A stretch of DNA of 64,000 nt, taken from assembly GCA_900473915.1 (NCBI GenBank), contig UCNG01000011.1:146542-210541 (forward strand). Reading direction: 5' to 3'. The DNA is from Hyphomicrobiales bacterium (GTDB lineage Bacteria > Pseudomonadota > Alphaproteobacteria > Rhizobiales > Rhizobiaceae). The notes under the pieces are model-generated. The model had not been told where the DNA came from. It saw nothing but the letters and a program-made list of their open reading frames with translations, and did not search any database. A program made the translations under genes and the position numbers. Every line of letters starts with the position of its first letter. Within the stretch, counting starts at the first letter, position 1. Of this stretch, positions 1 through 64,000 are shown one piece after another.

Positions 1-629
1 AGGCTGACTGCGATGTTCAGCTCATCAAAATAAGGTTCGCCACGCTTCCAGTCATGAGCGGCGATGGTTGAGACGGTGTCATGAAATAGCTTTTCATATG
101 ATGTTTCAAAGCGTTCGCTATCAGTTTTGCCATGCTGCGTGATGGCAAGCCAACCAGTGGGTGAGACCAGTGTTTCGCCGATGAAATCCTCATGCACGCG
201 GTTTGGAGCAAAGACCCGATGGCTCTCGCTGCGACCATCAGTAAAGACCAGATCGACTTCATAATGAAAATCGTCTTTGCCGGAGGCCAAGAATACTATC
301 TCCACCTGCGGCAGAAGCGCGGATAAGGGATAGGTCTCCAGCAGGAAGCGGTTCTGCACGCAGGCGTCGTGACGAGGATAGCGGATCGCAGCCGACTTCA
401 GCGTAGCACCGTCCACTTCTTCGAGAAAGAAATGCAGGAGCGGTTTATAGGCAGAACGGAACCGTGCCTCGACACCTGCCTCGCGTAGCTTCGTTTCGGC
501 GGCAAAGCGGCTCGGCTGGTCATCGAACAGCCAGGCTTCTACCTTCGCACCGCGCATTTCGGGTTTCAGAAAGCGTTCAACAAGCGCATGAACGGTGCGC
601 GGATAGTTTTTTTCAAAAAGCACTTTCAT
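1..629 (-). CDS. Unrecognised protein, N-terminal part; last gene of the peptide-type ABC operon (cut by window edge)
   Basis: The frame is open from an ATG at 629 to the window edge, about 209 codons, beginning MKVLFEKNYPRTVHALVERF. The ATG overlaps the stop codon of the upstream permease gene (ATGA), so translation is probably coupled. The visible part has no signal peptide or membrane segment and looks like a soluble mixed alpha/beta protein. I do not recognise the family from this portion. As last gene of a peptide/opine-type ABC operon it may act on the imported compound, for example as a hydrolase, but that is inference from position only. The coding frame is clear; the function is unknown. 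Confidence 0.75.
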   Translation of the reverse strand, partial: MKVLFEKNYPRTVHALVERFLKPEMRGAKVEAWLFDDQPSRFAAETKLREAGVEARFRSAYKPLLHFFLEEVDGATLKSAAIRYPRHDACVQNRFLLETYPLSALLPQVEIVFLASGKDDFHYEVDLVFTDGRSESHRVFAPNRVHEDFIGETLVSPTGWLAITQHGKTDSERFETSYEKLFHDTVSTIAAHDWKRGEPYFDELNIAVS

Positions 630-1480
630 CGGGAAGTCCTGCCCGTTGGATCGAGGCTATCGCGCAACCAATCTCCAAGGAGATTGAGCCCAAGCACGGT
701 GAAGAGGATGGCAAGGCCCGGAAATACGCTCACCCACCAAGCCGTCTGGAGGTATGTGCGTCCGTCGGCCAGCATGCCTCCCCAACTCGGGATAGTCGGA
801 TCAACACCAAGGCCAAGAAAGGTCAGGCTCGATTCAAGCAGGATATTGTTGGCGACATTGAGCGTCATCAGCACGATCACCGGACCGAGCAGGTTCGGCA
901 GCAGATGCTGGAAAATGATACGCCAATCCTTCACGCCGATAGCGCGAGCAGATAGGATGAACTCGCGCTCGCGCAGCGACAGCACCGAGCCGCGCACCAG
1001 TCGCGCATACTGCACGCATTGCGACACGATCAGCAGGATGATGGTGTTGAACAGCCCGCCCCCCAGAATAGCCATCACGGTGATTGCGAGCAGGATGAAG
1101 GGCATGGCAAGCTGCACATCAACAAAGCGCATCAGCGCCATGTCCCAGAAGCCGCGATAATAGCCAGCGACCAGCCCCATGATGGTGCCGATAACCACAG
1201 AGCCGATCACCGAAACGAAACCGACGAACAGCGAAATCTTGCCGCCGGTAATGACACGTGCCAGCACATCGCGCCCCAGCGGATCGGTGCCGAAAACATG
1301 GGCTGGATTGACGAATGGCGGTGTCAGACGGGCCAGCAGATCAATTTTGTTGGCGCCGCCCGGAAACAAATAGCCGGAGAAGATCACGGCTAGGCAAATA
1401 CAGCCGATCAGCACGACACCGACGATGAACTCAGGGCTCGCAAAACGCGAAAACAGAACGGATGAGGTCTTGGTTGCCAT
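626..1480 (-). CDS. Peptide/nickel-type ABC transporter permease (DppC-like)
   Basis: This 284-residue inner-membrane protein is the DppC-type permease of a dipeptide/oligopeptide importer. It has an N-terminal membrane anchor (about residues 17-38), a periplasmic stretch with the family signature HVFGTDPLGRDV, and then five further hydrophobic helices. The cytoplasmic coupling loop that docks on the ATPase lies near residues 180-210 (LSAR.IGVKDWRIIFQHLLPN). Length is normal for DppC. It starts 5 bp after the DppB-like gene and overlaps the next gene by ATGA. It should pair with the DppB-like protein and the fused ATPase encoded upstream. Family is certain; the substrate cannot be read from sequence. 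Confidence 0.93.
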   Translation of the reverse strand: MATKTSSVLFSRFASPEFIVGVVLIGCICLAVIFSGYLFPGGANKIDLLARLTPPFVNPAHVFGTDPLGRDVLARVITGGKISLFVGFVSVIGSVVIGTIMGLVAGYYRGFWDMALMRFVDVQLAMPFILLAITVMAILGGGLFNTIILLIVSQCVQYARLVRGSVLSLREREFILSARAIGVKDWRIIFQHLLPNLLGPVIVLMTLNVANNILLESSLTFLGLGVDPTIPSWGGMLADGRTYLQTAWWVSVFPGLAILFTVLGLNLLGDWLRDSLDPTGRTSR

Positions 1481-1485
1481 AGGTC

Positions 1486-2409
1486 CTACTCCGTGCGGAT
1501 ACGCGGATCGACAAGGCCGTAGGCGATGTCCACGAGAAGATTGACGCCGATGATCAGCATGGAAAGAATTGCGATGGTGGCCTGCAGAACCGGATAATCG
1601 CGCCCTGCCACAGCGTCAAAGGCAAGCGTACCCATGCCCGGCCAGTTGAAAACTCGCTCTACCACCACGATACCGCCGAGCAGACCACCGAACTGAAGGC
1701 CGAGATAGGTGATCAGCGGAATAGCGCAATTGCGCAGGGCGTGCTTGTAGAGAACCTTGTTTTCACTGAGCCCCTTGGCGCGCGCCACCATGATATATTG
1801 CGATTGCAGCGTCTCCAGCATCGCCGTGCGCACAAGACGAACATTCGTTGCGGTCAGGATGATGCCCATGGTGAGCGCTGGCATGATGAAGCTCGCGATG
1901 CCGCCCATGCCGCTCGGTGGCAGCCATTGCAGCGAGATGCCGAACAGCAACACCAGCATGGTCGCCAGCCAGAAATTCGGAAACGAAAGGCCCACCAGCG
2001 AGCAGATGCGGATCAATTGATCGGCCCATTTGCCGCGCGACACGGCTGCCTTGATCCCAAGCGGAACCGAAATCACGATGGAAACGAACAGAGAAGCGAA
2101 AGCCAGCATCAGCGTGGCAGGCAAAGCGCCAGCCACCAGCGTCGATACGGGCGTGCCGCCGAGGAAACTGCGCCCCAGATCCATCGTGAACAGCCCTTTC
2201 AGGAACTGCCAGTACTGAACGAAGAACGGCTGGTTGAGACCGAGGCCTTCGCGGATGCGTGCAAGATCGGCTTCGGTGATACTGCCCGCGCCTTGCGTCA
2301 ACATCAAAGCCGGATCGCCCGTAAGGCGGACCGCGAAAGCGACAAGCAGCGTCATCGCGACAAGCACGAACAACGCCTGCAAAACTCGTTTGATCAGAAA
2401 TCCGGCCAC
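1486..2409 (-). CDS. Peptide/nickel-type ABC transporter permease (DppB-like)
   Basis: This is the DppB-type inner-membrane permease, about 307 residues from the chosen GTG at 2409. I prefer that start over the ATG at 2445 because GGAGG lies 7 bases before the GTG, and the protein then begins VAGFLIKRVLQ, typical for DppB. The usual N-terminal helix, the LGLNQPFFVQYWQFLKGL periplasmic motif and the EAA-like coupling loop (QYIMVARAKGLSENKVLYKH) are all present. Six membrane segments are evident. It forms the heterodimeric channel with the DppC-like protein directly downstream, fed by the binding protein 64 bp upstream. Confidence 0.92.
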   Translation of the reverse strand: MAGFLIKRVLQALFVLVAMTLLVAFAVRLTGDPALMLTQGAGSITEADLARIREGLGLNQPFFVQYWQFLKGLFTMDLGRSFLGGTPVSTLVAGALPATLMLAFASLFVSIVISVPLGIKAAVSRGKWADQLIRICSLVGLSFPNFWLATMLVLLFGISLQWLPPSGMGGIASFIMPALTMGIILTATNVRLVRTAMLETLQSQYIMVARAKGLSENKVLYKHALRNCAIPLITYLGLQFGGLLGGIVVVERVFNWPGMGTLAFDAVAGRDYPVLQATIAILSMLIIGVNLLVDIAYGLVDPRIRTE

Positions 2410-2473
2410 CAGTGCGCCTCCGAAATGCTGCGGCAAGCCGGACATATCCGGCTTGCCGTATTGTCATTCTTGC

Positions 2474-4003
2474 TTACTCGACGGTGACGTCCGTCAGACG
2501 CAGACGGCTATCGGGAACCGGAACGAAATTTTTCACGCGCTTGTTGACGCCGAAGATCGCCTTGAGATTGTAGAGCGGCATTTCCAGTGCGCGACCGGCA
2601 GCGTAATGCGCGATTTCCTGCAGGAGCTTTTCGCGCTCGCCGCGATCAAGCACCGAACGCTGCGCTTCCAGCATCTTGTCGAGCTTTTCGTCCTTGTCGT
2701 AAGGATTCCACTTCTCGCCGGAATGATACATCGAATAGGCAGTGTTATCGTAGTCGAAGGTCCAGCCGCCCCAGGACTGCTGGAACATGGCGCCTGTCTT
2801 GCCTTGCGGGATAATATCATTCAGCAGAACATTGGTATCGTAAGGCTTGATGGTTGCGTTGATACCAACCATTTGCAGGAAGCTAGCGACGGCCTGTGCC
2901 ACTTCATTGAAACTTGCGTCCTGCCCACGCACATCAATCTGCACGGTTGCACCGGGTTGAACGCCCGCTTCTTCGAGGAGCTTCTTCGCCCCTTCCGGAT
3001 CGTAAGGCAGCGGCTTCATATTCGGATCGAAGCCGAAGGATAGCGAGCCTTGAAAGCTGGCGATCGCTTCCGCCTGACCCGCCAGAATGGACTGGATGAT
3101 CGCATCGCGATCCACAGCCATAATCAGCGCCTTGCGCACGCGTTCGTCCTTGGTGATGCCGTCAGCCGTATTGAAGCGCAAGGCATAAACCGTCGGCCCC
3201 GAGGCGGTGACGAGCTCCAGCTTTGGATCGCCCTGGATAGTCGGGATCATACCGATCGGAATGGTCGGCGGAATGACCAGATCGACACGACCGGCCTGAA
3301 GTTCGGCAACAGCGGTCGAAGGCTCGGTTATGAAGCGATATTCGAGTTCTGAAAGCTTCGGCGCGCCACCCCAGTGGTCCGCAAACGCCTCAAGCTTGAT
3401 GTTTACTTTCGGCTCATAGGAAACGAACTTGAACGGCCCAGTGCCCACCGGATGCATGTTGAAATAATCGTCGCCCTTTTCCTGAATGTATTTCGGCGGA
3501 ACGATCATACCGCCATAGCCGGCAAGCTTTGTGATCAGAACCGGATCAGGCGCTTTCAGATGAAAATCGACGGTCTTGCCATCGATGACTTCCACCTTTT
3601 CGATTGCAATATAGTTTGAACGTTGAGGACCTTTCGCGCCTTCATCACCGAGCAGACGCTCAAAGGTGAACTTGACGGCTTCCGCATCGAAAGGCTCCCC
3701 ATTGTGGAACTTGACGTTCTCACGCAGATGGAAGCGAATGCGCTTGCCCTCGTCCAGCTCTTCCCATGAAGTGGCGAGTGCCGGGACAATCTTGAGATCA
3801 GGGCCGCGATAAACAAGACCGTCGAAAATGTTGGTGCCAACCGAAGCCCAGTTGACGAGGAACGTGTCGATCGGGTCCCAGCTGCCGGGGTCCTGCGGCG
3901 ACGAAATGGTCAGCTTTCCAGCAGCAAAAGCTGGGGCAGATGCAAGCACAGCCGCCGACAGAGCGGAAGCCATGAGAACGGCTTTAAAAGTTTTTCTTAT
4001 CAT
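2474..4003 (-). CDS. Periplasmic solute-binding protein, family 5 (peptide/opine type)
   Basis: This 509-residue exported protein binds the substrate of the adjacent Dpp-type transporter. A Sec signal peptide occupies about residues 1-27 (basic start, hydrophobic core, AFA cleavage region). The rest is a full-length SBP_bac_5 fold with recognisable motifs: FDGLVYRGPDL, LRENVKFHNGEPFDAEAVKFTFER and VGTGPFKFVSYEP. Only 36 bp separate its ATG from the stop of the upstream ATPase gene. Family 5 members bind peptides, opines, nickel chelates or cyclic amides. The co-regulated oxoprolinase next door suggests an amide-containing ligand, which is inference. Confidence 0.92.
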   Translation of the reverse strand: MIRKTFKAVLMASALSAAVLASAPAFAAGKLTISSPQDPGSWDPIDTFLVNWASVGTNIFDGLVYRGPDLKIVPALATSWEELDEGKRIRFHLRENVKFHNGEPFDAEAVKFTFERLLGDEGAKGPQRSNYIAIEKVEVIDGKTVDFHLKAPDPVLITKLAGYGGMIVPPKYIQEKGDDYFNMHPVGTGPFKFVSYEPKVNIKLEAFADHWGGAPKLSELEYRFITEPSTAVAELQAGRVDLVIPPTIPIGMIPTIQGDPKLELVTASGPTVYALRFNTADGITKDERVRKALIMAVDRDAIIQSILAGQAEAIASFQGSLSFGFDPNMKPLPYDPEGAKKLLEEAGVQPGATVQIDVRGQDASFNEVAQAVASFLQMVGINATIKPYDTNVLLNDIIPQGKTGAMFQQSWGGWTFDYDNTAYSMYHSGEKWNPYDKDEKLDKMLEAQRSVLDRGEREKLLQEIAHYAAGRALEMPLYNLKAIFGVNKRVKNFVPVPDSRLRLTDVTVE

Positions 4004-4039
4004 TGTTTTCCCCTTTGGGTTTCGTTGAGCTTTTATGGT

Positions 4040-5875
4040 TCAGGCGGTTTCAGCTACAAAATGTCCGGCTGCGACCTCACGGTGGCTATAGATTGTCGGC
4101 TTGTCATCGATCCGGCGCGTGGTACTTGGAATTTCACCCTCCAGTGCAGGCCGTTTGGTCCGTGCAGTGGGGTCAGCAATTGGCACAGCCGACAGAAGCC
4201 GCTTCGTGTAAGAGTGTGATGGGGTTTCGAAAACCTGCTGGCGCGAGCCAAGCTCCATGATCTGACCGAGATAGAGCACCGCGACGCGATGGCTCATCTT
4301 TTCCACCACTGCCATGTCATGGCTGATGAACAGATAGGCCAGATCGTGCTCTTTCTGGAGATCCATGAACAGGTTGATAACCTGTGCCTGAATGGAAACA
4401 TCCAGCGCTGACAGAGCTTCATCGGCGATAATGAGCTTCGGCTTGGAAGCGAGCGCACGCGCAATGCAGACCCGCTGGCGCTGACCGCCTGAAAATTCGT
4501 GCGGATAACGCTTGGCGTGTTCCGGGCTAAGACCGACACGTTCCAGCAATTCTGCAACGCGCGCATTGATCGCCTTGTCGTTGTCGAGAAGGCCATGTGT
4601 ACGGATCGGTTCTGCAATGGAAAAGCCAACCGTCTTGCGCGGATCGAGCGATGCAAACGGGTCCTGAAAGATATATTGGACTTCGCGACGCATGGCGTAG
4701 CGTTCGGCAGCGCTCATGGCCGAATAGGCCTTGCCGTTGAAGCGAATATCGCCGGAAAGCGGCGTTTGCAATTGCTGGATAGTGCGACCGATGGTTGATT
4801 TGCCCGAGCCGGATTCACCGACCAGTGCCAGGGTTTCACCCGGGTAAATATCGAAGGCAACCTTCGACACCGCATTGCAGACATGCGTGACCTTGCCGAA
4901 CAGGTTCTTCTTGATCGGAAAGCGGACGTAGAGATCATCCACGGACAGCAATGGCTTGCTATCATAGCGCGCAGTATCCTGAATGCGCTCCTCACCTGCC
5001 AAAACCGGTAGGCCATCACGCATTGTCATGACTGGCATTCGCTTGGGGAAGGCTTCTCCCGTCATACTTCCAAGTTTCGGCACCGCTGACAGCAATGTCT
5101 TGGTATAGGCATGTTCCGGCCTGGAAAAAATCTGCCCGACCGGCCCTTCCTCGACCTTCTTGCCCTTCCACATGACAACGACATCGTCAGCCATTTCCGC
5201 CACCACACCCATATCATGGGTAATGAAAATAACCGCCATTTCAAGCTCTTGCTGCAACTCTCTGATAATGTGCAGTATCTGGGCCTGAATGGTTACATCG
5301 AGAGCGGTCGTTGGCTCATCGGCGATCAGGAGTTTGGGACGGCAGGCAAGCGCCATAGCGATCATAACGCGTTGGCGCATACCGCCAGAAAGCTGGTGCG
5401 GATAACGCTTCAGCAGTCCTTCCGCATCCGGCAGCCGCACCATTTCGAGAAGCCGCTTCCCTTCGGCAAGTGCTGCCTGCTGGGTCATGCCTTCATGCAG
5501 CATCAGCACTTCGGATATCTGATTGCCGATGGTGAACACCGGATTGAGCGAAGTCATCGGCTCCTGGAAGATCATGGCGATCTCCTTGCCGCGAATATTT
5601 CGCATCGTCTTTTGATCGGCTTTCAGCAGATCGCGCTCACCAAACAGAATACGGCCGGACGGGAACTTTGCACCACTCATATCGGCGAGCCGCATGATGG
5701 AAAGCGACGTGATGGACTTGCCTGAACCGGATTCCCCCACCACGGCTAGCGTGCGACCCGGATGCACCGAGAAACTCAAATCGTCAACGACGCGGCTCGC
5801 GCCAAATTCGACGCTGAGGCCATCGACGGTCAGCAGGGGTTTTGAAACTCGCTCGCTCAACTCGGTTCCGCTCAA
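4040..5875 (-). CDS. Fused double ATP-binding subunit (DppD-DppF type) of peptide ABC transporter
   Basis: One polypeptide of about 611 residues carries both nucleotide-binding domains that are usually separate DppD and DppF proteins. Domain 1 has Walker A GESGSGKS at 47-54, signature LSGGMRQR and Walker B LLIADEP. Domain 2 (from about residue 300) has a second GESGSGKS, signature FSGGQRQR and Walker B LIIADEA. Each domain is followed by an oligopeptide-ATPase C-terminal extension. The start is a TTG at 5875 with GAGGG 8 bases upstream, 13 bp after the marR stop. The long open frame reaching into marR (to 6046) is not needed. It powers the DppB/C-like permeases downstream. Confidence 0.92.
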
Positions 5876-5888
5876 ACTTCCAACCCTC

Positions 5889-6497
5889 TTAAAGTGTGAT
5901 GGCAGACCGCGTGGCCTGATTGAACGCGCCGGACATGAAACGCAAAAGCGCTGCCACCTCCGAAAGCGTTTCTTCTGATGGGCGCGCATTGGCCGTCGAT
6001 GCAACCAGAAGGCGTTCGCGAATCTGCGCGTAGCGCGCGCAGGCATCCGCGCCCCTGGCGGTGATCTTCACCGTCTTTTCCTTTGCCGCCTTGCCGGTCG
6101 TCAGCAAGCCCGCATTTTCAAGCTTGCGGATGGCATAGGTGGCAATATGCGTGTCCTCAATGTCGAGAACGAGACAGATATCGGCAAGCTTCTTCTCCCG
6201 ATCACGATGGCGGATCGAATGGAGAATCAAAACTTCAATGGGAGAAAGCCCCGGCAACCCTGCCGCAGCCATACAGCGCACCATCCAGCGCGAAAAAGCA
6301 TGCGATGCGAGAATGAGGCCATATTCAACCTCGGACATGCCGGGCGAGCCGCCTTCGGCAAGGTGAGCGGAAGAAACGATGGGGCCTATTGAGGCAACCG
6401 GACGCAAATGCTGGGGCAGCGTGACTTCCTCGAAGCCTGCCTCCTGCATGTCGTCTCCGGTCTTGGGCTCTTCCTCAAAAGCCTTGTCTTTACCCAT
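5889..6497 (-). CDS. MarR-family winged-helix regulator
   Basis: This 202-residue protein contains a MarR-type winged helix over roughly residues 75-165: the ILHSIRHRDREKKLADIC helix region, then the recognition helix and wing (HIATYAIRKLENAGLLTTGK). The N-terminal 60 residues are an extra tail. It is the first gene of the minus-strand ABC operon and is divergent from the oxoprolinase gene. A 20-bp dyad (6544-6563) in the 139-bp divergent gap is a likely operator. I infer that it senses the transported compound or its product and controls both directions. Confidence 0.88.
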   Translation of the reverse strand: MGKDKAFEEEPKTGDDMQEAGFEEVTLPQHLRPVASIGPIVSSAHLAEGGSPGMSEVEYGLILASHAFSRWMVRCMAAAGLPGLSPIEVLILHSIRHRDREKKLADICLVLDIEDTHIATYAIRKLENAGLLTTGKAAKEKTVKITARGADACARYAQIRERLLVASTANARPSEETLSEVAALLRFMSGAFNQATRSAITL

Positions 6498-6543
6498 TTA
6501 GGCGCTCCCGCTTTTATGTGAATTTTATGTCATCATCTTATCG

Positions 6544-6563
6544 ACATTTTGTCAATAAAATGT
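6544..6563. promoter_or_regulatory. Dyad in divergent marR / oxoprolinase gap, probable MarR operator
   Basis: The two 7-bp arms ACATTTT (6544-6550) and AAAATGT (6557-6563) are perfect inverted repeats with a 6-bp spacer, a size and shape typical of MarR-family sites. The dyad lies 46 bp before the marR start and 73 bp before the oxoprolinase start. The regulator assignment is inference from position. Confidence 0.5.
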
Positions 6564-6636
6564 GACTATCAATTTCAGAAGTGTTTTCAGAATACACAAC
6601 TCAATGCATCTGGATTATTGTGTGAGGGAGCCAGCG

Positions 6637-9600
6637 ATGAGCGGAACGGGACGCGGGGTATGGGACTTCTGGATCGACCGCGGCGGCACATTTACCGACG
6701 TCATCGGGCGCGATCCCGACGGACAGCTCCATGCTCGCAAGGTTCTGTCGGAAAACCCCTCTGCCTATAAGGACGCAGCCGTTCACGGCATTCGCCTGCA
6801 TCTTGGCCTGAAGACCGGCGAACCGGTTCCGGCTGGTGTCATCGGTGAAGTCCGCATGGGAACGACGGTCGCCACCAATGCGCTTCTGGAGCGCAAGGGC
6901 GAACGGCTAGCGCTCGTCACGACCAGGGGTTTTCGCGACGCGCTCAAGATCGGCTATCAGGAACGCAAGAACATCTTTGCGACCGAGATCATCAAGCCAG
7001 AAGCGCTCTATGACCGGGTAGTCGAACTGGACGAGCGCATTCGCGCCGATGGCACGGTGGAAGTAGTGCTCGACCTTGCAGAAGCAGAAGCAGCGCTTCG
7101 CGACCTGAAGGATGCGGGTTATCAGTCCATCGCTATTGCCCTCATGCATGCTTACAAGTTTCCGGCGCATGAGGCTGAAATCGTTCGCATAGCACGCGAC
7201 ATGGGCTTTGAGCAGGTTTCGGTCAGCCATGAGGTTTCACCGCTGATCAAACTGGTCGGACGCGGCGACACCACGGTCGTCGATGCCTATCTGTCGCCGG
7301 TTCTGCGCCGCTATGTGGCACAGGTTTCCAATGAACTGGACGTGGAGCGCACCGGTGCGCGCGTGATGTTCATGATGTCATCGGGGGGCCTGACCGCCGC
7401 CGACCTGTTTCAGGGCAAGGACGCCATTTTGTCCGGCCCGGCGGGCGGCGTAGTCGGCCTTGCCCGCACTGGTGAAACAGCCGGTTTTCCACAAATCATC
7501 GGCTTTGACATGGGCGGCACATCCACCGATGTCGCCCATTTCGACGGCGAATATGAACGCGCCTTTGAAACCGAAGTGGCGGGCGTGCGCGTGCGCGCGC
7601 CGATGATGCTGATCCATACAGTGGCCGCCGGTGGCGGCTCGATCCTGCATTACGATGCCGGGCGTTTTAGCGTCGGCCCGGATTCGGCTGGCGCCAATCC
7701 CGGCCCTGCCTGCTATCGCAACGGCGGACCACTTGCCGTCACCGACGCCAATGTCATGCTTGGCAAGCTTATGCCGGAGTTCTTCCCGGCCATATTCGGC
7801 CCCGGACAGGACAAGCCTCTGGACGTGGAGCGCGTGCGCGCCCTGTTTACCGATCTTGCCAGCGAAATCGGTGACGGTCGCTCGCCGGAAGCCGTCGCGG
7901 ACGGCTTTATCCGCATCGCAGTCGCCAATATGGTCGAGGCGATCAAGAAAATTTCCGTCCAGCGCGGCTATGACGTGACGCGCTATGCGCTCAATTGTTT
8001 CGGCGGTGCAGGCGGTCAGCACGCCTGCCTCGTGGCCGATGCGCTCGGCATGAAAAATATTCTCCTGCATCCCATGTCCGGCCTTCTATCCGCCTATGGC
8101 ATGGGACTTGCCGATATTCGCGCCACGCGTCAGAAAGCGCTGGGTGTACCGCTGGACGAAAACGCGCCTGCGGCCCTGAAGACGCTTGGTGAAGAATTGG
8201 CGCAAGACTGCCTGGCCGAGCTTGGCGCGCAGGGCATCGAGGCCGACGCCGTGACGCGCCACCTGCGCGCCCATATTCGCTATGCGGGCACCGATACGGT
8301 ACTCTCCATCGAAGCCACCTTCCCCGCGCCGGATAATGCAGCTCGTCTGCGCGCCGAATTCGAGGCCGCGCACAAGCGCCGCTTTGGCTTCATCGCCGAA
8401 AACAAGGCGCTCGTTATCGATGCTGTGGAAGTGGAAGCAGTCGGCGGCGGCGCAAGCGAGATCGAAAGCGCCCTGTCGCTGGACAGCGACACCGAAGCCA
8501 CAGCCGCAAAGCACACACGCTTCTTCTCGCAAGGAGAATTCCGCGATGCAGGCGTGGTACTGCGCGAAGACATGCAGCGCGGCCAGACGGTGACAGGCCC
8601 CGCGATCATCATCGAGAAGAATCAGACCATTATCATCGAAGACGGCTGGCAGGCGCGACTGACGGAACACGACCATGTCGTTCTGACCCGTATCAAGGCG
8701 CTCCCTGCCCGCACAGCCATCGGCACCGAAGCCGACCCGGTAATGCTGGAAATCTTCAACAATCTGTTCATGTCGATTGCCGAACAGATGGGCGTGACGC
8801 TTCAGAACACAGCCTATTCGGTCAATATCAAGGAACGCCTCGACTTTTCCTGCGCGGTCTTCGACGCCGAGGGCAATCTGGTCGCCAATGCGCCCCATAT
8901 GCCAGTGCATCTGGGTTCCATGGATGCATCCGTCGCCACCGCCATTCGCGAAAACAAGGTGATCAAGCCGGGCGACGTGTTCCTTATCAATGCGCCTTAC
9001 AATGGCGGCACGCATCTGCCGGATCTGACCGTCTGCACACCGGTCTTTGACGAAGACAACCGCGAGATCCGCTTCTGGGTCGCGAGCCGCGGCCACCACG
9101 CCGATATTGGCGGCATCGCGCCCGGTTCCATGTCGCCGCTTGCGGTCACTATCGAACAGGAAGGCGTCTATATCGACAATTTCAAACTGGTCGATCAGGG
9201 CACGTTCCGCGAGGAAGCGCTGGCCGCGCTTCTCACCGGGGCGACCTATCCCGTCCGCAATCTGACGCAGAACGTCAACGATCTGAAGGCGCAGATCGCC
9301 GCCAATGAAAAGGGCGTGGCGGAACTGAAAAAGATGATCGCGCTCTTCGGCGAAGATGTCGTGAAGGCCTATATGGGCCATGTGCAGGACAATGCCGCCG
9401 AAAGCGTGCGCCGGGTGCTCGACAAGCTGCCGGACGGTCAATTTACCTATGAAATGGATCAGGGCTGCCAGATTGCGGTCAGCGTGACCATCGACCGGAA
9501 CAAGCGCGAAGCGACGGTCGATTTCACCGGCACGTCAGAGCAGCGCCCCGATAATTTCAATGCGCCGGAACCCGTCACCCGCGCAGCCGTGCTCTATGTC

Positions 9601-10260
9601 TTCCGCGTGTTGGTGGAAGGCGATATTCCGATGAATGCCGGTTGCCTGCGTCCGATCCGCATCGTCGTGCCGGAAGGCTCGATGTTGTCGCCGCGCTATC
9701 CGGCGGCGGTCGTCGCGGGCAATGTCGAGGTCAGTCAGGCGGTCACCAACTGTCTATTTGGCGCCACTAAAGCCATGGCGGCGGCACAGGGCACCATGAA
9801 CAACCTGACCTTCGGCAATGACGAATATCAATATTATGAAACCATCTGTTCCGGCGCGCCTGCCGGGCCGGGTTTCCACGGCGCGGAAGCGGTGCATACC
9901 CATATGACCAATTCCCGTCTCACCGACCCGGAAATCCTCGAAACCCGCTTCCCCGTGTTGCTGGAAGATTTTCATATCCGGGAAGGTTCGGGCGGTAAGG
10001 GCAAGTTTCATGCGGGCAACGGCACAAAGCGCACAATCCGCGCTCTGGAAAAGCTCGAATTCGCCATTCTTTCCGGCCATCGCCGTGTGCATCCATTCGG
10101 GCTTGAAGGCGGCGAAGCCGGGCAAACCGGCCGCAACGAGGTGCGCCGCAAGGACGGTTCGGTCGATATCCTGAAGGGCTGCGACCAGACCGTTCTGGAA
10201 GCCGGTGAAGCCTTCACCGTCGTCACGCCGACTGGCGGCGGCTACGGCAAGCCCGAATAA
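6637..10260 (+). CDS. 5-oxoprolinase / hydantoinase, fused HyuA-HyuB type
   Basis: This 1207-residue cytoplasmic enzyme belongs to the ATP-dependent family that opens 5-oxoproline to glutamate or opens hydantoins. The N-terminal half is HyuA/OplA-like: [16 protein letters not shown] at the start is the phosphate-binding motif, and [13 protein letters not shown] near residue 290 is the second ATPase motif. The C-terminal half from about residue 690 is HyuB-like, with [15 protein letters not shown] and [15 protein letters not shown]. The ATG at 6637 has GAGGGAG before it, so it is preferred to the in-frame ATG at 6562. The gene is divergent from the marR-dpp operon, which probably supplies its substrate. 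5-Oxoproline, hydantoin or an N-methylhydantoin-like compound are all possible. Confidence 0.92.
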
Positions 10261-10272
10261 TCGTTCCTATCT

Positions 10273-10317
10273 GAACGCAAAGCGCCGCCAGAAAAACTCT
10301 GGCGGCGCTTTGCGTTC
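10273..10317 (+). terminator. 20-bp stem hairpin after the oxoprolinase gene
   Basis: A perfect 20-bp inverted repeat (10273-10292 with 10298-10317) closes a 5-base AAAAC loop, 12 bp after the stop codon. There is no clear T-tract, so termination may rely on the very stable stem. Confidence 0.75.
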
Positions 10318-10421
10318 GACTGGAACAAATCTGCTAAGTCCATCTCGTCAATGAGCGAATGCTATTTCCACTCTTCCGACCGCTTCCGGAAAGTGTTAGA
10401 ATTATTCACCCAAATTCGAGA

Positions 10422-10448
10422 AATAATTAGGACGAGTTCCTAATAATT
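10422..10448. promoter_or_regulatory. Dyad upstream of cystine-type binding-protein gene
   Basis: The core arms ATTAGGA (10426-10432) and TCCTAAT (10438-10444) are inverted around a 5-bp spacer. The symmetry extends to 11 bp per arm with one mismatch. It sits about 85 bp before the start at 10533, where an activator or repressor would bind. No regulator gene is adjacent, so the protein is unknown. Confidence 0.4.
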
Positions 10449-10532
10449 GAGCCTGAACGGTCGTTTTAAACGCATCTTTAGAATTAAACTTCTGCGATCA
10501 ATAGAACATCAACCAGTTCACGGATACCGAAA

Positions 10533-11306
10533 ATGAAATTCGCTCAGATCATCGCTACCGCAGGCCTCATTCAGACAGCTCTCTTCACCGGCGCAATGGC
10601 TGGAGAAAATCTCGACGCCATTAAGTCGGCGGGCGTTCTGAAGATTGGTACCGAAGGCACATATGCGCCTTTCACCTATCACGACAAGGACAATAAGCTC
10701 GTCGGCTTCGACGTGGAAATCGGTGAAGCTGTGGCCGCCAAGCTCGGCGTCAAGCCGGAATTTGTCGAAGGCAAGTGGGACGGTCTGATCGCGGGTCTCG
10801 ACGTCAACCGTTATGATGCTGTTATCAATCAGGTCGGCATCACCGAAGAACGTAAGAAGAAATTCAACTTCTCCAATCCCTATATTGTTTCCAAGGTCGT
10901 TTTGATCGTCGGCGACAAGAACGATACGATCAAGGATTTTGCGGACCTTAAGGGCAAGAAGTCAGCACAGTCGCTCACCAGCAATTATGGCAAGCTCGCC
11001 AAGGAAGCTGGCGCAGAACTCGTGGCTACCGATGGGTTTGACCAGTCGATCCAGCTCGTTCTGACTGGCCGCGCTGACGCGACGCTCAACGACAGCCTGT
11101 CGTTCCTCGACTTCAAAAAGCACCAACCGAAGGCTCCGGTAAAGATTGTAGCGGAGAAGGAAAACGCTGACGCTTCAGGCATCATCGTTCGCAAGGGTGA
11201 CGATGATCTCGTTGCAGCCATCAACAAGGCCCTTGATGAAATCAAGGCCGATGGCACCTACGACAAAATCGCCCAGAAGTATTTCGGCCAGGACGTTTCC
11301 AAGTAA
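10533..11306 (+). CDS. Amino-acid ABC transporter periplasmic binding protein (cystine-type)
   Basis: This 257-residue protein has a Sec signal peptide (about residues 1-22, ending AMA) and a family 3 solute-binding fold: GVLKIGTEGTYAPFTYHD, LVGFDVEIGEAVAAKLG, WDGLIAGLDVNRYDAVINQVGIT and FNFSNPYIVSK. The NQVGIT stretch and overall length resemble the FliY/TcyJ-type L-cystine-binding group, so L-cystine or a related sulfur amino acid is the best guess. It is followed by a hairpin and then its permease and ATPase genes. Confidence 0.9.
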   Translation: MKFAQIIATAGLIQTALFTGAMAGENLDAIKSAGVLKIGTEGTYAPFTYHDKDNKLVGFDVEIGEAVAAKLGVKPEFVEGKWDGLIAGLDVNRYDAVINQVGITEERKKKFNFSNPYIVSKVVLIVGDKNDTIKDFADLKGKKSAQSLTSNYGKLAKEAGAELVATDGFDQSIQLVLTGRADATLNDSLSFLDFKKHQPKAPVKIVAEKENADASGIIVRKGDDDLVAAINKALDEIKADGTYDKIAQKYFGQDVSK

Positions 11307-11328
11307 GCGTCGTCTCAGGCTCACGCAG

Positions 11329-11361
11329 CGAAGCCGGAAACCAGTTCCGGCTTCGTTTTAT
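11329..11361 (+). terminator. Hairpin with T-tract between binding protein and permease genes
   Basis: An 11-bp perfect stem (11329-11339 with 11345-11355), a 5-base loop and TTTTATT following form a Rho-independent terminator 22 bp after the binding-protein stop. The permease gene starts only about 120 bp later, so this is probably a partial terminator or mRNA-stabilising hairpin that raises binding-protein levels over the membrane components. Confidence 0.75.
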
Positions 11362-11482
11362 TGTGATCATAAAAAACTATTCCCAAGACATGAATGTCAG
11401 ACTGTATAAGATAACGCCGCGCAGCTTCATCCGCGCAAGTTCATTTCAGTCTGATCTTTTGCTTTGTTGAGGAGCCGAAAAA

Positions 11483-12163
11483 GTGCCCGATTGGCTTCAA
11501 CTGATGGCGGAATCCCTGCCTACTCTTTTGTGGGCAGGCTTGATTTTCACCATCCCGCTTACCCTTTTGTCCTTTACTTTCGGCCTCACATTAGGACTCC
11601 TGACTGCGCTCGTGCGGCTTTTCGCCCCGCTCTGGCTTTCGTCTGTCGCACGTTTCTATGTCTGGATATTCCGCGGCACACCTTTGCTCGTGCAACTGTT
11701 CGTGATCTTTTACGGTCTACCGAGCGCAGGCATTTATCTTGATGCATTTCCCGCAGCCGTGATTGGCTTCACACTCAGTGTCGGTGCTTATAGCTCAGAA
11801 ATCATCCGGGCTGTGATATCCGCCGTCCCCAAAGGCCAATGGGAAGCTGCATACTCTATCGGCATGAGTTGGAGACAGGCTCTCGCGCGCACCATTCTGC
11901 CACAGGCGACCCGGACGGCCGTGCCGCCACTTTCCAATTCCTTCATTTCACTGGTGAAGGACACGTCGCTTGCTGCGGCTATCACCGTGCCGGAGCTTTT
12001 CCAATCCGCACAGCGTATCGTCGCAACCACTTATGAGCCTCTCATCCTCTATATCGAAGCGGCCCTGATTTATCTGGTGATGAGTTCCGTTCTGTCGGCG
12101 CTGCAAGTGCGGCTTGAAAAGCGCTTTGGACGCTATGGCGGTACGCTGGAGACAAACGCATGA
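11483..12163 (+). CDS. Amino-acid ABC transporter permease
   Basis: This 226-residue inner-membrane protein is of the HisM/GlnP type. It starts at a GTG (11483) with GAGGAG 8 bases upstream. Family motifs are VWIFRGTPLLVQLFVIFYGLP near residue 65 and the coupling loop VPKGQWEAAYSIGMSWRQAL followed by ILPQATRTAVPPLSN near 125-160. Four to five membrane helices are visible. Its stop overlaps the ATPase start by ATGA. It most likely forms a homodimeric channel for the amino acid delivered by the protein encoded upstream. Confidence 0.93.
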   Translation: MPDWLQLMAESLPTLLWAGLIFTIPLTLLSFTFGLTLGLLTALVRLFAPLWLSSVARFYVWIFRGTPLLVQLFVIFYGLPSAGIYLDAFPAAVIGFTLSVGAYSSEIIRAVISAVPKGQWEAAYSIGMSWRQALARTILPQATRTAVPPLSNSFISLVKDTSLAAAITVPELFQSAQRIVATTYEPLILYIEAALIYLVMSSVLSALQVRLEKRFGRYGGTLETNA

Positions 12164-12921
12164 TTGAGCTGCAACACATCGTAAAGCGCTTTGATGACGC
12201 AGTTATTCTCAACGATATCAACGTTGCGATTGCGGAGGGTACGGTAACGGCACTGGTAGGCCCGTCCGGCGGCGGCAAGAGCACATTGCTGCGCTGCATA
12301 AATCTGCTTGAGATTCCGACTTCGGGCACTCTTGTTCTGGGAGGGCAGAGCATCAGTTTTGAGCCCGGCCGTAAGCCGAGCTGGCAAGCAATCCAGTCAA
12401 TCCGCCGCCAGACAGGCATGGTATTTCAGAACTTCCAGCTTTTCCCACACCAGACGGCGATCCAGAACGTAATGGAAGGTCTTGTTACGGTCCTGAATTG
12501 GCCAAAGGACAAGGCAAAAGAACGTGCGATGGAACTGCTCACAAAGGTGGGAATGGCGCATAAGGCCGATGCCTGGCCCTCAACACTGTCTGGTGGGCAG
12601 CAGCAGCGCATCGCCATCGCACGTGCACTTGCGCCATCACCGCGCGTCCTGTTGTGCGACGAGCCTACCTCAGCACTCGATCCCGAGCTTGCCTCCGAAG
12701 TGGTTGATGTTCTGAGCAAGCTGGCCAAAGAGGGCACGACCATGGTGATCGCCACACATGATCTACGGCTAGCCTCCAAGATTGCAAAGAATGTGGTCTT
12801 TCTCGAGTCAGGCAATATCGTGGAAACAGGCGCTGCTAACGAGATTTTCTCGCGCCCTGCGCGCGAGCGCACCAAACAATTCGTTGCGACGATCAACGCC
12901 GCTCATACTTACGACATATAA
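12160..12921 (+). CDS. Amino-acid ABC transporter ATP-binding protein
   Basis: This 253-residue ATPase of the polar-amino-acid family (GlnQ/HisP-like) has Walker A GPSGGGKST (about residues 32-40), Q-loop QTGMVFQNFQLFPH, signature LSGGQQQR and Walker B VLLCDEPTSALD, then the H-loop ATHD. It overlaps the permease gene by 4 bp. With the GTG-started permease and the cystine-type binding protein it forms a complete three-gene importer. Confidence 0.95.
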   Translation: MIELQHIVKRFDDAVILNDINVAIAEGTVTALVGPSGGGKSTLLRCINLLEIPTSGTLVLGGQSISFEPGRKPSWQAIQSIRRQTGMVFQNFQLFPHQTAIQNVMEGLVTVLNWPKDKAKERAMELLTKVGMAHKADAWPSTLSGGQQQRIAIARALAPSPRVLLCDEPTSALDPELASEVVDVLSKLAKEGTTMVIATHDLRLASKIAKNVVFLESGNIVETGAANEIFSRPARERTKQFVATINAAHTYDI

Positions 12922-12943
12922 GCCTTAAACATATAGACCCGTA

Positions 12944-12970
12944 AGGGCTTTCGCCACCAGCGAAAGCCCT
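12944..12970 (+). terminator. Hairpin after amino-acid ABC operon
   Basis: A perfect 11-bp inverted repeat (12944-12954 with 12960-12970) around a 5-base loop lies 22 bp after the ATPase stop. It lacks a T-run, but its position suggests the end of the operon transcript. Confidence 0.65.
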
Positions 12971-13039
12971 CGGCACGCCGTTGGCTCAAATTTCGTACGT
13001 GCGTTCAAAATTTTCCGGCGGCTCCCGACAGCCTGCCCC

Positions 13040-13068
13040 TTGGTAAAACAGAAAACCACTGTTACATT
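13040..13068 (+). promoter_or_regulatory. Probable sigma-70-type promoter of the ppx/gppA-rlmE unit
   Basis: TTGGTA (13040-13045) and TACATT (13063-13068) are spaced by 17 bp, directly upstream of the phosphatase gene. Both hexamers are partial matches to consensus, so this is a moderate prediction. Confidence 0.4.
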
Positions 13069-13171
13069 ATGCACAACGTAGAAATTGAAGCGCCTTGCTT
13101 GCGTCCTCATCGGTTCGCGCGGCGCCATAAGGACAAGAACCTTGAAGAACCCCGACGAGCGCACCGCCGAA

Positions 13172-14683
13172 ATGGTGCATCAAGGGGCGTCCGGCGGACA
13201 ATCGGGCAATTCGCAGGCCCGGAGTCCGTCCGATAACGGTAAGCGCAGACCGCGCAAAAAAGCCGTTACAGATATCGGTAATGCCCGTAGTGCATCCGAT
13301 TCAGGACGCTCGAAATCACAGGACGAGGCCGAAAGTGCAGGCCCGCAGAGCCAGCGTAAACGTGCGCGTCGGCGTCGGCGTGGTAAATCTGTATCTGGTG
13401 TTGAAGCTGCTGCCCAACAGCCAACCAGGATTGAAGCAGATAACAGCCAGCAACGGCCATCCGGTAAAATCTCGAATCGCCGTCGGCGTGCCCGCAAGAA
13501 AAAGCAGGAGCGGCAGCAAAGCGGACAGCCTTTGATTGCCGAAGCAGCGGTCAAGGCTCCACATAATCCCGTGCGCACCGATCATCAGCATGCTTTGGCA
13601 CAGAGCAAACGGAAGAGCGGCAACAGCCAAACTCTCCGGACTGCCAATGGTTCGCATCCTGAAAAGGCTGATGCTCCGCTTTATGCGGCTTTGGACCTAG
13701 GAACCAACAATTGCCGACTGTTGGTGGCTTCGCCAACCAGACCGGGCCAGTTCCGCGTTGTGGATGCCTTTTCGCGCATCGTACGACTGGGCGAAGGATT
13801 AAGCGCTACAGGCCGGCTCAGCGACAATGCGATGAACCGCGCCGTCGAAGCGTTGAAAATCTGCCGCGACAAGCTGGCAGGCAAGAAAATCAGGCGATCG
13901 AGATTGATTGCGACCGAGGCCTGTCGTTCAGCTTCCAATGGCGAGGAGTTTCTGGCGCGAGTTCGTGCAGAAACCGGACTGGAACTCGAAATTGTGGATC
14001 GCCAGACAGAGGCCAGGCTGGCTGTCTCAGGCTGCGGCACGCTCGTTACCCGTGAGACTGATGCCGTCGTGTTGTTCGATATTGGCGGCGGCTCGTCTGA
14101 AATCGCGCTGATTGATGTTTCCCGCCGTAGATCCCCTCGGCTTGCGGAACACATCATGGCCTGGACGTCCCTTCCGGTCGGTGTCGTGACATTGGCGGAA
14201 CGGTTTGGGGGGCGCAATGTCACACAGGAAAGTTTTCAGTCCATGGTATCGCATGTGACTGATCTGCTCGCGCAATTTGCCGAACGCCAGTGCCTCGGGA
14301 ATTTGACCGCCAGCCCCCGCTTCCACCTGTTAGGCACATCCGGCACGGTGACCACGCTGGCAGGAATTCATCTCGGTCTTGACCGATATGACCGGCGTCG
14401 GGTCGATGGTATGTGGATGGGCGCCGAAGACGTGACCCAGATGACCAATCGTCTGCTGTCGTGGGATTTTGAAGCTCGCGTAGCCAACCCGTGCATTGGT
14501 GCGGATCGTGCCGATCTGGTATTGGCAGGCTGCGCTATTCTCGACGCGATACGCCAAGTATGGCCAAGCGAAAAACTACTCGTTGCCGACCGTGGTCTGC
14601 GTGAAGGCATTTTGACCGAACTGATGTCGCGCGATGGCGCATGGCGACACAATCGCGCGACAGGCGCTAGAAACAGGCACTGA
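13172..14683 (+). CDS. Ppx/GppA-family phosphatase with long arginine-rich N-terminal extension
   Basis: From the ATG at 13172 the protein has about 503 residues. The in-frame TTG at 13085 would add 29, and neither start has a good ribosome site. Roughly the last 335 residues are a complete exopolyphosphatase/guanosine-pentaphosphatase domain: [15 protein letters not shown] (phosphate 1), [33 protein letters not shown] (phosphate 2) and [14 protein letters not shown]. The first 165 or so residues are low-complexity, with basic blocks such as [13 protein letters not shown] and [15 protein letters not shown]. This tail looks disordered and nucleic-acid- or polyphosphate-binding. rlmE follows 2 bp after the stop, so the two form one unit. 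Confidence 0.88.
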
Positions 14684-14685
14684 TA

Positions 14686-15408
14686 ATGAGCAAGGCAGGC
14701 GGAAACAAGGGCGGAGTGAAGACTGGTGGTCGCGGTGGCGCTGGCTCCAGCAATCTTCAGGTGCGCGTGAAAAAAAAGGCCGGCACAATCAAGGAATCGT
14801 CGCGCCGCTGGCTGGAGCGTCACCTGAACGATCCCTATGTGCACAAATCAAAAGCGGATGGCTATCGCTCGCGCGCAGCCTACAAGCTCATTGAAATCAA
14901 TGATCGCTATAACCTGCTCAAAAAAGGGCAGAAGATCATTGATCTTGGTGCTGCGCCAGGCGGCTGGTCGCAGATCGCGGCCAAGATCGTCGGTTCGACG
15001 GATGAGAATCCACACGTCGTCGGCATCGACTATCTTCACGTCGATCCGCTGCCTGGCGTTGTCTTGCTGGAAATGGACTTTCTCGACGATGAAGCGCCGA
15101 AAAAACTAATGGATGCGCTCGGCGACAAGCCCGATCTCGTCATTTCCGACATGGCTGCGCCAACCACCGGTCACCGCAGGACTGATCACCTGCGTACCGT
15201 GCATCTTTGCGAAGTCGCGGCTGATTTTGCCATCTCGGTTCTGAAGCCCGGCGGACATTTTCTTACCAAGACTTTTCAGGGCGGCACGGAAAACGAACTT
15301 CTGGCGCTGCTCAAGCAGAAATTCCGCTCCGTGCATCACGTAAAGCCTCCGGCGTCCCGCGCCGAATCCGTCGAGCTTTACCTGCTCGCTCGAGATTTCA
15401 AAGGCTGA
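14686..15408 (+). CDS. rlmE: 23S rRNA (uridine-2552-2'-O)-methyltransferase RlmE (FtsJ/RrmJ)
   Basis: This 240-residue methyltransferase uses SAM to methylate the 2'-O of U2552 in the ribosomal A-loop, a late step in 50S assembly. The Rossmann SAM motif is [18 protein letters not shown] near residues 83-100. The expected K-D-K-E catalytic set is visible: K in [11 protein letters not shown] in [14 protein letters not shown] in HFLTKTFQG and E in [11 protein letters not shown] glycine- and lysine-rich tail of about 40 residues precedes the catalytic core. It begins 2 bp after the phosphatase gene and ends 2 bp from a convergent exporter gene. Confidence 0.95.
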
Positions 15409-15410
15409 GC

Positions 15411-16865
15411 TTATTTTCCTGCAGAAGCGTTCGCGGCGTCCACAGCCGCGCGCTCTTTGCTGGAGTGTTTGACAACGGTTGGCGCCGCCAATTCCTTGCC
15501 CGCATCCGGTGCGAGCCGCGCAAACCAAAAAAAGGCCAAGGCCGAAACAGCAGCAACTACATAAAAGCCGATGTGGAAGTCCACCAATTCAAGGTGGGCT
15601 CCGCGTAGGGACGTGCTGATTTCCAAAATACCGCCTGCCAGAGCGACGCCAATAGCAATAGAAACCTGTTGGGCCACGGCTGTAATAGGCGTCGCCTGGC
15701 TGGTCTTTTCATCGGGGATTTCGGCAAAAGCCAACGCGTTGACGCCGGTGAAAAACAATGAGCGCGCAAAGCCACCCACAAGCAGAAAGCCGATAATGAC
15801 CCAGTATGGCGTTGTCGGCGTGAACAGGCCATTGACGGCGATAAAGCAGGCCGAAATCAGCGAACCTGCCATCAGCGCACGCCGGAAGCCGACGCGAACA
15901 AAGATGCGCTTTGCACCGAACTTCATGCTGATTGCACCAATCGCCGAAACGAAAGTCATCATACCGGATTGAAAAGGCGTGAGCCCGAAACCAAGCTGAA
16001 ACATTAATGGCAGCAGAAACGGAATAGCGCCGATCCCGAACCGGAAAATGCTGCCACCAACAACCGCAGAACGGAAAACCTGGTTATCGAAAAGCTTCAG
16101 GTTCAGCAGAGGATCATCGACCCTCTTGGCATGTTGAAGATAAAGGACTGTACAGACAATACCGATAGCAAGGGTTGTGAACCCTACCGCAGGTGGCAGG
16201 GCCGGAAGGCTGACGACTGACAGTCCGAAAACTACGCCTGACATCGCAATGCCTGAAAGAAAGAAGCCCGTCCAATCGAGGCGCTTCACAATGCGCTCGT
16301 CAGTGTCTGGCAGAAAGCGCGTTGCGAACCAGATGCCGACGACGCCAATCGGCACGTTAATCAGGAAAATCCAATGCCAGGTAAGGAAGGTGGTTATGAA
16401 ACCGCCTACAGGCGGCCCGACCAACGGCCCAACCATTGCCGGGATCGTAAGCCAGGCCATGGCTGATACAAGCTCGCTGCGTGGGGTGGAACGGATAAGC
16501 ACAAGACGCCCGACCGGCGTCATCATCGCACCGCCCATCCCCTGCAAAAACCGTGCAACAACGAAAGCAGTCAATGAATTCGATGCAGCACAGGCAACAG
16601 AACCCACTACGAACACCGCTATTGCCGCGCGGAAGACATTCTTGGCTCCGAAGCGATCCGCCATCCAGCCGCTGACCGGAATAAACACCGCAAGAGCAAC
16701 AAGGTAAGCCGTCAGCGCCAACTTGAGCGCAATGGGGCTTGTGCCGATATCGGCGGCTATAGCGGGAAGCGAGGTCGAGATGACGTTCGAATCCATCTGC
16801 TCCATGAAAAGGGCTATGGCCAATACAAGGGGAACGATGCGATTCACGATAATATTCCGATACAA
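15411..16865 (-). CDS. MFS drug-type exporter (DHA2/EmrB-like)
   Basis: This 484-residue integral membrane protein has about 14 hydrophobic segments. Motif A is in the first cytoplasmic loop (GWMADRFGAKNVFR) and the antiporter motif C is at GPLVGPPVGGFI. The early MEQMDSNVISTSLPAIAADI, with acidic residues in helix 1, is typical for the EmrB/QacA group of proton-coupled exporters. No MFP/EmrA partner is adjacent, so it may act alone at the inner membrane. Substrates cannot be deduced. It converges on rlmE with a 2-bp gap. Confidence 0.9.
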   Translation of the reverse strand: MYRNIIVNRIVPLVLAIALFMEQMDSNVISTSLPAIAADIGTSPIALKLALTAYLVALAVFIPVSGWMADRFGAKNVFRAAIAVFVVGSVACAASNSLTAFVVARFLQGMGGAMMTPVGRLVLIRSTPRSELVSAMAWLTIPAMVGPLVGPPVGGFITTFLTWHWIFLINVPIGVVGIWFATRFLPDTDERIVKRLDWTGFFLSGIAMSGVVFGLSVVSLPALPPAVGFTTLAIGIVCTVLYLQHAKRVDDPLLNLKLFDNQVFRSAVVGGSIFRFGIGAIPFLLPLMFQLGFGLTPFQSGMMTFVSAIGAISMKFGAKRIFVRVGFRRALMAGSLISACFIAVNGLFTPTTPYWVIIGFLLVGGFARSLFFTGVNALAFAEIPDEKTSQATPITAVAQQVSIAIGVALAGGILEISTSLRGAHLELVDFHIGFYVVAAVSALAFFWFARLAPDAGKELAAPTVVKHSSKERAAVDAANASAGK

Positions 16866-17067
16866 CGGATATGAAAGATCTGACCATCCTATGTAGCGCC
16901 AAGCTGATTATTGCTAGCCGAAACGGCGTCACATTGCAGTGAATATGCATAAAATCTGCGATTTCTCACCGGTTCAATTCAATCAGGCCGCTTTTGCGCA
17001 AATTGGCCATATATCTCACGCAAGATTTCACTCGTTCACATTTGCGTAAAACGGGGTTGCGCTTCCC

Positions 17068-17093
17068 GTAACAGCTTGTTACATTTCGTTACA
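17068..17093 (+). promoter_or_regulatory. Three GTWACA direct repeats with 10-bp period
   Basis: GTAACA at 17068, GTTACA at 17078 and GTTACA at 17088 lie on the same face of the helix, exactly one turn apart. The cluster ends 54 bp before the start of a 33-codon gene. Phased direct repeats of this kind are typical of OmpR/ChvI-class response-regulator sites. The identity of the regulator is inference. Confidence 0.5.
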
Positions 17094-17147
17094 GTTTCAC
17101 GAAACTTCGAACCGCGCGGGCACCGCTCCGGTTCAAGGAGGTAGGAA

Positions 17148-17249
17148 ATGAACGATATTACAAGAACCGCCATTGTCTATGGCATGATGATCATTTCACT
17201 CAACACTGCACTTGCAGTAGGGCTGCTAGGACTCGACTTCCTGCGTTAA
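17148..17249 (+). CDS. 33-residue single-span membrane peptide
   Basis: An ATG at 17148 preceded by a near-perfect ribosome site (AAGGAGGTAGGAA) opens a 33-codon frame ending in TAA. The product has a short polar start (MNDITRT) followed by about 24 hydrophobic residues (YGMMIISLNTALAVGLLGLD) and a terminal Arg, so it is a predicted single-pass membrane protein. Phased repeats lie upstream and a strong hairpin terminator 41 bp downstream, so it looks like a complete monocistronic gene. I do not recognise a family. Small peptides of this shape often tune a larger membrane complex, but no partner is indicated here. Confidence 0.7.
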   Translation: MNDITRTAIVYGMMIISLNTALAVGLLGLDFLR

Positions 17250-17290
17250 CGCGCCCCTGAAAAAGTTTTTTGCCCTCCAGGCATGCATGA

Positions 17291-17330
17291 AAAAGAGCGT
17301 TTCCAATTCAATGGAAGCGCTCTTTTCCTT
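17291..17330. terminator. Bidirectional terminator between membrane peptide gene and sugar ABC operon
   Basis: Stem 17291-17304 pairs with 17313-17326 (one G-T pair) around an 8-base loop, with A/T-rich flanks on both sides. It terminates the 33-codon gene on the plus strand and, from the other side, the sugar ABC operon whose last stop is at 17349. Confidence 0.8.
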
Positions 17331-17348
17331 TTGGAGGCTCGTTTAATG

Positions 17349-18464
17349 TCAGAGAATTCGACTTTGGCTGCCTGGGTCAAAGAAAACAGACTTGTCCAGG
17401 TTGAAAGCAAGCCTCGCCGGTTGTCCGGCAGCGATGCGGGCGTCGGCCCGCAGACGCGCCACGACATGCTTACCGCCCAAGCGCGTGACCGCAAACGTGT
17501 CCGACCCGGCAGGCTCGACAACATCAATCAGGCAATCGCCTTCCACCACGGCATCGGCGTTACGATCGGCTCCATCTGGATCGGTCAGCGCCTCGGGGCG
17601 GATGCCGAACACGATATCCTTGCCATCATATGCACCGAGCCCCTGAGGGGCGACTTTCAACGGTAGTTTGAGCGGCTCGCCGTCACCGCGCACGAGATTA
17701 ATGGCATAGCTCGAACCGTTCTTTTCGACCCGCGCCGTCAACAGGTTCATGGCAGGAGATCCCATGAAATCTGCAACGAACATATTGGACGGATTATTGT
17801 AGATTTCTGCTGGTGTGCCAAACTGCTGCAAGACACCGTCCTTGAGAACAGCGATCTTGGTCGCGAGCGTCATCGCCTCGATCTGGTCGTGGGTTACGTA
17901 AACGATTGTCGTTTTCATCCGGCTGTGCAGCCGCTTTATTTCGGTGCGCATATCGACGCGTAATTTGGCATCAAGATTGGAAAGCGGCTCATCGAACAGG
18001 AAGACCTGAGGATTGCGCACCAGAGCACGCCCCATTGCCACGCGCTGACGTTGACCACCGGAAAGCTGGCTCGGCTTGCGATCCAGCAGATGGCCGATCT
18101 GCAGAATATCGGCAACTTCCTGAATAGCCTTTTCACGTTCAGCCTTTGGAACTTTACGAATTTCCATGCCGAAAGCGATGTTTCCGGCCACAGTCATATT
18201 TGGATAAAGCGCATAGGACTGAAAGACCATTGCAATATCGCGCTGGGATGGATGCAAACCGGAAACCGACTTGCCATTGATGGCGATATCGCCCGACGTG
18301 ATTGGTTCAAGCCCGGCGATAGTATTCAGCAATGTTGACTTGCCACAGCCGGACGGACCGACGAGGACGAGAAAGCCACCCTCGTCAATCTCGATATTGA
18401 TATTCTTCAAAACCGAAACATTGCCGTAGGACTTATAGAGATCGGAAATTTTCAGAAAAGACAT
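17349..18464 (-). CDS. Sugar ABC transporter ATP-binding protein (MalK/UgpC type)
   Basis: This 371-residue protein has an N-terminal ATPase: Walker A GPSGCGKST near residues 38-46, QRDIAMVFQSYALYPN, signature LSGGQRQR, Walker B VFLFDEPLSNLD and H-loop VTHD. A C-terminal regulatory OB-fold/TOBE region (about 240-371, including IVFGIRPEALTD) follows, as in carbohydrate importers. It is the last gene of the operon, 6 bp after the second permease. It energises the uptake system described in the three genes upstream. Confidence 0.94.
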   Translation of the reverse strand: MSFLKISDLYKSYGNVSVLKNINIEIDEGGFLVLVGPSGCGKSTLLNTIAGLEPITSGDIAINGKSVSGLHPSQRDIAMVFQSYALYPNMTVAGNIAFGMEIRKVPKAEREKAIQEVADILQIGHLLDRKPSQLSGGQRQRVAMGRALVRNPQVFLFDEPLSNLDAKLRVDMRTEIKRLHSRMKTTIVYVTHDQIEAMTLATKIAVLKDGVLQQFGTPAEIYNNPSNMFVADFMGSPAMNLLTARVEKNGSSYAINLVRGDGEPLKLPLKVAPQGLGAYDGKDIVFGIRPEALTDPDGADRNADAVVEGDCLIDVVEPAGSDTFAVTRLGGKHVVARLRADARIAAGQPARLAFNLDKSVFFDPGSQSRIL

Positions 18465-18470
18465 TGCAAC

Positions 18471-19352
18471 TTATCCCTTAACGGCACCGGACATCAGACC
18501 ACGAACAAAATAGCGGCCAGAAACAATGTAAACGATCAGCGTCGGCAGGGCCGCCAATATGGCACCTGCGAAGTGAACATTGTACTCCTTGACGCCGGTG
18601 GAGGAGGAAACGAGATTGTTGAGCGCTACCGTCATCGGTGTTGAATTCGCACCCGAGAAAGAAGCGCCGAACAGAAAGTCGTTCCAGATATTGGTAAACT
18701 GCCAGATCACGGACACCACGATGATCGGCCCCGACGACGGCAGCAAAATTCGCCAGAATATCTGGAAGAAGCTCGCCCCATCGATCTGGGCTGCCCGAAC
18801 CAGTTCCGTCGGAAAAGCCTCGTAATAGTTGCGGAAATAAAGCGTCGTGAAACCGATACCATAGACCACATGCACGAGGATCAGCCCCCAGATCGTGCCT
18901 GCGATTCCTAGAAAACCAAGTACGCGCGCCATCGGAATGAGCACGATCTGGAACGGAATGAAGCACGACAACAGCAACAGGCCGAAAAAGATATTCGACC
19001 CGCGGAACTGCCATTTGGTCAGCACATAACCGTTCAAAGCGCCGACGATGGTCGAGATCGAAACGGCTGGAACGACCATCAGGATTGAGTTGATAAAGAA
19101 CGGCTTCAGGCCGGTTGGCTGTACGCCGATCTGCGCCGTCGACCACGCGGACAGCCATGGCTCGATGGTCCATTGCTGTGGCAGATTCAACATGCCGCCC
19201 TGACGGATTTCATCAAGGGGTTTGAAGGAGTTGACCAGCATCACATAGAGCGGCAGCAGATAGTAGAATGCAAAGATCAGCAGTGCCGTGTAGATCAGCG
19301 CGCGTGTCAGCTTTCCGCTGCTGATGGCATTGTCTTGCGACTGGGCGCTCAT
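18471..19352 (-). CDS. Sugar ABC transporter permease 2 (MalG-type)
   Basis: This 293-residue inner-membrane protein has six hydrophobic helices and the coupling loop YYEAFPTELVRAAQIDGASFFQIFWRILLP, a clear EAA motif (loop around residues 190-220). It overlaps the preceding permease gene by 4 bp (ATGA) and is 6 bp from the ATPase gene. It forms the heterodimeric channel with the MalF-type protein. Confidence 0.94.
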   Translation of the reverse strand: MSAQSQDNAISSGKLTRALIYTALLIFAFYYLLPLYVMLVNSFKPLDEIRQGGMLNLPQQWTIEPWLSAWSTAQIGVQPTGLKPFFINSILMVVPAVSISTIVGALNGYVLTKWQFRGSNIFFGLLLLSCFIPFQIVLIPMARVLGFLGIAGTIWGLILVHVVYGIGFTTLYFRNYYEAFPTELVRAAQIDGASFFQIFWRILLPSSGPIIVVSVIWQFTNIWNDFLFGASFSGANSTPMTVALNNLVSSSTGVKEYNVHFAGAILAALPTLIVYIVSGRYFVRGLMSGAVKG

Positions 19353-20308
19353 GACCGCGACCCTCCGCGAATTTCCGAATAAAGATAGGGAATGATGATC
19401 GAGAAGATCATCACCAGCATGATGATTGCCGATGAAGCACCGATACCCATCTGGTTCCGGGTGAATGTATAGGAATACATGAACGTCGCAGGCAATTCTG
19501 TAGCCTGACCCGGTCCACCACCGGTCAATGCGATCACCAGATCATAGGCCTTGATCGCCAGATGAGCGAGAACCACGAACGCCGACAGGAAAACCGGGCG
19601 CATCAACGGAATGATGATGCGGCGATAGATGGTGCCCGTTGAAGCGCCGTCAATTTGGGCCGCCTTGATGATCTCGTTGTCGACACCGCGCAATCCTGCC
19701 AGAAACATCGCCATCACGAACCCGGATGATTGCCACACCGCGGCGATCACCAGACAGTAGATTGCCATCGTATTGCTCTTGATCCAGTTGAACGAGAAAC
19801 TCTCCCAACCCCATAGATGCATTGTGTTTTCCAGACCAATGCCGGGATCGAGAAACCACTTCCATGCCGTTCCGGTCACGATGAAAGACAATGCCATTGG
19901 ATAGAGATAAATTGGACGCAGAACACCTTCGCCGCGGATTTTCTGATCAAGTAGGATCGCAAGAGAAAGTCCGATAACCGAGCAGATAATGATATAAAGC
20001 GAGGCAAAGATTGCCAGATTAGTGATTGCCCGCCACCAATGGGGCAAGGCCCAGAGCTTGGTGTAATTCGCGAGTCCGACAAAGCCATAGGACGGCAGCA
20101 TTCGGCTGTTGGTAAGCGAGAGAACGCCGGTATAGATGACGAAACCGTAGACGAAGACCAGCACTATGAGAAAGCTCGGACCCAGCACCAGCTTTGGCAC
20201 CAGTTCCTGTATTCGGCTGTTACGCTGCATATTTGCGTCACCCTGTTTGCGCAGTTGGGACTCTACGTCCAATATAGACGCGGCTCCAGACATCAGTTTG
20301 ATGGGCAT
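19349..20308 (-). CDS. Sugar ABC transporter permease 1 (MalF-type)
   Basis: This 319-residue protein has six membrane spans after a roughly 40-residue cytoplasmic tail. The EAA loop is GVDNEIIKAAQIDGASTGTIYRRIIIP near residue 225. The ATG at 20308 has GAGG 7 bases upstream and is preferred to the internal ATG at 20231, which lacks a ribosome site. A hairpin in the 203-bp gap separates it from the binding-protein gene. Confidence 0.92.
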   Translation of the reverse strand: MPIKLMSGAASILDVESQLRKQGDANMQRNSRIQELVPKLVLGPSFLIVLVFVYGFVIYTGVLSLTNSRMLPSYGFVGLANYTKLWALPHWWRAITNLAIFASLYIIICSVIGLSLAILLDQKIRGEGVLRPIYLYPMALSFIVTGTAWKWFLDPGIGLENTMHLWGWESFSFNWIKSNTMAIYCLVIAAVWQSSGFVMAMFLAGLRGVDNEIIKAAQIDGASTGTIYRRIIIPLMRPVFLSAFVVLAHLAIKAYDLVIALTGGGPGQATELPATFMYSYTFTRNQMGIGASSAIIMLVMIFSIIIPYLYSEIRGGSRS

Positions 20309-20474
20309 TCTGGCGCCTCAGCCAGATATGGGCCGAATGCACCCAAGAAGTTCAATCCGCTGCAATTTCCGATGGAAACATGCAGAGTTTCATCATGCAA
20401 TTGTTGTTTTGATTTCTGGCTGCAATCGTCGTCACCTTCAAATATGTGGCCAATATCCGAAGTGCCTGAGATAC

Positions 20475-20504
20475 GAGGCGTCCAGAAGGTTTCCTGGACG
20501 CCTC
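20475..20504 (-). terminator. Hairpin directly after the sugar-binding-protein gene
   Basis: An 11-bp perfect inverted repeat (20475-20485 with 20494-20504) with an 8-base loop begins 8 bp after the binding-protein stop. It sits inside the operon, as in the amino-acid operon at 11.3 kb, so it more likely stabilises the 5' transcript or partly terminates than fully ends the operon. Confidence 0.7.
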
Positions 20505-20511
20505 TTTGCGG

Positions 20512-21777
20512 TTATTTCGCAGCTTCGACAGCCGATACCAGTTCCTTGACGGCATCTTCCGAAGAAAGCTGACCGTTGAACTGACGGGTTACGACATCAT
20601 AGATAGCGTTCTTGACAGCTGCCGGGTTGGCATAGCCATGTGCCATTGAGCCCAGCATCGTACCCTTTTCACTCGCTTCCTTTTCGTCAGCGATAGCTTT
20701 CTTGCCACAAGCATCAAAGTCCGTATCGGGCACATCGGTACGCGCTGGAGCCGATCCCTTCACCACATTGAATGCCGACTGGAAAGCCGGGCTCTCAATC
20801 GCCGATGCCATTTCAAGCTGAGCCGGAACCTTGTCTTCCGAGACCTTGAACATAGCAAACATATCGGAATTGAATGTGATTGCGCCCTGCGTGCCCGGGT
20901 AGCGCATGCAGACAAAGTCTTCACCCGGCTTCTTGCCAGCCTTGATGAACTCGCCCTTGGCCCAGTCGCCCATAAACTGGAGACCGGCCTTGCCTTCGAT
21001 AACCATCGCCGAAGCAAGATTCCAATCCCGACCGGAGAAATTGTCATCAACATAGGAGCGCAGCTTCGTCATACGATCGAAAGCCTGCTTCATCGTATCA
21101 CTGCCGAGCGTATCGGGATCAAGGTCGACAAAGGCCTTCTTGTAAAAATCAGTGCCGAAGGAGAGCACGACGGCGTCAAAGATCGTGGCGTCCTGCCATG
21201 GCTGCCCGCCATGAGCGACCGGAGTGATCCCCTGTTCCTTGAACTTGTCGAGCAAAGCGATCAATTCGTCCCAATTGGTTGGCTCCTTACCGCCAGCCTT
21301 CTCGAGCGCTGCCTTATTGATCCACATCCAGTTTGTGGAGTGAACATTGACGGGAGCCGCGATCCAGTGACCGTCATACTTGGCAAATTCCTGCAAGGGG
21401 GCCGGGATAACCTTTTCCCAACCTTCCTTGGTAGCGATCTCATCGAGGTTGCCAAGAGCCCCCTGCTCTGCCCAGTCACGAATGTCGAAGCCGAGCATCT
21501 GCACTGCCGTCGGCGCATTGCCCGCCGTAACGCGCGCGCGCAATACCGTCATGGCTTCTGTACCGCCGCCGCCAGCAACCGGCATATCAGTCCAGCTGAT
21601 GCCCTTTTTTTCAAGGTCCTTCTTGAGAACATCAAGTGCGGCAGCTTCACCGCCAGCCGTCCACCAGTGCAGAACTTCGACATTCTGCTTGTCCTGTGCA
21701 TTAGCAACAGGCGCCATTCCGGCGAGCAAGGCACAGGCGGCCGTACCCATCGCAGCAAGCTTCAAAAGTTTATGCAT
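20512..21777 (-). CDS. Sugar ABC transporter periplasmic binding protein (GtsA-like)
   Basis: This 421-residue exported protein starts at the ATG at 21777 (GGGAGG 5 bases upstream), with a signal peptide ending near ANAQ (residue 27). The family 1 solute-binding fold is recognised from [39 protein letters not shown] and [20 protein letters not shown]. This combination resembles the GtsA/glucose-mannose binding group, so glucose, mannose or a related hexose is the best guess. It is the first gene of a four-gene uptake operon whose promoter carries a LacI-type operator about 270 bp upstream. Confidence 0.9.
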
Positions 21778-22040
21778 GTCTACCTCCCGTAGAAACAAAC
21801 GAAACTAAAACTATCGGATACTCGGCCAAGCCTCTGCTTATGCGCAATAATCCGCTTCGTCATTCCTATCCGCACCTCCTCGGTGCGGACCAGAAACCGA
21901 CTGCACCACACAGCCTCTTTCTGTTAGTCACTGCCGCAATATGATGCGAAAGCTCCCGCTTTCACCTGCGCCCCGACCATCCTTTGACGGCGTTTTTCCT
22001 GAAATCCTCCACCTCACTCTTACGCCGCCTCGCCCCAATT

Positions 22041-22052
22041 GACAACGTTGTC
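22041..22052. promoter_or_regulatory. Perfect 12-bp palindrome, LacI-type operator of the sugar ABC operon
   Basis: GACAACGTTGTC is fully palindromic with the central CG typical of LacI/GalR-family sites. It begins 2 bp beyond the -10 element of the promoter at 22055-22083, where a repressor would block initiation. No LacI-family gene is present in the window, so the repressor must be encoded elsewhere. Confidence 0.6.
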
Positions 22053-22054
22053 TT

Positions 22055-22083
22055 TTATGAATGCGAAATATCCTCCAGACAAG
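22055..22083 (-). promoter_or_regulatory. Promoter of the sugar ABC operon
   Basis: Read on the minus strand, CTTGTC (22083-22078), a 17-bp spacer and TCATAA (22060-22055) form a sigma-70-type promoter. Transcription would start near 22048, giving an untranslated leader of roughly 270 bases before the binding-protein ATG at 21777. I see no recognisable riboswitch in that leader. Confidence 0.5.
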
Positions 22084-22361
22084 GTATGGCACGTAGGATA
22101 GGCCCCAACCCTCCCAGCCTGTCAATAGTTCCTATCCGACAAAACGGGAGAAGCCCAATCGATTAAAACTGCAAGTAGAACCAACAGTCTCAAAAACCAT
22201 TGGAAAAGAATGGGTTACCCTTTGAAAGACGGTTATTTACATGGTTCTGATGCAGTGAACTTCAAAGGTGGCAGCGGCCGTAGAAATTCCCTCCTCTCCT
22301 ACTGGACAAGCCATCGACAAGGGCATAAGTTCGCGCCGCTCGCATAATAGTGTGCGGGTTT

Positions 22362-22515
22362 GTTCTCGGGGCGGGGTGAAACTCCCCACCGGCGGTATGA
22401 AGCAAAAGCTTTAAGCCCGCGAGCGCCTGATAGGGGTCGATTCGGCTTCAATTCAGGGTCAGCAGATCCGGTGAAATGCCGGAGCCGACGGTTAAAGTCC
22501 GGATGGAAGAGAGCA
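22362..22515 (+). ncRNA. FMN riboswitch (RFN element)
   Basis: The conserved RFN core is unmistakable: CTCGGGGCGGGGTGAAACTC followed by CCCACCGGCGGTA at the 5' side, GCCCGCGAGCGCC in the middle, GATCCGGTGAAATGCCGGAG, then CCGACGGTTAAAGTCCGGAT and a closing AGAGAGCA. It precedes ribH by 80 bases. I see no strong terminator hairpin in that stretch, so FMN probably controls translation initiation or uses another mode of termination. Confidence 0.96.
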
Positions 22516-22594
22516 ATTGATCGCCAGGATTGTGCCATTTCGGTGCCGTCTAGCGTTCTTTTGTGCGCCCTGATTCTAGTTTCGTGAGGAACCT

Positions 22595-23071
22595 ATGAAC
22601 CAGAGCTATCCGAACAAGACTTCCTTCAAAATTGCATTCGTTCAGGCTCGTTGGCACGCCGATATTGTCGATGAAGCCCGCAAGAGTTTTATCGAAGAAC
22701 TGTCAGCAAAGGCCGGCGCCAACGTAGAAGTCGAAATCTTCGATGTTCCCGGGGCGTATGAAATTCCGCTCCACGCCAAAACCTTGGCCAAAACCGGGCA
22801 ATTCGCTGCGATAGTCGGTGCGGCCTTCGTCGTGGATGGTGGTATATACCGGCACGATTTTGTCGCAACTGCGGTTATCAACGGCATGATGCAGGTTGGT
22901 CTTGAGACCGAAGTTCCAATTCTCAGCGTTGTCCTGACACCGCATCATTTCCATGAAAGCAAAGAGCATCGTGATTTCTTCCATGCACATTTCAAGGTGA
23001 AAGGCGTGGAAGCAGCCCATGCCGCTTTGCAGATTGTCGGCGAACGCAGCCGCATTAACGCGCTCGTATAA
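22595..23071 (+). CDS. ribH: 6,7-dimethyl-8-ribityllumazine synthase, RibH2 type
   Basis: This 158-residue enzyme condenses 5-amino-6-ribitylaminouracil with 3,4-dihydroxybutanone phosphate, the penultimate step of riboflavin synthesis. FVQARWHADIVDEARKSF, FDVPGAYEIPLHAKTLA, GGIYRHDFVATAVINGMMQV and the late HHFHES stretch identify it as the Brucella RibH2 isoform. RibH2 is known to be decameric and strongly immunogenic in Brucella. It differs from the remembered Brucella sequence at a number of positions, consistent with Ochrobactrum. It is alone under the FMN riboswitch. The ribosome site is GTGAGGAACCT before the ATG. Confidence 0.96.
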   Translation: MNQSYPNKTSFKIAFVQARWHADIVDEARKSFIEELSAKAGANVEVEIFDVPGAYEIPLHAKTLAKTGQFAAIVGAAFVVDGGIYRHDFVATAVINGMMQVGLETEVPILSVVLTPHHFHESKEHRDFFHAHFKVKGVEAAHAALQIVGERSRINALV

Positions 23072-23077
23072 GTGCTG

Positions 23078-23109
23078 GCCTGACCGGCACCTAAAAAGGC
23101 CGGTCAGGC
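23078..23109. terminator. Bidirectional hairpin between ribH and fdhD
   Basis: An 11-bp perfect stem (23078-23088 with 23099-23109) lies 7 bp after the ribH stop and overlaps the last codons of the convergent fdhD gene. The loop is A-rich. Confidence 0.7.
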
Positions 23110-23930
23110 TTCACGATAGAATGCGGATGGGTATAAATATCGAAATCATCGCCTCGAACCAACGCAATAAGCGTCAGGCCAGCGTCCTCCGCCGTCCGAA
23201 TGGCCAGTGCGGTCGGTGCCGAAATGGCGGCCAGAACCGGCACGCCGAATAGCACAGCCTTTTGCACCATCTCCACCGATACACGGCTTGTAATGGCTAC
23301 AATTCCTATCGCCGGTTTAACATTCGTGCGGGAAACTGCGCCAACAAGTTTGTCGAGCGCATTATGACGTCCGACGTCTTCGCGGACCGCGACGAGTCCG
23401 TTTTCCGGTGTATAAAATCCAGCCGCATGAACGGCTCTGGTTTCTGCATTCAGTCGCTGCCCTTCCGCGAGCGAAGCTATAGCCGCTCGCACTTCTCCTG
23501 CCGTAAACCGCCTTTCCGCATTTTTCAAAACGTTTAGCGGTCGCAACGCATGTTCGATCGAATCTATGCCGCACAACCCACAACCTACGGGTCCCGCCAT
23601 AAACCTGCGCCTTGCAGCAAGCCGCTGCTCCTGTGGTTCGGCCAGCCTGATCTGTATGTCTATGCCCTTTTCAAAGGCAACAGCCTCAACTGCTTCGATC
23701 TCGGAAATATGATCAACGATATTTTCAGTCAGAGTAAAACCGATGGCAAAGTCTTCAAGATCGTCCGGCGTCGCCATCATAACGGCCTGTGTCGAGCCAT
23801 TGTAACTTATAGCCACCGGCACCTCTTCCGGCACGGTGCGCGTGCTTTCATTGAAGCCCGACGCGCGATGCGCGAGATACGGCACCTTTCGGCTTGTAGT
23901 CTGGATCATCATCTCATTCTCGTCCGTCAC
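23091..23930 (-). CDS. fdhD: Formate dehydrogenase sulfurtransferase FdhD
   Basis: FdhD moves sulfur from IscS to the Mo-bis-MGD cofactor of formate dehydrogenase. The 279-residue frame has the CxxC active-site loop in MAGPVGCGLCGIDSIEHAL (about residue 117), the DLEDFAIGFTLTENI region near residue 60 and REDVGRHNALDKLVG near 180. The start is uncertain: GTG at 23930 or the in-frame ATG at 23912. No formate dehydrogenase subunit is adjacent, so its partner is elsewhere in the genome. Confidence 0.95.
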   Translation of the reverse strand: MTDENEMMIQTTSRKVPYLAHRASGFNESTRTVPEEVPVAISYNGSTQAVMMATPDDLEDFAIGFTLTENIVDHISEIEAVEAVAFEKGIDIQIRLAEPQEQRLAARRRFMAGPVGCGLCGIDSIEHALRPLNVLKNAERRFTAGEVRAAIASLAEGQRLNAETRAVHAAGFYTPENGLVAVREDVGRHNALDKLVGAVSRTNVKPAIGIVAITSRVSVEMVQKAVLFGVPVLAAISAPTALAIRTAEDAGLTLIALVRGDDFDIYTHPHSIVKPDRPF

Positions 23931-24025
23931 GCGTCATGAACCCAACAGTTTCATGTGGCACGAAATCAGCTTTTATGTAAGGTGCCACCAAACAAGCCCC
24001 ACGGTTCGGGGCAAGCGAGGAAGAG

Positions 24026-24370
24026 ATGGATATTCGGCAGATAGACGATAATTACTCGGTTTCAGGCCAGATCGAACCTGACGACGTGCGCGACATTGCG
24101 GCGGAGGGTTTTCGCACAATCATCTGCAATCGGCCCGATCATGAAGGCGGGCCAGATCAGCCGGCGTTCGCCGAGATTGCACGCGTTGCAGAAAAGGCTG
24201 GCTTGGCAACCTACTATATCCCGGTTATCGGCGGACAGCTGACGCAGGAAGATGTGGATGCGATGGCAGCAGCACTGGATGAAGCCGAAGGACCCATTCT
24301 TGGCTACTGCCGATCGGGTGCACGCTCTACGAATATTTACGGAATCGTACAGCAGCAAAGGCGCGGATAA
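24026..24370 (+). CDS. DUF442/TIGR01244-type protein-tyrosine-phosphatase-like (sulfur transferase) domain protein
   Basis: This 114-residue protein begins MDIRQIDDNYSVSGQI and carries GFRTIICNRPDHEGG and the phosphatase-like loop LGYCRSGARSTN, both hallmarks of DUF442. The Cys and Arg of the loop are intact, so it may be a phosphatase or a sulfide/sulfur-handling enzyme. In rhizobia the family often occurs fused or next to sulfur-oxidation or beta-lactamase-fold genes; here it stands alone. GAGGAAGAG precedes the ATG. Confidence 0.85.
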   Translation: MDIRQIDDNYSVSGQIEPDDVRDIAAEGFRTIICNRPDHEGGPDQPAFAEIARVAEKAGLATYYIPVIGGQLTQEDVDAMAAALDEAEGPILGYCRSGARSTNIYGIVQQQRRG

Positions 24371-24439
24371 AGAACGACCGCAGGCTATGAGGACGGTGAA
24401 GCCGCAAAGGCATTTCTACAGTCTTTGCAAACATGGAAA

Positions 24440-24811
24440 TCATCGTCCTGAAAGCCGGGCGCGGCCCGAATGAACGGCGCGCGATGTGTGGGCGCAATAT
24501 TGACGATAATAGCTCATGCCGGTGCGCGCCACCGTCGCGACAACACCGCCAAGAACGAGAAGCCAGCCAATGGCCTGTGGCCAGTTAAAGCTTTCGATCC
24601 CGCCGCTGAGCGCCACGATAAAAATACCGGCCCAGAGCAGAGCAGCCGTGCGACGCCAGAATACCGGATTGAGTTCGTCAAAGACGGCTTTCCACAACGA
24701 GTGAACAAGGCAGGCGAAAAAAAGAGCCGCGGCCAGACCGATATTGAGCAACTCGACCGGAAGCCATTGTTGCGAAGTAAGCATCGTTTCCATCATCCAC
24801 TTAACCAACAT
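24440..24811 (-). CDS. Small integral membrane protein, unknown function
   Basis: This 123-residue frame has three clear hydrophobic helices (about 19-40, 53-70 and 77-95) and a polar, arginine-rich tail. I do not recognise a family. The helix pattern and clean minus-strand frame, with no competing gene, support it as real. The start is uncertain (ATG at 24811, or the ATG pair 15-18 bases later) because none has a convincing ribosome site. Confidence 0.6.
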   Translation of the reverse strand: MLVKWMMETMLTSQQWLPVELLNIGLAAALFFACLVHSLWKAVFDELNPVFWRRTAALLWAGIFIVALSGGIESFNWPQAIGWLLVLGGVVATVARTGMSYYRQYCAHTSRAVHSGRARLSGR

Positions 24812-25178
24812 TCGTACGAAGAAACCCGTTACGGATTTATCTTGCGATCCGAGTACTGTTACTGTTCGTCCTATTCAGCTTTCGCTTTGTGGCCGCAACG
24901 TGTTACAAGCACGGAAAGCTCCTTCGGATAAATTCACTTATTATTGCGATCACGCGAAATATCGTGTTGAAAACATTGCTCTATTTCAAGTGCCTAGACG
25001 GATCAGGCACCTCGCAAGCCCTTCGAGAAATTGAGGAATTTGTGGTTCCACGCTGCTGGCTTTTGGACGCAATGTTGCATGTGCGACCACGTAGGGTAAC
25101 AGCTTTGTAACAATTCGGCAGAGAAAAACCGCTTCCGGAAGCCCTCCAGAATTCGCAGTTATTCACAAGCACACGCTA
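24812..25178. other. Intergenic stretch without recognised gene
   Basis: It contains a short inverted repeat GTGCCT/AGGCAC (24990-24995, 25005-25010) and a GTAACA pair (25096 and 25107) recalling the repeats at 17.07 kb. No open frame with a ribosome site or RNA fold is convincing. Confidence 0.4.
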
Positions 25179-27539
25179 TTAGACAGCTTTTACTTGTTCG
25201 CCGCCCTTTTGCGATAAGATTACCGCCGATGGGTCTACGGAAGCTGGTGCATTTGCAGGACGTCCGAACAGAAAACCCTGAACCTGTTCACAACCCTCTT
25301 CAATTACCATGCGATGCTGGTCGAAGGTTTCTATCCCTTCTGCCACCACCGGCAGGTCCAGGCTGCGCCCCAGCCCGACGATGGCTCGGACAATGGCTCT
25401 CGCACTGACGTCCGTTTCCATGCTGGTAATAAAACTGCGGTCGATCTTGATTTTGTCGAATGGGAAACTTTGAAGATTGCTGAGTGACGAATAGCCGGTA
25501 CCGAAGTCGTCCATAACAACACGGACGCCTGATTTCTTCATGCGGCGCAGCAGTTCAAGTGTCGTCGATCGATCCTTCATCAGAGCGGATTCTGTTATCT
25601 CCAATTCCAGTCTCGTCGGATCAAGGCCGGTTTCTGTGATGATCGAACTGACAGTATCCGGCAGACTGATCAGACGGAACTGCACGGGTGACAGATTGAC
25701 CGCGATAGTCAGATGCTTCTCCCATCCGGCAGCTGTGCGGCAAGCTTCACGCAAAACCCACTCGCCCAGAGCCACGATTGCTCCGGTTTCCTCCGCGATA
25801 GGAATGAAAACTTCCGGTGGTATCTGACCACGTTCGGGATGGTTCCAGCGAACAAGCGCCTCGTAGCCCGTGCAGCGTCCATCGGCAGTGGCAAACAAAG
25901 GTTGATAGGCAATACTGATCTGGCCACGAAGCATGGCATGGCGCAAATCAGCCTCCATCTGGCGACGTTCGCTTATCTCACGATCCATTTCCGGCGAATA
26001 GAACGCCACCATCCCGCGCCCTTCCGTCTTTGCTCGATAAAGCGCAACGTCTGCTGCATGCCGGAGGGCTGCTGCATCCTTGCCGTCATTTGGATATAGA
26101 GCAACGCCAATGCTGACACCGACAGCAGTTGGATCGAGTACTGTATTCAGTTCTGACCGGAAAGTTTCCAGTATCTTCTCACTCAGTTTCCGCGCACCTC
26201 TGGGCTGGGGTACACCAACCTGCAGAATAATGAACTCGTCACCGCCAATACGTGCGGCCGTATCTATACCGTTGATGCAGCGTTTCAGAATGCTGGAGAC
26301 CGTCTTCAATACCCGGTCACCTTCGGCATGGCCGAAAATGTCGTTCACAGCTTTGAACCGGTCCAGATCAAGCGCCAAGACGGCGAAAGGTTCGCGATTG
26401 CGACGCGCGACGGCATTCGCAAGCCGTTCCTCGAGAGACACACGATTGGGTAAATCGGTCAGCGCATCATGCCGCGCCATATACTCGATCTGGCGCTGGG
26501 CCGTGCGCTTTTCAGTAAGGTCCCGCACAGCAAGCACCTCGCAAGGGCGCCCCTGATACTCAATCGTATGAACCGCCAATTCAAAGATGCGCTCGTCATT
26601 TGGGAACCGCGGCGCGGCTTCGATTGCGTCTTGGCGGGATGCACAGACAGGAAGTCCATCAGCCGCCAACAACAGCTTATCGGGAGCAACTCCCAGGAGT
26701 GCCTTTTCGCTGCGCCGCATGAGATCGGAGAAACGGTCGTTCATCTCCACTATCCTGCCATCCCTGATAACAGCCAGCCCCTCCAGCGTAGCGTTCGCAA
26801 ATCCTTTCAAGTCGGTCATGTAACGGTCTATGAAGACTGCAACAATCGTCATCAGCGCTGCGATGCATACCACGGTGGCGATGGCCCCGATCAGCCAGAC
26901 CCGACCGACACCGAGAGGGTCAGCGGCAGGAAGGGCAGGATTTGGAACCAGCTCGGTGGATGCAACCGCTGTGAAATGGAGCGTGCAAACCGCCAATACT
27001 CCTCCCAACGTCGGGAGCAGAATACGCATCCAACCTGAGGCATTCGTCACGAACCAGAAAGCGGCCAGCAAAAACAGGACCGATATTATGCAGCCGACGA
27101 TCACTGGCGGGAGATCATAACGAACATCGGCGGCCGCCTTGACTGCATTCATACCCATGAAATGCATCGCTGCTATCGATAGTGTCGCCGAAATGCCCGC
27201 AGTCAGGGCGTATTTGAACGTAGTTCCCTTCAGAAAGCGAAGGCTCAACCAAAAGCCGAGGACGGCGATTACAGCCGAAAGAACGGTGATGGTGAAATCA
27301 AACTCGATTGCGACTGTGCCGGTATAGGCGAGCATGGCTACAAAGTGGGTCGCCCATACGCCCAGTCCTCCCGCGAATGCACTGATTGCAAGCCAATTGT
27401 CGCGGCGGCTTTCCGTGCATTCACGCGCACGGGCAAACAACAGGAAAAATGCAAACATGCTTGCAAATGAAATGGATGCAGCCAACACTACAAAAGGCTG
27501 ATCGTGCTGTACTGTCACGCATTCCAGGACTTTAAACAT
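25179..27539 (-). CDS. Membrane-bound MHYT-PAS-GGDEF-EAL cyclic-di-GMP protein
   Basis: From the ATG at 27539 (CAGGGGGCGAC upstream) the protein has about 786 residues. The first 220 or so form an MHYT sensor: seven helices with the repeated metal-binding motifs ATHFVAMLAY, AAMHFMGMNA and CTLHFTAVAS. A PAS-like segment follows (240-350), then GGDEF (ARIGGDEFIIL, intact) and EAL (GYEALVRWNHP, LEITESAL, DDFGTGYSSL, VVAEGIET, all intact). The inhibitory I-site before GGDEF is NGID instead of RxxD. Both enzyme domains look active, so the net direction of c-di-GMP turnover cannot be read. MHYT is proposed to sense gases or copper. Confidence 0.93.
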   Translation of the reverse strand: MFKVLECVTVQHDQPFVVLAASISFASMFAFFLLFARARECTESRRDNWLAISAFAGGLGVWATHFVAMLAYTGTVAIEFDFTITVLSAVIAVLGFWLSLRFLKGTTFKYALTAGISATLSIAAMHFMGMNAVKAAADVRYDLPPVIVGCIISVLFLLAAFWFVTNASGWMRILLPTLGGVLAVCTLHFTAVASTELVPNPALPAADPLGVGRVWLIGAIATVVCIAALMTIVAVFIDRYMTDLKGFANATLEGLAVIRDGRIVEMNDRFSDLMRRSEKALLGVAPDKLLLAADGLPVCASRQDAIEAAPRFPNDERIFELAVHTIEYQGRPCEVLAVRDLTEKRTAQRQIEYMARHDALTDLPNRVSLEERLANAVARRNREPFAVLALDLDRFKAVNDIFGHAEGDRVLKTVSSILKRCINGIDTAARIGGDEFIILQVGVPQPRGARKLSEKILETFRSELNTVLDPTAVGVSIGVALYPNDGKDAAALRHAADVALYRAKTEGRGMVAFYSPEMDREISERRQMEADLRHAMLRGQISIAYQPLFATADGRCTGYEALVRWNHPERGQIPPEVFIPIAEETGAIVALGEWVLREACRTAAGWEKHLTIAVNLSPVQFRLISLPDTVSSIITETGLDPTRLELEITESALMKDRSTTLELLRRMKKSGVRVVMDDFGTGYSSLSNLQSFPFDKIKIDRSFITSMETDVSARAIVRAIVGLGRSLDLPVVAEGIETFDQHRMVIEEGCEQVQGFLFGRPANAPASVDPSAVILSQKGGEQVKAV

Positions 27540-27698
27540 GTCGCCCCCTGCGCCCGCTTCAGGTGCAGTTCTTATAAAATACAACCAAAATACTGCCGAG
27601 ACTGCGCTTGGCTTACCGAATAAAAATATCGGCAACTATTTAAGTATTTCTGAATTATCGAATATACCGATTAATGCCCGCCGATGGTGCAGGAGAAA

Positions 27699-29378
27699 TC
27701 AGACACGCTTTGCAAAACGCTTCCCGACGCGGGCAAGCAATATCACGGGCAAAATTCCGACCGCTACGATAGCCAGCGCAGCAATAGACGCTTCTTCATA
27801 AGTTCCGCGCGCGGCTTCCCCATAAAGATGCGTCGAAAACGTTTCAATGTTAAGCGGCCGCAACAAGAGCGTTGCAGGCAGTTCTTTCACACAGTCAACA
27901 AACACGAGCAGGCCAGCCGCTACGATAGCTGTTCTGGATAATGGCAAATGGACTGCAAAAAAAGTCCGAGTGGCTCCACGCCCGAGCGTGCGCGATGCAT
28001 GGTCCAGCGAGACGGGTATGCGTTCCAGTCCGGAATCTATCCCGCCCGCAGAGATGGCAAGGAATCTGACGACATAAGCGTAGACAACCGCTGCACCTGT
28101 TCCGATGAGCACCAGCCCGGCAGAGTATCCGAGGAAATGCGACGTGAACTGATTGAAAAGATGATCGAAGCTGCCGGCCACCACCAGAATGCCGATTGCG
28201 ACAACGGTCCCCGGTGCCGCATATCCCATTGTCGACAGGCGATAAGACCAGCGCGAAACTGTGCTCGGGAAAAGCCGGACAGCATATGCGACAAGCGTTC
28301 CGCAAATCAGCACCAGAACCGTCGCCGATGAAGCCAGAACCACAGTATTGAGTGCTTCTCCGATCAATCGTGGCGACACTCCGGCGAAGCGAATCCGTTT
28401 AATGGCCTCCACGACCAGATAGATCGCAGGCAGAACGAATCCAATGACAATGGGAAGCGTGCAAAGGCAGAACAACCATGCACCCCGCCCTTTTCCGACC
28501 ACCAGTGGTTCGAAACCGCGCGAATGGCGGATATTGGAAGCAAAGCGCTGCTTGCGGCGTCCCCAGCGTTCTATTGAAACAAGGGCAACCACCAGAAACA
28601 GAAGAGCAAGCGCCAATTGGGAAGCTCCGGGCAAATCCGAACGCGTTATCCAGGTGGTGTAAATCGAGACGGTTAATGTGCGAATCCCTAGAAATTCGGC
28701 AGCGCCTACATCATTGAGGGTTTCCATCAGGGCAAGACTGACCCCAACCGCCACGGCAGGCCGGGCCAGCGGCAATGCAACACGCCAGAAAATACCTTTG
28801 CGGCTGACTCCCAGAGTTCTTGCCGCCTCGATAAGGCTGGCGGACTGGGTGAGAAACATTGCCCGCGTAGGAATATAGACATAAGGGTAGAGAACGAAAC
28901 CCAAAAGGATGATGCAACCGGCCATCGAGCGGATATCGGGCAAGCGGAACTGGCGCGGGCTGTCATATCCCAGCACGAAACGAACCGCGCCCTGCACTGG
29001 CCCGATTGGATGCAGGATATCAAGATAAGCATAGGCGATAATGTATGTCGGCACAGCCAATGGCAGCAAAAGCGCCCATTCCAGCACACCCCGCCCCCGA
29101 AAATCGTAAGCCGTCACCAACCATGCCGCCGATGTTCCAAGAAAAGCCGCTATGATCCCTACCCCAGCGAGCAAAATCACCGTTTCGAGAAAAGCGCTTG
29201 GCAAGTTGGTGGCTAACAAATGTGCCCATAAGCCCGTAGAGCCTTTTAGGGCTTCCAAACCGAGGGCGAGAACCGGTAATAAAACCAGAACTGCGACAAG
29301 TACCGAGAGCCATAGCCAGCTGCGCCCTGCCCTTGCGGGTTGCAAAACTCGTTTCCGCACGGCGGCAAAGGCTTCCAT
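27699..29378 (-). CDS. fbpB: Ferric-iron ABC transporter permease, double-domain (FbpB-type)
   Basis: About 559 residues from the ATG at 29378 (GAGAG upstream) make up two permease halves of roughly six helices each, as in FbpB/SfuB/ThiP. Two EAA coupling loops are visible: IEAARTLGVSRKGIFWRVALP near residue 190, and LDHASRTLGRGATRTFFAVHLP near 475. It is the last gene of the ATPase-binding protein-permease set, with the binding-protein stop 69 bp upstream. Its partner binding protein has the double tyrosine of true ferric carriers, so iron is the likely cargo. Confidence 0.9.
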   Translation of the reverse strand: MEAFAAVRKRVLQPARAGRSWLWLSVLVAVLVLLPVLALGLEALKGSTGLWAHLLATNLPSAFLETVILLAGVGIIAAFLGTSAAWLVTAYDFRGRGVLEWALLLPLAVPTYIIAYAYLDILHPIGPVQGAVRFVLGYDSPRQFRLPDIRSMAGCIILLGFVLYPYVYIPTRAMFLTQSASLIEAARTLGVSRKGIFWRVALPLARPAVAVGVSLALMETLNDVGAAEFLGIRTLTVSIYTTWITRSDLPGASQLALALLFLVVALVSIERWGRRKQRFASNIRHSRGFEPLVVGKGRGAWLFCLCTLPIVIGFVLPAIYLVVEAIKRIRFAGVSPRLIGEALNTVVLASSATVLVLICGTLVAYAVRLFPSTVSRWSYRLSTMGYAAPGTVVAIGILVVAGSFDHLFNQFTSHFLGYSAGLVLIGTGAAVVYAYVVRFLAISAGGIDSGLERIPVSLDHASRTLGRGATRTFFAVHLPLSRTAIVAAGLLVFVDCVKELPATLLLRPLNIETFSTHLYGEAARGTYEEASIAALAIVAVGILPVILLARVGKRFAKRV

Positions 29379-29447
29379 CGGTCTCTCTATAGTGCAACGC
29401 CGGCGCATCGACTGCACCGGCGTTAGTCTCATCAGTTCAATCGGCTT

Positions 29448-30464
29448 TTAATTATCAAAACCAACTTTGTCGACCAGTTCGCTTGCCTGTTTGCGATGGC
29501 TGACGATTTCAGACAGCGGAACACTGTCGATCTTCAATTCACCGAAGGATTCCACGATTGGATCAAGCGGCGCACCCGGCTTGACCGGATATTCGAAATT
29601 GGCCTTGGCGTAGATCTGCTGAGCTTCATCGGAGACCAGATATTCGAGCAACTTGACCGCGGCATCCTTGTGTGGAGCGTTCTTTGCAATAGCGGCACCG
29701 CTAATATTGACCTGCGTTCCGCCGTCCTTGAAAGTCGGCAGCAGAACCTTGATGCCCTCGCCCCAGACCTTCTGCTCATCACCGCCCTTGCCTGAACGCA
29801 TCAGGCCGACATAGTAGGAATTGGCCACAGCGATATCGCAAATACCACCGACAATATCCTTGGCGCCGTCGCGGTCTCCGCCCGCCGCCTTGCGCGCCAG
29901 ATTATCTTTCAGACCCTTTAGCCATTCCTCGGTCTTTTCCGGGCCATAATGCGCGATGTAATCCGCAAAGAGAGCGGTATTGTAAGGGTGCTGGCCGGCG
30001 CGGATGCAGATTTTGCCTTTCCACTTCGGATCGGACAGGTCCTCATAGTTGATCTTGTCAAGCTCAAGGTCCTTCGCGGCATAGACGACGCGAGCGCGCA
30101 TGGAAAGTGCGAACCAGTTATCCTTCGCATCGCGAAGTGGTTCCGGTACAGCCTCTTTGAGAATCTTGGAGTCGACAGGCTGGGTCAGGCCCTTGTCGAC
30201 GAGGTCGACCAGGTTACCAGCGTCCACCGTCATAAGTATATCAGCGGGCGAATTCGCGCCCTCGGAGGCCACGCGTTCTGCCAGGCCATCCTTCAGGAAA
30301 ACTGTATTCACCGTGATTCCGGTGGACGATTTAAAAGCATCGAGCAGCGGCTGGATAAGGCCCGGCTCACGCGTCGTGTAAATGTTCACTTCATCTGCGT
30401 GAGCGGCTCCTGCGAACAGCGTTACTGCGACGAGAGCGAGACCAGAACGCGCAAACTTGAACAT
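29448..30464 (-). CDS. fbpA: Ferric-iron-binding periplasmic protein (FbpA-type)
   Basis: This 338-residue protein has a signal peptide ending near AHA (residue 23), then VNIYTTREPGLIQPLLDAFK and FLKDGLAERVASEGANSPAD. The key feature is the adjacent tyrosine pair in AVANSYYVGLM near residue 225, which in FbpA/FutA proteins coordinates Fe3+. GGAGG lies 5 bases before the ATG. It delivers ferric iron to the FbpB-type permease encoded downstream. I see no Irr-type box in the short upstream gap. Confidence 0.92.
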   Translation of the reverse strand: MFKFARSGLALVAVTLFAGAAHADEVNIYTTREPGLIQPLLDAFKSSTGITVNTVFLKDGLAERVASEGANSPADILMTVDAGNLVDLVDKGLTQPVDSKILKEAVPEPLRDAKDNWFALSMRARVVYAAKDLELDKINYEDLSDPKWKGKICIRAGQHPYNTALFADYIAHYGPEKTEEWLKGLKDNLARKAAGGDRDGAKDIVGGICDIAVANSYYVGLMRSGKGGDEQKVWGEGIKVLLPTFKDGGTQVNISGAAIAKNAPHKDAAVKLLEYLVSDEAQQIYAKANFEYPVKPGAPLDPIVESFGELKIDSVPLSEIVSHRKQASELVDKVGFDN

Positions 30465-30577
30465 TTTACCTCCAGATGGATCTGTTTAATTTGTAATTAT
30501 GAGCGAAGCAATCAAGTTATATGCCAGGGCTTTATTACGGTCAATTACCCCGGGGCTTTGACCGCATATATTTTCTG

Positions 30578-31672
30578 TCATTTCGTAAAAATCAGCGCCT
30601 TATCCCAATGAGGACATAGAGCAATATTCGTAGCGGATTCCGGAAGCTGCCGTTCCGTACGTACGATCAGACGCTGTGTTGTGCCGCTTACTCTCACGGC
30701 CAGCTCTTCGCTTTCGCCGAGAAATGTGCGTGACTCTATATAACCGCGCATTGAAGCTTTGCCGGCTTCACCGTCAGTCAGAATCGTAAAATCGCGGGGG
30801 CGCAGATAGGCAAAAGCTTCGATATTTGGTTCAAACGGTCCTGCTATGGCAACAGGCCCAAAGGAAGTGACCAGTTCGGCACCCTGGATCTTTCCCGGTA
30901 TTATATTGAAATCACAGAAAAATTCTGCCGCATAACGATTAGTCGGCTGGTCGTGCAATTCGCGGGCGGGCCCGTCCTGAACTATTTCTCCGGATCGCAT
31001 CAACACAACCCGATCTCCTGTAGAAAGCGCCTCCTCGGCTTCGTGCGTTACGATGATCGCCGTCGTGCCGAGTTCCCTCAATAAAGCCACCGTCTCGCGG
31101 CGGACCCGGGCGCGCAAGCCTCTATCGAGGTTCGAAAATGGCTCGTCCATCAGCAGAAGGTCTGGTTTCGGCGCAAGGGCCCGGATAAGGGCAACGCGCT
31201 GCTGTTCGCCTCCTGACAACATATGCGGATAGCGATCCGCCATATGCGAGAGTGAGACCAGTTCCAAAAGCTCTTTTGCCCGCGCATTCGCCTCATCACG
31301 CGACATTTTTCGCAAGCCGAAGAGAATATTTTCTTTGACTGACAAATGCGGAAACAGAGCGTAATCCTGAAAGACCACACCAACATTTCGCGCTTCCGGC
31401 TCAATAAAGACGGACGAACCGACAAGCGTCTTGCCGCCCATGGTGAGCGTTCCACTGTTCGGAACATCGATGCCCGCGATAATGCGCAACAGGGAAGTCT
31501 TGCCACAACCGGAATGGCCCACCAGACAAATTATCTCGCCCGCCTGGACATCAAGCGACACATCATTGAGCGCACGCACCGCGCCAAATTGACGGCTGAT
31601 GCCGGATAGCGTCAGCGCCGGACCGGAATGTCCGGAAAACTGTCGTTCGTTATGCAGGTTGCGTGCGTCCAT
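30578..31672 (-). CDS. fbpC: Ferric-iron ABC transporter ATP-binding protein (FbpC-type)
   Basis: This is an ATPase of about 364 residues from the ATG at 31672; an upstream GTG at 31720 is possible. Walker A is GHSGCGKTS, Q-loop VGVVFQDYALFPH, signature LSGGEQQR, Walker B LLLMDEPFSNLD and H-loop VTHEAEEA. A C-terminal TOBE-like region follows, with AYLRPRDFTIL. It is the first gene of the iron operon, 113 bp before the binding-protein gene, and is divergent from the oxidase gene at 31883. Confidence 0.92.
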   Translation of the reverse strand: MDARNLHNERQFSGHSGPALTLSGISRQFGAVRALNDVSLDVQAGEIICLVGHSGCGKTSLLRIIAGIDVPNSGTLTMGGKTLVGSSVFIEPEARNVGVVFQDYALFPHLSVKENILFGLRKMSRDEANARAKELLELVSLSHMADRYPHMLSGGEQQRVALIRALAPKPDLLLMDEPFSNLDRGLRARVRRETVALLRELGTTAIIVTHEAEEALSTGDRVVLMRSGEIVQDGPARELHDQPTNRYAAEFFCDFNIIPGKIQGAELVTSFGPVAIAGPFEPNIEAFAYLRPRDFTILTDGEAGKASMRGYIESRTFLGESEELAVRVSGTTQRLIVRTERQLPESATNIALCPHWDKALIFTK

Positions 31673-31882
31673 GAGCCAGATCGCGTATTCAGATTGCAGT
31701 TCATGCCGATATAGAGACACATTCTCCAGAAAGCTACCAAAACAGGACAGAATATCTCAGGAATATCGTAATTAAGTATTTTTTGAACGGGGTATCTGGT
31801 TGATCGTGAGCCAAAAGCGGGCGATGGTCACGATGCTTCCACATGCCAAAAATCACCACGTTGGTTCGCAGGAGAATATAGA

Positions 31883-33211
31883 ATGGGGCCGGTCACGGAT
31901 AAGGTGGCGACAGCCGAAAGCTTACCGCAGGAAACCAAAATCGCCGTCATCGGCGGCGGCATTATAGGTGTTTCCACTGCCTTGTTCCTGGCCGAACGCG
32001 GCATCCCGGTTACTCTTCTTGAAAAGGGAGAGATCGCGGGAGAACAATCCAGCCGCAATTGGGGCTGGTGTCGTCGTACCGGGCGTGACAGCCGTGAAAT
32101 GCCGCTTATCGTCGAAAGCATGCGGCTATGGGAAGGCATGAACGAACGCACAGGGCGCGAAACCGGTTTCCGCGTTACCGGCATCGCCTATGCGGCCGAA
32201 AAAGAAGAACAGATGGCGCTCTATGCCGAATGGATCAAAATAGCGCGCGAACATGGCATTCAAACAGAGCTTCTCAATGCCAAGCAGGCTGCCGCACTTG
32301 CACCGGGTATCAATCGTCATCTGACTGGCGGCATGATGACACCGCTTGACGGCCGAGCAGAACCGCAAAAGGCCGTGCCCGCATTTGCCGCGAAAGCGCA
32401 GGAAAATGGTGCCGTCATTCTACAGAACTGCGCCGTACGTGACATTGAGACGACCAATGGCCGCGTCACAGCTGTCCTCACGGAAAAAGGTCGACTGCGC
32501 TGCGAGGCAGTCGTCGTCGCTGGGGGGGCCTGGTCCAGACTTATTCTCTCTGGTTTCGATGCACATCTGCCGCAATTGAAAGTTCGTTCTTCCGTCTTTC
32601 GGACAGCACCAATCAATGCCGGTGTGGAAGCCGCGATTGCTTTTTCAGATTTCGCTCTCCGCAGGAGGCTCGACGGCGGGTATACGGTTGCAAGCCTTGG
32701 CGGATCCATTGCGGATATCGTGCCTGACAGCTTCCGATTCTTCCGCGATTTTATACCGTCACTTTCCACTGAATGGCGGTCGTTGCGGTTCCGGTTTGGC
32801 GAACGCTTCTTCGAGGAAGCGTTCCAATGGAAGATCCGCCCTGCCGATCAGGTCTCGATCTTCGAGAAAATCCGCATGCTCGATCCTGCTCCACATAAGG
32901 CCGCCAATGCTCAGGTATTTGCAAAACTGAAGCAGACAATCCCGTCCTTCGCGTCGGCTGTTATAGAGCAGGAATGGGCCGGTCTGATCGATACAATGCC
33001 GGATGTCATACCAGTTATTTCTCCCCTTCCCGGCATCGAAGGCTTGATCATTGCCACGGGTTTTTCAGGGCATGGTTTCGGCATTGGCCCAGGCGCAGGC
33101 AAGCTTGTGGCAGACATGGTTGCAGGCGAAACGCCAATCGTCGATCCCTCGGCGTTTCATATATCTCGGTTTTCCGATGGGTCCAAAATCCGCATCGAGA
33201 ACTGGGGATAG
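31883..33211 (+). CDS. FAD-dependent amino-acid/amine oxidoreductase (DadA-like)
   Basis: This 442-residue DAO-family flavoprotein has the dinucleotide-binding motif KIAVIGGGIIGVSTALFLAERG at residues 19-40 and a C-terminal FAD motif GLIIATGFSGHGFGIGPGAG near 390-410. The NWGWCRRTGRD stretch lies where FAD contacts occur in this family. It probably oxidises a D-amino acid, a secondary amine or an opine-like compound to the keto acid. No electron acceptor or transporter is adjacent, so the substrate stays open. It has its own promoter region divergent from the iron operon. Confidence 0.87.
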   Translation: MGPVTDKVATAESLPQETKIAVIGGGIIGVSTALFLAERGIPVTLLEKGEIAGEQSSRNWGWCRRTGRDSREMPLIVESMRLWEGMNERTGRETGFRVTGIAYAAEKEEQMALYAEWIKIAREHGIQTELLNAKQAAALAPGINRHLTGGMMTPLDGRAEPQKAVPAFAAKAQENGAVILQNCAVRDIETTNGRVTAVLTEKGRLRCEAVVVAGGAWSRLILSGFDAHLPQLKVRSSVFRTAPINAGVEAAIAFSDFALRRRLDGGYTVASLGGSIADIVPDSFRFFRDFIPSLSTEWRSLRFRFGERFFEEAFQWKIRPADQVSIFEKIRMLDPAPHKAANAQVFAKLKQTIPSFASAVIEQEWAGLIDTMPDVIPVISPLPGIEGLIIATGFSGHGFGIGPGAGKLVADMVAGETPIVDPSAFHISRFSDGSKIRIENWG

Positions 33212-33226
33212 CACTTCCAACTCGGA

Positions 33227-33748
33227 CTATTCGATTATCCCGCAGGCAAACCGTGCTCCACCGCCACCAAGCGGCTTGGGTTTGTCGGAATAGTTATCGC
33301 CACCGACATGGACCATCAAAGCCTTGCCTTTGATTTCATCCAACGTCTTGAGACGCTGGGCGGTGACGCTTTGCGTCACATCTCCCTTGGCATCGGCTTT
33401 AAGCAGAGGCAGATCACCAAGATGACCCTCGCCTTCCGGCCCCATGTGATGCTTGGAATGGGTGGGGTCGAAATGTCCACCAGCAGCTTGTGCCGGTGCC
33501 GTTTTTCCGTCCTGTTCAGCGGGTGCACAACTTCCATTCTCGTGAACATGGAAACCATGCTCGCCCGCAGGAAGGCCGCGCAAATCCGGTTTGAATTGTA
33601 ATCCACCGGCAGTCTGCGAGATCGTGACGGTGCCGATTTCCTTTCCTTGCCCAGTCGGCAAAGCCTCGTAGAGTTTGACACTCATATCAGCTGCGACTGC
33701 GGGAACTGTCAAAAGCAACATGGCTGAAGCAATCAATAAGGGTTGCAT
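33227..33748 (-). CDS. sodC: Periplasmic Cu/Zn superoxide dismutase SodC
   Basis: This 173-residue enzyme dismutates superoxide outside the cytoplasm. Signal peptide residues 1-20 end at VAA. Metal ligands are seen in GEHGFHVHENGSC (two Cu His), GGHFDPTHSKHH (bridging and Zn His), EGHLGDLP (His and Asp) and ALMVHVGGDNYSD (last Cu His), with the disulfide partner in ARFACGII. All are intact. In Brucella, SodC protects against host oxidative burst. It is convergent to the oxidase gene and its stop is 15 bp away. Confidence 0.96.
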   Translation of the reverse strand: MQPLLIASAMLLLTVPAVAADMSVKLYEALPTGQGKEIGTVTISQTAGGLQFKPDLRGLPAGEHGFHVHENGSCAPAEQDGKTAPAQAAGGHFDPTHSKHHMGPEGEGHLGDLPLLKADAKGDVTQSVTAQRLKTLDEIKGKALMVHVGGDNYSDKPKPLGGGGARFACGIIE

Positions 33749-33835
33749 CGTTTTCTCCTGATCACGAGAACTCGGGATGAAGACACAACGCGCGCCGCCT
33801 GAAATTGTTCGAAAATAAATTCGTCACATGGCGGA

Positions 33836-33858
33836 CCGCGCAACAAAGAGTTGCGCGG
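33836..33858 (-). terminator. Hairpin after multicopper oxidase gene
   Basis: A 9-bp perfect inverted repeat (33836-33844 with 33850-33858) lies 11 bp beyond the multicopper oxidase stop on the minus strand. No clear T-tract is seen. Confidence 0.6.
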
Positions 33859-33869
33859 CCCGTCACTGG

Positions 33870-35483
33870 CTACACCGTTACGAACTGAGCCATCATGCCC
33901 ACATCTTCATGTTCCAGAACGTGGCAATGGAACATGAACGGGTGGCTTTTCACAGCCTCCCGGTCAAAATGAACAAGTATTTCAGCCTTGCCATCAATCA
34001 GCGCGGTATCCTTCCATCCGGATTGATGGGCTGGAGGAGCCTTTCCGTTCGCTGAAAGGATGCGAAATGACGCGCCATGGATATGGAAGGGATGCGGCAT
34101 CTCTTTCGTCGTGAGCTCCCAGATTTCCCAGGAACCAAGTTTAGCCTCGACATCGATGCGATCCATATCGAACGGCTTGCCCGCAATTGCCATTTCCACG
34201 CCGGAGGTCAACGCTTCAAGTGCCGGGCCGGTGTCGGCGGAACTTCTGGCACCATGCATATCATGATCCATCGTGCCGGACTGCATCGAGCTCATGTCCA
34301 TGCCGCCCATATTATGCCCGGCATGAGGATCGGCTGACGGTTTCGCCATCATCAGCTTCATATTTTCCGCCATACGCTCGTCAAAGAAAAATGAGCGGCG
34401 CTTTGTAGAGAGTTTTTCGTCCGGCGCATCAGGACCATCCAGACGATCTGGAAGTTTCGTAATCGTCCCGGACAATGCGGGATCCACGACAAATCGCATC
34501 AAGTGCAAATCGTCACCACCGCTGTCATTGCCATAGGTCAGCAGATCGGCCGCTTCGCCCCTGGAGAAATCAACCAGAACTTCGTAGCGTTCCCCGGGAC
34601 TAATGGTCAGTCTTTCAACGGGTTCAGGCTTTCCAATATAACCGCCGTCCGATGCCACAACGAGCAACGGGCGATTATCGCTCAGCCGAATATGAAAGTT
34701 CCGCGCATTGGCGCCATTCAAGATGCGCAGCCGAACGATGGATGCTGGGACACGTGCTTCCGGCGAAACGACACCGTTCACGATCAGCTTGTCGCCACGG
34801 AAACCGTGCATCAAGTCCATAATGTCGGGTTGGTAAACCTTGTTGCCCTCGACCAGCCGGCGATCCTGAAGCACCAGCGGAATATCGTCCACGCCGTAAT
34901 CTTCAGGCAGTCCGCGTTCGGCATCCCTGCCGTCAGTCACAACCATGAGGCCCGCGATACCCAAATGCGCCTGGCGGGCAGTGTTTCCATGCAAATGCGG
35001 GTGGAACCAGTTGAACGAGACCGGCTGGTTAACCGTGACTTTCGGCTTCCACTCTCCGCCCGCTGCTATCAGGTTATGGGGTCCGCCATCGAGGACCGAC
35101 GGTACGAAAAGCCCATGCCAATGCAGGGTCGTCTCTTCATCCATGCTATTCTCGACGGAAAAGGTGACTGTTTCACCGTTCTTCAGGCGCACCAGCGGGC
35201 CGAGATAGGCACCATTGATGCCAGCGGATGCGGCTTCACTTCCGTCTTCAAAGCTATGTCGTCCCGTCTGTATTTTCAGTTTAACGACACCCGATGCATC
35301 GGGCTCAACCAGAGGCGGCAAAGGCAAAAGCCGACCGGCCCGAGCGTTTGGTGCGGCGGTTGCTGCGCCGTGTCCCATTTGATGATGCGCACCTTGGGCC
35401 AGACTGCCCAAAGGGCGAACGGCAGCAAAAACGGCGGCTCCTGCCCCTAAGGTCAGCAGGCGGCGACGTGCAATTCCAGACAT
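33870..35483 (-). CDS. Multicopper oxidase, CueO-type, Tat-exported
   Basis: From the ATG at 35483 (GGAG 7 bases upstream) the enzyme has 537 residues. A Tat signal lies at the start (ARRRLLTLGAGAAVFA). The four copper-ligand motifs are complete: TLHWHGLFVP, NWFHPHLHGNTARQ, PHPFHIHGASFRIL and MFHCHVLEHEDVGMM. A His/Met-rich insert of about 40 residues (HAGHNMGGMDMSSMQSG and on) precedes the last domain, as in CueO-like cuprous oxidases. It likely detoxifies Cu(I) in the periplasm. A small Met/His/Cys protein gene lies 58 bp upstream in the same unit. Confidence 0.94.
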   Translation of the reverse strand: MSGIARRRLLTLGAGAAVFAAVRPLGSLAQGAHHQMGHGAATAAPNARAGRLLPLPPLVEPDASGVVKLKIQTGRHSFEDGSEAASAGINGAYLGPLVRLKNGETVTFSVENSMDEETTLHWHGLFVPSVLDGGPHNLIAAGGEWKPKVTVNQPVSFNWFHPHLHGNTARQAHLGIAGLMVVTDGRDAERGLPEDYGVDDIPLVLQDRRLVEGNKVYQPDIMDLMHGFRGDKLIVNGVVSPEARVPASIVRLRILNGANARNFHIRLSDNRPLLVVASDGGYIGKPEPVERLTISPGERYEVLVDFSRGEAADLLTYGNDSGGDDLHLMRFVVDPALSGTITKLPDRLDGPDAPDEKLSTKRRSFFFDERMAENMKLMMAKPSADPHAGHNMGGMDMSSMQSGTMDHDMHGARSSADTGPALEALTSGVEMAIAGKPFDMDRIDVEAKLGSWEIWELTTKEMPHPFHIHGASFRILSANGKAPPAHQSGWKDTALIDGKAEILVHFDREAVKSHPFMFHCHVLEHEDVGMMAQFVTV

Positions 35484-35541
35484 GGTAAGTCTCCAGACAA
35501 TAATCATGATAGCCGCCAAAGTTTCGGCGGCGATTTCCAGA

Positions 35542-35967
35542 TCAAGCCTGAAGCGAGATGGGAGGCCGTAGATCACCCGCTGGAGATCTGCCGCTTAGCG
35601 CCGTCACGAGCGGAGGCAAGCCAAAATTCTGCGCGATCACAAAGGAATGCAAACATGAGCCTATCTGGAAAAGACAGCCGCATGTCATCATGACGCAAGC
35701 GTTTGGTGTCTTGGCGCCATGATCCATCGGTGCAGGCTTACTCACATCCACCGACATTTCAGAAGCGCCACTGTAATGCGTCGCATGCGCATCAAATTCA
35801 GAAATCATCTGCACAGACGGCACATCATGTGCCATTGCGTAACAAAGCTGTACCGAAATGAGAAACAAGAACGATAGCACTGCCATGAGCGTACGGGAGG
35901 GGACACGCAAGACCGCATGACCTCGTGCCGTATTCCTCAGGCCGATATCGTACTGTGTTCGATACAT
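35542..35967 (-). CDS. Small exported Met/His/Cys-containing protein, probable copper-response partner
   Basis: A frame of about 141 residues starts at the ATG at 35967 (GGAAG upstream). One hydrophobic segment (about residues 26-46, signal or anchor) is followed by a polar domain with HATHYSGASEM, APMDHGAK and ACVMMTCGCLFQIGSC. The clustered Met, His and Cys residues fit metal binding. It resembles the loosely defined CopL/DUF2946 group in size and in its position before a copper oxidase, but I cannot confirm the family. Confidence 0.65.
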   Translation of the reverse strand: MYRTQYDIGLRNTARGHAVLRVPSRTLMAVLSFLFLISVQLCYAMAHDVPSVQMISEFDAHATHYSGASEMSVDVSKPAPMDHGAKTPNACVMMTCGCLFQIGSCLHSFVIAQNFGLPPLVTALSGRSPAGDLRPPISLQA

Positions 35968-36208
35968 ATTCACTTCCAAACGAACGACACCAGAAATCTA
36001 ATCGTCCCTCAGGAAAATTAAAAGGCCAAGCTGAGCGCTGACGGGAATTTTACCCACTTTCGCTTTTCTTTCTAAAATGGCCCATTCGAAATTAGAAAAT
36101 TGCTTAAAAGTCCTTTTCCACTTGCGATTCCATCTCTAGCGGTTTTAAAGGAGCCACATCTGGGCTTCTCCCAAACCTTTACGGCCCATAAATATTGGAT
36201 TTGAAACA

Positions 36209-37486
36209 ATGACTGTCGCTGTAGCGGTTGCCCCGCAGAAAAATTCCGCGCGCCGTGTTCTGGCCGCGAGCATGATCGGCACCACGATCGAATTCTTTGA
36301 CTTCTATATTTATGCAACCGCCGCGGTGATCGTATTCCCGCATCTCTTTTTCCCTGCAAGCGACGGCAACTCGGCACTTCTCCAATCTCTTGCGACCTTC
36401 GCGATTGCATTCTTTGCCCGCCCTATCGGCGGTGCATTGTTTGGTCACTTCGGGGATAAGGTTGGCCGCAAGGCGACGCTGGTTGCAGCGCTCATGACCA
36501 TGGGCATTTCCACGGTCGCCATCGGTTTCCTGCCGACCTATGATTCGATCGGCGTCTGGGCAGCGCTCCTGCTCGCCCTGTGCCGTCTGGGTCAGGGCCT
36601 CGGTCTCGGCGGCGAATGGGGCGGCGCAGTGCTGCTTGCAACCGAGAATGCGCCGGAAGGCAAGCGGACCTGGTATGGCATGTTCCCGCAGCTTGGCGCT
36701 CCGGTAGGCTTCATTCTGGCTACGGGCATATTTCTCGTGCTGGCGGAGGTTCTCACAGAAGAACAGTTTTTTGCTTTCGGCTGGCGGATTCCTTTCATCG
36801 CCAGTGCTCTTCTGGTCGGCGTCGGGCTGTTCATTCGCCTGAAAATTGCCGAAACACCGGAATTTCAGAAGGCTATCGACAAGGCTGAACGTGTTGAGGT
36901 TCCGGTCGCCACCCTGTTCAAGCAGCATAAGATGAGCCTTTTCCTCGGCACCATCGGCGCGGTCGCAACCTTCGTCCTGTTCTATCTCATGACGGTATTT
37001 TCACTCGGCTGGGGTACGCGCGCGCTTGGTTACAGCCGTGAGGAATTTCTCATTCTCCAAATGATTGGCGTGGTCTTCTTCGGCCTCATGATCCCGGTGG
37101 CAGCATTGCTGTCCGACCGCTTCGGCATGCGCCCGGTCATGGTCATCGTGACCGTCCTGATCGGCCTCTATGGCTTCATCATGGCGCCTTTGTTCATGGC
37201 TGGCACGGCTGGCGTTCTCGCCTTCCTTATCATCGGGTTTGGCCTGATGGGCCTTACCTACGGCCCAATCGGTGCGGCGCTTGCCGAACCTTTCCCGACA
37301 TCCGTTCGCTATACCGGCGCGTCGCTGACTTTCAACCTGGCAGGCATTCTCGGCGCTTCGGTTGCACCTTACATCGCTACCTGGCTCGCCACGCATTATA
37401 GCTTCGACTATGTCGGCTATTACATGGTTGTTGCCGCAGTCGTCTCGCTGATCGGTTTTGCATTCATTTCGTTCAAACGCGGCTAG
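36209..37486 (+). CDS. MHS-family MFS permease (metabolite:proton symporter)
   Basis: This 425-residue protein with 12 membrane segments belongs to the MHS group (KgtP/ProP/ShiA/YhjE). Evidence is the opening ASMIGTTIEFFDFYIYATAA, loop 2-3 GHFGDKVGRKATLV, and RLGQGLGLGGEWGGAVLLATE near residue 130. These proteins import organic acids, osmolytes or aromatic acids with protons. The substrate cannot be assigned. It is monocistronic with a strong terminator immediately after. Confidence 0.92.
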   Translation: MTVAVAVAPQKNSARRVLAASMIGTTIEFFDFYIYATAAVIVFPHLFFPASDGNSALLQSLATFAIAFFARPIGGALFGHFGDKVGRKATLVAALMTMGISTVAIGFLPTYDSIGVWAALLLALCRLGQGLGLGGEWGGAVLLATENAPEGKRTWYGMFPQLGAPVGFILATGIFLVLAEVLTEEQFFAFGWRIPFIASALLVGVGLFIRLKIAETPEFQKAIDKAERVEVPVATLFKQHKMSLFLGTIGAVATFVLFYLMTVFSLGWGTRALGYSREEFLILQMIGVVFFGLMIPVAALLSDRFGMRPVMVIVTVLIGLYGFIMAPLFMAGTAGVLAFLIIGFGLMGLTYGPIGAALAEPFPTSVRYTGASLTFNLAGILGASVAPYIATWLATHYSFDYVGYYMVVAAVVSLIGFAFISFKRG

Positions 37487-37505
37487 CAACAGCCGCAGAA
37501 ACAAA

Positions 37506-37544
37506 AATAGCCCGCGCGGATCGCTCCGCGCGGGCTATTCTTTT
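37506..37544. terminator. Strong terminator between MHS permease gene and ahpD
   Basis: A 15-bp perfect GC-rich stem (37506-37520 with 37525-37539) with a 4-base loop is followed by CTTTT on the plus strand and preceded by an A-run that gives a T-run on the minus strand. It serves both convergent units. Confidence 0.9.
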
Positions 37545-37554
37545 CGATGTAGTC

Positions 37555-38082
37555 TTATTCAGTATCAGCGGCTTCCAATGCGATAGCCACCGACTGTATG
37601 ATCGATGCAAAGCGCACGGCAGTCTGGATAATTTCCGACGGCACATTGGCCTTGCGCAAAACATCTTCGTGAGCATCAATGCACATGCCGCAACCATTGA
37701 TCGCCGACACGGCAAGCGACCAAAGCTCGAAGTCAACCTTGTCGACGCCCGGATTGCCGATCACATTCATACGCAGCTTCGCTGGCATAGTGCGGTAATC
37801 CTTGTTGGTCGCAAGATGAACGAAGCGGTAATAGACGTTATTCATGCCCATGATCGACGCAGCCGACTTTGCTGCCTGGATGACTGAAGCGTCGACCTTG
37901 GCGGCTGCTTCAGCAACAAGCGCCTTGCGCAGATCGGCATTGCGGGAGGCAATGCCGCAGGCGACGAACAGACCGTATTTCTGTTGCGGCGTCAGTGTTT
38001 CGTCGCTTGCCATGGACGAAAGATTGAGACGAACATCCTTGGCGAAATCCGGGATCTTTGATTTCAGATTATCAATGGACAT
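37555..38082 (-). CDS. ahpD: Alkyl hydroperoxidase AhpD
   Basis: From the ATG at 38082 (GAGGG 4 bases upstream) the protein has 175 residues. The AhpD active site is present: Glu in [21 protein letters not shown], with the CxxC and the following His forming the proton-relay/redox centre near residues 130-137. In other bacteria AhpD has peroxidase activity and can reduce AhpC through a lipoyl adaptor. It follows ahpC by about 85 bp across a hairpin. Confidence 0.95.
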
Positions 38083-38122
38083 GGAACCCTCTTTATCTGT
38101 CATTTTGGATATTCAATAAAAG

Positions 38123-38147
38123 AAAGGCGGGCCTGAACCCGCCTTTT
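38123..38147 (-). terminator. Intercistronic hairpin between ahpC and ahpD
   Basis: A 9-bp stem (38123-38131 with 38138-38146) followed on the minus strand by TTTC-TTTTATT lies about 20 bp after the ahpC stop. It may reduce read-through so that AhpC exceeds AhpD. Confidence 0.7.
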
Positions 38148-38167
38148 CGTCGATAATCAGGGGCCAA

Positions 38168-38722
38168 TCAGGCAGCCTTGAGCGTCTCGCCACCGACTTC
38201 GCGGTTGCATGGGCAGAGTTCGTCGGTCTGCAGCGCATCGAGAACGCGCAACGTGTCCTTGGGAGCACGGCCAACATTAAGGTTGGTCGCGTAAACATGC
38301 TGGATCGTGTTGTCTGGATCGACAACGAAGGTGTAGCGATATGCGACACCATCCGGCGAACGAACGCCGAGACCGTCCACCAGCGAGCCATTGGTGTCAG
38401 CAAACGACCAGATCGGCAGCTTGTCCAGATCCTTATGGTCGCGACGCCATGCGAGCTTCACGAATTCATTGTCGGTCGAACCGCCCAGAACGACCGCGTC
38501 ACGGTCTTCAAAATCCGAAGCAAGGCGCGCAAATTCGGCGATTTCGGTCGGGCAAACAAAGGTGAAATCCTTCGGGTAGAAGAAGATAACCTTCCACTTG
38601 CCCGCGAAGCTTGCTTCGGTGATTTCCTCAAATGCCGAAACGCCATTCTCTTCATGATGGTTGAAACCGGGCTTTACGCCGGTGACCTTGAAGGAGGGAA
38701 GCTTGTCGCCGATACCGAGCAT
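38168..38722 (-). CDS. ahpC: Peroxiredoxin AhpC
   Basis: This 184-residue thiol peroxidase has the peroxidatic cysteine in DFTFVCPTEIAEFA (about residue 56) and a C-terminal resolving region ELCPCNREVGG. It reduces H2O2 and organic peroxides. No ahpF flavoprotein is adjacent; ahpD downstream is the probable reductant. The promoter at 38798-38826 and the symmetric box at 38829-38863 put it under the divergent OxyR-like regulator. Confidence 0.95.
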   Translation of the reverse strand: MLGIGDKLPSFKVTGVKPGFNHHEENGVSAFEEITEASFAGKWKVIFFYPKDFTFVCPTEIAEFARLASDFEDRDAVVLGGSTDNEFVKLAWRRDHKDLDKLPIWSFADTNGSLVDGLGVRSPDGVAYRYTFVVDPDNTIQHVYATNLNVGRAPKDTLRVLDALQTDELCPCNREVGGETLKAA

Positions 38723-38762
38723 CTTATACCTGCCTGTAAAAATTCAATGGTTATGCGGAAAT

Positions 38763-38778
38763 TTCTGAATTTTCAGAA
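38763..38778. promoter_or_regulatory. TTCTGAA inverted repeat in the ahpC leader
   Basis: TTCTGAA (38763-38769) and TTCAGAA (38772-38778) are perfect 7-bp inverted repeats with a 2-bp gap, between the predicted ahpC start point (near 38791) and its ATG. It may be a leader hairpin or an extra operator. Confidence 0.35.
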
Positions 38779-38797
38779 TTTTCCGTCCTGCGACTCG

Positions 38798-38826
38798 TAT
38801 ATAGGGCTTCTTGCCAAATCGGTCAA
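38798..38826 (-). promoter_or_regulatory. ahpC promoter
   Basis: On the minus strand TTGACC (38826-38821), a 17-bp spacer and TATATA (38803-38798) make a strong housekeeping promoter. Initiation near 38791 gives a leader of about 70 bases before ahpC. Confidence 0.7.
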
Positions 38827-38828
38827 AG

Positions 38829-38863
38829 CGATTATATCGATAAATTCCATCGATTTTAACGAT
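38829..38863. promoter_or_regulatory. Symmetric four-half-site box in ahpC-oxyR gap (OxyR-type operator)
   Basis: CGAT occurs at 38829, 38838, 38851 and 38860, spaced N5, N9, N5, exactly symmetric about 38846. The 35-bp span is close to the tetrameric footprint of OxyR. It ends 3 bp from the ahpC -35, an activator position, and 21 bp from the oxyR ATG, an autorepression position. Confidence 0.65.
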
Positions 38864-38884
38864 GGAGCAGGGTCTGAAGCTTCA

Positions 38885-39790
38885 ATGCTCAATATCAGTG
38901 TCCGTCAACTCCACTATTTCATGGCCCTCGTCAAAGTGGGTTCCTTTTCGCGAGCGGCCGAAGTCGTGGGCGTAACCCAATCGACCTTGAGTGCGGCCAT
39001 TCAGGCCCTTGAGACAGAACTTGGCGTAGCGTTGATCGACCGCTCAGGCAGACGAATGCAGCTTCTCCCTGCGGGGGAAGATTTTATGGAGCGCGCCCGT
39101 ATTATCGTAGCGCTCATCGAAGAACTACCTGAACATGCCAGACAGGCAGAACGCCCACTGACGACGAGATTGCGGATGGGCGTTATCCCGTCGATAGCGC
39201 CTTTTCTCCTGCCAAAAGTTCTGCCTGCCACGTCCAGAGCTTTTCCCGAACTCCAGCTTACCATTCGTGAAGGCCTTACGCGCTCACTGCTTGAAAGTTT
39301 GCGTTCCGGATCGCTGGATGTTGCACTCGTGGCCCACCCTTACGATCTTGATGAGTTCGAGGTCGCAGAACTTGGGCGGGACCCCTTCTATCTGGCAGTA
39401 CGACGCGACCATGCATTGGCCAACCGCGACCGAGTCGATGCGGAGGATTTGCAGGACCAGCCATTTCTCCTGCTGGAAACCGGGCATTGTCTTCGTGAAC
39501 ACGTCATGGCCGCCATCGGTTCCACACCAGCACAAGCAAGCGGCGATGTTCACGCCACATCCATAATGACATTGGTGCAATTGGTGGATTTCGGGATGGG
39601 AATTACCCTGCTGCCGGAGGTCGCCGTTAAAGCTGGAGCTACACGCGGAACGGAACTGAGCATCGTTCCTTATGATGGCAAAAACAACTACCGGTCGCTG
39701 GTTCTCGTCTGGCGCTCCAACGCCGCCCGCCGCAATGAATTTCAGCTTTTCGCAGACCACCTTCGCAGCAAATGCATGAAAACCGGCTAA
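38885..39790 (+). CDS. oxyR: LysR-family peroxide regulator, OxyR-like with single conserved cysteine
   Basis: This 301-residue LysR protein starts at the ATG at 38885; an in-frame extension back to 38297 runs antisense through ahpC and is not plausible. The helix-turn-helix at residues 3-60 includes QLHYFMALVKVGSFSRAAEV and QSTLSAAIQALETELG. The effector domain carries LLLETGHCLREHVMAAIGST: GHCLR matches the peroxide-sensing cysteine of OxyR (Cys199 in E. coli), but the position of the resolving cysteine (Cys208) is Ile. Another Cys lies near the C-terminus (RSKCMKTG). Divergence from ahpC and the intergenic box support an OxyR role. Confidence 0.88.
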   Translation: MLNISVRQLHYFMALVKVGSFSRAAEVVGVTQSTLSAAIQALETELGVALIDRSGRRMQLLPAGEDFMERARIIVALIEELPEHARQAERPLTTRLRMGVIPSIAPFLLPKVLPATSRAFPELQLTIREGLTRSLLESLRSGSLDVALVAHPYDLDEFEVAELGRDPFYLAVRRDHALANRDRVDAEDLQDQPFLLLETGHCLREHVMAAIGSTPAQASGDVHATSIMTLVQLVDFGMGITLLPEVAVKAGATRGTELSIVPYDGKNNYRSLVLVWRSNAARRNEFQLFADHLRSKCMKTG

Positions 39791-40860
39791 AAAATTCCCC
39801 AGGCTCGGAAACGCCCCCGCCCCGTGACCTCTCTCAGACCGAGTTCTGAGATCAGTTTCAGAGCACCTTGCTGCGTGACCTGCAGTTCCTTTTCCACCAT
39901 CTGGCTGGAAATAACGGGGTTGCGCAGAACCATATCCATCAGTTGCGGCAATCGCGAGTTGGATCGGCGTCCCTTGAGTTTGCGCTGCATCTGTTCACGC
40001 GCCAGAAGCAGCCGGTCATGTTCCTTCATGATCGTATCCGCAGCGTCTTCGATGCTTTCAAAGAAAGCCCGAAGACGGATCAGGCGGTCGGGCGAACGCC
40101 GTTCGTCCGGTCGTTTTGCGCGAAGACCAAGGCTGATTACCGGTAAATGGCCCGTTACGAGCCCGCTATGTCGCAGGAAGGCCGCAGTCAGCAACCGTCC
40201 AATCCAGGATGACCGCTGCACAACCTCCAGGGAAAACCACGCGTCGTGGATCAGTGCGGCGCGCATAAGTGGCGGCAAATGTCCTGTGGCCGCAACACAA
40301 TCCCGCCACTCCTGCAAACGCGCGTCCTCGTCCCAGTCATCGTCATAAAGCAACGCATCGCGTGGGGCGGTCTCCGGTTTGGCCTTGTCAGGGATTACGC
40401 CTTTCAAAAGTGCATCGGTCCGCGCAAGCAAGCTGTCAATATCGTTGAACAGTGGATCAGTATCCCCGTCCATCGTCATGAACGGTTCGGCCGCCGCAGT
40501 AGGCGTGGCGTTGACCGCGCGTCCGAGCAGTTGCTGAATACCTGCTGAGCCGAGAGCCCAATCTGGAGGCCTTCCAGCAATCTGCCGACGCATCCGCAAG
40601 ACCGCATGCGCAATCGTCAAGGCATGGCTTGGCATCCGGCTATCCATCAAGGCATCGTGCAAGACCAAGTCTTCCATATGCACGAGTTCACCCTCAAGCC
40701 ACATCGAAGCAATCGCATCGTGCATATGCATGCGCTCAACCATACCTTCACGTATGGGCGAACGCGCAAGCCGCTCGTCGAGCCGCACCAGAGCTGCCGT
40801 AGCCCTGCTGACGGAGACGAAAAATTCTTCGAACGGCAAATCGTCGATCTTATACGCCAT
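39787..40860 (-). CDS. DUF1612-type protein (RHE_PE00001-like) with C-terminal HTH
   Basis: About 357 residues from the ATG at 40860 (40869 and 40896 are alternatives). The N-terminal part (LPFEEFFVSVSRATAALVRLDER, MHDAIASMWLEGELVHMEDLVLHDAL) is the rhizobial DUF1612 pattern, related in style to Fic/DOC-linked N-terminal domains. The last 60 residues (LPQLMDMVLRNPVISSQMVEKELQVTQQGALKLISELGL) form a winged-helix-like segment. It is probably a DNA-binding protein of unknown role, commonly found on rhizobial plasmids. Its stop codon overlaps that of oxyR (CTAA). Confidence 0.8.
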   Translation of the reverse strand: MAYKIDDLPFEEFFVSVSRATAALVRLDERLARSPIREGMVERMHMHDAIASMWLEGELVHMEDLVLHDALMDSRMPSHALTIAHAVLRMRRQIAGRPPDWALGSAGIQQLLGRAVNATPTAAAEPFMTMDGDTDPLFNDIDSLLARTDALLKGVIPDKAKPETAPRDALLYDDDWDEDARLQEWRDCVAATGHLPPLMRAALIHDAWFSLEVVQRSSWIGRLLTAAFLRHSGLVTGHLPVISLGLRAKRPDERRSPDRLIRLRAFFESIEDAADTIMKEHDRLLLAREQMQRKLKGRRSNSRLPQLMDMVLRNPVISSQMVEKELQVTQQGALKLISELGLREVTGRGRFRAWGIF

Positions 40861-40910
40861 ATCCCGCATATCGCAGCCGAATGCGGGAAAAGGCAAACAA
40901 AATTACTGCC

Positions 40911-41915
40911 TTATCCGAGAACTTCCGCAACTTTGACCGTGCGGCCTTCTTTGATCGAGCGAAGAGCGGCCTCAGCGAGAGCCAAAGCCTGCAGTCCATC
41001 CTCTGCTGAAGGATGGGGCGCTTTTCCGGTATCAAGCGCATCAATAAACGAGGCAATCTCCGCAGCATATGCAGCCGTATAGCGCGTCATGAAAAAATCG
41101 TGCAGCGGCGGGCGGTTATAGCCATCTCTGGAAGCTATTTCTATCGAAACCGGGCGCTGGTTTTCCGCCGAAACAGCGCCAAGCGATCCATGGACCTCAA
41201 TGCGTTGGTCGTAGCCATAGGAAGCACGTCGCGAATTGGAAATAACGCACTGTCGACCCGAAGCGGTCGTCAAGATGACGCTCGCACTATCGAAATCGCC
41301 TAGCTCTCCGATTTTGGGATCGACAAGGACCGACGCCGACGCAGATACGCTCTCTATTTCCTCCCCAAGCAGAAAACGCGCCATATCGAAATCGTGGATC
41401 GTCATGTCGCGAAAAATGCCACCCGATACCTTGATATATTCGGCAGGCGGAGCAGCGGGATCGCGGCTGGTGATCGTTACCATTTCGACGTTGCCGATAC
41501 GTCCGTCTTCAATGGTTTTGCGTACTGCTGCAAAATGCGGATCGAAACGGCGATTGAAACCAAGCATCACCTTACCGCCGGTTTCGCGAATGACGGCGAG
41601 GCAGGCTCGTACACGTGCAATATCAAGATCGATCGGTTTCTCACAGAAAACGGCCTTGCCGGCGCGCGAAAACCGTTCGATAAGATCGGCGTGGGTATTG
41701 GTCGGCGTGCAAATCAGCACTGCGTCGATGTCGTCGGATTTCTCGATCAGGTCGATGGTGCGAACATCCGCACCGGCAGAATCGGCGATTGCCCTCGCCG
41801 CCGCCTCGTTGGCGTCCGCAACGGCGACCAGTTGAGCCCGCTTGTCCGCGGCGATTGCGCCGGCATGAACCTTGCCAATACGGCCCGCACCAAGCAGTGC
41901 CAGACGTGTCACCAT
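40911..41915 (-). CDS. iolG: Inositol 2-dehydrogenase
   Basis: This enzyme of about 334 residues starts at the ATG at 41915 (GAGG upstream) and oxidises myo-inositol to 2-keto-myo-inositol with NAD. The Rossmann motif is ALLGAGRIGKVHAGAIA at residues 5-21. The GFO/IDH signature EKPIDLDIARVRAC lies near 96, NRRFDPHFAAVR near 122, and GGIFRDMTIHDFDMARFLLGE near 165 contains the catalytic Asp/His pair. It is divergent from iolR, separated by operator-like repeats. It supplies the substrate of IolE. Confidence 0.93.
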   Translation of the reverse strand: MVTRLALLGAGRIGKVHAGAIAADKRAQLVAVADANEAAARAIADSAGADVRTIDLIEKSDDIDAVLICTPTNTHADLIERFSRAGKAVFCEKPIDLDIARVRACLAVIRETGGKVMLGFNRRFDPHFAAVRKTIEDGRIGNVEMVTITSRDPAAPPAEYIKVSGGIFRDMTIHDFDMARFLLGEEIESVSASASVLVDPKIGELGDFDSASVILTTASGRQCVISNSRRASYGYDQRIEVHGSLGAVSAENQRPVSIEIASRDGYNRPPLHDFFMTRYTAAYAAEIASFIDALDTGKAPHPSAEDGLQALALAEAALRSIKEGRTVKVAEVLG

Positions 41916-41965
41916 TGCCTCATCCTCCCAGGAAACGGCCATCTTCAGTCCACTGAAGATATGCT

Positions 41966-41983
41966 ATAGAATATTTATTCTAT
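41966..41983. promoter_or_regulatory. Inverted repeat in iolG-iolR gap, probable IolR site
   Basis: ATAGAATA (41966-41973) and TATTCTAT (41976-41983) are perfect 8-bp inverted repeats with a 2-bp centre. ATAGAATA recurs at 42905-42912 before iolC, which suggests shared control by the RpiR-type regulator. Confidence 0.55.
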
Positions 41984-42036
41984 TTTGCTAGAATGTGACA
42001 TAAAGATTGTCAAGAGACCATATTGAAAGGCCAAGG

Positions 42037-42870
42037 ATGGATTCCCCTACACCATCATCAAACAGCGTTCCTACGAATATCAAGGAATTCGAGGCGAAAC
42101 TGCTGGAGGTTTCCGACCGGTTGCCAAAGAGACTGAAACAGTGTGCCGATTTTGTTGCTGCCAATCAGGATCGTATTGCTGTGTCAACCGTTGCTGAGAT
42201 GGCCGAGGGCGCAGGCGTGCAGAGTTCCGCCTTCATGCGCTTCTGCCAGATCATGGGCTTCTCCGGTTTTTCGGAAATGCAGAAGCTGTTCCGGGAATCC
42301 TATGCGGGCGGCTGGCCTGATTATTCGACAAGACTGCAGCATTTGCGAGAAACAGCAACAGGCAGCGCTCCTGCCCTCCTCGCCGAATTTGCCGAGGCCG
42401 GGCGCACCTCCCTTGAAGGTTTGCTCAAAACCATTGATCCGCAAGCCCTCGAAAAGGCCGTTCAGCTTCTGGCCAGTGCGCAGACAATCCACATTGTCGG
42501 CATCCGCCGCGCATTTCCCGTCGCAAGCTATCTGGCTTACGCTCTGGAGAAAATGCAAGTACCCGCAATGCTGCACAGTGCCGTCGGCAAACTGGAAAAC
42601 CTTCATGCTATCCGCGAAGGTGACGTGCTTCTGGCCATCACCTTTTCCCCATACTCGCCCGAAACTGTCGCCATGGCCGAAGCAGTCGCCGCGCGGGGTA
42701 TCGATGTCGTCGGCATCACCGACACATTTGTGAGCCCCTTGAGTAAATTCGCCAAGCAGACTTTGTTGGTTTCAGAGGTGGATTTCGGAGCATTCCGCTC
42801 ACTCTCCGCGACGCTCTGTCTGGCCATAGCATTGGCCGTTGCTGTGGGCACAGCACGCCAAAGCGACTGA
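42037..42870 (+). CDS. iolR: RpiR/MurR-family regulator of inositol catabolism (IolR)
   Basis: This 277-residue protein has an N-terminal RpiR helix-turn-helix (LPKRLKQCADFVAANQDRIAVSTVAEMAEG, then QSSAFMRFCQIMGFSGFSEMQ, about residues 28-90) and a C-terminal SIS domain (residues 120-270) that binds phosphosugars (IHIVGIRRAFPVASYLAYAL). In rhizobia IolR represses iol genes and is released by a pathway intermediate. The ATG at 42037 is chosen over a TTG at 42007. Operator-like repeats flank the gene on both sides. Confidence 0.92.
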   Translation: MDSPTPSSNSVPTNIKEFEAKLLEVSDRLPKRLKQCADFVAANQDRIAVSTVAEMAEGAGVQSSAFMRFCQIMGFSGFSEMQKLFRESYAGGWPDYSTRLQHLRETATGSAPALLAEFAEAGRTSLEGLLKTIDPQALEKAVQLLASAQTIHIVGIRRAFPVASYLAYALEKMQVPAMLHSAVGKLENLHAIREGDVLLAITFSPYSPETVAMAEAVAARGIDVVGITDTFVSPLSKFAKQTLLVSEVDFGAFRSLSATLCLAIALAVAVGTARQSD

Positions 42871-42884
42871 TCCCTCTCGCACAC

Positions 42885-42941
42885 TATTCCATTTTTTGGT
42901 TGAAATAGAATAATAAATCCATTTTAATCGAAAATGGAATA
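42885..42941. promoter_or_regulatory. Repeat cluster upstream of iolC (probable IolR operators)
   Basis: TATTCCATTTT (42885-42895) is perfectly inverted as AAAATGGAATA (42931-42941). A third copy, TCCATTTT (42918-42925), forms a tighter dyad with AAAATGGA (42931-42938). The ATAGAATA half-site also lies between them. The spacing would allow looping or cooperative repressor binding over the iolC promoter. Confidence 0.55.
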
Positions 42942-43002
42942 ACTGCATGATGGCGCATGAATCAAGCGCGGTCATGCAGCAATAAGAAAATAGCGAGGGA
43001 GG

Positions 43003-44910
43003 ATGGCAGTGAAGCGGCTCGACTTGATCACCATTGGGCGATCTTCGGTTGACCTGTACGGCGCACAGGTTGGCGGCCTTCTGGAAGACATGGCATCCTT
43101 CAACAAGTATGTGGGCGGCTCCCCCACCAATATCGCCACCGGGACCGCGCGGCTTGGCCTCAAATCGGCTTTGATCACCCGCGTCGGCGATGAGCATATG
43201 GGGCGTTTTCTGCTGCGCGAACTGGAACGCGAAGGCGTGGACACGCGTGGCATCGTCACCGATCCCGAACGCCTGACCGCCCTCGTCATTCTCGGCATTC
43301 GCGACCAGCAGCATTTTCCGCTGATCTTCTATCGGGAAAATTGTGCCGACATGGCTTTGTGCGAGGGTGATATCGATCCGGCCTTCATCGCCGAAGCTGG
43401 CTGCGTGTTGGCTACCGGCACACACCTGTCCCATCCAAAGACGGAAGCGGCTGTTTTGAAGGCAATTCGTCTTGCCCGTGAAAATGGAAGCCGGACAGCA
43501 CTCGACATAGATTATCGCCCGAATCTCTGGGGGCTTTCCGGCCATGGTGACGGTGAAAACCGCTTTATCGAATCTGCGGCCGTTACTGCGAAACTGCAAT
43601 CGACGCTTCACCTGTTTGATCTCGTTGTCGGAACGGAAGAGGAGTTCCATATTGCTGGCGGCTCGACTGATACGTTGCAGGCGCTTAAAGCCGTGCGCGA
43701 CGTGACGAATGCCGCGTTGGTTTGTAAACGCGGGCCCATGGGGGCTGTAGTTTTCGAAGGGCCAATTCCCGACAGCCTCGACGAAGGGCAGAGCGGCGAA
43801 GGTTTCCCGATCGATGTTTTCAACGTGCTTGGCGCAGGCGACGGGTTCATGTCCGGGCTTTTGCGAGGCTGGCTGAAGGGTGAAGACTGGCCTACGAGCC
43901 TCAAATTTGCCAATGCCTGCGGAGCTTTCGCAGTCTCGCGGCATGGATGTACGCCAGCCTATCCGAGTTGGGAAGAACTTCAGTATTTCTTCCGCACCGG
44001 CATCCGCAACAAGGCTTTACGCAAGGACGCCGCTTTGGAGCAAATCCATTGGTCTACAAACCGCAACGGTCATTGGCCGCATATGCGCGTCTTTGCGTTC
44101 GACCACCGCATCCAGCTGGAAGAAATAGCCGCCGAGGCGGGCGTTTCGCTAGAAAAGATCGGCGAGTTCAAACAGCTCTGCCTGAATGCCGCATTACGGG
44201 TGGCAAATGGCGCTGACGGCTATGGCATATTGTGTGACGGGCGACTGGGGCGAGATGCCCTGTACCGGGCCGCGGGCACAGGCTTGTGGATCGGACGGCC
44301 CACCGAATGGCCTGGTTCGCGTCCACTCAAGCTGGAACCCGAACTCGGGCCGGACTGTGGCGGACTGGTCGAGTGGCCCGTCGAGAATGTCGTAAAATTG
44401 CTATGCTTCTACCATCCGGACGACACTGCCGAGTTCAAGGCAAAACAGGAAGAAACTGTTTCACGCCTTTTCACAGCTGCTCGGCGCAACCGACTGGAAT
44501 TCTTGTTGGAAATCATCCCGTCCAAAGCGGGGCCAATCGACGATAATACCACAGCGCGCGTGATCGAGCGGTTCTACGAGATCGGCGTCTATCCCGACTG
44601 GTGGAAACTCGAACCCATGAAAACCAGAGCAGCCTGGGCCAATGCCTGTGACGCTATCACGCGCAATGATGAGCACACACGCGGCATTGTTGTTTTGGGA
44701 CTGGACGCGCCTGCCGAAGAACTGGAGGCCAGTCTTGCGATTGCTGCCGAATTTGACCTCGTCAAAGGATTCGCGGTGGGACGCACGATCTTCGGCGACG
44801 CTGCACGCAAATGGCTGAACGGCCTGATCAGCGACGAAGAAGCAATCGCCGACATGACCGCGCGCTACCGCAACCTTTGCAACGTCTGGGACAGCGTGCG
44901 TACATATTGA
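43003..44910 (+). CDS. iolC: 5-dehydro-2-deoxygluconokinase fused to DUF2090 aldolase-like domain (IolC)
   Basis: This 635-residue bifunctional protein has residues 1-325 as a PfkB kinase that phosphorylates 5-dehydro-2-deoxygluconate (YVGGSPTNIATGTARLG near the start, and the C-terminal catalytic motif NVLGAGDGFMSGLLRG). Residues 340-635 are a DUF2090 domain (HMRVFAFDHRIQLEEIA..., RRNRLEFLLEIIPSK, YEIGVYPDWWKLEP), a TIM-barrel related to LacD/IolJ-type aldolases. The fusion is usual in rhizobia and Brucellaceae and may replace IolJ. It is the first gene of iolCDEB. Confidence 0.94.
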   Translation: MAVKRLDLITIGRSSVDLYGAQVGGLLEDMASFNKYVGGSPTNIATGTARLGLKSALITRVGDEHMGRFLLRELEREGVDTRGIVTDPERLTALVILGIRDQQHFPLIFYRENCADMALCEGDIDPAFIAEAGCVLATGTHLSHPKTEAAVLKAIRLARENGSRTALDIDYRPNLWGLSGHGDGENRFIESAAVTAKLQSTLHLFDLVVGTEEEFHIAGGSTDTLQALKAVRDVTNAALVCKRGPMGAVVFEGPIPDSLDEGQSGEGFPIDVFNVLGAGDGFMSGLLRGWLKGEDWPTSLKFANACGAFAVSRHGCTPAYPSWEELQYFFRTGIRNKALRKDAALEQIHWSTNRNGHWPHMRVFAFDHRIQLEEIAAEAGVSLEKIGEFKQLCLNAALRVANGADGYGILCDGRLGRDALYRAAGTGLWIGRPTEWPGSRPLKLEPELGPDCGGLVEWPVENVVKLLCFYHPDDTAEFKAKQEETVSRLFTAARRNRLEFLLEIIPSKAGPIDDNTTARVIERFYEIGVYPDWWKLEPMKTRAAWANACDAITRNDEHTRGIVVLGLDAPAEELEASLAIAAEFDLVKGFAVGRTIFGDAARKWLNGLISDEEAIADMTARYRNLCNVWDSVRTY

Positions 44911-44942
44911 AATCGTTCTGCCGGGAGGAAGCTGGAGGAGCT

Positions 44943-46766
44943 ATGAAAACCGTTCGATTGACCGCCGCGCAGGCATTGGTGCGCTATCTCGCAAACCAGA
45001 TGACGCCGGATGGCGAGACTTTTATCGCAGGCGTTTGGGCGATTTTCGGCCACGGCAATGTGGCTGGGCTTGGTGAGGCGCTCCATGGGATTCGCGAAAA
45101 ACTACCCACATGGCGCGGGCATAATGAACAGACCATGGCTCACGCAGCCATTGCCTATACCAAGCAGCTTGGCCGCAAGCGCGCTTGCGCCGTCACCTCC
45201 TCCATCGGCCCCGGCGCAACAAATATGATCACGGCAGCGGCCCTCGCCCATGTAAACCGCCTGCCAGTTCTCCTCATCCCCGGCGATGTCTTTGCCAATC
45301 GTGGGCCTGATCCCGTCTTGCAGCAGATCGAAGACTTTAACGACGGCACAATGACCGTGAATGACTGTTTTCGTCCGGTCAGCCGCTATTTCGACAGGAT
45401 CACCCGGCCCGAACAACTTCTCACCGCCCTGCCTCGCGCCTTCCGCACGATGACCGATCCCGCTGATTGCGGACCGGTCACGCTTGCCTTTTGTCAGGAT
45501 GTGCAGACAGAAGCCTATGACTGGCCGGAAGAGTTCTTTGAACCAAAAGTCTGGCATTGGCGCCGCCCACCGCCGGATGAAAATGAACTGCATACCGCAG
45601 CGGCGGCAATCAAGGCAGCGCTCAAGCCCGTTATCGTTGCAGGCGGTGGGGTTCATTACTCCGGTGCTCACGAGGCGTTGCGCAATTTTGCCGAAGCGCA
45701 CGGCATTCCGGTGATCGAAACGCAGGCGGGTAAGTCGGCCCTGCCTTGGGATCATCCGCTCAACTTCGGCCCGGTTGGCGTGACCGGAGCGGATAGCGCC
45801 AATGCTATCGCGGCAGAAGCTGATCTCGTGATCGGCGTTGGCACCCGCTTTCAGGACTTCACCACCGGATCCTGGGCGCTGTTCAAGCATCCGGGACGCA
45901 AGCTGCTTTCACTCAATGTCCAGCCCTACGACAGCACCAAACACAATTCACTGCCATTGGTTGCCGATGCAAAGATTGGCCTCGAAGCTCTTTCAAAAGC
46001 GATCGGCAGCTACAAACGCCAGCCGGCGGATGCCGCTTTGAAAGAGAAATGGTTTGCGTCGGCAGACCGGTTTACTGCTGCCCCCAGCGATGGCAACGCG
46101 CTTGCAACCGATATGCAGGTGATCGGCGCGGTGCAGCGTCAGGCACGACAGAACACCGTCGTCATGTGCGCGGCTGGCACAATGCCCGGAGAATTGCATC
46201 AACTCTGGAAGGCCGGTCGCCCCATGTCCTATCACATGGAATACGGCTTTTCCTGCATGGGCTACGAAATCGCTGGCGGCCTTGGCATCAAGATGGCCGA
46301 ACCGGATCGGGACGTCATCGTGATGGTCGGCGACGGATCTTACATGATGGCCAATTCCGAACTCGCCACCGCCGTCATGATGGGACAGAAGATTACGGTC
46401 GTTATTACCGACAATCGCGGTTTCGGCTGCATCAACCGGCTGCAAATGGCGACCGGCGGCGCTGAGTTCAACAATCTGCTCGACCATTCGAGCCATGTGA
46501 ACCCATCTCACATCGATTTCGCGGCCCACGCCGGGGCCATGGGTGCAGATACGAAGAAAGTAGCTTCCATCCGCGAGCTTGAAGAAGCTTTGGCGGAAAC
46601 CCGCAACAGTGTGCGCACCACCGTCATCATTATCGATACCGACCCCTATTCAACGCCAGAAACGGGTGGATGGTGGTGGGATGTCGCGGTGCCGGAAGTC
46701 TCCGAGCGCGAGCAGGTGCGCGCCGCGCGCAAAAATTATGAAGCCAAGCTCAAAGAAAGAAACTGA
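44943..46766 (+). CDS. iolD: 3D-(3,5/4)-trihydroxycyclohexane-1,2-dione hydrolase
   Basis: This 607-residue ThDP-dependent enzyme opens the ring of the IolE product. The ATG at 44943 has GGAGGAG 2 bases upstream. ThDP-family motifs are present: the N-terminal glutamate region with HNEQTMAHAAIAYTKQL, the central RFQDFTTGSWALF, and the pyrophosphate motif VGDGSYMMANSELATAVMMG with the following DNRGFGCINR near residues 460-500. It begins 32 bp after iolC and ends 3 bp before iolE. Confidence 0.96.
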   Translation: MKTVRLTAAQALVRYLANQMTPDGETFIAGVWAIFGHGNVAGLGEALHGIREKLPTWRGHNEQTMAHAAIAYTKQLGRKRACAVTSSIGPGATNMITAAALAHVNRLPVLLIPGDVFANRGPDPVLQQIEDFNDGTMTVNDCFRPVSRYFDRITRPEQLLTALPRAFRTMTDPADCGPVTLAFCQDVQTEAYDWPEEFFEPKVWHWRRPPPDENELHTAAAAIKAALKPVIVAGGGVHYSGAHEALRNFAEAHGIPVIETQAGKSALPWDHPLNFGPVGVTGADSANAIAAEADLVIGVGTRFQDFTTGSWALFKHPGRKLLSLNVQPYDSTKHNSLPLVADAKIGLEALSKAIGSYKRQPADAALKEKWFASADRFTAAPSDGNALATDMQVIGAVQRQARQNTVVMCAAGTMPGELHQLWKAGRPMSYHMEYGFSCMGYEIAGGLGIKMAEPDRDVIVMVGDGSYMMANSELATAVMMGQKITVVITDNRGFGCINRLQMATGGAEFNNLLDHSSHVNPSHIDFAAHAGAMGADTKKVASIRELEEALAETRNSVRTTVIIIDTDPYSTPETGGWWWDVAVPEVSEREQVRAARKNYEAKLKERN

Positions 46767-46769
46767 CCG

Positions 46770-47672
46770 ATGATCCTCTATGGCACCAATCCTATTGCCT
46801 GGTCGAACGACGATGATCGCAGCCTCGGCGCGCATATCACGCTGGATCAATGTCTCGATGAAACCGCCGAAATCGGCTTTGACGGGATCGAAAAAGGTCA
46901 CAAATTTCCGCAGGAACCGTCTGCGCTCAAAGCAGTGCTCGAACCTCGTAATCTTCGTTATGTGTCGGGCTGGCATTCGCTCAACCTGCTGGTGAATTCG
47001 GTGGAAGATGAAAAGAACGCGATACAGCCAGCGCTCGATCTTCTGAAGGCAATGGGCTCGACGGTCATCATCGTTTGCGAAACCTCGAACGCCATTCACG
47101 GCGACAACGACAAGCCGCTATCCGAGCGTCCGGTGCTGGAAGAAGCGCGCTGGGAAGAATTCGGCGCGGGCGTAGAAGCACTCGCTGAATATGCCGCCCA
47201 GCAAGGAATAGCTCTTGTCTATCATCATCACATGGGAACGGTGGTGCAGAGCGAGGATGAGATTGATCTTCTGATGCATCATACGGGACCGCATACAAAG
47301 CTTCTTCTCGATACCGGTCACTGCCTGTTCGGTGGTGGCGACCCGGAACGGGTTGCGAAAAAGCATATGGATCGCGTCGGGCATATCCATGCCAAGAACG
47401 TTCGTCCGGCGATAGCCGCCGAAGTACGCGACCAAAGCCTGTCGTTTCTGGAAGGTGTCCGTCGCGGTGTCTTTACAGTTCCTGGCGATAAGGAAGGCGG
47501 CGTCGACTTCGTGCCTGTACTGAAAGTTGCCGCTGAAAGTGGCTATCAAGGTTGGCTGGTGATCGAAGCCGAGCAAGATCCAGATGTTCGTAATCCATAT
47601 CAATATCAGTCACTTGGGTTGAAATCGCTGAAATCATTCGCACGCGAAGCAGGACTCGATAAAGGAGACTGA
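46770..47672 (+). CDS. iolE: Inosose dehydratase
   Basis: This 300-residue TIM-barrel enzyme of the xylose-isomerase-like AP-endonuclease-2 family dehydrates 2-keto-myo-inositol. Characteristic stretches: [12 protein letters not shown] at the start, [55 protein letters not shown] and [11 protein letters not shown]. These include the expected metal ligands (Glu, Asp, His, Glu). It starts 3 bp after the iolD stop and 3 bp separate it from iolB. Confidence 0.96.
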
Positions 47673-47675
47673 GAC

Positions 47676-48485
47676 ATGGCCAATCTGTTGCGCAAGCCCA
47701 ACGGCGCGCATGGCAAGGTTCACGACATTACCCCGGAAAGCGCCGAATGGGGCTATGTCGGGTTCGGACTTTATCGCCTGAAGGCTGGTGAAAGCGCTTC
47801 GGAAAAGACAGGCTCGACCGAGGTAATCCTCGTTCTTGTGGAAGGCAAGGCGAAGATTTCGGCTTCCGGCGAGGATTTCGGTGAGATGGGCGAACGCATG
47901 AATGTGTTCGATAAACTGCCGCCACACTGCCTCTATGTGCCTGCTGAAAGCGACTGGCATGCGACCGCCACAACAGATTGTGTCCTGGCCGTATGTACCG
48001 CGCCAGGTAAGCCGGGCCGCAAGGCACAGAAGCTTGGACCGACAGGCCTGTCGCTGGAACAACGCGGAACAGGCGCTAACAGCCGTTTCATCCATAATAT
48101 AGCAATGGAAGGCCGCGATGTTGCCGACAGCCTTCTTGTTACCGAGGTCTTCACCCCGCAGGGTAACTGGTCATCCTATCCGCCCCACAGACATGACGAA
48201 GACAATTTTCCGGATATGACCTATCTGGAAGAGACCTATTATCACCGCCTCAATCCGGCCCAAGGTTTTGGCTTCCAGCGTGTTTTCACTGAGGACGGAA
48301 GCCTTGATGAAACAATGGCGGTCGCGGATGGAGATGTCGTTCTTGTGCCAAAAGGCCATCATCCATGTGGCGCTCCCTATGGCTATGAGATGTATTATCT
48401 CAACGTGATGGCCGGTCCGTTGCGCAAATGGCGGTTCAAGAACCACCCCGATCACGACTGGATCTTCAAACGCGACAATCCCTGA
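47676..48485 (+). CDS. iolB: 5-deoxy-glucuronate isomerase
   Basis: This 269-residue bicupin enzyme converts 5-deoxy-glucuronate to 2-deoxy-5-keto-gluconate. The C-terminal cupin metal site is visible in SSYPPHRHDEDNFPDMTYLEETYYHR and the later KGHHPCGAPYGYEMYYLNVMAG. It is the last gene of the iolCDEB set. iolA (methylmalonate-semialdehyde dehydrogenase) is not in the window and must be elsewhere. Confidence 0.96.
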   Translation: MANLLRKPNGAHGKVHDITPESAEWGYVGFGLYRLKAGESASEKTGSTEVILVLVEGKAKISASGEDFGEMGERMNVFDKLPPHCLYVPAESDWHATATTDCVLAVCTAPGKPGRKAQKLGPTGLSLEQRGTGANSRFIHNIAMEGRDVADSLLVTEVFTPQGNWSSYPPHRHDEDNFPDMTYLEETYYHRLNPAQGFGFQRVFTEDGSLDETMAVADGDVVLVPKGHHPCGAPYGYEMYYLNVMAGPLRKWRFKNHPDHDWIFKRDNP

Positions 48486-48562
48486 CCCAGCCTGACCTGA
48501 GTTTGGAGCAACTTGTCGGCAGGTCTGTAGAGGGCTTGCCGATTTTACTGGGGGAGAACCAA

Positions 48563-49006
48563 TTGAGCGAGCGTGTGCGCTTTCAGCTTTCGTCTGCGGT
48601 TTTTATCATTCTGACACGTGGACGAGAAATCTGCATGTTGCGGCGAAAAACAACTGGTTGGATGGACGGTTCGTTCAGCATTCCAGCCGGAGGACTGGAG
48701 GCAGGCGAAACAATACGCTTAGCAGCGGCACGCGAAGCGTACGAAGAGATCGGCATAACTATAGCGCCAGAAACCCTGCAACCCGTCCATACACTACATA
48801 GCTTGACTGCTGGCAACCAGTGGCTCGGCCATTTCTTCCGTGCTGAAGAATGGATCGGCACACCTACCCTATGCGAACCTGACAAGCATGCCGACCTGGA
48901 ATGGAGAACTCTGGACAATCTGCCAGAGACTACCATTCCGTACGTTCGGCAAGCACTCCTCTGCTCCGCCCGAGGCGAACTCTATTCAGAATATGGATGG
49001 GAGTAA
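48563..49006 (+). CDS. NUDIX hydrolase
   Basis: From a TTG at 48563 with GGGGGAG 6 bases upstream the protein has 147 residues. The open frame upstream overlaps iolB and is not needed. The Nudix box GGLEAGETIRLAAAREAYEEIGI near residue 50 has all catalytic positions (G x5 E x7 REuxEExGu). It hydrolyses a nucleoside diphosphate linked to some group; the substrate is unknown. It lies 77 bp after iolB and converges on the phosphatase gene with a 20-bp gap. Confidence 0.85.
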   Translation: MSERVRFQLSSAVFIILTRGREICMLRRKTTGWMDGSFSIPAGGLEAGETIRLAAAREAYEEIGITIAPETLQPVHTLHSLTAGNQWLGHFFRAEEWIGTPTLCEPDKHADLEWRTLDNLPETTIPYVRQALLCSARGELYSEYGWE

Positions 49007-49026
49007 AATTCCGAAGAGATCGCCTC

Positions 49027-49827
49027 CTATAGACGGGCCACTTTCTTGAGATCATCGATCGCACCAGGCGCTGCCACGAAAACCTTGTTACCCTTGGTGA
49101 GTTTTTCTCCGTCGACAGGAAAAGGATGCGCATAACCGCCCGCCTCGCGCACGAGACAAAAGCCCGCCATGCAATCCCAGGCATGCATATAAGGCTCATA
49201 ATATCCGACGAGCCTGCCCGCTGCGACGTAAGCAATCATCAACGCACCGGAACCATTGCGGATAAAGGTTCCGCCCGCCTCAAGCAGGTCTTCCACGATT
49301 TTTGCCACGACTTGCGGCGTAACATAGTTGTTGGCACCGATACCTGTCACCGAATTGCGGATCGTGCGGCTCGGATCGAGAACCAGCTTCTTTCCATCAA
49401 GTGTAGCGCCCAGACCTTTGGCTGAAGCGTAGAGCTCGTCAAAACACGGGGCCTGGATTACGCCGATGACGGGCTCCCCTTCTTTCAGAACGGCAATTGA
49501 AACGCACCAATTCGGCATGCCGTTGACGAAAGGACTGGTGCCATCAATGGGATCAACGACCCAGGTGTAACCTGACGTGCCTTCGTTCAACCCGTATTCC
49601 TCTCCCAGAAAACCGTCTTGAGGAAACGTTTCCGACACGCGAGCGCGGATAAGCTGCTCGACGTCCCTGTCGGCAATCGATACCACATCCTGCGGATCGC
49701 GCTTGGTTTCGATAACCAGCGTTTCACGCTGATTAAAATAGTCGAGCGCTTTGGCGCCCGCCTCGCGCGCGATTTTTTCGGCCAGCGCCAGCCGCGCTTC
49801 CAGTTCCTGTCGGGGATGAGAAGTCAT
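49027..49827 (-). CDS. Inositol-monophosphatase-family phosphatase
   Basis: This 266-residue Mg2+-dependent phosphatase has the family motifs intact: LGEEYG (motif A Glu), WVVDPIDGTSPFVNG (metal-binding Asp pair) and the second motif AWDCMAGFCLVREAGG. Substrates in the family include myo-inositol-1-P, histidinol-P, sugar phosphates and PAP. It is the last gene of the AfuABC-like transport operon (45 bp after the ATPase), not part of the convergent iol operon. That position suggests it dephosphorylates an imported phosphorylated compound, which is inference. Confidence 0.9.
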   Translation of the reverse strand: MTSHPRQELEARLALAEKIAREAGAKALDYFNQRETLVIETKRDPQDVVSIADRDVEQLIRARVSETFPQDGFLGEEYGLNEGTSGYTWVVDPIDGTSPFVNGMPNWCVSIAVLKEGEPVIGVIQAPCFDELYASAKGLGATLDGKKLVLDPSRTIRNSVTGIGANNYVTPQVVAKIVEDLLEAGGTFIRNGSGALMIAYVAAGRLVGYYEPYMHAWDCMAGFCLVREAGGYAHPFPVDGEKLTKGNKVFVAAPGAIDDLKKVARL

Positions 49828-49872
49828 GATGATTTTCCGGTAAGAGTTGGTAACGGCACGACGCTTCTGCGC

Positions 49873-50934
49873 CTAATGATTGATTAAGGCAAGGCCGCGG
49901 GTTTTGAACTCAATGGAGACGTCGGTTTGTGGTGGCAGCGCCTCTTCGACCGCCGGATCGACAATGAAAAGCTTGCCGTGTTCGGTCTCGATTTCATACT
50001 CGATATGATCTCCGAGATAGGCTGAATGTGCAACACGTCCGGGGAAACCGCCATTGGTTTTTGGTTGCAGCGTCACAGCGTTAGGACGAATTGCAAGCTG
50101 TGCCGGTCCGGGTCTGGCATTGCGTGCGGCAATCCGGTGGGTCAGACCGCCGACACGAATAACGGCCTTGGCGCCGTCCGCCGTCATCACCTCACATGGA
50201 ACGACATTCGCTTCTCCCATGAAATCCGCGATAAAAGCTGATGCCGGTGCCTCATAGAGATCACGGGGACTTCCCTTCTGTGCGATATTGCCCTCCTTCA
50301 TGACGATGATTGTGTCGGAGACGGCCAGCGCCTCGTCCTGATCATGCGTCACATAGACGGCCGTAAAACCGAGCCGTTGCTGCAACTCGCGAATTTCAGT
50401 ACGCACCCGACGACGCAAGCGAGCGTCGAGATTAGAGAGTGGCTCATCCAGAAGCAGAACCTGCGGTTCTAGTACGAGAGCGCGGGCCACCGCGACGCGC
50501 TGCTGCTGGCCGCCCGACAATTCCGCCGGCAGGCGGTGCCCCATTCCTGCAAGACCAACGAGCTTCAGCCCTTCTTCTGCACGTTCGCGCGCTTCGGTCT
50601 TCTTCAAGCCAGAGGATTCCAGCCCATAGGCCACGTTGTCCAGCGAACTCATATGCGGAAAGAGCGCGTAGGACTGGAAGACCATAGACACATCACGCTC
50701 ATTGGCCGGCAGATTGGTCACATCCTTGCCGCCAATCAGGATACGGCCAGACGTAGGATGTTCGAGCCCGGCCAGCAACCGCAAGGTTGTCGTCTTGCCG
50801 CAACCGGATGGCCCAAGGAGCGTCACCAGCGTTCCCGGCTCGACGGTCAGTGACAGATCAGGCAAGGCGGTGAAATTACCGAATTTCTTGGTGACATTCT
50901 CAAATGTAACGGAGCCGGGACGGATCGCAGTCAT
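49873..50934 (-). CDS. ABC transporter ATP-binding protein (AfuC/FbpC/PotA type)
   Basis: This 353-residue ATPase has Walker A GPSGCGKTT at about 39-47, RDVSMVFQSYALFPH, signature LSGGQQQR, Walker B VLLLDEPLSNLD, H-loop VTHDQDEA and a C-terminal TOBE domain (AIRPNAVTLQ). Its start overlaps the permease stop by ATGA. It energises the 741-residue double permease encoded directly upstream. Databases often label such genes ferric-iron transport, but see the binding protein at 53306. Confidence 0.93.
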   Translation of the reverse strand: MTAIRPGSVTFENVTKKFGNFTALPDLSLTVEPGTLVTLLGPSGCGKTTTLRLLAGLEHPTSGRILIGGKDVTNLPANERDVSMVFQSYALFPHMSSLDNVAYGLESSGLKKTEARERAEEGLKLVGLAGMGHRLPAELSGGQQQRVAVARALVLEPQVLLLDEPLSNLDARLRRRVRTEIRELQQRLGFTAVYVTHDQDEALAVSDTIIVMKEGNIAQKGSPRDLYEAPASAFIADFMGEANVVPCEVMTADGAKAVIRVGGLTHRIAARNARPGPAQLAIRPNAVTLQPKTNGGFPGRVAHSAYLGDHIEYEIETEHGKLFIVDPAVEEALPPQTDVSIEFKTRGLALINH

Positions 50935-53156
50935 GCGGTTTTCTCCTGACGAACAGTTTTAATGGGTGTGGCAGCAGCGACACGGTTTTCGCGCCTGAGC
51001 TTGCGTTCACCCACGAGAAGCTGGAAGCCTGTAATGACGACGATCATCACGACAATCAGCATCGATGAATAGGCGATAGCCACGCCGAACTCACCGTTTT
51101 CGACCAGACCGACGATATAGGACGTCGCCATGTTGTACTGCGCCGACACAAGGAAAATCACCGCGCTGATGGACGTGATGGCGCGCACAAAAGAATAAAC
51201 CAGCGCTGCCGTGATCGCCGGACGCAGCAACGGAAGAATGACCTTGCGGATTGTGCGGAAACTGTTCGCCCGCAACGTCAGGGAAGCTTCATCAAGGCTT
51301 TTGTCGAGCTGGCTCATGGCTGCAATCCCGCCCCGCACGCCCACCGGCATGTTGCGAAACACAAAACATGCAATCAGGACCAGCGCCGTGCCTGTCATTT
51401 CAAGCGGTGGCAGGTTGAACGCCATGATATAGCTGACACCGATGACCGTTCCTGGAATGGCGAAGCTCAACATCAGGGCAAATTCGAAGACATTACGCCC
51501 GACGAAACGCTGGCGAACAATCAGATAAGCTGTCAGCAAACCCACCGCCGCAGTCAGCGGCGCTGAGAGCAGCGAAATTTCCATGGTTGTCCAGAACGAG
51601 TTCCATGCCACGCCGGTCCATGCGATACCGTTTTCGGTCCAGTTGACGGAGAATGCACGCGCGTAATGCTCAACCGTCAGTGTATTGTCTAGCCCCCACT
51701 GCCGTACGAAACCGCCAATAAGGATCATCGCATAAACAACGATAGTGAAAATCATCCACGGGATGACAAGGGCATAAACGCCGATCTTCAACCCTTTTGG
51801 CAGCCCGGCATGCATGCCAGAATCGCCCTTGCCGGTCACCGTCGCAAAATTCTTGCCCGAGAGCCATACGCGCTGGATAAGAAATGCAGTCAGTGTGAAA
51901 CAGAGCAGCACGATAGCGAGAACCGCCGCACGGGAAGGATCGTTCTGTGCGCCCACCACGGCAAAGAATATTTCAGTCGAAAGCACACCATTGCTGCCTC
52001 CGAGCACCATCGGATTGCCGAAATCCGCCATGCTTTCAATGAAAGCGATGAGAAATGCGTTGGCAAGGCCTGGCGCCATCAGTGGCAGAGAAACCCTGCG
52101 AAAAGTCCGCCAGCGATCGGCGCGCAAAGTCTGCGATGCCTCTTCCATCGAGGGTGACACGCCTTCCACAACGCCGATAAGCACGAGGAACGAAATCGGT
52201 GTGAAAGACAGAACCTGTGCAATCCATATGCCCGTCAGCCCATAGAGCCACCGTCCCGGTTCTACGCCGAATATATTGGAAATCTGTTCCGTCACCACAC
52301 CTGCGCGACCAAAAAGCAAAGTCAATGCAAGGCCGACAACGAAAGGCGGTGTGATAATCGGCAATATGGTAAGAAGTCGGAGGCCTTTCTTGAAAGGGCA
52401 ACCTGTGCGGGTTGCGACAAGGGCAAAGGCAAGCCCCAACACAGTCGACCCCGTCGCGGTCATCAGCGCCAGCCACAATGTGCGCCACGCAACGCCACAT
52501 CGTCCTTCACCCACAACACAGGCTAGGCTCCAGATCGAAGAATCCTGGATATTACCTATGAAACCATCTGGCTTGAACGAACCGTCGAAATCCTGCACCG
52601 ACCCGACAAACATGCTGAAAACAGGATAGAAGACAAATACAGCCACCAGTGCGATAAGCAGAGTAATGGACGAGACAACAAAAGCGTCTCCTTTCATCAC
52701 GCCGCGTTCCGCGACACCAAACGCAAAAATGAGTAGGAAACAAAGGCCCGTCAGTATCGCCCCTGCCCCAAAGGCTGGCTGACCATCGGCAAGTGCGCCA
52801 AACAGTTTCTCGCTGATCGTCCAGTTCCAGCCCAAGAATCCGATGGCCAATCCTTGCAGGCTCAAAAAAAGCAAACCGAGAAGGCTCGCGCAGATCATGG
52901 CCCCACTGCGACGTTCAACCGGGAGCAGAAAGCGGGAAGCAGCACAGACTAACATGAATACAGCGACAGCCCCCAGCCACGGGCGTCCGAAAAAGAATAT
53001 CTGCCACAGGCCGGGTGCAGTTGCCCCATCGCCGAACATTCCGTCCAGCCAGCCGAAACTCAGAAAACCGTCCTCCACGCGATACCACGGCAACAAGACA
53101 AATGCCGCAAGCGCAAGTGCCAGAACGATATCCAGTCTGCGATTATGCTGTTTCAT
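50931..53156 (-). CDS. Large two-domain ABC permease (AfuB-like)
   Basis: This 741-residue integral membrane protein carries two permease domains, with EAA loops near residue 370 (MEEASQTLRADRWRTFRRVSLP) and 640 (LDEASLTLRANSFRTIRKVILP). An N-terminal block of about 200 residues adds four to five extra helices. The extended N-terminus distinguishes it from the FbpB-type protein at 27.7 kb and is seen in AfuB-like transporters. It overlaps the ATPase gene by 4 bp. Confidence 0.92.
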   Translation of the reverse strand: MKQHNRRLDIVLALALAAFVLLPWYRVEDGFLSFGWLDGMFGDGATAPGLWQIFFFGRPWLGAVAVFMLVCAASRFLLPVERRSGAMICASLLGLLFLSLQGLAIGFLGWNWTISEKLFGALADGQPAFGAGAILTGLCFLLIFAFGVAERGVMKGDAFVVSSITLLIALVAVFVFYPVFSMFVGSVQDFDGSFKPDGFIGNIQDSSIWSLACVVGEGRCGVAWRTLWLALMTATGSTVLGLAFALVATRTGCPFKKGLRLLTILPIITPPFVVGLALTLLFGRAGVVTEQISNIFGVEPGRWLYGLTGIWIAQVLSFTPISFLVLIGVVEGVSPSMEEASQTLRADRWRTFRRVSLPLMAPGLANAFLIAFIESMADFGNPMVLGGSNGVLSTEIFFAVVGAQNDPSRAAVLAIVLLCFTLTAFLIQRVWLSGKNFATVTGKGDSGMHAGLPKGLKIGVYALVIPWMIFTIVVYAMILIGGFVRQWGLDNTLTVEHYARAFSVNWTENGIAWTGVAWNSFWTTMEISLLSAPLTAAVGLLTAYLIVRQRFVGRNVFEFALMLSFAIPGTVIGVSYIMAFNLPPLEMTGTALVLIACFVFRNMPVGVRGGIAAMSQLDKSLDEASLTLRANSFRTIRKVILPLLRPAITAALVYSFVRAITSISAVIFLVSAQYNMATSYIVGLVENGEFGVAIAYSSMLIVVMIVVITGFQLLVGERKLRRENRVAAATPIKTVRQEKTA

Positions 53157-53305
53157 GGATGTCCGCGTCCCTCCAGATCGGGGATTTCCAAGGAATGGCT
53201 ACAGGCTCCGGCTTATTTTAGGAGTAGCGCTACCCTGCTCCGCCATTCGGAACAGGTGCGACGCATAACAGGAGCGGCGCACCCGGATTTCTGGCCGTTG
53301 AAAGA

Positions 53306-54331
53306 TCAGTTGGCGTGCGCGCCGATCTCCTTGTCCCAGCGCTCAAGCAATTCCTTGCGCTTGGCCGGTTCGCCATAGGTCTTGAAGTCATAATCGATCA
53401 GCTTGATATCTTCGAAGCGCGGGGATTCCTTTGGAACCTCGGCCGATTTGTTCGACGGCAACTGGAAGGACTTCGCATCCTTCATATGCGACTGCACTTC
53501 TGCTGTCAGCGCCCAGTCGTACCACTTCTTGGCATTTTCGAGATTCTTGGCGCCCTTGACGATCGACATGGAGCCGATCTCGTAACCCGTGCCTTCACAT
53601 GGAGCAACCGACTTGACCGGGAAGCCTTCCGCCGTCATCGACACCGCATCATGCATAAAGACGATCCCGATCCCGGTTTCGCCGCGCGCGGCGGATTTGA
53701 CCGGAGCCGAGCCGGATTTGGTGTATTGCGATACATTCTCGTTGAGCTTCTTCAGATATTCATAGGCCTTATCTTCGCCCATGATCTGCACGAGCGTAGC
53801 CAGCGCCGTGTAGGCCGTGCCCGAAGAGTTCGGGTTGGCCATCTGGATTTCGCCCTTATAGGAAGGGTCCAGAAGATCGGCCCAGCATTTCGGCTCTTTC
53901 AGGTTTTTCTTGGCCAGAATTTCAGTATTGTAACCCCAACCAAGCGCACCGGCATAAACACCAACCGTGCGGAATCCGGAGCTTTCGGCCTGCTTCTTGG
54001 CCCAATCATTCAACTGGTCGAGCATGGGCGATTTATATTCGAGCGTAAGTCCCTCAGCCGCAGCCTGTAGATGTGGATCGCCGGTGCCAGCCCACCAGAT
54101 ATCCGTCTTTGGATTACGCGCTTCGGCCCTTACCTTGGCATAAGTTTCGCCAGAAGAAAGCCGCACCATGTTGACCTTGATGCCGGTATCCTTCTCGAAC
54201 ATGTTCTTCATCTGCTCGCAGATAACCACATCCGCAGAACAAATGAGATTGAGATTGCCTGCGGCCTGCGCAGAAAAAGCAAATGAAGATACGCCAGCGG
54301 ACAGCGCCGCAACCAGAAATGCCGAACGCAT
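53306..54331 (-). CDS. AfuA-like periplasmic binding protein (probably phosphorylated-sugar, not ferric)
   Basis: From the ATG at 54331 (GGGAGG 6 bases upstream) the protein has 341 residues with a signal peptide ending AQAA. The fold resembles ferric-binding proteins, but the iron-coordinating double tyrosine is absent. Instead it has VRLSSGETYAKVRAEARNPK, DIWWAGTGDPHLQAA and GIGIVFMHDAVSMTAEGF, where the His-Asp pair and a later Glu (CEGTGYEIGS) match the sugar-phosphate-contact residues I remember for AfuA of Actinobacillus. The ligand is therefore more likely a hexose phosphate than iron. Confidence 0.85.
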   Translation of the reverse strand: MRSAFLVAALSAGVSSFAFSAQAAGNLNLICSADVVICEQMKNMFEKDTGIKVNMVRLSSGETYAKVRAEARNPKTDIWWAGTGDPHLQAAAEGLTLEYKSPMLDQLNDWAKKQAESSGFRTVGVYAGALGWGYNTEILAKKNLKEPKCWADLLDPSYKGEIQMANPNSSGTAYTALATLVQIMGEDKAYEYLKKLNENVSQYTKSGSAPVKSAARGETGIGIVFMHDAVSMTAEGFPVKSVAPCEGTGYEIGSMSIVKGAKNLENAKKWYDWALTAEVQSHMKDAKSFQLPSNKSAEVPKESPRFEDIKLIDYDFKTYGEPAKRKELLERWDKEIGAHAN

Positions 54332-54510
54332 TGTTTTCCTCCCTTTATACGGCGCCTCCACGCCGACGCTTTTGCAAGCGTGTGCACAGTCTTTGCCTTT
54401 TATGAAAGCCTGTCAATGCCTTTGTAAATTTTATTCTGAAATTATAAAAAATAATTCAATCATTCTGTTTTGAACCGTCATTTGCACAGCCATGCAAATT
54501 TTTACAGGCA

Positions 54511-54540
54511 AAAGAAAAAGGCGACCGAAGCCGCCTTTCT
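54511..54540 (-). terminator. Terminator after putA
   Basis: AAAGGCG (54517-54523) pairs with CGCCTTT (54532-54538) across a short internal loop with CGAA at the tip, followed on the minus strand by TTCTTTT. It lies about 25 bp after the putA stop. Confidence 0.8.
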
Positions 54541-54562
54541 GCTCTTTCCGATGCCTATGCGA

Positions 54563-57500
54563 TCAGCCAATTGCCATCAGGCTGGCATTTCCGCCGGCAG
54601 CGGTCGTATTGATAGAAGTTGAAACTTCTTCCAGAAGCCAATTAAGGCAATAGGTGTCCGGGTTGTTTGCCAGTTCTTCCGAGGAAGCCGCTTGCGTCAG
54701 AACCAATGGCCCCGGAAGCGTCGCGATCTTCTTGTTGATCTCCACGATGCGTTCAGAGTCGCCTTCAACAAGCGCACCGGCAAATGGTGCATCGGATTCC
54801 CAGTTATTGGTCCAGATCGTGCGCGCTGCCACAGAAGCCGGAATATCTTTCAGAACATTCCGCAAGCCCGAAGTCTCGTCAATATAGGCGGTATTGCCCG
54901 TAGCGAGTGCCGCCGTCATCTGGCGATAAAGTCCTGTTTCCGTCTGCGGAACCAGCAGGATATTTCCGCGTGGATGCAACGCATAAAGATTGCGCTCACC
55001 GACCGGCCCCGGCAGTTCAAGATCAAGACCGAGAGCCGAAGCGCCACCGGTGTCGCGTGCAGCTTGAGCAAGATCGTTCATGCCACGCTGACCAAGCCAT
55101 TTGGCAAAATCCTTGAGCGCCGGATCGGTGTGAACCGAACTATGACGCGGCGGGATCGGCGCCGTTTCCACGAGGCGTCCGAGATAGAGCGGGCCACCCG
55201 CCTTCGGGCCGGTGCCAGACAGGCCGCGCCCGCCGAAAGGCTGCACGCCGACAATCGCGCCAATGACATTCCGGTTGATATAGATGTTCCCGACACGGAT
55301 ACGATCCGCGACATTTGCGATGGTTTCGTCAAGGCGGGTATGCAGACCAAAAGTAAGCCCGTAACCAGTTGCGTTGATGTCGTCGATCAGACGCTCCATG
55401 TCATCGCGCTTGTAACGCACGACATGCAAAACCGGACCAAAGACTTCCCGCTTCAGATCGCGAAGCGAGTTGATCTCGATGATGGTCGGCGCGACGAAAG
55501 TGCCCTTCTCGGTTTCGGATCCAAGCGGAAGCTGTTCCACCTTGCGGCCAAGGTCGCGCATGCCCTGAACATGTTTTTCGATGATGTTTTTGGCTTCATC
55601 AGTAATAACCGGGCCAATATCGACCTTCAGCCTGTCGGTGCGACCGATGGAGAGTTCCTTCAATGCGCCTTTGAGCATGGTGAGGATGCGGTCAGCCACG
55701 TCTTCCTGCAGGCAGAGAACGCGCAGCGCCGAACAACGCTGACCAGCGCTGTCGAATGCGGATGCAATCACATCGAAGACAACCTGCTCCGCCAAGGCGG
55801 ATGAATCCACGATCATGGCGTTCTGACCGCCGGTTTCGGCAATCAGCGGGATCGGCTTGCCATTTGGCAGCAGGCGCGATGCCAGCTGCGCCTGAATGAG
55901 ACGCGCCACTTCCGTCGAACCCGTGAACATCACACCGCATGTTTCTTCGGCGGCAACCAGTGCTGCCCCGATACGGCCATCACCCGGCAGAAGCTGGAGC
56001 GCATCAGCCGGAATGCCAGCCTCATGCAAGATGCGGACGCCCTGTGCTGCAATCAGCGGAGTTTCTTCGGCGGGCTTCGCCAGAACCGGATTGCCCGCGA
56101 CGAGAGCGGCAGCAATCTGGCCAGTGAAGATCGCCAGCGGGAAATTCCATGGGCTGATGCAGACAATTGGCCCCAGCGCCTTATGGGCAACGCCCAAGGT
56201 GCGGCGGGCCTGTTCGGCATAATAGCGCAGGAAATCGATGGCTTCGCGCACTTCGGCAATCGCGTTTGGCATGGATTTGCCGGCTTCGCGCATGATGAGA
56301 CCAAGCAGAACTGGCATATCACGCTGCATAATGTCGGCTGCGCGTTCAAGACAGGCCGCACGTTCAGCAGGCGCTACCGCCGACCAGCTTGCCGTTGCCT
56401 TCTTTGCCGACTTCATGGCTTTGGCTACGTCTGCTTCGGCGATCTCAGTCACCGTGCCGACAATATCGTTACGATCACCCGGATTGAGAACAGGACGGCT
56501 GGTTCCCTTCACCTTGGCGCCAGCAACTTGCGGCTCCGACGTCCATGCACGATTGGTGCTGTCTTCCAGAGTTTTGCTCAGTTCCGCCAGCGTTGTCTCG
56601 TTTGACAGGTCGAAACCATCGGAATTCCTACGAACGTCATAGAGATTTTCCGGCAGGGCAATCTGGTCGTGGCGTGCGCCGATAACAGCCATAGAGCGAA
56701 CGACCTCAACCGGATCGGCGATCAGCTCATTGACGGAAACACTTGCATCACCGATGCGGTTGACGAAGGAGGAGTTCGCACCGTTTTCGAGAAGGCGGCG
56801 AACCAGATAGGCCAGCAGCGTCTCGTGTGTGCCGACTGGCGCGTAAATGCGAGCCGGGCGACCAAGCTTATCGGCGCCGACAACTTCATCATAAAGCGGC
56901 TCACCCATGCCATGCAGGCACTGGAACTCGAACTTGCCGGTTTTGAAATCCGGGCCAGCCAGATGATAGATGGTGGCCAAGGTCTGCGCATTGTGGGTTG
57001 CAAACTGCGGGAAAACGGCATCGGTCGCGGCAAGGAGCTTGCGGGCACAGGCGATGTAGGAAACATCGGTATGCACCTTGCGGGTATAAACCGGGAAATC
57101 TTCGAGCCCATCCACCTGAGCACGTTTGATCTCGGCGTCCCAATAAGCGCCCTTGACCAGACGAACCATGACGCGCCGCTTGTTCTGTCGCGCCAGATCG
57201 ATGATGAAATCGAGCACGAACGGGCAACGCTTGCCATAGGCCTGCACCACGAAACCGATGCCTTCCCAATCTGCCAGTTCCGGGTCTTCGATCAGGCTCT
57301 GCAACAGGTCAAGCGACAGCTCCAGACGGTCAGCTTCTTCGGCATCGATATTAAGGCCGATATTATAGGACTTGGCGATGGCAGCGAGTGCCTTCACCTT
57401 GGGCAGAAGTTCGCCCATCACGCGCTCGCTCTGGGAGCGGACATAACGCGGGTGCAGAGCGGACAGCTTGATGGAAATGCCGGGGCCGTCATAAATGCCG

Positions 57501-58246
57501 CGCCCAGCCGATGCACGGCCTATGGCGTGGATTGCGGTCTCGTAATCCTTGTAATAGCGCTCGGCGTCGGCGGCAGTCGTCGCGGCCTCACCAAGCATGT
57601 CGTAGGAATAGCGGAAGCCGCGTTCTTCCAACGGCTTAGCGCGTTTCAATGCTTCTTCGATGGTTTCGCCGGTGACGAACTGTTCGCCCATCATGCGCAT
57701 GGCCATGTCCACGCCGCGACGAATGACTGGTTCACCGCAACGGGCGATAAGGCGAGTGAGAGCTGCCGATAGACCACGATCATTGACCGTATTCGTCAGC
57801 TTGCCGGTGACGACAAGGCCCCAGGTCGCAGCATTGACGAAAAGCGAACGCCCTCCGCCGATGTGAGACTTCCAGTCGCCATTCGAAATCTTGTCGCGGA
57901 TCAGCGCGTCGCGCGTCGCCATGTCGGGAATGCGCAGCAGAGCTTCGGCAAGGCACATCAGCGCCACGCCTTCCTGGCTCGACAGCGAATATTCATGCAC
58001 CAGACCTTCGACGCCGGTGCCCTTGTGCTTGGCGCGCAGCGCTTCGATCAGCTTGCGGGCGGTAGCGCGGATTTGCTTGACTGTTTCTTCCGGCAAGGTT
58101 GCCTGTGCGACCAATGCGGAAACGCATTCGGATTCGGGCCGACGATAAGCGGCGGTAATCGCCTGCCTTAGCGCGTTTTGCTCGCGGATCGGCGGCGCAA
58201 AATTCTGGAAAACCGGATTGGTGGGAGCGGGTATGGTGTCGGTCAT
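54563..58246 (-). CDS. putA: Bifunctional proline dehydrogenase / P5C dehydrogenase PutA
   Basis: About 1227 residues from the ATG at 58246 oxidise proline to glutamate. There is no ribbon-helix-helix at the N-terminus, so it is not the autoregulatory PutA. The PRODH barrel (about 150-480) has RRVMVRLVKGAYWDAEIKRA, FATHNAQTLATI and RIYAPVGTHETLLAYLVRRL. The P5CDH domain (about 560-1010) has CISPWNFPLAIFTGQ, the Glu of IAETGGQNAMIV and the catalytic Cys in DSAGQRCSALRVL. A C-terminal domain of about 200 residues follows, typical for long PutAs. It is divergent from its Lrp-type regulator. Confidence 0.97.
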   Translation of the reverse strand: MTDTIPAPTNPVFQNFAPPIREQNALRQAITAAYRRPESECVSALVAQATLPEETVKQIRATARKLIEALRAKHKGTGVEGLVHEYSLSSQEGVALMCLAEALLRIPDMATRDALIRDKISNGDWKSHIGGGRSLFVNAATWGLVVTGKLTNTVNDRGLSAALTRLIARCGEPVIRRGVDMAMRMMGEQFVTGETIEEALKRAKPLEERGFRYSYDMLGEAATTAADAERYYKDYETAIHAIGRASAGRGIYDGPGISIKLSALHPRYVRSQSERVMGELLPKVKALAAIAKSYNIGLNIDAEEADRLELSLDLLQSLIEDPELADWEGIGFVVQAYGKRCPFVLDFIIDLARQNKRRVMVRLVKGAYWDAEIKRAQVDGLEDFPVYTRKVHTDVSYIACARKLLAATDAVFPQFATHNAQTLATIYHLAGPDFKTGKFEFQCLHGMGEPLYDEVVGADKLGRPARIYAPVGTHETLLAYLVRRLLENGANSSFVNRIGDASVSVNELIADPVEVVRSMAVIGARHDQIALPENLYDVRRNSDGFDLSNETTLAELSKTLEDSTNRAWTSEPQVAGAKVKGTSRPVLNPGDRNDIVGTVTEIAEADVAKAMKSAKKATASWSAVAPAERAACLERAADIMQRDMPVLLGLIMREAGKSMPNAIAEVREAIDFLRYYAEQARRTLGVAHKALGPIVCISPWNFPLAIFTGQIAAALVAGNPVLAKPAEETPLIAAQGVRILHEAGIPADALQLLPGDGRIGAALVAAEETCGVMFTGSTEVARLIQAQLASRLLPNGKPIPLIAETGGQNAMIVDSSALAEQVVFDVIASAFDSAGQRCSALRVLCLQEDVADRILTMLKGALKELSIGRTDRLKVDIGPVITDEAKNIIEKHVQGMRDLGRKVEQLPLGSETEKGTFVAPTIIEINSLRDLKREVFGPVLHVVRYKRDDMERLIDDINATGYGLTFGLHTRLDETIANVADRIRVGNIYINRNVIGAIVGVQPFGGRGLSGTGPKAGGPLYLGRLVETAPIPPRHSSVHTDPALKDFAKWLGQRGMNDLAQAARDTGGASALGLDLELPGPVGERNLYALHPRGNILLVPQTETGLYRQMTAALATGNTAYIDETSGLRNVLKDIPASVAARTIWTNNWESDAPFAGALVEGDSERIVEINKKIATLPGPLVLTQAASSEELANNPDTYCLNWLLEEVSTSINTTAAGGNASLMAIG

Positions 58247-58282
58247 GATGCTATGCTCGCAAATGAAAACAGCCCAGAGCGT

Positions 58283-58336
58283 CTGTGCACAGTTTAGCTC
58301 TGCTTTATGTGGGCGCACACTATCATTTGTGCAAAT
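58283..58336. promoter_or_regulatory. Palindromes in the putA-putR gap
   Basis: CTGTGCACAG (58283-58292, perfect) and ATTTGTGCAAAT (58325-58336, 5-bp arms) share a TGTGCA core and are 42 bp apart, four helical turns. Lrp-family proteins often bind such phased sites, so these are candidate PutR operators. Confidence 0.5.
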
Positions 58337-58408
58337 TGCGTTCTGCCTTCATTTGCTCCATATAAAGGAAAAACGATCTTATTACAGACCTATCAGAAGG
58401 CTAAAAGA

Positions 58409-58903
58409 ATGCGAAAAATAGACTCTGTGGACGATCTGGATCAGTTCGATCGCCGTATTCTGGAGGTCTTGAGTGAAGATGGGCGCATTCCAGTCACGGA
58501 ACTCTCAAAAAAAGTCGGACTCTCCAAGACACCGTGCCAGGCCAGACTGAAAAGATTGGTCGATGAAGGCTATATTGTCGGCTTCCGTGCGGCCATTGAC
58601 CCGGAAAAGCTCGGCCTCGATCATATCGCCTTTACGACGGTCAAGCTGTCGGACACACGCGAGGCGGCGCTTGAAGCATTCAATGTGGCGGTGCGCAAAA
58701 TACGTGAAGTCGAGGAGTGCCACATGATCGCAAGCTCTTTCGACTATCTCCTGAAAGTGCGAACATCCAACATCCGGCGTTACCGCGAGGTGCTGGGCGA
58801 AAAGATTTCGAGCCTGCCCAATGTAGCAAGCACATCGACTTTCGTGGTGATGGAATCCGTGAAGGATAACCGCCCGGTCAGGGTTTATCCAGGCGCGTTA
58901 TGA
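58409..58903 (+). CDS. putR: Lrp/AsnC-family regulator of proline catabolism (PutR)
   Basis: From the ATG at 58409 the protein has 164 residues. The N-terminal helix-turn-helix (DQFDRRILEVLSEDGRIPVTELSKKVGLSKTPCQARLKRL region, residues 9-50) and the C-terminal RAM effector domain (about 75-150) are standard. In rhizobia and Rhodobacter the divergent PutR activates putA when proline is present. The frame reaching back to 58307 is discounted because it crosses the putA promoter region. Confidence 0.93.
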   Translation: MRKIDSVDDLDQFDRRILEVLSEDGRIPVTELSKKVGLSKTPCQARLKRLVDEGYIVGFRAAIDPEKLGLDHIAFTTVKLSDTREAALEAFNVAVRKIREVEECHMIASSFDYLLKVRTSNIRRYREVLGEKISSLPNVASTSTFVVMESVKDNRPVRVYPGAL

Positions 58904-58932
58904 TCGCTCTTATATTGGCTCGTCGGCATGCT

Positions 58933-58972
58933 AGAGCAGTTCCTGTTTTAACGGAATCGTCGGAACCGCTCT
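58933..58972. repeat. Dispersed palindromic repeat, copy 1
   Basis: AGAGCAGTTCC (58933-58943) and GGAACCGCTCT (58962-58972) are inverted with one mismatch. The inner part contains CGGAATCGTC, and CATTTGTTTTTT follows. The same core with the TTTGTTTTT tail recurs at 63950-64000. It resembles the short palindromic intergenic repeats common in Brucellaceae and rhizobia. Confidence 0.65.
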
Positions 58973-59006
58973 ATCCATTTGTTTTTTACGCAGTGATTCA
59001 GAAGTA

Positions 59007-59037
59007 AAAATGGCGAGTCACCCCGCCATTTTATTTT
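59007..59037. terminator. Bidirectional terminator between putR and efe operon
   Basis: AAAATGGCG (59007-59015) pairs with CGCCATTTT (59024-59032), an 8-base loop, with ATTTTAT following and an A-run preceding. It serves putR and the last efe gene. Confidence 0.85.
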
Positions 59038-59043
59038 ATCTAT

Positions 59044-59871
59044 TTAGTTCAAGCCGAGTGTACCGCGCAGAGTGGATAAATCCTCTGCCAGCGTAGTTAC
59101 AGGACCGGCCAGCGCCTTGCGATCGTCGTCGGAAAGCTTGTCATAGGACTCGTAACCGTCGCCCTTCTTGTACTTGGCGAGAATATCGTCAACCGTTTTG
59201 AAGTTGGCTTCCACCTTCGTCACGAGGTCCGGGTTTTCCTTTTGCAGCAGAGGTTTGAACAGCTCAACGATCTTCTGCGCGCCATCCACATTGGCCTTGA
59301 AATCCCAAAGGTCCGTATGGCTGTAACGATCTTCCTCACCGGAAATTTTGGTGGCGGCTACTTCTTCCAGCAGGGCAGCAGCGCCGCCGACTACCTTTTC
59401 CGGCGGAACGGTAAGGTCTTTTACGCGCTTTTGGAGTTCCAGCACGTCTGCGTAGAGCTTGTCGGCGACCGGAGCGAGCCCTTCGCTTGAATTCTGCGCA
59501 AACAAGCCATACTCGATGCGATGAAATCCGGTGAAATCTTCCGACTTCTCGCCATTTTCATGGTCGTCAGCGCGGCTATCGATCGAAGCGTCGAGATCAG
59601 CGAAGAGTTCGGCGATTGGTTCGATTTTTTCGTAGGAGACACGAGTGGAGGGATAGAGCTCCTTGGCCTTTTCCAGATCGCCTGCCTTGACCGCATCCGT
59701 GAAAGCCTTGGTGTCTTTTACCAGGATATCAAGGTTTTCCTGCACGTAAATCTTATAGTCAGCGATCGGCTGAACAAGATCCAGCGGAGATACTTCGGCC
59801 TTGGCTGCGCCGAAGCTGAGCGAAACTGCGACGGCGCAAGCCGATGCAAGCAATGGCAGACGATACTTCAT
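59044..59871 (-). CDS. efeM: Second imelysin/M75-type iron-uptake lipobinding protein (EfeM-like)
   Basis: From the ATG at 59871 (GAGAGG upstream) the protein has 275 residues: a signal peptide to about residue 26 (AAKA) and one imelysin/peptidase M75 domain with the metal-site motif GFHRIEYGLF. It lacks the cupredoxin domain of EfeO. The C-terminal half resembles that of the EfeO encoded 1.4 kb upstream, suggesting duplication and domain loss. It is the last gene of the operon, 62 bp after efeB. Confidence 0.88.
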   Translation of the reverse strand: MKYRLPLLASACAVAVSLSFGAAKAEVSPLDLVQPIADYKIYVQENLDILVKDTKAFTDAVKAGDLEKAKELYPSTRVSYEKIEPIAELFADLDASIDSRADDHENGEKSEDFTGFHRIEYGLFAQNSSEGLAPVADKLYADVLELQKRVKDLTVPPEKVVGGAAALLEEVAATKISGEEDRYSHTDLWDFKANVDGAQKIVELFKPLLQKENPDLVTKVEANFKTVDDILAKYKKGDGYESYDKLSDDDRKALAGPVTTLAEDLSTLRGTLGLN

Positions 59872-59933
59872 ATTTAGCCTCTCCATGTCGGCGAATTCCG
59901 AGGAATACGCGTTAATAAAATTTGGTCGCGATC

Positions 59934-61241
59934 TCACCCGCGGGCATTTTGCGGACCGCTGGCCTCCAAAAGTGTGCGCGCGTAGTAGTCCTTGTGATCT
60001 TGAACACCCGGCAGCGCGAAGAAATACCCGCCCCCAATGGGTTTCAGATATTCTTCCAGAGGCTCACCGTTGAGCCGGTTCTGAACCGTGATGAAGCCCT
60101 TTTCCAGATCGGCCTGATAGGCGATGAAGAGGAGGCCCATATCAAGTTGGCCCGATTTACTGACGCCGTTGGAATAGTTGAACGGACGACGCAGAATGAG
60201 GTGCTGATCAGCATTTGCATCGCGCGGATTTGCCAGACGAATATGCGAGTCAAGCGGCGTGACCTTGCCGTCGGCATCTTTCGCGTAATCGGGAACGTCG
60301 GTCTCAGTTTTTCCGTCGAATGGCGCTCCGCTATCCTTGCGGCGCCCGAAAATCGCTTCCTGCTCCTGCAGCGGGGTGCGGTCCCAGCGCTCCACGAAAT
60401 TGCGAATGATACGCACGGCCATATAGCTGCCATTGGTCGCCCAATCCGGCTCTGCATTTTGCTTCCCCACCCAGACAATACGGTTCATCAACGCTTCATC
60501 GGAGGAATCCGGGTTGGCGGAGCCATCGCGAAAGCCGAGGAAATTCCGGGCGCTTTCTTTTGCTTTGGGTGAATGCGGAGGCTGTACCGGAACGCTTCCT
60601 TCCTGTTTCCAGCGCACCATCAGAAGATCAGGCATGTTCTTCATGATGTCCCGCAATGCATGGATATTCGTATCCGGCGTATTCGAGCAGAACTGAATTA
60701 CAAGGTCCCCATGGCAGATGTCCTTTTGCAAGGCATCGTTGGGAAAACCTGTCATGCGCTGTAGAAGTTTCGGCTTCAACGGCTTCAAGCCAAAACGATC
60801 ATCGAATAATGACGAGCCGAGCGCAACCGTGACAGTGAGATTATCAGGCGTGACGACCGGGCCGAGAATACCGGAATCCGATGGCGGAAATTTCGCATCC
60901 AGCACCGGCGGCCTTCCGCCCTTCATCAAGAATTCCGCGCGCTCGGTGAGCAGCTTGAACATGCGCTCAAGTTCAGCGCGGTCGCGCGCCAGCACATCGA
61001 AAGAAGCAACGAGACCCGCCGCAGGGCGTGGCGTCACGATGCCCGGCTGATGCTGCCCGTAAAAAGGCTGGCTTTCGTGCAGCTTTTCGCTTTCCGGCGC
61101 ATTGGTTACATTGTCGGAGGAAAGCGCTTGTGCCGACTGTGGAGCAAGCACGCCTGCTACACCAGTTGCTCCGACACCGAGCAGCAATGCGCGGCGTGAA
61201 GGTGAAACAGGATTATCTGTTTTCAAAAATTTCTTGGTCAC
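59934..61241 (-). CDS. efeB: Dye-decolourising heme peroxidase EfeB, Tat-exported
   Basis: This 435-residue DyP-type peroxidase carries a Tat signal (SPSRRALLLGVGATG, residues 13-27). The distal catalytic motif is present as NFLGFRDGSANPDSSD (GxxDG) near residue 240, with the Arg of MAVRIIRNFVERWDR later. In EfeUOB systems it is proposed to oxidise Fe2+ or act on heme. It starts with GTG overlapping the efeO stop (TAGTG), which indicates coupling. Confidence 0.94.
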   Translation of the reverse strand: MTKKFLKTDNPVSPSRRALLLGVGATGVAGVLAPQSAQALSSDNVTNAPESEKLHESQPFYGQHQPGIVTPRPAAGLVASFDVLARDRAELERMFKLLTERAEFLMKGGRPPVLDAKFPPSDSGILGPVVTPDNLTVTVALGSSLFDDRFGLKPLKPKLLQRMTGFPNDALQKDICHGDLVIQFCSNTPDTNIHALRDIMKNMPDLLMVRWKQEGSVPVQPPHSPKAKESARNFLGFRDGSANPDSSDEALMNRIVWVGKQNAEPDWATNGSYMAVRIIRNFVERWDRTPLQEQEAIFGRRKDSGAPFDGKTETDVPDYAKDADGKVTPLDSHIRLANPRDANADQHLILRRPFNYSNGVSKSGQLDMGLLFIAYQADLEKGFITVQNRLNGEPLEEYLKPIGGGYFFALPGVQDHKDYYARTLLEASGPQNARG

Positions 61242-62431
61242 TAATTCACTCCCAATTGATCGCGGAGTTTAGAGAATTGGGCGGCGAGCGAAGCGGCGCC
61301 CTCCTTGATCTTCGCCTTTTCATCAGACGAGAGATTGTCGTAGGCCTTGAAACCATTGCCTTCGGCATTGGCGCTCAAAAGAGCTTTCACCGCAGCCAGT
61401 TCCTTGTCGATGCCTTCAAAAGCCTTCGTATCGACCTTGTCCACAATAGGACGCAACACATTTGCCGTCTTGGCCGCGCCTTCAACGAGCCCGGCGAAAG
61501 CGTACAGATCAGTGTGGGCATAACGGTCTTCGCCGGTATCGCCCGCCGTCGAGGCGAAACGATTAAGCGCCGATGCGGTGCCAGCCAGCATGCGATCCGG
61601 CGAAATACGCAGAGCGCGAATACGCTCCTTCAACGCGCCGGCATCCTGAGCCAGCTTGTCCGCAACCGGGGCCAGATCATCTGCCGATTTCTGCTCGAAC
61701 AGCCCGTATTCGATACGATGCAGGCCACCGAAAGCAGCGTCCTGCTCCCGCTTTTCGAAATAATCCGCGCGCGCATTGATAGCGGTATCGAGATCAGAAA
61801 AGGCCTCCGAAACAGGGGCAATACGTCCATAGGCCTCTCGTGCAGGGCCATAGGCAGATTGTGCTGCATCAAGATTTCCGCTCGCTATTGCTGCGGAAAG
61901 TGCCGAAACCGCCTTCTGGAATTCAGCCACTTCGGTTGCGAGATAGATCTGATATTCAGCCAGCGCCCCGATGAAAGCAGTAAGCGGAAGCTTGCCCTTC
62001 TCCGCTTCGCTGGCGGCGGTCGCAGTTACGGTCAACTTGCCCCGAGGATTGGACAGAAGCCCACAGGTAATCTGGTATTCGCCCGGTGCCAGCTTCGCGG
62101 TGATTGTCTGTTTGAAGCCCGGTGCGATGTTTTCACGTTCTTCAAGAACCATCACTCCGTCAAGAATTTCCCATTCCACGGTGCGATCCGACTTGTTTAC
62201 GATTTCGAACACCGAACGCCCGGCAGGAACGGTCAGCTCATTCGGCTCGCAGCTTTTTGCATTGATTGCGACTTGTACCTTGCCATCCACTTCTGCATGG
62301 CGGGCCTTGTCCGACACGCGAGATGCATAAAAGAACGCAGCGCCCGCAGCAAAAAGCAGCAGTACGGCGAGAGCCAGCCCGATGCGGACCAGGTTACGTG
62401 ACATGGGTTCAGCAGACTTCGAATTCGTCAT
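61241..62431 (-). CDS. efeO: EfeO, cupredoxin plus imelysin/M75 periplasmic protein
   Basis: This 396-residue protein has an N-terminal anchor (about 12-36), a cupredoxin-like domain (about 45-140, with SCEPNELTVPAGRSVFEI and GEYQITCGLLSNPRG), then an M75 domain with the HxxE motif GGLHRIEYGLFEQ. It is proposed to bind and hand iron to the permease. It lies 11 bp after efeU and overlaps efeB. Confidence 0.94.
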   Translation of the reverse strand: MTNSKSAEPMSRNLVRIGLALAVLLLFAAGAAFFYASRVSDKARHAEVDGKVQVAINAKSCEPNELTVPAGRSVFEIVNKSDRTVEWEILDGVMVLEERENIAPGFKQTITAKLAPGEYQITCGLLSNPRGKLTVTATAASEAEKGKLPLTAFIGALAEYQIYLATEVAEFQKAVSALSAAIASGNLDAAQSAYGPAREAYGRIAPVSEAFSDLDTAINARADYFEKREQDAAFGGLHRIEYGLFEQKSADDLAPVADKLAQDAGALKERIRALRISPDRMLAGTASALNRFASTAGDTGEDRYAHTDLYAFAGLVEGAAKTANVLRPIVDKVDTKAFEGIDKELAAVKALLSANAEGNGFKAYDNLSSDEKAKIKEGAASLAAQFSKLRDQLGVN

Positions 62432-62442
62432 GAAAATCTCTT

Positions 62443-63285
62443 TTATTGTGCGCTTGGTCTGGCCTGATTGGCTGTGGCCGGGACACTTGTTGGCATCAGG
62501 AACAGAATGAGCGCCGGAACGAGAAACGCCACATAAGCAACGACTTCACTGACGGTCGGCGTTGCGATGTAACCAAAAATGCCCGCCAGAACCGAGCCAA
62601 GCGTGCTGTCGAGCGGGAGAATGTCGCTCGCATCGAAAACGACTGCCTGGAAGTGGTTCCAAATACCTGCCTCATGCAGCGCCATAACAGAATTGGCGAG
62701 AATGCCCGCCGCGATGATCAGGATAAAGACACCGGTCCAGCGAAAGAAGCGACGGAGGTTCAGTTTCAAACCGCCTTTAAAAATGCCGTAGCCAACCGCC
62801 GCCGCGAGCAACACGCCGAGAAGCGCGCCCATCGGCGCAGCCGGTCCCTCGCTCTGCTGAAAGGCAGCCAGCAGAAAGAAAACGGATTCGAGCCCCTCGC
62901 GGGCCACCGCGAAGAAAACCATTAGAATAAGACCGAGACCTTTATGCGTCGGGGTCTGAAAAGCCGCATCGATGGAGTAGTGCAGCTCCGCCTTGATCGA
63001 TCGTGCCGCCTTGCGCATCCAGAAAACCATTGAGGTCAGCACAAAGACGGCAATCAGGCCAATAATGGCCTCAAACATCTCCTGCGCTTTCTGCGGGAAT
63101 TCCGCACTCAAAAGCTGCAGAATTGCGCCAACCGTCAGCGACATGGCCAGAGCAAGCAGAATGCCGATCCAGACGACAGGCATCCAGGCACTACGGCCTG
63201 TCTGATGAAGATAGCTGGCGATAATGCCGACAATCAGCGCAGCTTCCACGCCTTCGCGGAACATGATGAGAAAAGGTACAAGCAT
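62443..63285 (-). CDS. efeU: Ferrous-iron permease EfeU (FTR1 family)
   Basis: This 280-residue, seven-helix iron permease has the two REGxE iron motifs: FREGVEAALIVGIIASYL at residues 9-27 and VAREGLESVFFLLAAF near 130. Both are intact, so the channel is probably functional, unlike the frameshifted E. coli K-12 gene. It is the first gene of efeU-efeO-efeB-efeM, with an Irr box 146 bp upstream. Confidence 0.95.
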   Translation of the reverse strand: MLVPFLIMFREGVEAALIVGIIASYLHQTGRSAWMPVVWIGILLALAMSLTVGAILQLLSAEFPQKAQEMFEAIIGLIAVFVLTSMVFWMRKAARSIKAELHYSIDAAFQTPTHKGLGLILMVFFAVAREGLESVFFLLAAFQQSEGPAAPMGALLGVLLAAAVGYGIFKGGLKLNLRRFFRWTGVFILIIAAGILANSVMALHEAGIWNHFQAVVFDASDILPLDSTLGSVLAGIFGYIATPTVSEVVAYVAFLVPALILFLMPTSVPATANQARPSAQ

Positions 63286-63780
63286 TCCGACTATCCAAAA
63301 GACAGAGAAATCGGCCTGCCCCTTGGTCGCTTCTCTTTAACCCCGGCGTGAAGCCTTCGTCATTTGGTCATCTTTTATATCCACCCCGTCAGCGCCGCAA
63401 GTTAAATGAAGTTGACCAAAGCAGGAATGTTTTAGAATTATTCTAACCAATTCAGCAGTTTATAAGTGTGCTGCTACTTACCCCCCATGGAAACGATCAT
63501 ATAAATTATTGAAATCGCGACAAAGTATGAACTTCCAACGCGCCCGTGCGTTGCTGGCAGCGCATCGCCGCGAGCTTTGCGAACCAATCAAATTAGAGAA
63601 CGCCGCAATCCTCCACAGCGAGTCGCAAGCACCTGCATTATAACGAAAGATTGTTTCGATCTGGAGTACGCTCGGCCCGTCCGAGTAGTACAAACATTGA
63701 CCAATAAACTGCAAAACACGCCCACATTTCAAAAAGTTTCAGAATTTTCCGAAATGGTCAAAAATTTCGTGTTTCAGGGG
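63286..63780. other. Intergenic region upstream of efeU
   Basis: It holds the Irr box and presumably the efe promoter. I see no convincing gene. The minus-strand frame at 63478-63732 lacks a ribosome site and looks random. Confidence 0.5.
63431..63447. promoter_or_regulatory. Irr box (ICE motif) upstream of efeU
   Basis: TTTAGAA-TTA-TTCTAAC matches the rhizobial ICE consensus TTTAGAA-N3-TTCTAAA at 13 of 14 defined positions. It is 146 bp before the efeU ATG. In Rhizobiales Irr acts at such sites under iron limitation, so the efe operon is likely iron/heme-regulated. Confidence 0.75.
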
Positions 63781-63809
63781 TTGAAGATTGGAGCAAGGTG
63801 ATACATATC
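63781..63809 (+). promoter_or_regulatory. Promoter of the CCTCCTCCC small RNA
   Basis: TTGAAG (63781-63786), a 17-bp spacer and CATATC (63804-63809) precede a hairpin-rich segment ending in a strong terminator. The start point would be near 63816. Confidence 0.5.
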
Positions 63810-63815
63810 ACAGTC

Positions 63816-63925
63816 ACTTACCGCTGTGCCTCCTCCCATTGCGCGCGGTAAGTGTTCCCCTCTGGAGGTTTGCCCAAGTGGCACCTTCATAACTTAGCCG
63901 GACTTCCTAGTCCGGCTCTTTTTTT
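63816..63925 (+). ncRNA. Candidate trans-acting small RNA with CCTCCTCCC loop
   Basis: About 110 bases. A perfect 10-bp stem, CACTTACCGC (63815-63824) with GCGGTAAGTG (63845-63854), displays a 20-base loop containing CCTCCTCCC (anti-Shine-Dalgarno). A second C-rich stretch (TTCCCCTCTGGAGG) follows, then a terminator. The architecture matches alphaproteobacterial CcsR/Cuckoo- or AbcR-type riboregulators. No coding frame covers it. Confidence 0.7.
63896..63925 (+). terminator. Rho-independent terminator of the small RNA
   Basis: AGCCGGACT (63896-63904) pairs perfectly with AGTCCGGCT (63909-63917) around TCCT, followed by C and seven T. No protein gene lies upstream on this strand, so the terminated product must be a non-coding RNA. 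Confidence 0.92.
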
Positions 63926-63949
63926 GCCTAAAATTCAGTTGGATGGACT

Positions 63950-64000
63950 GGCTCCGGTTTAACGTGGAACCGTCGGAACCGCTCTAACCTTTTGTTTTTA
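63950..64000. repeat. Dispersed palindromic repeat, copy 2 (cut by window edge)
   Basis: This stretch shares the core CGTCGGAACCGCTCTA and the TTTTGTTTTT tail with copy 1 near 58.95 kb. The left arm is more diverged. Confidence 0.6.

What the first reader, a model, noticed from the sequence alone, without database searches (positions are those of the whole stretch)
63781..63925. Unannotated small RNA displaying CCTCCTCCC in a loop
Sequence shows a -35/-10 pair with 17-bp spacing, a perfect 10-bp stem whose 20-base loop carries the 9-mer CCTCCTCCC, a second C-rich segment and a strong terminator, with no coding frame. CCUCCUCCC loops define the CcsR/Cuckoo riboregulators of Alphaproteobacteria, which can pair with ribosome sites. 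Several genes in the window have GGAGG/GAGG ribosome sites (sugar and amino-acid ABC, afuA-like, iolD), so an ABC-transporter regulon is plausible. It lies alone, not behind a DUF1127 gene as many relatives do.
Basis: partly seen in the sequence, partly recalled or inferred. Interest (0 to 1): 0.75.

Follow-up and report, generated by a model that had tools for sequence, protein, structure and literature searches.

The report
AbcR-type small RNA beside efeU
The marked stretch is a well-formed gene for a small regulatory RNA of the known AbcR family, which in related bacteria shuts off nutrient-uptake genes, so it is an ordinary member of a known kind, although its start signal differs from that of its sister copies.

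Summary
In detail: a promoter-like pair, a 10-bp stem, a C-rich loop and a terminator lie at 63781-63925. It is not a CcsR/Cuckoo RNA but an alphaproteobacterial ar15 (AbcR) RNA: Rfam RF02345, 64.6 bits, cut-off 40. It has the three-hairpin fold with anti-Shine-Dalgarno motif 1 in the first loop and motif 2 between hairpins 1 and 2. Orthologues in Brucella/Ochrobactrum relatives show compensatory changes in stem 1; 18 of 23 loci keep the efe genes upstream. 34 of 35 genomes of the genus carry two or three family members. By family, it silences transporter and metabolic mRNAs by pairing at ribosome sites; expression and targets were not tested.

The less ordinary part is its promoter. Of 129 distinct family members, 73 of 76 with a VtlR/LsrB-like box (9 of these with one mismatch) lack a TTGAA -35; 51 of 53 without the box have one, 33 of those being this type. 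This copy is the box-less type and so resembles the RpoH1-driven AbcR2 of Sinorhizobium meliloti. A 2022 review calls the regulator of Brucella abcR1 unknown; RpoH is a testable candidate.

The parts
63738..63764 (+). Conserved upstream element; core TTTTCCGAAATGGTCAAAAA at 63745-63764, about 52-71 bases before the inferred start
   Evidence: Column conservation over 35 promoters; core found once per genome, at this gene, in 8 of 8 genomes searched (8 chosen of 23 then held) with up to 2 mismatches; the backwards control gave one match in one genome
63781..63786 (+). -35 element TTGAAG (TTGAA conserved)
   Evidence: TTGAA-N18-CATAT in 35 of 35 copies of this type aligned; a 36th input was missed by the script and read by eye with the same promoter
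63804..63809 (+). -10 element CATATC (CATAT conserved)
   Evidence: CATAT in 35 of 35
63816..63925 (+). AbcR-type (ar15) small RNA gene; 5' end inferred from the -10 position and the Rfam match, 3' end from the T run
   Evidence: RF02345 at 63816-63923, 64.6 bits, E 7.1e-11
63815..63854 (+). Hairpin 1 with an 11-base loop (its outermost base lies one base before the inferred start)
   Evidence: Fold; 4 of 14 pairs with changes on both sides, 100% of cells paired over 20 sequences
63830..63837 (+). aSD1 CUCCUCCC (M1 CUCCCA at 63833-63838)
   Evidence: Sequence; motif definitions from PMC8844928 and PMC5461406; all bases but the first invariant in 20 of 20 aligned orthologues
63855..63862 (+). 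aSD2 UUCCCCUC (M2 GUUCCC at 63854-63859)
   Evidence: Sequence; same papers; aSD2 unpaired in the fold, invariant in 20 of 20 aligned orthologues; one further orthologue, L177, has a base less there
63863..63889 (+). Hairpin 2
   Evidence: Fold and alignment
63896..63925 (+). Rho-independent terminator: 9 pairs and T run
   Evidence: helix 3

Best explanation
This is a stand-alone AbcR small RNA gene of a Brucella/Ochrobactrum-lineage bacterium, the box-less of the two types found in its relatives, and most likely the counterpart of B. abortus abcR1. The roughly 110-base RNA starts near 63816 and ends at its own terminator. It exposes two anti-Shine-Dalgarno seeds and, probably with Hfq, pairs with the ribosome sites of mRNAs for substrate-binding proteins and metabolic enzymes, blocking translation and hastening decay. 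Sequence, predicted fold, conservation and family membership are shown here; expression, Hfq use, targets and identity with abcR1 are inferred from work on relatives. [quoted passage not shown]
For: Rfam RF02345 above cut-off. Three-hairpin fold in 20 of 20 orthologues, with 4 pairs changed on both sides (0.9 in shuffles) and 99.8% of 659 cells paired (98.8% in shuffles, at most 44% when slid). Both published seeds in the published places. Family in 23 of 23 genomes and 34 of 35 of the genus (22 genomes are in both), 0 of 14 controls. 18 of 23 loci keep the efe genes on the upstream side; gcvP converges from the other side in the two loci read. B. abortus has abcR1 and abcR2 on different chromosomes, and VtlR controls abcR2 but not abcR1 (PMC5461406 section 4). 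Promoter split over 129 distinct copies.
Against: No expression data here. No named B. abortus sequence was compared, and two other texts (PMC7143759; PMC8844928) say that Brucella AbcR1 is the VtlR-regulated one, against PMC5461406. For RpoH: the alphaproteobacterial RpoD pattern differs mainly in the last -35 base, the -10 CATAT is shared with VtlR-box copies, and two box copies (L002, L019) also have CTTGAA. Further pair types did not exceed shuffles (15 against 15.8), and the structure tested came from the window's own fold. In-window targets were near background.
Confidence: 0.93

Rival explanations
1. A CcsR/CIN1 (Cuckoo) riboregulator, matured from a DUF1127 transcript.
Against: Strong match to ar15 instead; one such loop only; promoter-like pair and terminator of its own; no DUF1127 hit in the two small upstream frames.
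Confidence: 0.02
2. An ar14 (NfeR1) relative.
For: NfeR1 hairpins carry the identical 9-mer, and NfeR1 also targets transporter mRNAs (PMC10746234, passages).
Against: ar14 RNAs have the motif in three hairpins, this RNA in one; ar14 score 17.7 against a cut-off of 58.8.
Confidence: 0.01
3. A decayed, unexpressed copy of AbcR, kept by chance beside a working VtlR-driven copy.
For: Each genome with hits carries at least one more copy, and single deletions in B. abortus do not affect virulence (PMC5461406 section 4).
Against: Stem with compensatory changes and seeds invariant but for one base in 20 aligned orthologues; promoter conserved in 35 of 35; AbcR1 and AbcR2 are seen on northern blots in Brucella (PMC9751625, passages). 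L120 (first base of seed 1) and L177 (a base lost in seed 2) show some drift.
Confidence: 0.03
4. Same RNA, but read by the housekeeping sigma factor with a lineage-specific activator at the conserved upstream element, not by RpoH.
For: The element lies about 52-71 bases before the inferred start, where LysR-type activators often bind (recalled); CATAT is shared with many VtlR-box copies.
Against: The element's core occurs only at this gene in 8 of 8 genomes, odd for a regulator with other targets; 18 box-less copies outside this type share TTGAA, and those printed show no such element.
Confidence: 0.4

Closest known systems
AbcR1 of Brucella abortus (ar15, Rfam RF02345)
   Same: Related lineage; the same two seeds, M1 CUCCCA and M2 GUUCCC, in the same places; a second copy elsewhere in the genomes of relatives; per PMC5461406 not the VtlR-driven one (sections 4 and 8).
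   Different: No named B. abortus sequence was compared; the window comes from a relative whose best-matching loci are about 83% alike over the efe genes.
AbcR2 of Sinorhizobium meliloti
   Same: Three hairpins, aSD1 and aSD2, TTGAA -35 without a VtlR/LsrB box; S. meliloti AbcR2 is RpoH1-driven (PMC8844928, passages and section 8).
   Different: In S. meliloti the two genes lie in tandem beside lsrB (PMC3712013 section 5); here the copy stands alone beside efeU. The -10 is CATAT against CCTATAT. The numbering of the two names looks crossed between the lineages.
NfeR1 (ar14)
   Same: CCUCCUCCC anti-Shine-Dalgarno loop, transporter targets (PMC10746234, passages).
   Different: The motif in three hairpins; a different Rfam family, cut-off not reached.
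CcsR1-4 / CIN1 (Cuckoo)
   Different: Made together with a DUF1127 protein gene (PMC10253847, passages); none found here.

Membership tests
ar15 / AbcR (RF02345) | Covariance-model score above the curated cut-off | tested here: met
   64.6 bits against 40, model positions 1-112 of 112
ar15 / AbcR (RF02345) | Three hairpins, the third a Rho-independent terminator | tested here: met
   20 of 20 orthologues fold with three hairpins
ar15 / AbcR (RF02345) | aSD1/M1 in the first loop | tested here: met
   63830-63838; motifs from PMC8844928 and PMC5461406
ar15 / AbcR (RF02345) | aSD2/M2 between hairpins 1 and 2 | tested here: met
   63854-63862
ar15 / AbcR (RF02345) | Hfq-stabilised transcript that represses transporter mRNAs | not testable with these tools
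   Known for relatives (PMC3712013 abstract; PMC5461406)
CcsR / CIN1 (Cuckoo) | Co-transcribed small DUF1127 protein gene | tested here: not met
   No DUF1127 hit at E up to 1 in the two small upstream frames; the next gene is efeU, pointing away
CcsR / CIN1 (Cuckoo) | Match to a Cuckoo RNA model | tested here: inconclusive
   No family so named among the matches; whether Rfam holds one was not checked
ar14 / NfeR1 (RF02344) | Covariance-model score above cut-off | tested here: not met
   17.7 bits against 58.8
ar14 / NfeR1 (RF02344) | CCUCCUCCC in each of three hairpins | tested here: not met
   One occurrence in the whole window
VtlR/LsrB-activated AbcR | GCAT-N3-TG-N3-T box (PMC7486931) at -61 to -49 (PMC8844928) | tested here: not met
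   Nearest exact match at 62966-62978, inside efeU

The most novel reading that the evidence does not exclude
AbcR copies in Brucellaceae and Phyllobacteriaceae-type genomes split into a VtlR/LsrB-box type and a box-less, RpoH-like (TTGAA) type. In the Brucella lineage the second type would be the copy called abcR1, so the missing regulator of Brucella abcR1 would be the heat-shock sigma factor, helped by a promoter element private to this gene, giving transporter silencing a stress-responsive arm.
Probability: 0.35. Interest if true: 0.45.

Novelty: new member of a known kind. Interest (0 to 1): 0.27.

Why it matters
It corrects a family assignment: AbcR, not Cuckoo. It also bears on a point where the papers disagree and a review sees an open question, namely which AbcR copy VtlR drives in Brucella and what drives the other (PMC5461406; PMC9751625; PMC7143759). 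If the promoter split holds, sister RNAs with the same seeds would be wired to two different signals.

Tried and rejected
Searching the window's own genome: none held. A VtlR box near the gene: absent. Other genes sharing the upstream element: none in 8 of 8 genomes at up to 2 mismatches. Targets in the window: near background; the reversed motif 2 seed paired better at starts (-11.0) than the true one (-9.7), the reversed motif 1 seed slightly worse (-11.7 against -12.2), so I make no target claim. The RNA as a small-protein gene: rejected. A LysR gene next to the VtlR-type copy: not among the four neighbours scanned in one relative, L131; a fifth was not scanned. The one genome of 35 without a hit, G031: a DNA search was empty too, and its closest efeU match is cut at a contig end, so a broken assembly is the likelier reason.

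Rows and selections. One search listed 97 distinct copies, missed Phyllobacterium ones for lack of a T run, and labelled class 1 by the promoter itself, so I rely. The 36 inputs were the window, 23 loci from the pattern scan and 12 loci that I picked as the lower-scoring or non-sister hit; L113 was missed (one-base deletion) and read by eye as L177. One search left out copies near locus ends or without a T run; of the remaining 131, 2 without CTCCCA/CTCCCT were dropped. Its 129 copies are related, one-mismatch boxes can be chance, and 33 of the 51 box-less TTGAA copies are of the window's type, 18 not. Exceptions: L002 and L019 (box and CTTGAA), L122 (this type, box match out of place), L095 and L156 (neither). 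Of 16 outgroup regions fetched, 14 show TTGAA (11 CTTGAA), L178 does not and L175 was not recovered; -10 spacing was not counted there. Some bodies were cut short by the script and used for listing only.

Full report
What is there. The stretch 63781-63925 holds a promoter-like pair (TTGAAG, 17 bases, CATATC), a 10-bp stem with CCTCCTCCC in its loop, a second C-rich segment and a strong terminator. The stretch folds far better than shuffles (z -5.4, none of 200 as good). The 9-mer alone could be chance (0.36 expected).

What it is. An Rfam scan of the whole window gives two matches above the curated cut-offs: an FMN riboswitch and RF02345 (ar15) at 63816-63923, 64.6 bits against 40. ar15 is the AbcR family; S. 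meliloti AbcR1/2 are its founding members (PMC8844928, passage). Both published seeds are present: aSD1 CUCCUCCC in the first loop and aSD2 UUCCCCUC between hairpins 1 and 2 (PMC8844928, passages and section 8), overlapping M1 CUCCCA and M2 GUUCCC of B. abortus (PMC5461406 section 8). The A/U-rich stretch before the terminator, described as a preferred Hfq site in this family (PMC3712013 section 5), corresponds to CTTCATAACTTA here.

Conservation. An exact-pattern scan of the genome collection returned 64 loci. The best matches to the window belong to Brucella, Ochrobactrum and unclassified Rhizobiales records, at best about 83% alike over the efe genes. Of 23 such loci, 18 keep the efe genes on the upstream side of the RNA, some with extra DNA between; four show only the RNA and its promoter and one (L016) a different window gene (gene families). 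In the two loci read on the other side, gcvP converges on the RNA. Family members occur in 23 of 23 genomes and 34 of 35 genomes of the genus (22 genomes are in both): two in 28, three in 6, none in 1, and none in 14 controls. The miss, G031, has its closest efeU match cut at a contig end. Over 20 distinct orthologues, 99.8% of 659 cells pair (98.8% in shuffles), 4 pairs of stem 1 changed on both sides (0.9 in shuffles), and sliding the partners drops pairing to 44% or less; the count of further pair types did not exceed shuffles (15 against 15.8), and the structure came from the window's own fold, which favours it in the sliding control.

How it works. In relatives, AbcR RNAs pair through these seeds with ribosome sites or coding parts of transporter and metabolic mRNAs, block translation and lead to mRNA decay (PMC5461406 sections 4, 8 and part of 12; PMC8844928 section 8). 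I take the same mechanism for this RNA by family membership; nothing here shows its expression or targets. A duplex test at 47 predicted gene starts of the window was near background: -12.2 at starts against -12.4 inside genes for motif 1, -9.7 against -9.0 for motif 2, with reversed seeds at -11.7 and -11.0. The four lowest energies were at 43003 (iolC-like), 53306-54331 (afuA-like binding protein), 40911-41915 (iolG-like) and 44943 (iolD-like); only one of these is an ABC-transporter protein (families; gene names inferred).

The promoter. PMC5461406 (section 4) states that VtlR controls abcR2 but not abcR1 in B. abortus, and a 2022 review that the regulator of abcR1 is unknown (PMC9751625, passages). 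Two other texts word it as AbcR1 being VtlR-regulated in Brucella (PMC8844928; PMC7143759, passages). The window's copy lacks the GCAT-N3-TG-N3-T box, while most sister copies carry it at a nearly fixed place, a few with one mismatch. All 35 aligned copies of the window's type have TTGAA-N18-CATAT. Among 129 distinct copies, 67 have the box exactly and 9 with one mismatch; 73 of these 76 lack TTGAA, and 51 of the 53 without the box have it: 33 of the window's type and 18 others. Most second copies of the outgroup genomes read also carry CTTGAA without a box: 14 of 15 have TTGAA, 11 of them CTTGAA. In S. meliloti the box-less copy, AbcR2, is driven by RpoH1 (CTTGAA-N16-CCTATAT; PMC8844928), and PMC7143759 notes RpoH motifs in the abcR2 promoter. 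Brucella melitensis has RpoH1 and RpoH2 (PMC3747064, passages). Hence the inference that the window's copy is the RpoH-type sister. Against it: CATAT occurs in both types, RpoD's consensus differs mainly in the last -35 base, and two box copies have CTTGAA too.

A conserved element lies upstream of the -35 (63738-63764, core TTTTCCGAAATGGTCAAAAA at 63745-63764). With up to two mismatches the core occurs once per genome, at this gene, in 8 of 8 genomes searched; the backwards control gave one match in one genome. No known factor was assigned.

Prior print. Searches 'AbcR1 AbcR2 VtlR', 'ar15 AbcR1 Alphaproteobacteri', 'abcR1 promoter Brucella rpoH', 'AbcR inositol sRNA' and 'Ochrobactrum AbcR', and the passages read in the three papers, showed no statement of RpoH control of Brucella abcR1. 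Supplements could not be opened, so the promoter alignment of PMC8844928 may already include Brucella.

Noticed in passing
window 63431-63446: A near-palindrome TTTAGAATTATTCTAA upstream of efeU, 1 found and none in 100 shuffles; it resembles the ICE motif of the iron regulator Irr (recalled), fitting an iron-uptake operon.
   Followed up: partly
window 22358-22518: FMN riboswitch (RF00050, 119 bits) upstream of a predicted gene at 22595.
   Followed up: no
L065, L066, L067 (same places as L018, L048, L003): A third, higher-scoring AbcR copy (89.5-95.1 bits) in 3 of 35 genus genomes. The copies in two different species (L066, L067) are identical over the stretch printed and lie beside an M41-type AAA protease gene in L048 and L003, which suggests horizontal transfer.
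   Followed up: partly
L091, L095, L098: Three further third copies, divergent in loop or hairpin 2, in G019, G028 and G032.
   Followed up: no
L177 (same place as L113): One orthologue has a base less in the second seed region (GTTCCCTCTGG for GTTCCCCTCTGG).
   Followed up: no
window 59044-63285, minus strand: An efeU-efeO-efeB iron-uptake set with an extra imelysin-family gene at 59044-59871.
   Followed up: partly
window 40911-47672: Genes that look like inositol catabolism (iolG-, iolC-, iolD- and iolE-like by Pfam); three of their starts gave some of the strongest duplexes with the AbcR loop.
   Followed up: partly
PMC7143759 and PMC8844928 against PMC5461406 (no window position): The texts disagree on whether VtlR drives abcR1 or abcR2 in Brucella.
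   Followed up: partly
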